This document shows, piece after piece, positions 1 through 35,452 of a DNA stretch of 35,452 nt (positions are counted from its first letter, which is position 1; the number at the start of each line of letters is the position of its first letter). Below the pieces are notes generated by a model, which worked only from the letters and a program-made list of their open reading frames with translations, did not search any database and was not told the origin of the DNA. Position numbers and translations under genes: made by a program. Source of the DNA: a bacterium (GTDB lineage: Bacteria > Zhuqueibacterota > QNDG01 > JAFGCO01). Location of the stretch: assembly GCA_016932575.1 (NCBI GenBank), contig JAFGCO010000053.1, forward strand, positions 1 to 35,452, given 5' to 3'.

Positions 1-84
1 GCGATGGAAGAGGGCCTTCGTTTTGCGATTCGTGAGGGTGGCCGAACCGTCGGTGCCGGTGTGGTCGGTGAAATTGTTGAATAA
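1..84 (+). CDS. tuf: Elongation factor Tu, C-terminal end (partial)
   Basis: Frame 1 from the window edge reads AMEEGLRFAIREGGRTVGAG and then VVGEIVE before TAA at 82-84. This is the extreme C-terminus of EF-Tu (domain 3), the GTPase that delivers aminoacyl-tRNA to the ribosome. Only 27 residues are inside the window; the start and GTPase domain lie upstream. A tuf gene directly before rpsJ is the classical str-S10 junction and fits the genes that follow at a 21-bp gap. The family call is firm because this C-terminal tail is highly conserved. Confidence 0.95.
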   Translation, partial: AMEEGLRFAIREGGRTVGAGVVGEIVE

Positions 85-105
85 ATATTTGAAAAAGGAT
101 GGATC

Positions 106-414
106 GTGACTGGCCAAAGTATACGGATAAAATTGAAAGCTTATGATCATACGCTGATTGACAAATCGACAGAGAGAATCGTTCGGACTGCAAAATCAAC
201 AGGTGCTGCGATTTCCGGACCGATTCCCTTACCAACAAGAAGAACCATTTATACGGTCAATCGGTCCCCTCATGTCGATAAAAAATCAAGAGAGCAGTTT
301 GAAACCCGGATTCATAATCGGCTGATCGATATTTTAAATGCATCTCCAAAAACCGTGGATGCTCTGATGAAACTGGAGCTTCCGGCCGGGGTTGATGTGG
401 AGATTAAAGTATGA
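106..414 (+). CDS. rpsJ: 30S ribosomal protein S10
   Basis: The 102-residue product matches S10 in length and sequence, with [10 protein letters not shown] near the N-terminus, the GPIPLPTRR loop and the IDI segment before the C-terminus. S10 sits in the 30S head and, in many bacteria, also binds NusB during antitermination. The start is GTG at 106, chosen because an AAAGGA site (94-99) lies about 6 bases upstream and because [10 protein letters not shown] falls at the usual position. It is the first gene of the S10 cluster, 21 bp after tuf. An unusually long 153-bp gap separates it from rplC. Confidence 0.97.
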
Positions 415-567
415 GTTTTCTGTGACCGGTCTTTTCGGTTACCAGATAACATACGGTTTATTCAGGTTGTTTGTTGAAGGCGTAATGCAAGATGTGCTTC
501 AAGTGTATTGAAGTAAAAATGTTTTTTGTGGTTTAACAAGTTTGAGTCAACTGGACGGAGATTATTA
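415..567 (+). promoter_or_regulatory. Long rpsJ-rplC spacer with two hairpins, possible leader or attenuator
   Basis: Most gaps in this operon are under 35 bases; this one is 153. Two inverted repeats are visible. GTGACCG (422-428) pairs with CGGTTAC (436-442) with one G:U pair. CTTCAA (497-502) pairs with TTGAAG (508-513) around a 5-base loop, followed by an AT-rich stretch with six T (522-527). The second resembles a weak intrinsic terminator. The gap lies upstream of rplC-rplD, and L4 autoregulates its own operon through an mRNA leader in E. coli, so a regulatory role is possible. No match to a known leader structure was recognised. Confidence 0.35.
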
Positions 568-1182
568 ATGCGAGGCATATTAGGTAAAAAACTGGGCATG
601 ACACGATTCTTTGATGACAGCGGCTCGCCGGTTGTAGCGACTGTAATAGAAGCCGGTCCATGCACAGTGGTTCAGGTCAAAAAAGAAGAAAACGATGGTT
701 ATAATGCAGTTCAGCTGGGATATTTGGAACAGATGGAAAAACGGGTGACCAAACCATTGATTGGACATTTTAATAAAGCCGGTGTCTCTCCATTTAAGGT
801 GCTTCGAGAAATTCGGGACTTCGATGAGGAGGTCAAGGCAGGAGATGTCATTCAGGTAGACCAGTTTTCCGAGGGAGATATAGTGAAAGTGACGGGTGTT
901 TCTAAGGGGCATGGATTTACCGGTGTTGTCAAACGTCATGGATTCGGCGGCGGACCAAAATCCCATGGCCAATCTGATCGTCATCGCGCTCCCGGCTCTA
1001 TTGGTCAGTCTGCCTATCCGAAACGGGTTTTTAAAGGCATGCGGATGGGTGGACGTATGGGAAACAAAAAACATACGATTCGCAATATGAAAATCGTTAA
1101 AATTGTACCGGAGAAGAATTTAATCTATGTTCATGGGGCCGTACCCGGAGCGCGGAATAGTCTTGTTGAAGTTTACTGTTAG
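568..1182 (+). CDS. rplC: 50S ribosomal protein L3
   Basis: The 204-residue product begins MRGILGKKLGMTRFFDD and contains GHGFTGVVKRHGFGGGPKSH and the GSIGQSAYPKRVFKG loop that reaches the peptidyl transferase centre. L3 is an early assembly protein of the 50S subunit. A longer in-frame reading from 526 exists, but ATG 568 is preferred: it has a GGACGGAG ribosome-binding site at 553-560 and gives the family's normal N-terminus. In some bacteria the Gln in GSIGQ is methylated by PrmB; that residue is present here. The gene is followed by rplD after 27 bases. Confidence 0.97.
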   Translation: MRGILGKKLGMTRFFDDSGSPVVATVIEAGPCTVVQVKKEENDGYNAVQLGYLEQMEKRVTKPLIGHFNKAGVSPFKVLREIRDFDEEVKAGDVIQVDQFSEGDIVKVTGVSKGHGFTGVVKRHGFGGGPKSHGQSDRHRAPGSIGQSAYPKRVFKGMRMGGRMGNKKHTIRNMKIVKIVPEKNLIYVHGAVPGARNSLVEVYC

Positions 1183-1209
1183 TTTATATCGCAATAGATA
1201 GGGAATCAC

Positions 1210-1839
1210 GTGGAATTAAACGTTTATAAGATTGACGGAAAACCATCGGGAGAAAAGGTAAAACTCCCAAAAGAGATCTTTGGTATCGAACCAAACACAC
1301 ATGCCATGTATCTTGGTGTTGTTACAGAAATGTGGAATAGAAGACAAGGCACAAACAAAGCAAAAAACCGTTCGGATGTCCGTGGAGGAGGGCGAAAACC
1401 CTGGAGGCAAAAAGGACGCGGCACTGCTCGAGCGGGCACAATTCGGTCACCACTTTGGGTCGGTGGCGGACGTGTTTTTGGACCATTACCAAGAACGTAT
1501 CACAAGCAGTTGAACAAAAAGTTAAAAACACTTGCCAGAAAGTCTGCTCTGGCGCAGCGCGCCAGGGAAGATAAAATTCGTGTGGTAGAAGATTTTTCCT
1601 TTGAATCTCCGAAAACGAAACAGATGCAGGAGATGATAACAAAGCTTGAATTAAATAATAGCAAAATATTGCTTTTGGTTCCTGATAACGATCAGAATAT
1701 CTGGTTGTCCGGACGAAACATACCGGCAGTGGATGTAAAAGAAGCGAAAAATTTTTCCACGGCTGATGTTTTAAATGCGGAATTGTTGCTGATACAAAAA
1801 AGCGCGATATCGAAATTAAGTGAGGTTTTTAAAAAGTGA
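1210..1839 (+). CDS. rplD: 50S ribosomal protein L4
   Basis: The 209-residue product carries the L4 signature: the extended loop with GTNKAKNRSDVRGGGRKPWR, QKGRGTARAGTIRSP and the GGRVFGP motif that lines the exit tunnel, followed by the globular C-terminal half. L4 binds 23S rRNA, and in gammaproteobacteria it represses its own operon. The GTG start at 1210 follows AGGGA about 6 bases upstream. The stop overlaps the GTG of rplW by four bases (GTGA), so translation of the two is likely coupled. Confidence 0.97.
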   Translation: MELNVYKIDGKPSGEKVKLPKEIFGIEPNTHAMYLGVVTEMWNRRQGTNKAKNRSDVRGGGRKPWRQKGRGTARAGTIRSPLWVGGGRVFGPLPRTYHKQLNKKLKTLARKSALAQRAREDKIRVVEDFSFESPKTKQMQEMITKLELNNSKILLLVPDNDQNIWLSGRNIPAVDVKEAKNFSTADVLNAELLLIQKSAISKLSEVFKK

Positions 1840-2126
1840 AGGAAAAAAGAAATATCATCATTCGGCCCTTGATTACTGAAAAAATGTCAACCCTGCAAGA
1901 GGATGAAAACAAGGTGGCATTTGTGGTTGATTGGGAGGCCAATAAAATTGAAGTACGCAAGGCTGTTGAAAAAAAATTCAATGTCAAGGTGGATAAAGTT
2001 ACAACCATGTGTATGAAAGGTAAGCTGAAAAAGATGGGAAGGTATCAAGGTAAACGTTCTCATTGGAAAAAAGCCATTGTGACATTGTCAGAGGGTTTTA
2101 ATATCGATTTTTTTGAGGGTAGGTAG
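1836..2126 (+). CDS. rplW: 50S ribosomal protein L23
   Basis: This 96-residue protein starts [16 protein letters not shown], the standard L23 opening, and has the basic [20 protein letters not shown] loop. L23 lies at the tunnel exit and docks trigger factor and SRP. The GTG start overlaps the rplD stop by four bases. Length is typical for the family (about 95-100 residues). rplB begins only 5 bases after its stop, and the ribosome-binding site of rplB lies inside the end of this gene. Confidence 0.96.
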
Positions 2127-2131
2127 CTTTT

Positions 2132-2956
2132 ATGCCAGTGAAATCGTTTCGACCAATTACTCCGACTCAACGGTTTAAGACGGTCTCAACATTTGAAGAG
2201 ATCACAAAATCCACGCCCGAAAAGTCACTTTGCGTACCTGTGAATAAAAAAGCAGGGCGTAATAATAAGGGGCGCATTACAGTGCGGCGACGGGGCGGCG
2301 GGCAGAAACGCCATTATCGAATCATTGATTTCAAAAGGAATAAGGATGATATCCCAGCCAGGGTGGTTTCCGTTGAATATGATCCGAATCGTTCGGCAAG
2401 GATAGCGCTGTTATCGTATGCAGATGGTGAAAAACGATATATTATTGCTCCTGAAGGATTGAAAGTTGGTGATGTTTTAAAATCCGGCGAGAACGCAGAA
2501 ATTCGAACGGGCAATGTTTTACCTTTAGGCAAAATTCCGTTAGGTACAGAGATTCATAATGTCGAAATCCAGCCTGGGCATGGAGGACAGATGGTTCGAG
2601 GGGCTGGAGCCGGTGCACGTTTGATGGCGCGTGAGGGCAATTATGTGCAAATCAAACTGCCATCCGGTGAGGTTCGAATGATTCGTATTGAATGTCGGGC
2701 AACCATAGGGCAGGTAGGAAATGTCGATCATATCAATATCAGTCTCGGCAAGGCCGGACGATCTCGATGGTTAGGACGACGTCCTAAGGTCCGGGGTGTT
2801 GTGATGAATCCTGTTGATCATCCGATGGGTGGCGGTGAAGGCAAGTCATCGGGTGGACGTCATCCAACAACTCCGTGGGGCAAACCGACAAAAGGGTATA
2901 AGACACGTAAAAAACATAAGAAATCAGATGCCTATATTGTCAAGAGAAGAAAGTAG
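2132..2956 (+). CDS. rplB: 50S ribosomal protein L2
   Basis: The 274-residue product has every L2 landmark: an N-terminal [12 protein letters not shown] extension, the RNA-binding OB and SH3-like domains with [20 protein letters not shown], and the C-terminal [20 protein letters not shown] segment. That segment includes the conserved histidine placed near the peptidyl transferase centre. L2 is needed for subunit association and peptide-bond formation. The start is ATG at 2132 with GAGGGTAGG just upstream, overlapping the end of rplW. Length is as expected (about 275 residues). Confidence 0.98.
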
Positions 2957-2965
2957 GGAGCTCGA

Positions 2966-3250
2966 ATGGCGCGTTCAGTAAAAAAAGGTCCATATATTGA
3001 TGAGAAGCTGTCCGGGAAAATTGATCAGCTGAATAAAAGCAATCAGAAGAAAGTGATTAAAACCTGGGCAAGGAGAAGTACAATTCCACCTGAATTTGTG
3101 GGGCATACCATCGCCGTTCATAATGGGAACAAGTTTATCCCCGTATTTATTACCGAAAATATGGTGGGGCATAAATTGGGTGAATTTTCACCATCACGCA
3201 TTTTTCGTGGTCATAGCGGAAAAAAGGCAGACGCTGCAACCCGCCTATAA
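2966..3250 (+). CDS. rpsS: 30S ribosomal protein S19
   Basis: The product is 94 residues and opens [15 protein letters not shown], with [20 protein letters not shown] and the closing [18 protein letters not shown], all diagnostic of S19. It is a 30S head protein that contacts S13 and the intersubunit bridge region. AGGGAG upstream of ATG 2966 supports the start. It sits between rplB (9-bp gap) and rplV (18-bp gap), in conserved S10-cluster order. Confidence 0.97.
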
Positions 3251-3268
3251 CCAAGGAGTTATTTTTAT

Positions 3269-3622
3269 ATGGAAGCGAAAGCTGTAGCAAAATATATTCG
3301 AATGTCGCCTCGTAAAGTTCGGCAGGTCGCAGATATGATTCGTGGAAAATCTGTGGAGGATGCCATCAACATGTTGCATTTTGTACCCAAACGGGCGTCA
3401 CTTCCTGTTGAAAAGGTGTTAAGATCTGCAGTGGCGAATGCTTTGAATAAGGAAGAGGGATCCAAGCTGGATCCTGAAGATTTTCATGTTAAAACAATAT
3501 GGGTAGATCAAGGTCCTACGATGCGAAGGTATAATCCGGGACCGATGGGCCGGGCTTCAATCATTCGGAAGCGGTCATGTCATGTGGCTGTCGTGGTTTC
3601 CGACGGTCAAAAAACAGAATAA
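3269..3622 (+). CDS. rplV: 50S ribosomal protein L22
   Basis: The 117-residue protein has the L22 fold signatures: [17 protein letters not shown], a central helix with SAVANALNK, and the long beta-hairpin [19 protein letters not shown] that lines the exit tunnel and is a known macrolide-resistance position. It ends with the basic [15 protein letters not shown]. The ATG at 3269 follows AAGGAG. The 13 bases to the TTG start of rpsC contain that gene's AGGAGG site. Confidence 0.97.
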
Positions 3623-3635
3623 TCAGGAGGCAATT

Positions 3636-4271
3636 TTGGGACAAAAAACCAACCCTATTGGATTTCGGCTGGGTGTGATTCGATCATGGAAATCTCTGTG
3701 GTTTGATGAGAAAACATTTGCAAATAAATTGAGTGAAGATATCATGCTGCGGAATTATATTGAAAAGCGTCTTCCCAATGCAGGTATTTCTCAAATTGAA
3801 ATTAAACGGACACCAAAACGAATTACTTTAACTGTCCATACAGCGCGTCCGGGCATTGTTATTGGCAAGAAAGGTGCTGAAGTCGACAAACTGAAAGAAG
3901 AGCTTCAGCGATTGACTTCAAAAGAGGTGCAGTTGAATGTACATGAAATCAAGCGGCCTGAACTGGACGCACATCTGGTCGCCGAGAATGTAGCCAGACA
4001 ACTTGAATCCAAGGTGTCATTTCGTAGGGCCATGAAGCGGGCAATTACAGCGACCATGCGAATGGGAGCAGAAGGCGTGAGAATCTGCTGTTCCGGTCGG
4101 CTGGGAGGCGCTGAAATGGCGCGTCGGGAACAATATAAAGAGGGCCGTATTCCTCTGCACACGTTGCGTGCCGACATTGATTATGCCACAATTGTGGCCA
4201 AGACAACATACGGGACCATTGGTGTGAAAGTATGGATTTGCAAAGGTGAAATTATTGGTGCAGTTTCATAA
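3636..4271 (+). CDS. rpsC: 30S ribosomal protein S3
   Basis: The 211-residue product begins (M)[17 protein letters not shown], has the KH domain with [18 protein letters not shown], and the C-terminal domain with [19 protein letters not shown] and the [12 protein letters not shown] strand. S3 forms part of the mRNA entry pore and its helicase activity. The start is TTG at 3636. An in-frame ATG at 3582 would add 18 residues overlapping rplV and would disrupt the family N-terminus, whereas AGGAGG at 3625-3630 sits 5 bases before the TTG. The length is close to the family average. Confidence 0.96.
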
Positions 4272-4309
4272 AATGAATTATTGATAGAAAGCATCGGAGT
4301 TATTTAAAA

Positions 4310-4735
4310 ATGTTAATGCCAAAAAAAGTAAAATGGAGAAAACAGCAAAAAGGACGTATGCGAGGAAAGGCCTATCGTGGCGCTACTCTTTCCTTCGGGA
4401 CATATGGGCTGCGTGCTGTTGCTCCTGGCTGGATTACAAGCCGGCAAATTGAATCTGCCCGTATTGCTATTACACGTTACGTACGAAGAGGCGGAAAATT
4501 ATGGATCCGGATTTTTCCGGACAAACCCATTACAATCAAACCTGCGGAAACCAGAATGGGAAAGGGAAAGGGGAGCCCCGAGTATTGGGTCGCTGTGATT
4601 AAACCGGGCCGGATTCTTTTTGAGCTGGAAGGTGTGCCCTTTGATACAGCAAAAGAAGCCATGCGATTGGCTTCTTATAAATTACCGGTAAAAACAAAAT
4701 TTATTGCATTGATTGAAGGAGATGCTACTTCATGA
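4310..4735 (+). CDS. rplP: 50S ribosomal protein L16
   Basis: The 141-residue product reads [20 protein letters not shown] and then [20 protein letters not shown], with [20 protein letters not shown], which is classic L16. L16 organises the A-site tRNA binding area of the 50S. The ATG at 4310 is used because many family members begin MLMPK; the ATG at 4316 is an alternative. A CGGAG site precedes it. The stop overlaps the start of rpmC in an ATGA junction, indicating translational coupling. Confidence 0.97.
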
Positions 4736-4953
4736 TTAAAATGGAAGATATTAAACAGCTTCCTTTGGAAGAATTGAAAATAAGGCTTCAGGATGCCGAG
4801 GAAGAATTGTCTAATTTAAGATTCCAATTGGCACTTCATCAGTTGGATGATCCGTTGAAAGTACGCCATATGCGACGCAGTGTGGCTCGTATCAAGACCG
4901 TGATCAGAGAATATGAGCTGGGATTGAAAAAATCCACACAATCCCAGAATTGA
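4732..4953 (+). CDS. rpmC: 50S ribosomal protein L29
   Basis: This 73-residue helical protein has [40 protein letters not shown] and [13 protein letters not shown], the two-helix L29 pattern. L29 binds near the tunnel exit next to L23. It overlaps rplP by four bases and is followed after 10 bases by rpsQ, whose GAGGAG site fills the gap. Length is within the usual 60-75 residues. Confidence 0.96.
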
Positions 4954-4963
4954 GGAGAACGGA

Positions 4964-5221
4964 ATGACTGAAAGAGCAACAAGAAAAGCCTTTATTGGTC
5001 AGGTCATCAGTAATAAGATGGATAAGACGATCACTGTCGCTGTCGAACGTAAAGTCCGTCATCCTTTGTATGGTAAATATGTTAAGAAAACAACCAAGTT
5101 CAAAGCCCATGATGCAGAAAATGCCTGTAGCCAGGGAGATCTTGTGCGTATCATGGAAACGAGGCCATATAGCCGGCATAAACGATGGCGTCTGGTTGAA
5201 ATTGTTGAAAAAGCGAAATAA
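4964..5221 (+). CDS. rpsQ: 30S ribosomal protein S17
   Basis: The 85-residue protein shows the S17 OB-fold pattern: [40 protein letters not shown], and [20 protein letters not shown] near the C-terminus. S17 is a primary 16S rRNA-binding protein of the 30S body. ATG 4964 follows GAGGAGAACGG. It lies in standard order between rpmC and rplN. Confidence 0.97.
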
Positions 5222-5247
5222 TTCATGTTGAGAACGAGGCAAATTCG

Positions 5248-5616
5248 ATGATTCAGCAGCAAAGTAGATTGAATGTAGCAGACAATACAGGGGCCAAAAG
5301 CGTCCAGTGTATTAAGGTTTTAGGTGGATCCAAGAGACGATATGGCCATGTTGGCGATATTATTATCGTATCTGTAAAAACTGCAGTACCCGGGGGGAGT
5401 GTAAAAAAAGGGGATGTCAGTAAAGCGGTTATCGTTCGTACGAAAAAAGAAATTGGACGTAATGATGGATCGTATGTTCGCTTTGATGATAATGCAGTTG
5501 TGCTGATCAATGATCAACAGGAACCCCGTGGTACCCGTATTTTCGGTCCTGTTGCCAGGGAATTGCGTGAAAGGCAGTTTATGAAAATCGTATCTTTGGC
5601 ACCTGAAGTGCTCTAA
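5248..5616 (+). CDS. rplN: 50S ribosomal protein L14
   Basis: The 122-residue product begins [20 protein letters not shown] and includes [40 protein letters not shown] and the final [20 protein letters not shown]. This is a full-length and very typical L14 (122 residues in E. coli). L14 forms intersubunit bridge B8. GAGG upstream of ATG 5248 fits, 26 bases after rpsQ. It is the first gene of the spc-type segment. Confidence 0.98.
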
Positions 5617-5635
5617 AGTATATGGAGAGGACTCT

Positions 5636-5956
5636 ATGAAAGTGATTAAAAATGATACAGTCCTGGTTATTTCAGGAAACTATAAAGGGAAAAAGGGAAA
5701 GGTGCTGAAAGTTTTTCCAAAAGCAAACCGTGTGGTTGTTGAAGGTGTCAATTTCGTTAAACGACACACGCGGCCAACTCCCAAAAATCAGCAGGGGGGG
5801 ATTGTGGAAAAAGAAGCACCGATCCATGTTTCCAAATTAATGGTCATCTGTCCAAAGTGCGATACACCCGCCCGAATTGGCAGAGAGGTATTGGAAGACG
5901 GAACACGTGTCCGGATTTGTAAAAATTGTGAGGAAATGATTGTCTCATCGTCTTAA
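5636..5956 (+). CDS. rplX: 50S ribosomal protein L24, zinc-ribbon form
   Basis: The 106-residue protein has the KOW motif [20 protein letters not shown] followed by [13 protein letters not shown]. In the C-terminal half, CPKC (residues about 79-82) and CKNC (about 97-100) form a four-cysteine pair expected to bind zinc; this form of L24 is found in many but not all bacteria. L24 initiates 50S assembly on 23S rRNA. GGAGAGGA precedes ATG 5636, 19 bases after rplN. Confidence 0.96.
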
Positions 5957-5981
5957 TTGATGAAGAGGAGTAGATTGCATA

Positions 5982-6563
5982 ATGGCAAAAACAAAAGAAA
6001 AATATATACCCCGGTTACAGGAGAAATATTTCAAAGAGATTTTGCCGGGTATGACCAAAAAATTTGGTTATAAGAATGTCATGCAGGTGCCGAAAATTGA
6101 AAAGGTTGCTTTAAATATGGGTGTGGGTGAATCCACACAAGATGCCAAGTTTTTAGAGGCTGCCATCACGGATTTGACAGCAATTGCTGGTCAGAAAGCA
6201 GTGCCGACGAAAGCCAAAAAAGCAATTTCAAATTTTAAGCTTCGTGCAGGAATGTCTATTGGTTGCCGTGTAACATTAAGAAGATCTCGAATGTATGAAT
6301 TTCTTGATCGGTTTTTAAATGTTGCGCTTCCCCGTGTGCGTGATTTTCGGGGTATCAGTGATCGTGGTTTTGATGGACGGGGTAATTATACGGTTGGCAT
6401 CAAGGAACAGATTATCTTCCCGGAAATTAATTATGATAAAGTTCTGAAGATTCGTGGCCTGAATGTCACAATTATTACAACAGCAAACACAGATGAAGAA
6501 GCGTTTGAACTGTTAAGATTGTTCGGGATGCCTTTTCAGAAGCGCAACAATCAAGCAGCCTAA
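5982..6563 (+). CDS. rplE: 50S ribosomal protein L5
   Basis: The 193-residue product contains the L5 signatures: [75 protein letters not shown] and the [11 protein letters not shown] block. L5 binds 5S rRNA and contacts the P-site tRNA. It is about 14 residues longer than the 179-residue E. coli protein because of short N- and C-terminal extensions. AGAGGAG lies ahead of ATG 5982. The order rplX-rplE-rpsN is conserved. Confidence 0.97.
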
Positions 6564-6597
6564 CTCAAAGTATGGATATTAACCATAGGAGACTTGC

Positions 6598-6783
6598 GTG
6601 GCTAAAAAAGCATTGATCGCTAAACAAAAACGAAAACCGAAATTTAATGTACGAAAGTACAACCGATGCAGTCGTTGCGGTCGGTCTCGTGCTTATATGA
6701 GAAAGTTCGATTTATGTCGTATTTGTTTTCGTGAGTTAGCACTATCGGGTGAAATACCCGGAGTGAAAAAGGCAAGTTGGTAG
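6598..6783 (+). CDS. rpsN: 30S ribosomal protein S14, type Z (zinc-binding)
   Basis: This 61-residue protein is the short, zinc-binding S14 type: CSRC (residues about 24-27) and CRIC (about 40-43) flank [11 protein letters not shown], and it ends [18 protein letters not shown]. The long zinc-free form of about 100 residues is therefore not what is encoded here. The start is GTG at 6598, giving (M)[20 protein letters not shown], with ATAGGAG 8-14 bases upstream. It is one of five zinc-type proteins in this operon. Confidence 0.97.
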
Positions 6784-6825
6784 TTAACTTATTTATTCCG
6801 ACGTGTTAGTCGTAGGAGATTCTTT

Positions 6826-7224
6826 ATGTCGATGAATGATCCGATTGCAGATTTTTTAACACGGATTCGAAATGCACAAATGGCCAAATTCGGCAAAGTA
6901 GATATTCCGGCTTCAAATGTACTGAAAGAGATGACCCAGCTTATGAAAGAAGAAGGATATATTCTGAATTATACATTTATTGATGATAATAAGCAGGGAA
7001 TTATTCGCATCTATCTGAAATATGGTGATCAAAAAAGACCCGCCATTTCCGGATTAAAACGGGTGAGCCGTCCGGGATTGCGACGATATGTCAATGCGTC
7101 TGATATCCCCCGCGTATTAAATGGCCTGGGCATAGCCGTTTTATCGACTTCCAAGGGAGTGTTAACAAATAAGCAGGCCAGAAAAAACAATGTCGGCGGA
7201 GAGGTTCTTTGCTACATTTGGTAA
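6826..7224 (+). CDS. rpsH: 30S ribosomal protein S8
   Basis: The 132-residue product starts [20 protein letters not shown], has the [19 protein letters not shown] strand, and closes with [20 protein letters not shown] and [10 protein letters not shown], the standard S8 C-terminus. S8 binds the central domain of 16S rRNA and in E. coli is the translational repressor of the spc operon. AGGAGA precedes ATG 6826. Twenty-five bases separate its stop from the TTG start of rplF. Confidence 0.97.
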
Positions 7225-7249
7225 TTATTTGTCAAATAAGGAGTTAACG

Positions 7250-7786
7250 TTGTCACGGGTAGGAAAATCACTGATACATCTTCCAGAAGGTGTCCAAGTC
7301 GAAAAGAAGGGTCATGATATTATTGTGAAGGGGCAGAAGGGCGAACTGAAACAAGCCATTCATCCTGATATTAAAGTCATTATTGAAGAAAACACAATTC
7401 AGGTTGAACGTCCCAGTGAAAACAAATTTCACAAATCGCTGCATGGTTTGACACGCTCTCTCATCCAGAATATGATTACGGGAATGACCGATGGATTTGA
7501 AAAAAAACTCGAAATAGTTGGTGTCGGCTATCGTGCAGAAATGAAGGGAAAAACTCTGGCGTTGCAATTGGGTTATTCTCATCCAATCTATTTTATTCCG
7601 CCGGATGGAATTATTCTCGAAGTAACTTCTCCCACAAATATTACTGTAAAAGGAATCGATAAGCAGTTGGTGGGTCAAGTGGCCGCAAAAATTCGTTCGT
7701 TTCGGTTACCCGAACCTTATAAGGGAAAGGGTGTTCGATACGAAAAAGAATATGTACGGCGAAAAGCCGGTAAGGCGACAGCGTAA
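7250..7786 (+). CDS. rplF: 50S ribosomal protein L6
   Basis: The 178-residue product begins (M)SRVGKSLIHLPEGVQVEKKG and has two L6 repeats, the GMTDGFEKKLEIVGVGYRAE block and the C-terminal IRSFRLPEPYKGKGVRYEKE. The start is the TTG at 7250. An in-frame ATG at 7190 lies inside rpsH and would add 20 residues foreign to the family, while AAGGAG (7238-7243) is 6 bases before the TTG. L6 sits near the factor-binding site. Length equals the family norm. Confidence 0.96.
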   Translation: MSRVGKSLIHLPEGVQVEKKGHDIIVKGQKGELKQAIHPDIKVIIEENTIQVERPSENKFHKSLHGLTRSLIQNMITGMTDGFEKKLEIVGVGYRAEMKGKTLALQLGYSHPIYFIPPDGIILEVTSPTNITVKGIDKQLVGQVAAKIRSFRLPEPYKGKGVRYEKEYVRRKAGKATA

Positions 7787-7811
7787 TTACTATTGGTAAG
7801 GATTTTGGATT

Positions 7812-8186
7812 ATGGCGAATCTTAGCGAAATTCGAAGAGTGAGAAGAGAAAGAATCAAAAGACGTATTCATAAAAAAGTAAGCGGGACTCCAGATAAACC
7901 CAGATTGGTTGTGTTTCGAAGCCTTAAGGGGATGAGCGCCCAGCTGGTTGATGATTCAAATCAGAAAACATTGATCACAATTTCAAGTCTTTCAAAAGAA
8001 CTGGCACCGGAAATAAACAAGGCCAAGGGGAAGATTGAAGTTGCAAAGATAGTAGGCAAGGCTATTGGAGAAGAAGCCAAAAAGAGGAAAATTAATACTG
8101 CCATTTTTGATCGCAGCGGTTATCTTTACCATGGCCGGGTAAAGGCCCTCGCCGATGGTGCAAGAGAAGCCGGTTTAAAATTTTAG
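7812..8186 (+). CDS. rplR: 50S ribosomal protein L18
   Basis: The 124-residue product has the basic N-terminus RRVRRERIKRRIHKKVSGTP, then KPRLVVFRSLKGMSAQLVDD and the FDRSGYLYHGRVKALADGAR motif near the C-terminus, which defines L18. L18 binds 5S rRNA together with L5 and L25. ATG 7812 follows AAGGA. An 88-base gap to rpsE carries nothing recognisable apart from the rpsE ribosome-binding site. Confidence 0.97.
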   Translation: MANLSEIRRVRRERIKRRIHKKVSGTPDKPRLVVFRSLKGMSAQLVDDSNQKTLITISSLSKELAPEINKAKGKIEVAKIVGKAIGEEAKKRKINTAIFDRSGYLYHGRVKALADGAREAGLKF

Positions 8187-8274
8187 CCGGCCGAAATCAT
8201 TTTAAAATGAGTGTGGATATTCAAGTACGGGTGTTAAATAAAGAATTATTAAGATCCAAGAAACGGAGTTACTG

Positions 8275-8775
8275 TTGGAAAAGATCAATCCCAGCGAGTT
8301 GGATTTAAAGGAACGCGTTGTTCACATTAATCGGGTTGCCAAAGTGGTTAAGGGGGGCAGGCGGTTTAGTTTTAACGCTATCGTGGTTGTTGGTGACGGT
8401 AAATGTCATGTTGGTGTCGGTTTGGGAAAGGCCAATGAATTGACAAGTGCTATTTCCAAAGGATCTGAAAATGCAAAAAAGGCTTTGGTACGCATTCCGA
8501 TTATTAATGATACGATTCCGCATGCGGTACTCTCAAAATATGGAGCAGGGAAAGTGCTGCTAAAACCGGCCTCACCAGGAACCGGAGTGATTGCAGGAGG
8601 ACCGGTTCGCGCGGTTGTGGAATCTGCCGGAATCCATAATATTCTCACCAAGTCTCTCGGTTCAGCCAATCCACACAATGTTGTCAAGGCAACCATGCAG
8701 GGATTGGAAGAATTGCGAGATGCGATGGCTGTAGCCAGAGAAAGAGGAAAAACTGTGAAAGAGATGTTTGAATAA
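8275..8775 (+). CDS. rpsE: 30S ribosomal protein S5
   Basis: The 166-residue protein includes [40 protein letters not shown], the [15 protein letters not shown] double-stranded-RNA-binding block and [20 protein letters not shown], all S5. S5 shapes the mRNA entry channel and decoding fidelity. The start is TTG at 8275 with GGAG at 8265-8268, 6 bases upstream; no closer ATG restores the N-terminus. Length matches E. coli S5 (167). Confidence 0.96.
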
Positions 8776-8787
8776 GGATATTTTCCA

Positions 8788-8970
8788 ATGGCAAAATTAA
8801 AAATTACTCAAGTTCGCAGTACAATCAAGCGTCAGGAAAACCAAAAGAGAACCATGACTGCTTTGGGATTAAGAAAATTACATCAGACAGTCATTCATAA
8901 TGATACACCCCAGATTCGGGGGATGGTTCGAAAAGTGTCTCACTTACTGAAAGTTGAAGAAGTCAAATAG
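8788..8970 (+). CDS. rpmD: 50S ribosomal protein L30
   Basis: This 60-residue protein reads [20 protein letters not shown], then [20 protein letters not shown] and [17 protein letters not shown], a complete bacterial L30. L30 is a peripheral 50S protein, absent from some phyla, so its presence is a small taxonomic clue. AAGGA precedes ATG 8788, 12 bases after rpsE. A 64-base gap follows before rplO. Confidence 0.96.
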
Positions 8971-9034
8971 GATCTGTTGCCTCAGAGGCTTTGAAAAAAA
9001 GAGATAAGTATTACCGATTGTTATCGAGGATATT

Positions 9035-9472
9035 ATGAACCTAGGAAATTTAAAATATCAGTCTGGAAGCAAAAAAAAGAGTAAAAGGGTTGGCCGTGGT
9101 CCGGGATCCGGTCATGGAAAAACATCATGCCGGGGACATAAGGGACAAAAATCGAGAAGCGGTGCAAAATCTCGTCCCTGGTTTGAAGGCGGTCAAATGC
9201 CTTTACAGCGCCGGCTTCCAAAAAGAGGATTTACAAATATTTTTAAAAAGGTTTATCAGGCAGTAAATTTGTCGGACTTGGAGAGTGTAAAAGCGAAGAA
9301 TGTTTCACCAGAATCCCTCTATCAATCCAAAGTAATCCGGAAGAAATTAATTCCGGTGAAAATTCTGGGGAATGGGGAAATAAAAAAACCACTGGAAGTC
9401 AAGGCGCATGCTTTTTCACAAAGCGCTGTTAAAAAAATAGAAGCTGCCGGAGGAAAGGCGATTTTATTATGA
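9035..9472 (+). CDS. rplO: 50S ribosomal protein L15
   Basis: The 145-residue product begins [20 protein letters not shown] and has the glycine-rich [20 protein letters not shown], the [15 protein letters not shown] block, and a C-terminal globular part ending [21 protein letters not shown]15 is a late 50S assembly protein. GAGGA is upstream of ATG 9035. Its TGA overlaps the ATG of secY (ATGATG), so the two are translationally coupled, as in most spc operons. Confidence 0.97.
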
Positions 9473-10797
9473 TGAAAAGCATTCAGAGCATCTTTAAAAT
9501 CCCAGATCTTAAAAACCGAATACTTTTTACTATTGGGATTTTAGTGCTGTACCGCGTGGGATGTCATATCCCGACGCCAGGTATTAACGCTACTGCATTG
9601 ACTGAATGGTTCTCCGCACAAAGCCGGAACTCTTTGTTTGGACTTTATGATATTTTTACCGGTGGCGCTTTAAGTCGTGCGGCTGTTTTTGGCCTGGGTA
9701 TCATGCCCTATATTTCCGCCTCGATTGTGATTCAGCTGCTTGGGGCAGTGATTCCTTATTTTCAGCGTCTTCAAAAGGAGGGTGAAGAGGGCAGAAAAAA
9801 GATTAATCAGTTAACGCGCTACGGAACAGTATTTATTGCTTCCATGCAGGCCCTGGGAGCAAGTGTTTTTCTGCAGAGTTTGCCGCCGACTCAGTCCGGT
9901 TTAACGGCTGTTCCCCATCCGGGCATGGCATTTCGATTAATGGTGATGATTACAATGTGTGCCGGTACCATTTTAATTATGTGGATGGGAGAACAAATCA
10001 CAGAACGCGGTATCGGTAATGGTATTTCGATTATTATTTTTGCAGGTATTGTGGATCGGTTCCCGACGGCTCTCGTGGATGAACTTCAACAATTAATTGG
10101 GGGCAATCGCCTGTTTTTAATGGAATTATTTGTTTTTGCGGTGCTTTTTATTATCGTTTTGTCAGTGGTGCTGGTGACAGAAGGCACCCGTAAAATACCG
10201 GTACAGTATGCCAAACGGGTCATTGGTCGTAAAATGTATGGCGGACAGGCTACGTATATCCCGATTCGGGTATCCGGATTTGGTGTGATGGCGATTATTT
10301 TTGCACAGTCCCTGATGTTTGTTCCCCAAACAGTACGGCAGTTTTTTCCGAACAGTGAACTGGTGCAAAACATTTTAAGTTATTTTGATTTAAGTTCACC
10401 TATTTATTGGTTTTTTTATGCCATTCTGATTTTGTTTTTTACATATTTTTATGCGGCGATTGCTTTTAATCCGGTCGATGTTGCTGAAAATATGCGTAAA
10501 CAGGGCGGATTTATACCAGGTGTCCGTCCAGGCAAAAAAACGGCGGACTATATTGATCATGTATTATCACGAATTATGCTCCCGGCTGCCATGTTTTTTG
10601 CTTTTATTGCCATTATGCCCTTTTTTGTGTCTAAATATTTTAACCTGACACAATCCTTCTCGCAATTTTTTGGAGGGACAAGTATCCTTATCATGGTCGG
10701 CGTTGCTTTGGATACGCTTCAGCAGATTGAATCTCATTTGCTGATGCGGCACTATGATGGTTTTATGAAAACGGGCCGGATTCGGGGCCGGCGATAA
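9469..10797 (+). CDS. secY: Preprotein translocase subunit SecY
   Basis: The 442-residue product is the ten-helix channel of the Sec translocon in the inner membrane. Visible signatures include [20 protein letters not shown] (helix 1), [20 protein letters not shown] (helix 2), [12 protein letters not shown] (helix 4) and the cytosolic [20 protein letters not shown] loop that contacts SecA and the ribosome. The ending [20 protein letters not shown] followed by [13 protein letters not shown] is also diagnostic. It starts at ATG 9469 (or 9472), overlapping the rplO stop. Its signal-peptide clients in this window include the secreted proteins at 22308 and 26446. Confidence 0.98.
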
Positions 10798-10827
10798 ACG
10801 ACAAGCACTTTTAATTCGGAGCGGTTT

Positions 10828-11481
10828 TTGTTAAAGAAAAGAATTGTCTTATTGGGTGCGCCGGGTGTTGGCAAGGGAACCCAAGCCAAACGTTTGAAAG
10901 AACAGTTTCAGTGGGCCCATATTTCTACAGGTGATATGCTGCGCGAAGCGGTTAAAGATAAAACGACTTTAGGCATGAAAGCGAATGCCTATATGGAAAA
11001 AGGCGAACTTGTTCCTGACGAATTAATTGTTGAATTGGTCGGGGAAAGGTTAAGACGGAAGGATTGTCAGAATGGTTTTATGCTGGATGGATTTCCACGT
11101 ACTGTCATCCAGGCAGAAAAGCTGGATGAGTTGCTGGAATCTATAAATGAAAAAATCGATGATGTGGTATCCATTACAGTTGAAAACAAAGCGATTATTG
11201 ACCGGTTATCCAAACGCCTTGTATGTGACCAATGCGGTAAGGTTGTTGATCCAGACAAAGGATTAAATATAGGCGATCCTTGTCCGTATTGTCACGGCAA
11301 ATTAATCCGCCGCAAGGATGATGAGCCAGAGACTATCGGACGTCGGCTGGAAGTCTATGAGGCCCAGACACGTTCTCTCATCCAATATTATCAGGGACGG
11401 GGATTGTTGAGAAGCGTTGACGGGTTGGGAGATTTGAGTGATGTGTATCAAAGAATTTGTGATTCATTAGGAATTGCATAG
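10828..11481 (+). CDS. adk: Adenylate kinase, zinc-LID form
   Basis: The 217-residue enzyme interconverts ATP + AMP and 2 ADP. It has the P-loop GAPGVGKGTQ (residues 10-19), HISTGDMLR in the AMP-binding region, DGFPRT (87-92), and a LID domain with Cys133, Cys136, Cys152 and Cys155, expected to hold a zinc ion. RRKDDEPETIGRRLEVYEAQ follows. The start is TTG at 10828 with CGGAG upstream. Its place between secY and map is common in bacteria. Length is typical for the long-LID type. Confidence 0.97.
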   Translation: MLKKRIVLLGAPGVGKGTQAKRLKEQFQWAHISTGDMLREAVKDKTTLGMKANAYMEKGELVPDELIVELVGERLRRKDCQNGFMLDGFPRTVIQAEKLDELLESINEKIDDVVSITVENKAIIDRLSKRLVCDQCGKVVDPDKGLNIGDPCPYCHGKLIRRKDDEPETIGRRLEVYEAQTRSLIQYYQGRGLLRSVDGLGDLSDVYQRICDSLGIA

Positions 11482-11483
11482 AG

Positions 11484-12266
11484 GTGTCGTTGATTTCCAT
11501 AAAGAATAAAGAAGAAATTAAGAATATGCGGTTGGCTGCAGGCCTTTTAACAAAAACTTTTCAGTATCTAAGGAGTTACATCAGACCGGGAATTACAACA
11601 ATAAAACTCGATCAGCTGGCAGAAGAAATGATACGATCAGAAGGCGGTATTCCTTCTTTTTTGGGATACCACGGTTATCCTTCTTCAATCTGTGTTTCTA
11701 TAGACCAGGAAGTCGTTCATGGGATACCCGGCGATCGAGCACTTCAGGAGGGCACAATTGTCAGTATTGATATTGGTGTTTTCTTAAATGGCTTTCATTC
11801 AGATGCAGCCATGTCGTATGGATTGGGTCCATTGGATCCCGAAAGACGTAAATTGATGAACAGTACAAAAACAGCATTGCATCGTGGAATAAAAAAATGC
11901 CGGACCGGAAACCGGCTGTCAGATATCTCGCATTGCATTCAGTCTCATGTTGAATCGCAAGGATTCCAGGTTGTTCGTGAGCTGGTCGGACATGGCATTG
12001 GTCGCGAGTTGCATGAAGAGCCTCAGATTCCCAATTTTGGATCTCCCCATCGAGGTCCAAAATTAAAGCCGGGAATGACATTTGCCATTGAACCGATGGT
12101 CAACATGGGTACCCCGGACGTTTCAATCCTTGAGGATGGATGGACAGTACAGACCAAAGATGGTTTGCCATCAGCTCATTTTGAACATACGGTGCTGATT
12201 ACAGATGGAAAACCTGAAATATTAACGATTGGTATTGAAAACGAACCTGAGGAAATGCATGGCTAA
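11484..12266 (+). CDS. map: Methionine aminopeptidase, type I
   Basis: This 260-residue enzyme removes the initiator methionine from new proteins. The five metal ligands are visible as Asp96 (SIDIG), Asp107 (FHSDAAM), His170 (VGHGIG), Glu203 (AIEPM) and Glu234 (FEHTV), with substrate-binding His79 in VVHGIPG. GTG 11484 is taken as start, only 2 bases after the adk stop; TTG 11490 is an alternative that would lose two residues. The C-terminus overlaps infA by 8 bases. The adk-map-infA order is widespread in spc/alpha junctions. Confidence 0.96.
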
Positions 12267-12477
12267 AGAACAGGCAATCCGTGTTGATGGAACGATCCAG
12301 GAAACGCTGCCTAACGCAACGTTCAGAGTGGAATTGGAGAGCGGGCACAAAGTGTTGGCCCATGTATCAGGTAAAATGCGTATGCACTTTATAAAAATTC
12401 TTCCTGGAGACAAAGTGACTGTAGAATTGTCTCCTTATGATTTGTCCAGAGGTCGGATTGTATATCGCTATAAATAA
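12259..12477 (+). CDS. infA: Translation initiation factor IF-1
   Basis: The 72-residue OB-fold protein reads [20 protein letters not shown], then [20 protein letters not shown] and [20 protein letters not shown] before ending GRIVYRYK, a nearly canonical IF-1. IF-1 occupies the ribosomal A site during initiation. The start is ATG 12259, inside the end of map; an in-frame upstream GTG at 12229 would add ten unrelated residues. The AGGAAA ahead of the ATG is a modest ribosome-binding site, and coupling with map translation is likely. Confidence 0.97.
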
Positions 12478-12492
12478 AGGAAGTTATCAGTT

Positions 12493-12606
12493 ATGAAAGT
12501 AAGATCGTCCGTAAAAAAGATGTGTGATAAGTGTAAAATTATCCGTCGTCGTGGTGTACTCAGGGTAATTTGTCAAAATCCACGCCATAAACAGCGTCAA
12601 GGATAG
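12493..12606 (+). CDS. rpmJ: 50S ribosomal protein L36, zinc form
   Basis: The reading frame from ATG 12493 to TAG 12604-12606 encodes 37 residues: [20 protein letters not shown], then [17 protein letters not shown]. This is L36 with its Cys11, Cys14, Cys27 and His32 zinc ligands. It is the smallest ribosomal protein and sits near the peptidyl transferase region. AAAGGAAG is upstream. It is placed between infA and rpsM, exactly as in other bacteria. The small size makes it easy to miss, but sequence and context leave little doubt. Confidence 0.96.
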
Positions 12607-12638
12607 TCATCGATATCGAAGGAAATTAAGGAGGTAAA

Positions 12639-13010
12639 GTGGCCCGTATTGCAGGGGTAGATCTTCCCAAAAATAAACGCATTGAAGCAGCACTTACTTA
12701 TATTTTTGGCATTGGTTCGACCACATCCAAAAAAATTCTTGATGAAGCGGGAGTCAATCCCGATATTCGTGTTTCTGATTTGAAGGATGCAGATGTCGCA
12801 AAGATAAGAGCCGTTATTGACGCTAATTTCAAGGTGGAAGGCGCCTTACGCGCAGAAGTGACGATGAATATCAAGCGGTTGATGGATATCGGATGTTATC
12901 GGGGACTTCGGCACAGACGCGGGCTCCCTGTTCGAGGACAGCGTACCCGGACCAATTCCAGAACTCGCAAGGGAAGGAAAAAGACTGTGGCAGGAAAACG
13001 AAAACGCTGA
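12639..13010 (+). CDS. rpsM: 30S ribosomal protein S13
   Basis: The 123-residue product begins (M)[20 protein letters not shown], has the helix-hairpin-helix [20 protein letters not shown], and the basic tail [20 protein letters not shown] followed by [16 protein letters not shown]13 contacts P-site tRNA and bridges to the 50S. GTG 12639 has a strong AAGGAGG 4 bases upstream. It is the first gene of the alpha-operon segment. An 88-base gap with a hairpin follows before rpsK. Confidence 0.97.
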
Positions 13011-13032
13011 TCAAACGGGATTGTATTTTTTG

Positions 13033-13077
13033 ATCTGACTGAAATAATGCGATTTTTTATGCATTGTTCAGATTTTT
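13033..13077 (+). promoter_or_regulatory. Two-level hairpin with T tract between rpsM and rpsK
   Basis: ATCTGA (13033-13038) pairs with TCAGAT (13068-13073), and inside it AATGC (13046-13050) pairs with GCATT (13061-13065). The outer stem is followed by a run of five T (13073-13077). This looks like a weak intrinsic terminator or attenuator within the alpha operon, 22 bases before the rpsK start. S4 autoregulates the alpha operon in E. coli and elsewhere through mRNA structures, so the site could tune rpsK-rpsD-rpoA-rplQ. A function is not proven by sequence alone. Confidence 0.4.
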
Positions 13078-13098
13078 CCATTGATAAGGAGGAATAAC

Positions 13099-13488
13099 TT
13101 GGCATTACCCAAAAGAGGCCGTAAGAAGAAAAAAGAAAAGGTTGAAGCTGAAGGTCAGGCGCATATTAAAGCAACATTTAACAATACCATTGTGACCTTA
13201 ACAGATAATTATGGAAATGTCATTTCCTGGGCAACTGCCGGCAGGATGGGGTTTAAGGGCGCACGTAAAAATACGCCTTTTGCCGCTCAAATGGCAGCGC
13301 AAAATGCGGCCAAAGAGGCCATGGAACTTGGTTTAAGGCGAATCAGTGTTATGGTGAAGGGCCCCGGTTCGGGACGTGAAGCTGCGATTCGGGCGCTTCA
13401 GAGCGCGGGCTTAGATGTTATGGCGATACGGGATGTGACATCAATTCCTCATAATGGGTGTCGTCCGCCCAAGAGAAGGCGGGTATAG
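13099..13488 (+). CDS. rpsK: 30S ribosomal protein S11
   Basis: The 129-residue protein has [60 protein letters not shown] and the ending [15 protein letters not shown], all standard S11. S11 forms part of the platform near the Shine-Dalgarno helix. The start is TTG 13099 because AAGGAGG (13087-13093) lies 5 bases upstream. The in-frame TTG at 13081 precedes that site and is rejected. Length equals E. coli S11 (129). Confidence 0.96.
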
Positions 13489-13570
13489 TCCTGGGGCAGA
13501 ATAAGGTAAGTATGAAAAAGACTGTGCATAAAAGCAGAATGCTTATTAATAAAGGTTAAAGGAAGGACGA

Positions 13571-14200
13571 ATGGCCAGATATCGAAATGCTGTATGCAAA
13601 CTCTGCAGACGAGAAGGCGATAAATTATTTTTAAAGGGAGAAAGGTGCCTTTCTTCTAAATGCTCTTTGGATAAAAAAGCCTATCCTCCAGGTCAGCATG
13701 GAAAAAGCCGGAGGATTAAAATGTCCGACTACGGCCTGCAGCTTCGCGAAAAACAGAAAATCAAACGTTATTATGGCCTGCTGGAATCGCAATTCAGAAA
13801 AACGTTTGAGAAAGCCAATCGAAAAAAAGGAATTACCAGCGAGAATATGTTAAAGATGCTGGAAAGCCGATTGGACAATGTGGTTCTGAGGTTGGGATTT
13901 GCGACCTCACGGGCGACTGCAAGGCAGTTGGTCAGACATCGTCATTTCAGCGTGAATGACAGAAAAGTGGATATCCCGTCATTTCAAGTCAAACCGGGAG
14001 ATGTCATTCAAGTCCTGGAGAAAAGCCGTAAAATGGAAGTGTTTCACAATGCCATGAAACGGATTAAAGAAGGGCAACAGTATCCCTGGCTTGAACTGGA
14101 CAAAGCCAATATGAAGGGCACATTCCTGGAAATGCCAAATCGGGCCGATATCCCGGTGACGTTTAATGAAAATTTGGTGGTAGAATTGTATTCAAAATAA
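13571..14200 (+). CDS. rpsD: 30S ribosomal protein S4, zinc form
   Basis: The 209-residue protein has an N-terminal zinc site (Cys9, Cys12, Cys26, Cys31 in the segment CKLCRREGDKLFLKGERCLS and following SKC) and the YPPGQHG motif. It also has the S4 domain LRLGFATSRATARQLVRHRH and ends NENLVVELYSK. S4 is a primary 16S-binding protein and a common translational regulator of its operon. ATG 13571 follows GGAAGGA. An 82-base gap before it holds no other clear signal. Confidence 0.97.
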   Translation: MARYRNAVCKLCRREGDKLFLKGERCLSSKCSLDKKAYPPGQHGKSRRIKMSDYGLQLREKQKIKRYYGLLESQFRKTFEKANRKKGITSENMLKMLESRLDNVVLRLGFATSRATARQLVRHRHFSVNDRKVDIPSFQVKPGDVIQVLEKSRKMEVFHNAMKRIKEGQQYPWLELDKANMKGTFLEMPNRADIPVTFNENLVVELYSK

Positions 14201-14221
14201 TCTATAATCCGAGGAATTTTA

Positions 14222-15208
14222 ATGAGTCGTTTAGCATTGCAAATGCCACAAGGCGTGGAGCGAGATGAAGCCACATATACGGACACTTATGGTAAATTTA
14301 TCATTCAACCGCTGGAGCGGGGATTTGGTGTTACCATTGGGAATTCTTTTAGGCGTGTGCTTCTTTCGTCACTGTATGGGGCCGCCATTACCCATATAAA
14401 AATTGATGGCGTACTTCATGAATTTTCGACAATTCCCGGTGTGGTTGAAGATGTTTCTGAGATTATTCTGAATCTGAAGCAGGTACGTATTCGACTGAAT
14501 AACAAACGACCGGATAAAGTGAACGTCCATCTCAAGGGGCCTGGAGAATTCAAGGCCGGGGACATAAAACCCAATGGGGATGATTTTGAAATTCTCAATT
14601 CCGATCTGGTTATTGCGACTTTAGACAAAGATGCGGATTTTGATATGGAAATTCGTATCGGCCGCGGACGGGGGTATTTACCAGCAGATGAGAATAAACT
14701 TCCAGATCAGTCAATCGGAACCGTTCCGCTGGATGCCGTTTTTAATCCAATCAAGCAGGTGACCTATAACATTGAAAACACACGTGTGGGCCATCGTACC
14801 GATTATGAAAAACTGACCCTCGAAGTGACAACGGATGGCAGTGTGACACCAGATGATGCATTGACTTATGCCGGACAAATTTTAAAAGATCATATTGAAT
14901 TGTTTATTTCTTTTGATGTCGAACCTGAACCTGAAGAAGTTACGGAAGTCGATGAAGATGTCATCCGTATCCGAAAACTTCTAAAAATGAGCGTGGACGA
15001 ACTTGAATTGTCCGTTCGATCCCACAATTGTTTAAAAGCCGCCAATATTCAAACGATTGGCGATCTGGTAAGGCGGGATGATTCTGAAATGCTTAAATTT
15101 AGAAATTTTGGCCGTAAATCTCTTCAGGAGTTGTCAAAAATATTGGAAGAAAAAGGGATTTACTTTGGTATGGATGTAGATAAATATTTAAAAAGCGAAT
15201 CCTCGTGA
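14222..15208 (+). CDS. rpoA: DNA-directed RNA polymerase subunit alpha
   Basis: The 328-residue product has the N-terminal assembly domain (PLERGFGVTIGNSFRRVLLS, GAAITHIKIDGVLHEFSTIP, GVVEDVSEIILNLKQVRI). A linker rich in Glu/Asp near residues 235-245 leads to the C-terminal domain with LSVRSHNCLKAANIQTIGDL and RNFGRKSLQELSKILEEKG, which contacts UP elements and activators. Length matches the family (about 329). GAGGAA lies ahead of ATG 14222. The order rpsD-rpoA-rplQ is the normal end of the alpha operon. Confidence 0.98.
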   Translation: MSRLALQMPQGVERDEATYTDTYGKFIIQPLERGFGVTIGNSFRRVLLSSLYGAAITHIKIDGVLHEFSTIPGVVEDVSEIILNLKQVRIRLNNKRPDKVNVHLKGPGEFKAGDIKPNGDDFEILNSDLVIATLDKDADFDMEIRIGRGRGYLPADENKLPDQSIGTVPLDAVFNPIKQVTYNIENTRVGHRTDYEKLTLEVTTDGSVTPDDALTYAGQILKDHIELFISFDVEPEPEEVTEVDEDVIRIRKLLKMSVDELELSVRSHNCLKAANIQTIGDLVRRDDSEMLKFRNFGRKSLQELSKILEEKGIYFGMDVDKYLKSESS

Positions 15209-15237
15209 TTCTTATCGTATTGAGGAGATTTTAATTC

Positions 15238-15708
15238 ATGAGACATCGTAAAACGGTTATAAAGTTGGGTAGAACAGCACCCCACCGTAAGGCGACTCTG
15301 GCGAATCTTGCAGCTGCGTTGTTTTTACGGAAGCATATTAAGACAACTGTGGTCAAAGCCAAGGCGACACGCCAGGTGGCAGAACGCCTGATTACACTGG
15401 CGAAAAAAGACACTGTTCATAGCAGACGTCTGGCTTTTAAACGCTTGAATCAAAAACAAGTTGTTAAAGTACTTTTTGAAGACATCGCCCCCCAGTATCA
15501 GGAGAGACCCGGAGGCTATACAAGAGTTATTAAACTTGGACAGCGGCAAGGCGACGGTGCCCAAATGGCTGTCATTGAACTGGTGGGATTTGAAACAGCT
15601 GTTAAAAAGAAAAAAGAAAAAGATAAAGCGAAAGAAGCAGAAACAAAAAAGAAAGATAAAAAGAAAAAATCAAAGGAAAGTAAAGAAGAAGAGACAACTG
15701 AAGAATAA
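15238..15708 (+). CDS. rplQ: 50S ribosomal protein L17 with charged C-terminal tail
   Basis: Residues 1 to about 120 are ordinary L17: MRHRKTVIKLGRTAPHRKAT, LANLAAALFLRKHIKTTVVK, FKRLNQKQVVKVLFEDIAPQ and GGYTRVIKLGQRQGDGAQMA. The protein then continues for about 35 residues in a tail made almost only of Lys, Glu, Asp and Ser, giving 156 residues against 127 in E. coli. Such tails occur on L17 in several phyla and are probably disordered and RNA- or acid-contacting. It is the last gene of the super-operon; the terminator begins 34 bases after its stop. Confidence 0.96.
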   Translation: MRHRKTVIKLGRTAPHRKATLANLAAALFLRKHIKTTVVKAKATRQVAERLITLAKKDTVHSRRLAFKRLNQKQVVKVLFEDIAPQYQERPGGYTRVIKLGQRQGDGAQMAVIELVGFETAVKKKKEKDKAKEAETKKKDKKKKSKESKEEETTEE

Positions 15709-15741
15709 ATTGATATTGCAAGGTATATGATATCATCAATG

Positions 15742-15780
15742 GCCGGGAGCCGTTTTCGATCCCGGCTATTTTTATTTTTT
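15742..15780 (+). terminator. Rho-independent terminator of the ribosomal super-operon
   Basis: GCCGGGA (15742-15748) pairs perfectly with TCCCGGC (15760-15766) and is followed by a T-rich run (15769-15780, 11 of 12 T). It is correctly placed after rplQ. The opposite strand lacks a T tract after the hairpin, so it should act only on the + strand. The stop codon of the opposing ATPase gene (15772-15774) falls inside the T tract. Confidence 0.9.
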
Positions 15781-16890
15781 GTTTAACAAACTGGATTTTT
15801 TCGCCAGTTCAATGTCCATGCCCTTTGAACTGAAAAAGAAAAGATCGCTGACTGTAAGTCCGATGGATTGTCGAAGCGGTTTCCAGTTTTCACGGTACGC
15901 TTCGTTATCTACAGTGGTTCCCTCATTGTCTTTATTCACGACCCTGACCCGATTCGGAAATTCACGATTGATCATAAATGGTGAATGGGTTGTGTAAATC
16001 ACCTGGTTTTTCTCAGACAAGTTTTCCAGCAGTTTGGTCAAATCTTTCTGTCCGGCAGGGTGAAGGTGAAGCCCGGGTTCATCCAGTAAAAAGAGATATT
16101 CATTGTTTTTGGCTTCGAGGGTTGTGGCAATGAAATTAATATAAAAAGACAAATACCATAAGAATCCGAGAGAACGTGATTTGGGTGTATCATATACAGT
16201 TGTTGCATCGCTGAAGTCAACATACAACAGATCGCCATTAACCCGCAGCTTTATTTCAAGACTGGGTTCCTGATTCCATACCTCTCGTATTCTCCGGGTA
16301 ATTTCTCTGCTCGTTTCTTCCACGGCTCGACGGCCTCGCATGGAATCCTCAAAAATGATGGATGGCTCCTCAACATTGCCAATTTTTAAAAGATTATTTT
16401 CTGTCTGAAAGTCCCTTCCGCCGTTTAAAAGGCTTTCTTTATCCACCCGGTCCCGAATGATGGGTATCGTGTCAAAATAGATAATTTTCGGCAGCAATGA
16501 AAAGAGCGGTTTTACGTTTCCAATTGTCAGGGTTTTATCGTTGGTTTGAATTTTATAATCGGTGATATTCGGACCTTCCCGCATGAGAATAAAAGAGTCC
16601 AGATTTTTAAATCCGTCATACATTTTTCCCAATTGAATGCGTTCATCTTTTGAAAATCCGGTGATTTCCAGACCAATCTGCGGTGGTTTCCCTGACTGAT
16701 AAAATTCGGAATACTGACATGTGTGGTCAAAGTTCAGATCGTGATCTGGCAGGAATGTCTCGATAGCCTTCAGAATATTGGTTTTTCCCGATTCATTGGC
16801 ACCAATAATGACAGATATCTTCGGATCAAGGGGCAGCGACAGACTGAGAATAGATTTAAACGCATTAATGTATACATGAGAAAGAATCAT
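15772..16890 (-). CDS. OLD/AAA-type ATPase, apparently lacking its TOPRIM nuclease domain
   Basis: The 372-residue protein is an ABC-like ATPase of the RecF/OLD class: Walker A GANESGKT (30-37), a degenerate signature near SRSLGFLWYLSF (238-249), Walker B YLFLLDEPG (265-273) and the H-loop TTHSPFM (300-306). OLD-family proteins usually continue past this point into a TOPRIM nuclease domain, opened by a segment like LxxSLGLTxxDSLFFG. Here the related stretch LRQSIGLTVSDLFFFSSKG (339-357) is followed by only 15 residues and a stop. The stop lies in the T tract of the rplQ terminator, so the gene may be truncated. ATG 16890 has AGGAGG 4 bases upstream. The substrate and role (phage defence, repair) cannot be told. 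Confidence 0.75.
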   Translation of the reverse strand: MILSHVYINAFKSILSLSLPLDPKISVIIGANESGKTNILKAIETFLPDHDLNFDHTCQYSEFYQSGKPPQIGLEITGFSKDERIQLGKMYDGFKNLDSFILMREGPNITDYKIQTNDKTLTIGNVKPLFSLLPKIIYFDTIPIIRDRVDKESLLNGGRDFQTENNLLKIGNVEEPSIIFEDSMRGRRAVEETSREITRRIREVWNQEPSLEIKLRVNGDLLYVDFSDATTVYDTPKSRSLGFLWYLSFYINFIATTLEAKNNEYLFLLDEPGLHLHPAGQKDLTKLLENLSEKNQVIYTTHSPFMINREFPNRVRVVNKDNEGTTVDNEAYRENWKPLRQSIGLTVSDLFFFSSKGMDIELAKKSSLLNKK

Positions 16891-16917
16891 GTAACCTCCT
16901 TGACAAGAATATTCCTA

Positions 16918-16945
16918 AAATTACATATTTTCATTAAAAATGCAA
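16918..16945 (-). promoter_or_regulatory. Possible sigma70-like promoter of the AAA ATPase gene
   Basis: On the - strand TTGCAT (16945-16940) and TAATTT (16923-16918) are separated by 16 bases and lie about 28 bases upstream of the ATPase start. The match is moderate and the region is AT-rich, so chance is a real alternative. Confidence 0.3.
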
Positions 16946-17027
16946 GGGAAAAATAGGAAGATGCACAATAGGCCTTTCATCTTAAAAAGCGCAAAAAATA
17001 TGGATTCATGATAAATAACTCAATATA

Positions 17028-17083
17028 AAGAAAACGGATTCGTTTCTTTTGGTTTGACCGGGACTGTTTCTGATTCAAACAGT
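17028..17083 (-). terminator. Hairpins after the fusion transporter gene, possible terminator
   Basis: Just past the stop of the 17091-19421 gene, the - strand has ACTGTTT paired with AAACAGT (17083-17077 with 17069-17063). A second stem, AAAGAAACG with CGTTTTCTTT (one bulge), lies at 17050-17028 and ends in a T-rich arm. Neither has a strong U tail, so termination is plausible but weakly supported. Confidence 0.3.
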
Positions 17084-17090
17084 TACTGTG

Positions 17091-19421
17091 TTAATTATAA
17101 AGTTCCCAGACATATCCTATTCTAAAGGATCGTCCGGGCACTCCGAATCCATCCGTGAATGCGGCAGATGTGTCTAAAATATTGTCCAGAGAAAATGAGA
17201 TGATTCCATTTTGCATGATACGGAAAATACATTTGCCGTTTACAAGCCAGTCTGGCTGATGGTAAATAGTTAGAAGGTTTTCCAGTTCATATCCATAAAG
17301 GCTGTAAAACTCGGACCAGAAATGAGCCTGGATGACGATACGGCAATCCAGGTCATTGTCGAAAAATATATGGCGCGATGAGATTGTTGTTACTCCCCAA
17401 ATGTCCGGTCGTTCAAGCATCGATGTTCGCTGTTCCGTAGCGCGGGAGAGATTGCACACCAATGATGCCTGAAAATGAGACCCGAGGGTGAGGCTGGTCT
17501 GTGTTTCACAGCCGTAATATGTCTGTTGTCCTTTATTCCGATATAGGATACGGCCATCTTCTTCATCTAATTTAAGCAGTTGATCGGATGTTCGATAATA
17601 CCCGCAAATGGATGTGTTAAATGCAGGGCGCTGAATACGAATTCCCGTATCCCAGGACCACGCATATTCCGGATGTAATGATCCGTTGGAGGCCATGCGG
17701 TTTGAAAAATGGAGAAGTGTCCAGTGATCTCCATATGCAGGAGCAGTTGGAAGAAAATGCAGGCCGGTTTCTTCTGCAAGGGTGGGCTCCCGGAAGTTAC
17801 GACCCAGTCCCAACCATGTGGTCAGGCTCGTGTCCCGATTAAAAATGAAAAGCCCCTTGCCAAAGATAAGAGATTCATTCCCCCGGCGGTGACAGCCCAT
17901 CTGCAAGTCGATTACACCATCTGTCAGCAATGTCTGACGCATCTGCAGAAGGGCCTCCCAGTCCACACGGCGGGCATCAATCGTATCTGCCGAGAGGGAC
18001 TGTTCTTCGACCTGGATCTGCAAGGCGCCGAAATTGTTCCTGAATGGGATCTGTTGTTCCACGGTCCATTGGTTTCGATGCCCCTGAAGCGTGTCTTTTT
18101 GTGAGGAATAGTGATCACGCAGACGATATTTTGTGTTTGTGTGATGCCAGCTCAGTTGAACCGGCCAGTTTCCATGATAAAAGGTGGAGCGGAGCATATG
18201 ATCCGCCTGATCACGTTTTAAATTCGGATCCGACATGAAGACTGTGTCCAAGGGTGCCGTGACAGGATACTGGAGATCGGATTTGAATACATTATGAAGG
18301 ATTGTGTAACCGATCCCGATAGCGGGGAATGGTTGCCACTGAATGTCGGATCGTATTTGCTGGCTGTGATGTGTATAGCTCGTTCCTTCGCCTTCATTAT
18401 GCAGAAGCATTCCTGATAACAAGCTGAAATTATCAGTAAATTTTTGGCCAAAGGTCATGTCGAGATCACTCCACTTATTTGGGCCGGTTCGATACACGGC
18501 TTTTGTATAGGGCTGCGGCATATTGATTGATTTTGATTGTATGAATAGAGGCCCTCCCATGGCATTTTGTCCCGGACAAGCGGAAAGCGGATGAAGGCCG
18601 ATGCTTTTCACCATTTCAACAGGGATCAGTCTTAAATCTGCCATGCCCGTTACCGGATCTTTGAGTGCAAATCCGTTTAAATTAATTTGTGATTGATACA
18701 AAGGAGAACCCCATATTCGCAGTCCTGCCCAGTTTCCACCGTAACCCAGATTTCTGTAGCGGATTCCAGGCAGATATTGAACGAGATCGCCGAGATGGCG
18801 GTAATTGATCTCGGGCGTCTGATCGATCTGAATCTGATGCACATAGATTTGTGCAGTCACTTCGGGAGGCCGGAAAGTGATCAGCAGAACACCTGCCATG
18901 ACAAACAATGCACGATGCTTTTGAATCCACTGAACAAGAAGCGGGACGACTGTTATAAAAATGATCGTATTTACAATAAGGTGGGTCAGATACAGAGGGG
19001 CTCCTGCAAGCATGCTGACACACAGCTGATCATAAGGAACGCTGCTGCTTACAAGGTATCCGAGCGTCGTGAGTGCTGCAAATAATAATGTGCAGAGGAA
19101 TCCTGCAAGTCCTGAAACGATGACCAAAGGTACCCCTTTTTTGATTATCAGATGCTTTGAAATGCCTCCGGCCGCTCCTGTGATGGTCATAGACAGGATC
19201 ATTGCGATCAGAAGCGGCGGCGGTGCAATGCCCTGTGGATTCAGAATCCCGTAAATGGTTTCTGTTGCTAATCCGCCGAGAATACCGAACCGGATTCCCA
19301 TAACATAGCCGCATAAAAATACGGTGGCTGTCACCAGTTCAACATTAGGAACAGCCATAAATGTGTAACCCAGGACCACACCCAGGGCAATAAAGGCGGC
19401 CAAAAGGACGTAAGGTTTCAT
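17091..19421 (-). CDS. ECF-transporter S-component-like domain fused to a TonB-dependent receptor
   Basis: One uninterrupted frame of 776 residues. Residues 1-168 are a polytopic membrane domain with about six hydrophobic helices (about 4-22, 29-46, 47-61, 68-87, 97-124, 143-166). PNVELVTATVFLCGYVMGIR (25-44) resembles ECF S-components of the cobalamin (CbrT-like) type. Residues 168-190 (KHRALFVMAGVLLITF, ending VTA before Q191) look like a signal peptide with a signal peptidase I site. Residues about 200-300 read as a TonB-receptor plug (LGDLVQYLPGIRYRNLGYGG, SQINLNGFALKDP, NAMGGPLFIQS). Residues about 305-776 are alternating beta-barrel strands ending GRSFRIGYVWELYN. The receptor part (about 586 residues) is BtuB-sized. 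No stop or ribosome-binding site separates the halves. The substrate is inferred, vitamin B12 being the best guess. A promoter lies at 19485-19513. Confidence 0.8.
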   Translation of the reverse strand: MKPYVLLAAFIALGVVLGYTFMAVPNVELVTATVFLCGYVMGIRFGILGGLATETIYGILNPQGIAPPPLLIAMILSMTITGAAGGISKHLIIKKGVPLVIVSGLAGFLCTLLFAALTTLGYLVSSSVPYDQLCVSMLAGAPLYLTHLIVNTIIFITVVPLLVQWIQKHRALFVMAGVLLITFRPPEVTAQIYVHQIQIDQTPEINYRHLGDLVQYLPGIRYRNLGYGGNWAGLRIWGSPLYQSQINLNGFALKDPVTGMADLRLIPVEMVKSIGLHPLSACPGQNAMGGPLFIQSKSINMPQPYTKAVYRTGPNKWSDLDMTFGQKFTDNFSLLSGMLLHNEGEGTSYTHHSQQIRSDIQWQPFPAIGIGYTILHNVFKSDLQYPVTAPLDTVFMSDPNLKRDQADHMLRSTFYHGNWPVQLSWHHTNTKYRLRDHYSSQKDTLQGHRNQWTVEQQIPFRNNFGALQIQVEEQSLSADTIDARRVDWEALLQMRQTLLTDGVIDLQMGCHRRGNESLIFGKGLFIFNRDTSLTTWLGLGRNFREPTLAEETGLHFLPTAPAYGDHWTLLHFSNRMASNGSLHPEYAWSWDTGIRIQRPAFNTSICGYYRTSDQLLKLDEEDGRILYRNKGQQTYYGCETQTSLTLGSHFQASLVCNLSRATEQRTSMLERPDIWGVTTISSRHIFFDNDLDCRIVIQAHFWSEFYSLYGYELENLLTIYHQPDWLVNGKCIFRIMQNGIISFSLDNILDTSAAFTDGFGVPGRSFRIGYVWELYN

Positions 19422-19484
19422 GAATCAGAGCTCATTATCAAATAGAAAACTGACCCTAAGCCGGTTCAGGGATCAATTATGCCC

Positions 19485-19513
19485 AATATATTTATTCTTG
19501 GCATGATTGTCAA
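19485..19513 (-). promoter_or_regulatory. Sigma70-type promoter of the fusion transporter gene
   Basis: The - strand carries TTGACA (19513-19508), a 17-base spacer and TATATT (19490-19485). This near-consensus promoter lies about 64 bases upstream of ATG 19421. The expected leader of about 57 bases is too short for a cobalamin riboswitch, and no B12 box was seen. The position just past the end of comEC indicates that the fusion gene has its own transcription start. Confidence 0.7.
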
Positions 19514-19566
19514 GCCAAAAGACCTGAGAAGAAAATCCGACCTTTAACATGATGCTTCAAAGAGAC

Positions 19567-21951
19567 TTACCACATTTCATGCGACAGATTTTTGCCATCC
19601 GATCGAAACATCAAAGCGCCTTCATGATCGGTTCGATGGATTTCGATCTCCAGTTCAGAAAGTACGTGCAGTGTCGCGGGATCCGGATGGCCAAACCGGT
19701 TGTTTTTCCCGACGGAAATAATGGCATGCTTTGGTTGGACTCTGTTTAAGAATGTCTGACTGCTTGCCGTATGGCTGCCGTGATGTCCGATTTTAAGTAT
19801 ATCTGCGGACAGGGATTCAAACGACTGGCAGAGCCGGTTCTCTGCAGGTGTTTCAGCATCTCCCATGAAAAGAAACCGGTGTTTTCCAAATAAAAGCAGG
19901 GCCACGACAGACCGGTTGTTTACATTACGATGATGACTCATTGTTTGATCCGGAGAAAGAAAATAAAAATGTGCTCCAGGAAAAATCAGGCTGTCCAGTG
20001 CAGTGATTAATTTTATCGGGATTTGCTTTGTATGAATGGTCTCAAGCAGCTCGTGCATGGGTTTGCCGGAAGCGAGGGTATCGCTGACGATAAATTGATC
20101 GATCTTGAATGCATTGACCAGTGAAATCAACCCGCCCGCATGATCGTTATGCGAATGTGTGAGAATGACGGCTTCTATTTTCCGGATGCCCTTTTGATTT
20201 AAATAGGGGATCAAAATCCGCTTTCCGGTATCAAATCCGGCGTGACGGTCGCCGCCGTCAATGATCAGGGTTCGATGTCTGGGAAGGTGAATAACGGCCG
20301 CATCTCCCTGGCCGACGTCCAGCTGCACGTAAGTTATTTTTGAAGCAGAGCTGGTCAGAGCGGCGTGCCAGACCATCAGGTTCAGGAATATGACTGAAAT
20401 AAAAATGAGCCGTTTTCTCCAAACGGGATGATGCCAATGAAAAATCAGGAACAAGGCGGACAGATAGAGACCGATATGGTAGTTATTGGGTGTCTGAAGA
20501 GTGATATTCAGATACGGAACGGTCTGCAGCATTTTGGCGATACACAACAGCAAACGGACAAGAATATCGGTGAATCCTGCATAGATTTCCGCGATCCATA
20601 CACTGACCGGCGCACATAACAATACTGTAAATCCGTAGGCCACAATCAGAGCCGCCAGAGGAACAGCAAAAAGATTGGCCAGGACACCGAATACCGGAAA
20701 ACGGTTAAAGGTTAAAACCACGACAGGCAGTGTGCCGATCTGGGCGGACAGGGAAACAAGAAACAGCAGCCAGAGGTTTTTAAATCCGCGGCGCTTTATG
20801 CACCAGGCATCCATTTGACGGAATCCGGGCAGGGTTTTCCACTTTGGATAAAAATAGAGGATCGAAAAAACCGCGGAAAAGGAAAGCTGAAATCCTGCAT
20901 CGAAGAGCATAAACGGATTGATGAGTAATAATATGAGGGCGGCGACGCTCAATGTATTGAAAGGATTGCTTTGTCTTTCAAGATGCTGACCAGCGAGGTA
21001 CACACAGGCCATGATGGTGGCCCGAACCACCGGCGGTTTGCTCTCGGTGATCAGACAGTACAACAACAGTCCTGAAATTGTCAAAACCGTACGCCAGGAC
21101 TGCGGCATGCGGATCAATGTGAAACAGGTACATAAAAAAAGAAGCACGAATCCCACATGCAGACCGCTGACCGCCAGCACGTGAATAATCCCGATTTTTG
21201 CAAAGGATTCACGCATTTCCTCCGAAATATCGGTCCGGTCTCCGAGAATCAGGGCCTTGAGCAGGATTTCGGAGTCTCCGGTAAAAAATTGTTCCAATGT
21301 TCGCATGATCCATCTGCGTGCGGGATAGACACAGTGCCGGAGCAGAATGTGTCCCTTGTTCACTCCTGTCAGGACAAGCGGCGTCCCCTTTGCGGGGATG
21401 AAAAGGCCGGAAACGTTTCGCGTGAGCAGGTAGGCTCTGTAATCGAATCCGCCGGGATTTCGCCGGGAAGCCGGTGGCAAAATATGTCCGGTGGCAATGA
21501 TTTGATCTCCGTAAACAAGAGAACCGGAACTCTCGCGGTAACGGGTCAGCCTTAAACGACCGCAGACAGGCAGCCATCCCCGTTGGGTGTAGACGCTGTC
21601 CGCAGCGAGCCAGTATACGGTTCTTTCAGGCCGGTATTCCGGATCTCTGAACAGATGCGCTTTGAATGAAAGGTCTTTATCAACCGGCAGGTTTGAAAGA
21701 TGATTGGCCGGGTGCCAGTACGCCATATTCAGCCGCATCCAGCCTGTCATACAAATCATCAGGGCCAGTATCCAGGATCGTCCGAAATGAATTTTCCACA
21801 GAGCCAAGGTGCTGGTGAGCAGAATAAGAAGCACGGATATGCAGATCCAGCTTGAAAAATGCATCGGCCTGCATGGCCCGGCCAGTATGCCCAATGCAAG
21901 CAGCAGGGTGGTTTTCACAGCAGGAAGATGCTTCATAGAAACAGCACCCAT
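19567..21951 (-). CDS. comEC: ComEC/Rec2-type DNA uptake channel
   Basis: The 794-residue protein has the three ComEC parts. An N-terminal membrane and OB-like domain spans about 15-180 (GDQIIATGHILPP, GGFDYRAYLLTRNVSG). The competence core spans about 220-500, with GDRTDISEEMRESFAKIGII, HVLAVSGLHVGF and many helices. A metallo-beta-lactamase-like domain spans about 525-790, with LDVGQGDAAVIHLPR and the metal motif HSHNDH at 599-604, plus GHHGSHTASS. ComEC passes one DNA strand through the inner membrane during transformation; the metallo-lactamase domain probably degrades the other strand. The ATG at 21951 is used; ATG 21936 is an alternative. No other competence gene is in the window. Confidence 0.93.
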   Translation of the reverse strand: MGAVSMKHLPAVKTTLLLALGILAGPCRPMHFSSWICISVLLILLTSTLALWKIHFGRSWILALMICMTGWMRLNMAYWHPANHLSNLPVDKDLSFKAHLFRDPEYRPERTVYWLAADSVYTQRGWLPVCGRLRLTRYRESSGSLVYGDQIIATGHILPPASRRNPGGFDYRAYLLTRNVSGLFIPAKGTPLVLTGVNKGHILLRHCVYPARRWIMRTLEQFFTGDSEILLKALILGDRTDISEEMRESFAKIGIIHVLAVSGLHVGFVLLFLCTCFTLIRMPQSWRTVLTISGLLLYCLITESKPPVVRATIMACVYLAGQHLERQSNPFNTLSVAALILLLINPFMLFDAGFQLSFSAVFSILYFYPKWKTLPGFRQMDAWCIKRRGFKNLWLLFLVSLSAQIGTLPVVVLTFNRFPVFGVLANLFAVPLAALIVAYGFTVLLCAPVSVWIAEIYAGFTDILVRLLLCIAKMLQTVPYLNITLQTPNNYHIGLYLSALFLIFHWHHPVWRKRLIFISVIFLNLMVWHAALTSSASKITYVQLDVGQGDAAVIHLPRHRTLIIDGGDRHAGFDTGKRILIPYLNQKGIRKIEAVILTHSHNDHAGGLISLVNAFKIDQFIVSDTLASGKPMHELLETIHTKQIPIKLITALDSLIFPGAHFYFLSPDQTMSHHRNVNNRSVVALLLFGKHRFLFMGDAETPAENRLCQSFESLSADILKIGHHGSHTASSQTFLNRVQPKHAIISVGKNNRFGHPDPATLHVLSELEIEIHRTDHEGALMFRSDGKNLSHEMW

Positions 21952-22064
21952 AATTCATCAATTTTGAATGAAATTTTAAAAAGCAGCGACCTTTTATAAT
22001 AATTAAAATGAAAGTAAAATGAAAATGAAAAATGCTTAAAATTCTGAAAAATTCGGGAATCTGC

Positions 22065-22092
22065 TTGATTTCGGCTGGATAAGTACTATATT
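22065..22092 (+). promoter_or_regulatory. Probable promoter of the secreted propeller protein
   Basis: TTGATT (22065-22070), 16 bases, then TATATT (22087-22092). Transcription would start near 22099 and make a leader of about 209 bases before ATG 22308. The rest of the intergenic space (21952-22064) is AT-rich, with repeated AAAATG units at 22005-22035, and probably holds the comEC promoter on the - strand, which could not be resolved. Confidence 0.5.
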
Positions 22093-22142
22093 GTAATATA
22101 TTCCATTTGAGAGACATCATCCGGAAAACTGCTCAACAGAGG

Positions 22143-22248
22143 TTTCAGCCTGCCGCTGAAAAGAAAATTACCGTTATTCATACGGTTGGCAGGCTTGGTT
22201 TCCTGTCTGAAATGATCCCTGAGGATTGAAATCCGTCCTGTCAGGGAT
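22143..22248 (+). ncRNA. Structured 5' leader with alternative hairpins, class unknown
   Basis: TTTCAGC (22143-22149) and GCTGAAA (22155-22161) form a perfect 7-bp stem with loop CTGCC. The same loop and its flank, GCCTGCC (22148-22154), can instead pair with GGCAGGC (22188-22194), enclosing ACCGT/ACGGT (22170-22174, 22182-22186). The second pairing competes with the first stem or forms a pseudoknot with it. Downstream, ATCCCTGA (22215-22222) pairs with TCAGGGAT (22241-22248) and encloses GGAT/ATCC around a UGAA loop. Such mutually exclusive pairings are typical of cis-regulatory RNAs. No known riboswitch consensus was recognised. Confidence 0.4.
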
Positions 22249-22307
22249 ATCGTATTGACAGACGAATGCCTCTTAAAGTCGAAGTGAAATCAAAAAAGGA
22301 GAGACCG

Positions 22308-25300
22308 ATGCAGGATCGATCTGACAGAACCGGGGTTTTATGGGTGATTGCGTTATCCGTGATTCTAAGCTGGTCATGGGTGCTGGCGGGAGGAGGATCG
22401 GACCGGACGAACGTGCCGGCGGATCTGAATGAGGGGATGGTTTGGGAAGCATTGGGAAGCGGGGTGAACGGAAGCGTTCGTACCATCGACTGCTTCGGGA
22501 ACAATGTCTATGTGGGCGGAAAATTTACTATGGCAGGCGGTGTGCCTGTGAAAAATATTGCCAGATGTAACGGTCAGGCCTGGTCAGCGCTCGGGCCCGG
22601 GGATGAGGAGAACAGGTGGTATCGCGTAGACAAAATTGTGTGTGATGATGATGGTGAGGTTTATGTGTTAGGCTGTGATGACGTTTATTTACTTCCGTAT
22701 TGTGTCAAAAAATGGGACGGGAGTGTCTGGAAAAACATCGTCTGTACGATAGAGGAGTCCTGGTTTAAGGATATGGATGTTTCACAAAACAGAGTCTATA
22801 TTGGCGAGACTATTAAACCTGCTCCCTATAATAATGACTCTTGGATTTTTTATTATGAAGATGATCAGTATAGGCATTGGCTTGCACAATTAACAGGATA
22901 TTATAATTCTGCTTTTATTTGGGATATTGAATTTCATAATAACAATTTATATTGCGCAGGAGGTTTTAATCATGTATCAGGATATTCAGGAAAAGTCGGC
23001 GGGCTTGCCAAATGGGACGGCCAGTCCTGGAGTGCTTTTGGAACCGGAGAAGGGGATGCCGTAAGCTTAATTGCTGCTGCCGGAGATAATATTTATGTTT
23101 ATGGCTGGTTCACAGAAATCGGAGGGATTTCAGCCAATCATATCGCCAAATGGGACGGGAGCACATGGTCGGCTCTGGGTAGTGGTGTGAAGTGGTCTGT
23201 GAATGAGAAGGTTTCAGCAATGGCTGCTTCCGGTGATTTTTTGTATATTGCAGGAATTGAAGAGGTCGGCGGCGTGACAGTGCATGGCCTTGCCAGATGG
23301 GACGGCCAGGCCTGGGGCGCATTCTTCGGGGGCGGATTGAAGGGATCCGTGAGAGTGATTGCCTGTTCGGGTGACAATGTGTATATCGGAGGGGATTTTA
23401 CTGAAATCGACGGTGTGTCCTGCAATAATATTGCTGTCTATCAACCCTATCAGGCTCAGGCGGATGTTTCCACAGTGCTGAGCGAAAGGACGCCGGAATC
23501 CCTGTCGAATCAAAAAGATTCATCCCTGGGCTGTGCCTGGATCGATTTTGACAGTGACGGCGATCCGGACCTGTTTACGGCCAATGACAACGGGGAGACG
23601 GATGCGTTCTATTCGAATACCGGCGGGCTTTTTTCATCCCAGGCCGCGGATCCTTTGACCGCGGAGGCTTTCAACTCCACCGGCGCCACCTGGGGGGATT
23701 TTGACAATGACGGCCGCCCGGATGTGTATGTGAGCCACAGGAACGCCCCCGGCTCTCTGTACCGGAACACCGGGAACGGCACATTTGAATCCGTCCCCCT
23801 GATGACGGATGCAGTTAATTCATTTGGAGCCGCCTGGGCCGATTATGATTCGGACGGATTTCTGGATCTGGTTGTGACCGTGTCCAATGATGTGAACCGG
23901 CTTTATCACAATCAGGGCGACGGAACCTTCATGCGAATTACCGAAGGCGACCTTGTCAATGATGTGGCCGCATCCCTAAACGCTGCCTGGTGTGATTACG
24001 ACCTGGACGGCGACCCGGATCTGTTTGTGGCCAATGGCAGTGATGAAAACAACCAGCTCTACCGGAACAACGGAGACGGCAGTTTTTCAAAAATCACCGA
24101 AGGCTCTCTTGTGAATGATGTCGGTAACTCCTGGAGCGCCAGCTGGGGGGATTATAACGGCGACCGTTATCCGGACCTGTTCGTGGCCAACAATGACCAG
24201 CCCAATGCGCTATATAAAAATTTGAAAGACGGCACCTTTCAGAAGATCCAGACCGGTCCGGTTGTGACGGACAGCGATCATTCGCGGAGCAGTGCCTGGG
24301 CGGATGTGGACAATGACGGGGACCTGGATCTGTTCGTATCCAACCGGCATGATGACAGCAAATTGTACCTGAATCGCGGACTGGGGAATTTTGACCGGTA
24401 TGTGATCGGCAGCGGCAACTGGCGGGGTGCTTCGTTCGGGGACATGGACCTGGACGGCGACATGGATCTTTTTGTATGCGAAGATGGCGGTTCCAATCAC
24501 TTATATGCGAATACCGGGGGCAATGTCAATCACTGGCTTCAGGTCCAATGCATCGGAACCCGGTCCAATGCTTCGTCCATCGGCGCCAAGGTCCGGATAA
24601 AAGCCACCATAAAAGGGCACACTGGCTGGCACATTCGTGTGATTGCGGGCCAGACCGGATACGGCAGTCAGAACGAAATGATCGCCCATTTCGGGCTTAA
24701 CAAAACAGAGAACGTGGACAACCTCCGGATTGAATGGCCCAGCGGCGCGGTTTGGGATACGACCGGTGTGGCCGCGGATCAGCGGCTGGTCATTACAGAG
24801 AGAACATCTGTAATCTCGAATCAACCTCCCCTTGCTGTCAATGATACGATTTCAATCAAGCAGGACAGCCTTGTCACGATTTTTGTTCAGCAAAACGACT
24901 CTGATCCGGACGGTGATCCGTTATTCATTCAGTCCCTCAATACGGCCGGGATCCTGGGAATCGCCCTGATCAATCCTGGCGACACCACCCTGACCTATGT
25001 TCCGGAATCCGGATTCACCGGTACGGACAGCCTGGTTTATGTGGTTTCCGATGAACACGGCGGACTGGATACGGCCTCGGTTTTTGTGACAGTGATTGCA
25101 TTGAATCATCCGCCGCTTGCCGTGAATGACAGCCTGACCATTTCACAGGACAGTACGGTGGTCATTCCTGTTTTAGAGAACGATTCGGATCCGGACGGGA
25201 ACGCGCTGTCCATTCTGGAAGCCGGAGATCCCGGGTCCGCAGGCACTGTGACGATTAATGAAGGAGACACGACCCTGACATTCGTGCCCGCCGCGGGATA

Positions 25301-25697
25301 TCACGGGGAAGCGTCGTTTGATTATGTCATTTCCGACGGAAACGGGGGCCTGGACACGGCCACGGTCCATATCACGATCGAGCAATCGAGCCGGGTTTTG
25401 AGAACCGGGGGGATTCCGCTTGATTATGCGCTTTATCAGAACACCCCCAATCCCTTTAATCCGTCCACAGACATCCGTTACGATCTGCCGGAAGCCTCGG
25501 ATGTCCGGCTCACCGTATATGACATGCTGGGGAAACGCATTATCCGGCTGGTTCAGGAGAAACAGGCGCCCGGGTGCTACCGGGTGACCTGGGACGGATG
25601 TGATGATGCCGGTCGGCTGGTGCCGTCGGGTGTGTATATTATCCGGCTGCAGTCGGACCGGTTTCAGCAGGTGCGGAAGATGCTGCTGGTGCGGTAA
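22308..25697 (+). CDS. Secreted multidomain FG-GAP/UnbV protein with C-terminal sorting domain
   Basis: The product has 1129 residues. A signal peptide (residues 1 to about 28, RTGVLWVIALSVILSWSWVLAGG) is followed by a repeat region (about 35-385) of WDGxxWSALG and GDNVYVGGxFTxxGG units that should form a propeller. Seven FG-GAP/VCBS motifs (about 413-722) follow, such as DFDSDGDPDLF, DYDLDGDPDLF and DMDLDGDMDLF, with DxDxDG calcium loops. Next are an ASPIC/UnbV domain (about 742-830, GAKVRIKATIKG, RIEWPSG), two Ig/cadherin-like domains (about 839-1027, both opening PPLAVND) and a FlgD-like sorting module with YQNTPNPFNPST. ATG 22308 is chosen over an in-frame ATG at 22266 because AAGGAGAG lies 5-6 bases upstream and it places the signal peptide at the N-terminus. 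Likely exported by a type IX-like pathway; ligand unknown. Confidence 0.9.
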   Translation: MQDRSDRTGVLWVIALSVILSWSWVLAGGGSDRTNVPADLNEGMVWEALGSGVNGSVRTIDCFGNNVYVGGKFTMAGGVPVKNIARCNGQAWSALGPGDEENRWYRVDKIVCDDDGEVYVLGCDDVYLLPYCVKKWDGSVWKNIVCTIEESWFKDMDVSQNRVYIGETIKPAPYNNDSWIFYYEDDQYRHWLAQLTGYYNSAFIWDIEFHNNNLYCAGGFNHVSGYSGKVGGLAKWDGQSWSAFGTGEGDAVSLIAAAGDNIYVYGWFTEIGGISANHIAKWDGSTWSALGSGVKWSVNEKVSAMAASGDFLYIAGIEEVGGVTVHGLARWDGQAWGAFFGGGLKGSVRVIACSGDNVYIGGDFTEIDGVSCNNIAVYQPYQAQADVSTVLSERTPESLSNQKDSSLGCAWIDFDSDGDPDLFTANDNGETDAFYSNTGGLFSSQAADPLTAEAFNSTGATWGDFDNDGRPDVYVSHRNAPGSLYRNTGNGTFESVPLMTDAVNSFGAAWADYDSDGFLDLVVTVSNDVNRLYHNQGDGTFMRITEGDLVNDVAASLNAAWCDYDLDGDPDLFVANGSDENNQLYRNNGDGSFSKITEGSLVNDVGNSWSASWGDYNGDRYPDLFVANNDQPNALYKNLKDGTFQKIQTGPVVTDSDHSRSSAWADVDNDGDLDLFVSNRHDDSKLYLNRGLGNFDRYVIGSGNWRGASFGDMDLDGDMDLFVCEDGGSNHLYANTGGNVNHWLQVQCIGTRSNASSIGAKVRIKATIKGHTGWHIRVIAGQTGYGSQNEMIAHFGLNKTENVDNLRIEWPSGAVWDTTGVAADQRLVITERTSVISNQPPLAVNDTISIKQDSLVTIFVQQNDSDPDGDPLFIQSLNTAGILGIALINPGDTTLTYVPESGFTGTDSLVYVVSDEHGGLDTASVFVTVIALNHPPLAVNDSLTISQDSTVVIPVLENDSDPDGNALSILEAGDPGSAGTVTINEGDTTLTFVPAAGYHGEASFDYVISDGNGGLDTATVHITIEQSSRVLRTGGIPLDYALYQNTPNPFNPSTDIRYDLPEASDVRLTVYDMLGKRIIRLVQEKQAPGCYRVTWDGCDDAGRLVPSGVYIIRLQSDRFQQVRKMLLVR

Positions 25698-25935
25698 AAA
25701 CGGGAGACAAGAAAGAAATGGGGAAATAGGGGATATACGGGAAATAGAGGAAATGTAGAGTCGTAGAGTCATTGGTTGAGTGACGGAAACGGAGCATGGG
25801 AGAGAAGGAGAGAGAAAGAATCAAGAGACAAGAATCAAGAATCAAGATAAAAGACAAAAAATTAAAGATAAAATCCGAAATACGAATATTGAAATCTTAA
25901 AACAAATTCAAAGCAGGAAATTCAAATTTCCTAAA
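25698..25935 (+). repeat. Purine-rich degenerate repeat tract
   Basis: After the stop at 25697 the + strand is almost entirely A and G for about 240 bases. It includes iterated AGAATCAAGA units (about 25818-25848), a segment of the ATCCGAAATACGAATATTGA kind (25873-25892), and a perfect palindrome GGAAATTCAAATTTCC (25916-25931). There is no coding signal. It looks like an accumulation of short intergenic repeats, possibly decayed. Confidence 0.5.
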
Positions 25936-25987
25936 TTTTGAGAGAAAATAGTGGGATCCCTCCCGGATTAATAATTGCCGGGACAGG

Positions 25988-26038
25988 CCTTGTCAGGGGG
26001 AGCAAACCCCCTCCTCGATCCAGAGAGCGGATCGAGGT
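25988..26038 (+). repeat. Degenerate copy of the 43-bp palindromic repeat
   Basis: This stretch has the same plan as the repeats that follow: CTTGTCAGGGGG, then an A-rich linker, a CCCCCT block and a hairpin. Here the hairpin is CTCGATC with GATCGAG, not the CCAGC/GCTGG hairpin of the later units. The stem is conserved in form but not in sequence, which suggests selection on structure or an older diverged unit. Confidence 0.6.
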
Positions 26039-26141
26039 CCCCCTTGTCAGGGGGATAAACCCCCTACCAGCTTCGCTGGATCCCCCTTGTCAGGGGGATA
26101 AACCCCCTACCAGCTTCGCTGGATCCCCCTTGTCAGGGGGA
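26039..26141 (+). repeat. 43-bp tandem repeat, two full units and one partial, each with two hairpins
   Basis: Units at 26039-26081 and 26082-26124 appear identical; a third is cut after 17 bases (26125-26141). Each unit holds CCCCCT-TGTC-AGGGGG (6-bp stem), a CCCCCT block that can also pair with AGGGGG, and CCAGC-TTC-GCTGG. There are no spacers, so this is not a CRISPR array. It resembles a REP/MITE-like intergenic element. Confidence 0.75.
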
Positions 26142-26378
26142 CGGGATTCGGACCGGGAAGGGCTATGACATATTTCCCCGGTTTGTCCCCGGAATATTTC
26201 AAAAAGCACAGATCACAAGCAATAGCCTGCCTTTTGAAAATCCTTTATATCCCTAATAATTTCAGTACATTAAATATATTTTTAAATTCGAGCTTGAACA
26301 AGTCTGCCCCAGAGGCATAGTTTATGCAGTAATTTCATTAATTGTATAGAGTTAACTGGAAGTCTCAAGTCCGTCATC
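26142..26378. other. Non-coding remainder of the 748-base spacer
   Basis: Past the tandem repeats the sequence becomes AT-rich with no credible reading frame or RNA gene. A short imperfect hairpin around 26170-26197 (ATATTTCC with GGAATAT) is the only structure seen. It separates two genes for secreted proteins. Confidence 0.5.
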
Positions 26379-26406
26379 TTAAATTGGGGGTTCCTGTTTT
26401 TATACT
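26379..26406 (+). promoter_or_regulatory. Possible promoter of the second secreted protein
   Basis: TTAAAT (26379-26384), 16 bases, then TATACT (26401-26406), about 40 bases before ATG 26446. The -10 element is good and the -35 is weak. Confidence 0.35.
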
Positions 26407-26445
26407 AGAAAAAGAGGATGAAGCGTTTTTATGAAAGGAAGAACC

Positions 26446-27852
26446 ATGCGAACGATTCATTTTTATCCATGGATGATGATATTATTAATCATGATCAGCC
26501 GCTCTTTTTATGCACAGACCTTTATCCCGGAATCCGTGACCGACCAGACATCCACGGCGCCCCTTTCAAATCCGACACCCAGCAGCTATCAGCCCCGGTA
26601 TATCAGCGGATTCGGGACTGACGATGCCTTTACCATCTTTTATGAAGACCGGGACAACGGCGGTCTGATTTCCCATGTGACAACCACAACCGGTCCCACG
26701 GGCTTCCCTGCATCGGGCACGGCCACCAATATCACCGACACGCATTTCTGCGTGAAAGACTGGCCGATCACCATCGATGAGGTCGAATACGCCTACCGCG
26801 GTTGGGGAGCCGTCGGCAACAACACCACCCATAAATTTTATGTGTCTGATGATATGAGCACATGGACCGAGGTTACGGAATTCACAATCCCCAATGCGGC
26901 TTCATTTACGGATGCACGGGGATGGGTTTATTACGGATTTCATGATGTGATTTTACTGAACGGCACCTATTATGCTTTTGGTGAATCCAATCAGAGCCAG
27001 ACAATGATTCTTCGAAGTGCAAACGCCGATACCGTTTGGGAGGCTTTTGATTCGATCGGGGGATCACAGAGTTCCGACGGCCCCTTGCAGTTAAGAACAG
27101 GGATCACAGCGGGCTGGACCCCTTCGGGCAATTTCCTCGATCTCGGATACGACCGCGGTTATGCAAAGGTCCATGTGGACCCGACAGATTCCTACTTCTA
27201 TCTGGCGATCAATACTGCGGCCAAATCCAGTTTATCCGATTCAGAACTTGAAACAGCTTTTATTAATCCGGATAACTGGACCTGGCACGACAACACCACC
27301 GGTGCTGCGGCCAACCCCATTCTGTCGACAACTGCGGAACATGATTTGCGGGAATGCTGGGTGGTCCCCAATTCGGACCCGGATTCGAACTGGGTGATTG
27401 TTTATGACGCGGATTTCGGATCCGGGGACGGGGGCAATGCACTGGGATATGCCCTGCTGGAGCCGCCGGTTCCGGGAGTCATAGCATCGATCAAGGTATG
27501 GTTCGAAGGCCCGTATACGGCAGGCGCTGATTCCATGAAAACGTATCTTTACGACAGCAGTTATATTCCCAAAACATCCCCGTATATCGACGAACGGATC
27601 GTGGATACGGTGCCCCCGAATGTGGTGGACTGGGTGCTTGTGGAATTGCGATCCAATGCCGATTCGGATACAGTGGCCCAAAAATCCTTCTTTTTAAGAA
27701 AGGACGGCTATGTTGTGGACGAGGACGGAACCACGACGGAGCTGGAAATTGAGGGAGTCACGAGCGGAGACTATTATATTGTGGTCCGGCACCGGAACCA
27801 TCTGGCCATCATGAGCGATGTACCGCAAAGCCTGTCCAATGAGGATGAATAA
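26446..27852 (+). CDS. Secreted protein of unknown function, likely 3'-truncated
   Basis: The 468-residue product has a signal peptide (RTIHFYPWMMILLIMISRSF before YAQ). The next roughly 320 residues are rich in aromatic, Asp and Gly residues and look like a beta-propeller (for example FTIFYEDRDNGGLISHVTTT and ILLNGTYYAFGESNQSQT), loosely recalling glycoside-hydrolase-type five-blade propellers. No catalytic triad is claimed. Residues about 350-465 (IKVWFEGPYTAGADSMKTYL, VVDWVLVELRSNADSD, GDYYIVVRHRNHLAIMS) match a domain that, from memory, precedes dockerin-like or sorting modules in FCB secreted proteins. Here it stops at SLSNEDE with no sorting tail. ATG 26446 is preferred over 26431 because AAAGGAAG lies just upstream. 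Confidence 0.7.
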   Translation: MRTIHFYPWMMILLIMISRSFYAQTFIPESVTDQTSTAPLSNPTPSSYQPRYISGFGTDDAFTIFYEDRDNGGLISHVTTTTGPTGFPASGTATNITDTHFCVKDWPITIDEVEYAYRGWGAVGNNTTHKFYVSDDMSTWTEVTEFTIPNAASFTDARGWVYYGFHDVILLNGTYYAFGESNQSQTMILRSANADTVWEAFDSIGGSQSSDGPLQLRTGITAGWTPSGNFLDLGYDRGYAKVHVDPTDSYFYLAINTAAKSSLSDSELETAFINPDNWTWHDNTTGAAANPILSTTAEHDLRECWVVPNSDPDSNWVIVYDADFGSGDGGNALGYALLEPPVPGVIASIKVWFEGPYTAGADSMKTYLYDSSYIPKTSPYIDERIVDTVPPNVVDWVLVELRSNADSDTVAQKSFFLRKDGYVVDEDGTTTELEIEGVTSGDYYIVVRHRNHLAIMSDVPQSLSNEDE

Positions 27853-27916
27853 AAAATAAGCTTCGGTCAATTCGGATTTTTAATGCGGAGATTTTCCGAT
27901 TGCCAGGCAGCCCGTC

Positions 27917-27947
27917 CCCGCCAAATAGAATGGCGGGCAGGCCTGCC
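27917..27947. repeat. Palindromic element in the convergent gap
   Basis: CCCGCCA (27917-27923) pairs with TGGCGGG (27931-27937) around AATAGAA, directly followed by the 12-base perfect palindrome GGCAGGCCTGCC (27936-27947). The GC-rich element sits between convergent genes (stops at 27852 and 28008). It has no T tract on either strand, so it fits a dispersed palindromic repeat better than a normal terminator. Confidence 0.5.
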
Positions 27948-28007
27948 AAAAAGGAAAAGCGATAAGCTGGAGGGTTGATGTTTAAAACATCGTACCTTTT
28001 AGGGCAA

Positions 28008-30710
28008 TTATGACAAGGCACTGTCTCTGGCGGTGGCAGTTGACTTTCTTGGAACTGACCGGACCATCTGTCCGGCACACCAGGGAAACAAACTGGCGGC
28101 GAGGATCAGCAGCCAGCCCCGAAATCCCGGATTGCTGACCTTTAAAACCGATGACAGTCCGGGTACAAACACGGCGCCTAAAAGCAGGACCATACAGATC
28201 ACAATCGCACCCCACACCATCGGATTTCCAGAGATCTCGTTTTTCAAAAATTTAGAACCCCGGTCGCGCATATTAAAAACATGCCATAACTGATTGAATC
28301 CCAGGGTTAAAAATGAAACAGATACGGCCCGCCCATGATCCATCCTGAATATCATGAGTGAGACAGCCAGCGCCCCCAGCACGGATATTGTCATTAACAA
28401 TCCGAAACCGAAAATATCCATCCACTGTCTGCGTCCCAAAATGGCCTCCGCAGGGGGCCTGGGGGGGTGTTTCATGATAGTCGGATCGCCTTCTCCCACA
28501 CTCAGCGCCAGGGCCGGGAACACGTCTGTCACGAGATTGAGATACAGGATTTGCAGGGGAAGGATGGGAAGCGGCGCATTGGCGATGGAAGCGATGCCCA
28601 CCGCAAGCACTTCGCTGACATTGCATGAGAGCAGAAACTGCACGGCTTTTCGTATATTGCCGAAAATAATGCGCCCCTCTCTGATGGCTTTGATGATCGT
28701 CGCAAAGGCATCGTCTTTTAAAACCATGTCAGCCGCTTCCTGGGCCACCTGTGTGCCGCGCAGTCCCATGGCCACGCCGATATCCGCCTTTTTCAGAGCG
28801 GGGGCATCATTGACTCCGTCTCCGGTCATGGCCACAATATCACCTTTCTGCTGGCGGAGCGCGATCAGATCCAGCTTTTGCTTTGGAGTGACCCTGGCAA
28901 AGATCGGCACATCCAGTAATTCCGATTTTTCCTGTTCAGACATGGACTCCACTGGTTTCATATTGGTGCTGTGCAGCACCTTACCGGATGTTCCGCGGGT
29001 CAGTCCGACCGCGTTTCCAATGTTTTTTGCAGTCACGGGTTGGTCCCCGGTAACCATAATCACCTGTATCCCGGCCTGATGGCAGGCGGCTACGGCGTCT
29101 TTTACATCCTCCCGTGGAGGATCCAGAAGACCCAGGAGACCGATAAAAACAGCATCCTGATAAGGATCGTCTTCTGTCGACCGGGTTTTTTTCATCGCCA
29201 AGGCCAGAACTCGTAATCCCCGCTCTCCCAAAGACGTATTGGTTTTCAGCCATTGTTGTTTTTCTTTTTGATGAAAAGGAACCGGTCCCCTGTCCGACCA
29301 AATACGGGTACAATCGTTAAGTACCGCTTCGATGGCCCCTTTGATTGAGACGCGATATCCATGGTCAAACCGGTTGAAAGTCGCCATGCGTTTCGATTCT
29401 GAGTCAAAGGCATCCTCTCGTTCTTCGGAATGATTCAGGCGGAACGCTTCAATGTCCATACCTGCTGTACGGGCGGTCTGAAGCATCGCGATTTCAAGGG
29501 GATCGCCGACTGCTCCGGATTCCCTGTCAGCCGGATTTGCCGGGAGCGAGGCGTTGTTGCACAGGATACTGATTTCCAGGGCTGTTTTCAAATTCGGTTC
29601 GAGCGTTTTTATCGGTTGTCCGTTTTTATAGAAAACATCACGCTGAATCTCTATATTGCCGGAAGGCAAAATCCATTGAGACACGGTCATTCGGTTTTCC
29701 GTTAATGTGCCGGTTTTGTCTGTGAAAATGACCGTCGTGGCGCCGAGCGTTTCGACGGCAGAAAGTTTTCGAATCAGGGCATTTTGCCTGGCCATCCGGA
29801 ACATGCCCCGCGCCAGGGCAATGGTCGCTACAACAGGCAGACCTTCGGGAATGGCGGCCACAGCCAGTGCAATGGCGGTTTCGATCATCAGAAAAGGGTG
29901 TTTTCCGGCAGTCATTCCTGAAATGGCCACAACAAAGGCGATCATCAGGGTAATCCAGACCAGACTCTGGCCCATTTTATTGAGCCGTCTTTCGAGAGGG
30001 GTGCTTTCTTTTTCGGCACGCTGAATCATCGAGGCAATTTTTCCGAGTTCCGTGTTCATGCCTGTGGCAACCACAATGGCTTCGCCCGATCCCCGGGTCA
30101 GGGCAGTGCCTTTGTAAATCATGTTTCTACGTTCGGCCAAAGGCACAGCAGCGTTCAGGATATCCGGAGATTTGCTGACAGGAGCCGACTCGCCGGTCAA
30201 TGCCGATTCATCTGCCTGCAGCTTCGAGCAGGTCACGAGGCGCATGTCTGCGCCGACCAGGTCTCCGCCCTCCAGAATGACGATGTCTCCCGGAACCAGT
30301 TCTTCCACCGGCAATTCCCGAACATGACCCTCACGCCTGACCCTGACAGAAACGCCTCCCAGTCTTTTCAGTGCTTCCATGGAGCGCACGGCCCGGATTT
30401 CCGTGATAAATCCGATCAGTGTGTTGATCACAATGACCGCCAGAATCGCAATACCCTCCATGGCTTCGTGAAATATAAATGCCGCAGCAGCCGCTCCGAG
30501 AAGCAGAAATACAATCAGGCCTTTTAATTGATTCCAGAGAATGATCCAGATGCTTTCGGGCCGGGATTCCTGAAGCCGGTTGGGGCCATAGATGCTGCGC
30601 TGTTCAGCGATTTGCGCTTCGGCGAGTCCTTGGGTCTTATCGACATTCCACTGTTTCAACAGATCATCTGCATCAATCATCCAGGGTTTATCATTTGGAT
30701 TGGATATCAT
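28008..30710 (-). CDS. P2-type cation-transporting ATPase, probably Ca2+
   Basis: The 900-residue pump has an N-terminal cation-ATPase domain (about 10-75), the actuator motif TGES (172-175), M4 IPEGLP (287-292), the phosphorylated Asp331 in DKTGT, KGAIE in the nucleotide domain, MTGDQPVT, and GDGVNDAPAL in the P domain. M5 has SCNVSEV and M6 has NLVTDVFPALAL. With the M4 glutamate, these keep the Asn, Glu, Asn, Thr and Asp positions used for calcium binding in SERCA-type pumps. This favours P2A Ca2+ export or uptake, though Mn2+ or Na+ cannot be excluded. ATG 30710 is assumed; the ribosome-binding site is weak, and Met11 is an alternative start. The promoter is at 30751-30779. Confidence 0.92.
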   Translation of the reverse strand: MISNPNDKPWMIDADDLLKQWNVDKTQGLAEAQIAEQRSIYGPNRLQESRPESIWIILWNQLKGLIVFLLLGAAAAAFIFHEAMEGIAILAVIVINTLIGFITEIRAVRSMEALKRLGGVSVRVRREGHVRELPVEELVPGDIVILEGGDLVGADMRLVTCSKLQADESALTGESAPVSKSPDILNAAVPLAERRNMIYKGTALTRGSGEAIVVATGMNTELGKIASMIQRAEKESTPLERRLNKMGQSLVWITLMIAFVVAISGMTAGKHPFLMIETAIALAVAAIPEGLPVVATIALARGMFRMARQNALIRKLSAVETLGATTVIFTDKTGTLTENRMTVSQWILPSGNIEIQRDVFYKNGQPIKTLEPNLKTALEISILCNNASLPANPADRESGAVGDPLEIAMLQTARTAGMDIEAFRLNHSEEREDAFDSESKRMATFNRFDHGYRVSIKGAIEAVLNDCTRIWSDRGPVPFHQKEKQQWLKTNTSLGERGLRVLALAMKKTRSTEDDPYQDAVFIGLLGLLDPPREDVKDAVAACHQAGIQVIMVTGDQPVTAKNIGNAVGLTRGTSGKVLHSTNMKPVESMSEQEKSELLDVPIFARVTPKQKLDLIALRQQKGDIVAMTGDGVNDAPALKKADIGVAMGLRGTQVAQEAADMVLKDDAFATIIKAIREGRIIFGNIRKAVQFLLSCNVSEVLAVGIASIANAPLPILPLQILYLNLVTDVFPALALSVGEGDPTIMKHPPRPPAEAILGRRQWMDIFGFGLLMTISVLGALAVSLMIFRMDHGRAVSVSFLTLGFNQLWHVFNMRDRGSKFLKNEISGNPMVWGAIVICMVLLLGAVFVPGLSSVLKVSNPGFRGWLLILAASLFPWCAGQMVRSVPRKSTATARDSALS

Positions 30711-30750
30711 TTTTTTGCCGGTTTTTTCGTTGGGTTATTGAATTTTTTCA

Positions 30751-30779
30751 AAGATAAGATTTTATCCGATCACAATCAA
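30751..30779 (-). promoter_or_regulatory. Promoter of the P-type ATPase gene
   Basis: The - strand has TTGATT (30779-30774), 17 bases and TATCTT (30756-30751), about 40 bases upstream of ATG 30710. An inverted repeat (30771-30790) overlaps the -35 element. Confidence 0.5.
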
Positions 30780-30790
30780 GACAGATTGTG
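30771..30790. promoter_or_regulatory. Inverted repeat, candidate operator
   Basis: CACAATC (30771-30777), six bases, GATTGTG (30784-30790): a perfect 7+6+7 dyad. It covers the -35 region of the ATPase promoter and lies 19 bases upstream of the -35 of the divergent smc-side promoter. The position is right for a repressor or activator site, but no regulator is known from this window. Confidence 0.4.
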
Positions 30791-30808
30791 TTTTTTGGGA
30801 AAATGTTC

Positions 30809-30837
30809 TTGACATAAATGGCTGAAGTGGGTATATT
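30809..30837 (+). promoter_or_regulatory. Strong sigma70-type promoter upstream of smc
   Basis: TTGACA (30809-30814), 17 bases, TATATT (30832-30837). Transcription would begin near 30844 and run through a roughly 180-base leader, with a terminator, before reaching smc. Confidence 0.75.
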
Positions 30838-30843
30838 TATCAT

Positions 30844-31023
30844 CGCAAATCCACGGATCTTTTGTTGTATCTGTAAAGTTGTGTTCTTATAGATGACAAT
30901 TGAATTGATCAGGGGCTGTCGGTAAAGGGCAATCGGTCAATCTGCCTGACCAGGTCACCCCGTAACGAGTGATTTTTGTCATATCGTGGTGCCCCCTCCT
31001 GGCATGTGAGTGAGGGGTTTTTT
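30844..31023 (+). ncRNA. Candidate structured RNA or attenuated leader upstream of smc
   Basis: The interval is bounded by a near-consensus promoter and a Rho-independent terminator and contains no credible reading frame. Internal pairing includes GGGG with CCCC (30913-30916 and 30957-30960) enclosing GGTCA/TGACC (30935-30939, 30947-30951). ACGA-G-TGA pairs with TCA-TA-TCGT (30965-30988), which can be extended by CACC/GGTG. Size fits a small RNA such as 6S, but no diagnostic 6S, SRP or riboswitch feature was found. It may be an independent RNA or a leader that controls smc by attenuation. Confidence 0.4.
30993..31023 (+). terminator. Rho-independent terminator ahead of smc
   Basis: CCCCTC (30993-30998) pairs with GAGGGG (31012-31017), followed by six T (31018-31023). 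It is 23 bases before ATG 31047, so transcripts reaching smc must read through it or start within it. Confidence 0.7.
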
Positions 31024-31046
31024 CATGCAGGCTTCAGGAACAGTTT

Positions 31047-34000
31047 ATGATTTTATCGAAAGTTTCCATTCACGGATTTAAATCTTTTGCAAAAAAAGAA
31101 GAGCTGAAATTCGACGGCGGCCTGACAGTGATCGTCGGACCCAACGGATGCGGAAAAACCAATGTGGTGGATGCCATTCGCTGGGGTTTGGGAGAACAAC
31201 GCCCCTCGGTGCTCAGGGCCGACCGGATGGACAGTCTCATATTCGGAGGCGCCCAGTCTGCCAAACCCCTGGGTATGGCAGAAGTCAGTTTGATTTTCGA
31301 TAATTCCAGGCATATTCTCCCTATTGACTATAATGAAGTAGCCGTAACCCGGCGGCTTTATCGGTCGGGTGAAAGCGACTATCTTCTGAATAAAAACATT
31401 GTTCGATTAAAGGACATACAGGATCTGTTGATGGATACCGGCATTGGAGCGGATGCCTATTCGGTGATCGAGCTGAAAATGGTCGAGGATATTCTCAGTG
31501 AAAAGGCGGAGGACCGGCGCAAACTCATTGAAGAAGCCGCCGGTGTAACCAAATACAAATACCGGCTCAAAGCGGCCCTGCGAAAACTGGATGCAACCCA
31601 AACCGATTTGCTTCGTGTTAATGACATCATTCAGGAAGTCGACCGGACCGTGCGATCTTTAAAACGTCAGGTAAGCAAAGCGCAGAGATATCAGGAAGTC
31701 CAGGAGGAGCTGAAAGATCTGGAGCTGAATCGCGGCAGTTATCTCTATGATCATCTTCAATCAGAAATAGAACCGCTGCGAAAAGATTTATCTGCTCTTG
31801 TGAATCAGAAAGAGGGCCGGACCACGGAGATATCCAAAGATGAGACTGAACTGGAATCCTACCGGCTTCAGGTAACAGAGAAAGAAAAAGCCCTGATCGA
31901 AGTTCAGGAAGCGCTAAGTGAGATTGTAGAGCGTATTCATCGCCGGGAAGGAGATATCCGAGTGGGCAGGGAACGCACCGCTTCTCTCGAGGACCGTATC
32001 CAGCGATACGTACAAGAGATAGAAACCCTGAACAAACGACTGGATGAACAAAAAACACATCTTGAAATTGCCACGCGGGATCGGGAAGCCCTGCAGGTAA
32101 AAATAACAAGCACAGGACGCATATTTACCAATAAAAAGAAAGAACTGGAAGTATTTCAGCAGGGTCTTAATTTAAAGCGGCTGGAATTGAACCAGCACAA
32201 GAAAAGAATCATCAATTGTCTGGAAGAAACCAATCAGCTAAGCAGTGATGAAACCCAGCTGCGGGCTCAAAATGATGGCAATCGCGGGCGCCTGGAAAGG
32301 CTGGATGAAGAGGATAAGAATTATCATGAAACCATCAATCGCGTTCAGGTTTCTTTGAAAGCGATAGAAGCAGATTGTCAAAAGAAGCGAAAGAAACAGC
32401 AGCAAGTGAAAGCGAACAGAAACAGGATTCAATCTGAGATTGATCTGGTTCGAAAAGCCATAGAATCCCGGAAAGAACAATTTTTCAGGGATCAGGGAGA
32501 ACTGGATTCTCTTCAGAGCCGTCTGGGATTTTTACAGAATCTGATAGAAAGCCGGGAAGGCATGGCCAGTGGTTCCCGGGAACTGATAAAAATGAAAGCC
32601 AAGGGTCTGGTTGGTGTACTTGCGGATTTGGTGGATGTTGCTTCAGAATACCGGCAGGCTGTTGAAACAGGCTTGGGAGAAGCCGCAGGTTATCTCGTTT
32701 TTGATAAAACAGACACAGCAGTAGATGCTTTGGAATATCTCCGTCACCATGATGCAGGTAAAGCGACCATGGTTTCTATGGATTTACTTCAATCCGGCAA
32801 GCATTCTCTCCGTCAGCCCAAAATACCTGCAGATTCGGATGTGATAGGATGGACCAATGACCTGATCACCTGTGATGCACGCTATCGCCCCCTGATGGAT
32901 TATCTGGTGGGTGATTTGCTGCTGGTAAAAAATATAAAGGCCGCCCGCCGTCTTGTGCCTGTATTCAAAGACCATTTTATTCGGCTTGTAACAATGGATG
33001 GAGAGCTGATGACCACGTGGGGATATATCAAGACACGTGAATCTTCGCGGCAAGATACGGGCATGGTCGGCCGGAAGCGGCGTGCTGAAGAATTAACCGG
33101 GCAGATTGATCATATCCGAAAGCGGATACATCAGAGTGAAAAGGAACTCAAGAAAGAGAATGCCCGGCTTGAGTCGATGCAGCTGGAATTACAGAAAGTG
33201 AACACTGCTCTGTCTGATGTCGAGTCAGAATTGATACGGACAGAAAAAGATCGTGACAAATTACAGTTTGAAACAGAGCAGTCGGAATCGGGATTGCTTC
33301 GGAATTCAGATGAAAGAGCCAATCTTTTAAAAGCAATTGAGACGGGGAAAGCGGGTCTTGATAATATTCGGCCCCAGATGGAAGCCTTGCTGGAAGAACG
33401 GGAGAAACTCGAACAAAAGGCCAACCACGTACAGGCTGAAGTCGATCGTCTCGAGAAGGAGGAAGAAGCGCTCGAAGAAGATGTCCATCGGCATAATCTG
33501 GCTGTGGTGAGACTCAATGGCGAAGCCAAAAATCTGGATTATGATATTGACCGATCCAATAAATTGATTGAAGAAATTCAATCCACAATATCGCAGCGAT
33601 CCCGTGAAATCGAAGAAGCCAAAGAAAGTATCGTCCGGTTGAAGGAAGAAACCGAACAATATGAAAAACGCCTCCTGGAAGAGTTCTCAGAAAGGGATGA
33701 AAAGGAAGGGCTGAGGCAGAACCGGGAGAGTGATTATCAGAAGCTTCGTGATGAGCTCACAGAAAAAGAAAAAGAAATCCGTCAGGTGCGCAGAGACCGG
33801 GATGAGGTATCTGAAAAAATTCATCACCTCGAAATGCAGATCAATGATTTGACGCACCGTGCGCAATCCCTGAAAGACAGTATCAGGGAGCGCTATCATG
33901 TGAACATTGAAACACGGACAACCGAAACTGATCTGGATGTGAATGAAACAGGCAAGCAAATTGACATATTAAAACAAAAACTGGATAATATGGGGCCGGT

Positions 34001-34628
34001 TAATTTGCTGGCACTGGAAGAATATGATCAGGAAAAAAAGCGTCTCGATTTTTTAATGCAGCAGCGCGATGATCTTTTATCCGCGGAGCAGACGCTTAAC
34101 GAAACCATTCTGAGGATTAATGAAACCGCCCGGACGCGTTTCAATGATGTTTATCAAAAGGTACGAACGAATTTTCAGGAAATATTCAAAAGGTTTTTCA
34201 GGGGCGGGGATGCTGATCTGCTGCTGCCGGAAAGGGAGGATCCTCTGGAAGCGCGGATAGAAATCAAGGCGCGTCCCGCAGGAAAACAGCTCAGGGACAT
34301 TGATTTGCTGTCTGGCGGTGAAAAAGCGCTGACTGCGATCTCATTATTGTTTGCGCTCTATCTTGTAAAGCCCAGTCCGGTGTGTGTTCTCGATGAGATT
34401 GATGCCCCTCTGGATGACGCCAATGTGCGGCGGTTTACGCGGGTGCTGGAAGAGTTTGCACAAAAAACGCAGTTTATTATTGTGACTCACAATAAAATGA
34501 CCATGCGATGTGCCTCGTCTTTGTATGGTGTAACCATGCAGGAACAGGGTGTATCTAAAATTGTTTCCGTGAAATTCGCAGATGTCGACAACGATACTGG
34601 TCAAATCAGGGCTCAGGCTGCCGGATAA
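31047..34628 (+). CDS. smc: Chromosome partition protein SMC
   Basis: The 1193-residue protein starts MILSKVSIHGFKSFAKKEEL and has Walker A GPNGCGKT (31-38). A long coiled coil (about 165-515) leads to the hinge domain (about 519-665, GVLADLVDVASEYRQAVETG), and a second coiled coil runs about 670-1020. The C-terminal head follows, with LSGGEKAL (about 1088) and Walker B VCVLDEIDAPLDD (about 1112-1124). Length matches bacterial SMC. SMC forms a ring with ScpA and ScpB and compacts and segregates the chromosome. AGGAA (31036-31040) precedes ATG 31047. The next upstream gene is divergent, so smc is apparently monocistronic here. Confidence 0.97.
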   Translation: MILSKVSIHGFKSFAKKEELKFDGGLTVIVGPNGCGKTNVVDAIRWGLGEQRPSVLRADRMDSLIFGGAQSAKPLGMAEVSLIFDNSRHILPIDYNEVAVTRRLYRSGESDYLLNKNIVRLKDIQDLLMDTGIGADAYSVIELKMVEDILSEKAEDRRKLIEEAAGVTKYKYRLKAALRKLDATQTDLLRVNDIIQEVDRTVRSLKRQVSKAQRYQEVQEELKDLELNRGSYLYDHLQSEIEPLRKDLSALVNQKEGRTTEISKDETELESYRLQVTEKEKALIEVQEALSEIVERIHRREGDIRVGRERTASLEDRIQRYVQEIETLNKRLDEQKTHLEIATRDREALQVKITSTGRIFTNKKKELEVFQQGLNLKRLELNQHKKRIINCLEETNQLSSDETQLRAQNDGNRGRLERLDEEDKNYHETINRVQVSLKAIEADCQKKRKKQQQVKANRNRIQSEIDLVRKAIESRKEQFFRDQGELDSLQSRLGFLQNLIESREGMASGSRELIKMKAKGLVGVLADLVDVASEYRQAVETGLGEAAGYLVFDKTDTAVDALEYLRHHDAGKATMVSMDLLQSGKHSLRQPKIPADSDVIGWTNDLITCDARYRPLMDYLVGDLLLVKNIKAARRLVPVFKDHFIRLVTMDGELMTTWGYIKTRESSRQDTGMVGRKRRAEELTGQIDHIRKRIHQSEKELKKENARLESMQLELQKVNTALSDVESELIRTEKDRDKLQFETEQSESGLLRNSDERANLLKAIETGKAGLDNIRPQMEALLEEREKLEQKANHVQAEVDRLEKEEEALEEDVHRHNLAVVRLNGEAKNLDYDIDRSNKLIEEIQSTISQRSREIEEAKESIVRLKEETEQYEKRLLEEFSERDEKEGLRQNRESDYQKLRDELTEKEKEIRQVRRDRDEVSEKIHHLEMQINDLTHRAQSLKDSIRERYHVNIETRTTETDLDVNETGKQIDILKQKLDNMGPVNLLALEEYDQEKKRLDFLMQQRDDLLSAEQTLNETILRINETARTRFNDVYQKVRTNFQEIFKRFFRGGDADLLLPEREDPLEARIEIKARPAGKQLRDIDLLSGGEKALTAISLLFALYLVKPSPVCVLDEIDAPLDDANVRRFTRVLEEFAQKTQFIIVTHNKMTMRCASSLYGVTMQEQGVSKIVSVKFADVDNDTGQIRAQAAG

Positions 34629-34691
34629 TTTTATTGATGCGCAAAAAATGAATACCAATTTAAAAATGATAAGGATTTTGTTAAAAATAGC

Positions 34692-34720
34692 TTGACAATC
34701 AAGGGTTGATATGTTATAAT
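34692..34720 (+). promoter_or_regulatory. Perfect consensus sigma70 promoter of tRNA-fMet
   Basis: TTGACA (34692-34697), 17 bases, TATAAT (34715-34720): exact match in both boxes and spacing, 18 bases before the mature tRNA. Fits a stable RNA gene and indicates a standard housekeeping sigma factor in this organism, unlike the divergent promoter consensus of Bacteroidetes proper. Confidence 0.9.
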
Positions 34721-34737
34721 ATAAATCCGATAAACAC

Positions 34738-34813
<76 letters not shown>

Positions 34814-34816
34814 AAA

Positions 34817-34855
34817 CAAGAGGGATAGCCCAAAGGGTTATCCCTCTTGTTTTTA
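34817..34855 (+). terminator. Rho-independent terminator of tRNA-fMet
   Basis: A long stem, CAAGAGGGATA-G-CCC (34817-34831) with GGG-T-TATCCCTCTTG (34835-34849), loop AAA, then a T-rich tail (34850-34855). It begins 4 bases after the encoded CCA. Confidence 0.9.
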
Positions 34856-34860
34856 TATAA

Positions 34861-34992
34861 TGAGCGAATATTCGAACCGGGGTTCGACTGCGCATATAGC
34901 GAGTGGAGCAGCGGCAGTTGCGGATACGAGCGGATATCAATTAAATTTAATCCTTGCGCAGGGCTGGAGCCCGCCTGAGGCAGGTGACAGTC
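34861..34992. other. Short segment between tRNA-end repeats, possible element remnant or tRNA pseudogene
   Basis: No reading frame is credible. A part (about 34900-34931) recalls the tRNA-fMet 5' half, with GTGGAGCAG, CAGTTG and a further GGATA, but it does not fold into a cloverleaf. GGGCTGGA (34961-34968) pairs with TCCAGCCC (34995-35002) at the second repeat. The segment may be what is left of an integrated element, or a broken duplicate of the tRNA gene. Confidence 0.4.
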
Positions 34993-35012
34993 AATCCAGC
35001 CCCCGCTACCAA
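34993..35012 (+). repeat. Direct repeat copy 2, detached tRNA-fMet 3' end
   Basis: AATCCAGCCCCCGCTACCAA is identical over 20 bases to 34795-34814 and starts 198 bases further on, with no intact tRNA before it. It is followed by its own terminator at 35020-35058, as a genuine tRNA 3' end would be. Confidence 0.8.
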
Positions 35013-35019
35013 TAAAAAC

Positions 35020-35058
35020 AAGGGCTTAGATATCGATCATCTAAACCCTTTATTTTTT
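35020..35058 (+). terminator. Terminator after the detached tRNA 3' end
   Basis: AAGGG-C-TTAGAT (35020-35031) pairs with ATCTAA-A-CCCTT (35039-35050) with one mismatch and a 7-base loop, then a T-rich tail (35051-35058). It would also end transcripts from the tRNA promoter if the first terminator were passed. The following 35059-35149 shows nothing recognisable. Confidence 0.7.
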
Positions 35059-35149
35059 AATATTTGAGTTTTCCCGGCGCTATTCCCAACAGGCAGGAAT
35101 TTGACACTTGATCTATTTCATTCATTTTGCATGTATTCGTACTTATAAG

Positions 35150-35452
35150 CTAAGGAATTGCTTTGATATAGGGGAATCGAACGCGGAATAACGTTCCATT
35201 ATTGATATTCGCTTTTATTAAATTGCCATTAATTTGCTTTGTCAATAAATTTACTAGTGACATGCCCAGACCCTTGGAGTTCTCAATAGCAAAATCTGAA
35301 GGAGTTCCAATTCCATCATCACTAACTTCGATAATAATATCTCCGTTTTTTCTTTCCAGAGTAATTCCAATCGAACCCTTTCGGTTATCCGGAAATGCGT
35401 ATTTAAGCGAATTGGTCACCAGTTCATTGAGAATAAGACCGACAGAGAGCGC
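35150..35452 (-). CDS. Sensor histidine kinase, C-terminal ATPase part (partial)
   Basis: The frame is open to the window edge, giving 100 residues with the start outside. It reads ALSVGLILNELVTNSLKYAF at the edge (N box), EVSDDGIGTP (G1 box) and NSKGLGMSLVNLLTKQINGN (G2 box), and ends RVRFPYIKAIP. The NELVTNSLKYAF form is typical of HisKA_2/HWE-type kinases. The ATPase domain donates phosphate to a histidine in the upstream dimerisation domain. Sensor domain, partner regulator and signal are not visible. Confidence 0.9.
   Translation of the reverse strand, partial: ALSVGLILNELVTNSLKYAFPDNRKGSIGITLERKNGDIIIEVSDDGIGTPSDFAIENSKGLGMSLVNLLTKQINGNLIKANINNGTLFRVRFPYIKAIP

Follow-up and report, generated by a model that had tools for sequence, protein, structure and literature searches.

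The stretch of DNA analysed here (the window, 35,452 nucleotides) stems from a bacterium of the Zhuqueibacterota, the phylum also called candidate division KSB1 (PMC11683472), and carries on its reverse strand a single gene joining an ECF S-component to a TonB-dependent receptor (Table 1). From its ATG start the frame runs without any internal stop, which bears out the first-pass annotation in its claim of one open frame of 776 codons; its residue numbering (ATT166, TTG172, ATG175 and VTA at 188–190) was likewise correct. Its further statement that the junction holds no in-frame ATG or GTG was mistaken, as ATG175 and GTG188 both lie in frame. Since these two codons are located within or behind the hydrophobic core of the junction, neither would yield a normal signal peptide, and we agree that no Shine-Dalgarno sequence is present upstream of ATT166, TTG172, ATG175 or GTG188. 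Codon-position GC remains even over the junction. A genome search found the fused gene to be single-copy in its own genome, and a scan of the genome contigs revealed no close relative of the whole protein.

Table 1. Coordinates of the fused gene and its parts in the window.
Feature	Coordinates	Strand	Evidence
Fused gene, S-component and TonB-dependent receptor, 776 aa	17091..19421	-	Single ORF
CbrT-like S-component domain of the ECF type with six helices, residues 1-168	18918..19421	-	PF12822, AlphaFold, VIA-align, family profile
Junction, residues 165-190: QKHR (basic), 171-183 (hydrophobic), VTA↓Q as putative site for signal peptidase I	18852..18929	-	Sequence, hydropathy, model; cleavage inferred
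Residues 196-290, plug domain	18552..18836	-	Pfam Plug, E 1.3e-6, above cut-off
Residues 305-776, beta-barrel	17094..18509	-	About 22 modelled strands, BtuB structural matches

The Pfam family ECF_trnsprt (PF12822) matches the first 172 residues at E 1.1e-5, with 26.0 bits staying under the cut-off of 30.7, so that it is the fold which settles the identity of this domain as an S-component. An AlphaFold model computed from an alignment of 60 sequences reaches a mean pLDDT of 96.0 and comprises seven helical elements. Structural comparison with VIA-align places FolT, ThiT, PanT, RibU and BioY along the whole domain at Z of about 13–16, with FolT and ThiT matching best and with Z 14–16 and alignment lengths of 155–170 residues for FolT, ThiT, RibU and PanT, while unrelated structures stay below Z 9; the domain thereby meets the definition of the six-helix S-component fold. 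A Foldseek search gave no match at E < 0.001, though ranks 1–18 were all S-components. Among relatives of the domain, PF12822 was detected at E ≤ 0.01 in 54 of 60, and the relative L098 exceeds the cut-off with 38.4 bits. Searching the PDB by phmmer with the window domain alone returned zero matches and a family profile was needed: the profile of the 60 sequences retrieved chain A of 6FNP at E 7.9e-6 as its sole match at E ≤ 1. This entry is ECF-CbrT, the vitamin B12 transporter of Lactobacillus delbrueckii (PMC5997447); 6FNP is absent from the VIA-align structure list, and nothing is inferred from that absence. A lack of S-component similarity in residues 1–168 had been named beforehand as an outcome that would refute the fusion, and profile and fold searches both found the similarity.

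In the receptor half (residues 191–776), the Pfam Plug family scores 29.3 bits against a cut-off of 23.9, and the receptor barrel family, aligned to residues 520–645, reaches 22.7 bits and stays just short of its cut-off of 27. The barrel is supported by its fold. The full-length AlphaFold model (mean pLDDT 87.8) shows the S domain, a short helix at 170–180, a low-confidence segment at 179–190, the plug and about 22 barrel strands, and in structural comparison of the receptor half Escherichia coli BtuB fills all of the first ten ranks (Z 35.7–37.1, 13–14% identity), with the top entry aligning over 526 residues at Z 37.1. Plug match, model and BtuB matches together satisfy the description of a BtuB-type TonB-dependent receptor with plug and 22-strand barrel. 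BtuB is also the best NCBIfam match, and as its 35.4 bits do not reach the equivalog cut-off of 836, we regard the receptor as BtuB-like, not as a BtuB equivalog. Inspection of residues 191–200 by eye revealed no clear TonB box.

Between the two domains lies the sequence KHRALFVMAGVLLITFRPPEVTA↓Q, with VTA as a putative signal peptidase I site. Signal segments were judged here from sequence, hydropathy and charge pattern without a signal-peptide predictor. The lysine and arginine residues of the S domain (2, 44, 89, 94, 95, 168 and 170) all fall into predicted cytoplasmic positions, as assigned from the known topology of S-components, and K168 and R170 immediately precede the hydrophobic segment; this segment hence follows a cytoplasmic end, an orientation that fits a signal peptide. 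A type I signal peptidase is encoded in the genome. Against cleavage stand the shortness of the segment (about 13 hydrophobic residues) and Arg184, which sits between core and cleavage site. We infer an internal signal peptide at the junction that would be cut by signal peptidase I, although this cleavage has not been shown.

Searching 82 genomes of the phylum with residues 1–176, we detected the S-component in 61, usually directly upstream of the same receptor type. The loci examined hold 78 distinct S sequences that are not fused, and for 55 of them a receptor of this type is the next gene on the strand. Most remaining unfused loci belong to Neomarinimicrobiota, where we infer that the next gene is exported and barrel-like and was missed by the receptor profile; at L061, L063, L069, L070, L079 and other loci of that group, the gene after S encodes an exported barrel-like protein that retains a plug remnant at most. 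Typically, as at L003, L006, L007, L008, L009, L011 and L018, the stop of the S gene overlaps the receptor start as ATGA. L033, L034 and L035 carry the receptor in the frame of the S gene with only one stop codon between (spacing 15, 0 and 6 bases, respectively), so that losing one stop, or readthrough, would fuse the genes.

Eight fused sequences were found in total: the window itself (family f1), G046 and G076 (f20), G023 (f15), G014, G022 and G026 (f9), and L068 (isolate BS750m-G18); the contig of G023 ends inside the barrel, G014 is truncated, and among the genomes examined the family of the window is represented by a single one. Separation of the two halves in all other genomes would have spoken against the fusion, and they were found both adjacent and joined; with the same pair being adjacent in most genomes of the phylum, the fusion is real and explicable as the merger of an ancestral gene pair. 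In a tree of 84 S domains the fusions require at least five state changes, also without the one long branch, and a single origin with all fusions in one clade was rejected (p-AU 0.0013). This test used a quick tree and a fused group defined after the fusions had been seen, and change counts alone cannot separate gain from loss. A sign of independent fusion is the partner in f9 (L036 2802–5645, L037, L038), which is another kind of BtuB-like receptor and carries a carboxypeptidase-regulatory-like domain. The fusion thus derives from a tightly coupled ancestral S-receptor pair widespread in the phylum, and such mergers occurred several times. The joins of all eight share a basic stretch, a hydrophobic stretch and a small-residue site after the sixth helix, with sites marked by eye as GHA↓N in G046, SAAA↓S in G076, YALA↓S in G023, SALA↓Q or SAFA↓Q in f9 and FAS in L068. 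The two f20 fusions, which belong to two genera, are identical at 10 of 13 linker positions with KIDYFKPRL being invariant, five of the ten identical positions having silently changed codons, whereas their S domains agree at 79 of 168 positions (47%) and their receptors at 187 of 571 (33%). A linker more conserved than both domains despite silent codon changes indicates that this junction is translated and selected.

Vitamin B12 is the probable, but not proven, substrate of the fused transporter, with evidence for cobalamin binding or transport being indirect only. The first-pass annotation had proposed cobalamin, which gains support from CbrT as the sole profile match in the PDB, from BtuB as the best fold match, and from riboswitches and gene distribution among relatives. 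A cobalamin riboswitch is located directly upstream of the S gene at eight loci (L006, L010, L011, L031, the fused L036, L076, L080 and L082), and at the fused L068 it is the nearest upstream element, the interval containing no ORF of 60 aa; at others (e.g. L033, L034, L046, L101, L111, L112 and L116) it follows the receptor and precedes a second one. None was found at the fused gene of the window, and the sole cobalamin riboswitch found in that genome (L052, C71:4498–4748) precedes another BtuB-like receptor gene. Full-length BtuC, counted at 290 bits or more, occurs in nine genomes of the phylum, eight of them without the S-component: of the 82 genomes, 60 have the S-component only, 8 BtuC only, 1 both and 13 neither. 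This near-exclusion (Fisher p 4e-5, not corrected for relatedness) is also visible within families (G009 versus G004; G077 versus G046 and G076). BtuC was not detected in the window genome, in which proteins with B12-binding domains are present.

EcfT, found in 76 of the 82 genomes, was not detected in the window genome (94.5% complete), neither by HMM nor with the EcfT of a relative as query, nor was it found in the near-complete f11 genomes G016 and G027. G016 carries one S-component despite having no detectable EcfT. Three further S-like proteins are encoded in the window genome, which together with the incompleteness of the assembly makes a gap at EcfT possible. Two S-component-like genes of the same genome (L053 and L055, on C7 and C63) adjoin genes for TonB-dependent receptors, which suggests further receptor/S-component pairs for other substrates. 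As solitary S-components such as BtuM and BioY are known, the absence of EcfT excludes only a demonstrated ECF transporter, not membership in the S-component family. Alternatively to an assembly gap, the S-component of the window might work alone, as BtuM is reported to do (PMC6072759).

In our preferred reading, to which we assign a probability of roughly 0.7, the gene encodes one precursor of two proteins for successive steps of B12 uptake that is split by signal peptidase I, a cleavage that is inferred and not shown. The S-component, whose fold is well supported and whose orientation is inferred, would span the inner membrane by its six helices, its C-terminal end remaining in the cytoplasm. 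The following hydrophobic segment would act as an internal signal peptide carrying the receptor to the periplasm, where the peptidase is presumed to cut after VTA190, so that the S-component would remain in the inner membrane while the BtuB-like receptor proceeds to the outer membrane. The benefit would probably lie in fixed 1:1 synthesis and coupled expression. Repeated fusion implies that the arrangement must be tolerable and is probably useful.

Of the three mechanisms considered at the outset, release by signal peptidase is the one we favour. Internal initiation at ATT166, TTG172 or ATG175, by which the receptor would be made with its own signal peptide and the fusion would be merely formal, is unlikely in the window, although it is plausible in f9. 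There, an in-frame ATG ahead of the signal peptide with GGGAGG 6–7 nt upstream is kept in three genomes, which makes a second start likely and might give two products from one frame, as far as can be read from sequence; the separate genes of relatives moreover use overlapping ATGA starts. The candidate codons of the window, however, lack any Shine-Dalgarno-like sequence, a start at ATG175 would deprive the signal peptide of its basic residues, no ATG precedes the signal segment in G076 or G023, and the protein-level conservation of the f20 linker also argues against an internal start.

That the chain stays uncut and forms a physical conduit, reaching across both membranes from the barrel to the S-component, appears very improbable to us. 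It is a single uninterrupted chain, and the same substrate would pass between its halves, but only about 12–20 residues (at most about 7 nm when extended) separate the end of the hydrophobic segment (about 183) from the plug (196). The periplasm is about 20 nm wide, and a linker of this length is too short to bridge it; a plausible cleavage site furthermore lies exactly in this linker, and the long spacers of f20 lend no support, as unfused relatives have them too. We give equally little credence to a chain that is uncut or slowly cut and tethers both B12 transporters across the periplasm, at least transiently during assembly. An error in assembly or sequencing by which two neighbouring genes were merged could be suspected in a metagenome assembly that is the single genome of its family among those examined; in relatives, moreover, the neighbouring genes share a few bases. 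We nevertheless hold such an error to be highly unlikely, as fusions recur in other lineages and other assemblies, and even assuming a one-base error the receptor frame of the window would have no usual start codon followed by a full signal peptide. With the f20 linker being translated and under selection, an error is hard to invoke.

The proteins of a diderm's two membranes are normally separate gene products, whereas under the two-protein precursor preferred here the whole uptake route would be contained in one. The fused gene makes testable how an outer-membrane protein can be delivered by an internal signal behind a polytopic protein, and in a large uncultured phylum mostly without BtuC the S-component emerges as the probable B12 transporter of the inner membrane. 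The first-pass annotation knew of no description of this architecture, which holds within the open-access literature we searched: it contained no fused S-component/TonB receptor, which is not proof of absence, and nothing relevant on internal-signal precursors or fbcH. As far as these papers go, the parts are known and their union as one precursor for two membranes is new.

Among known systems, CbrT shares the six-helix S fold and is the only sequence relative of the family profile in the PDB, but it is a separate protein working with an ECF module in a host without outer membrane, whereas searches of the window genome detected no EcfT. BtuM is an S-component-like B12 transporter in the inner membrane of Gram-negatives that can function without an ECF module and is co-localised with btuB (PMC6072759). 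It resembles the window protein in its membrane and its neighbour, and perhaps in needing no module, but is encoded by its own separate gene and showed no sequence relation in the family-profile search of the PDB. BtuB, the nearest relative in structure, has the same plug and 22-strand barrel at only 14% identity, while the fused receptor has an S-component ahead of it in the same chain. FbcH, the cytochrome b/c1 precursor of Bradyrhizobium, is cut by signal peptidase and resembles the precursor proposed here in its order: first a polytopic protein of the inner membrane, then an internal signal peptide, which is only inferred for the window, and last a second, exported protein. Both products of FbcH remain in one inner-membrane complex, whereas one product of the fused gene would proceed to the outer membrane.
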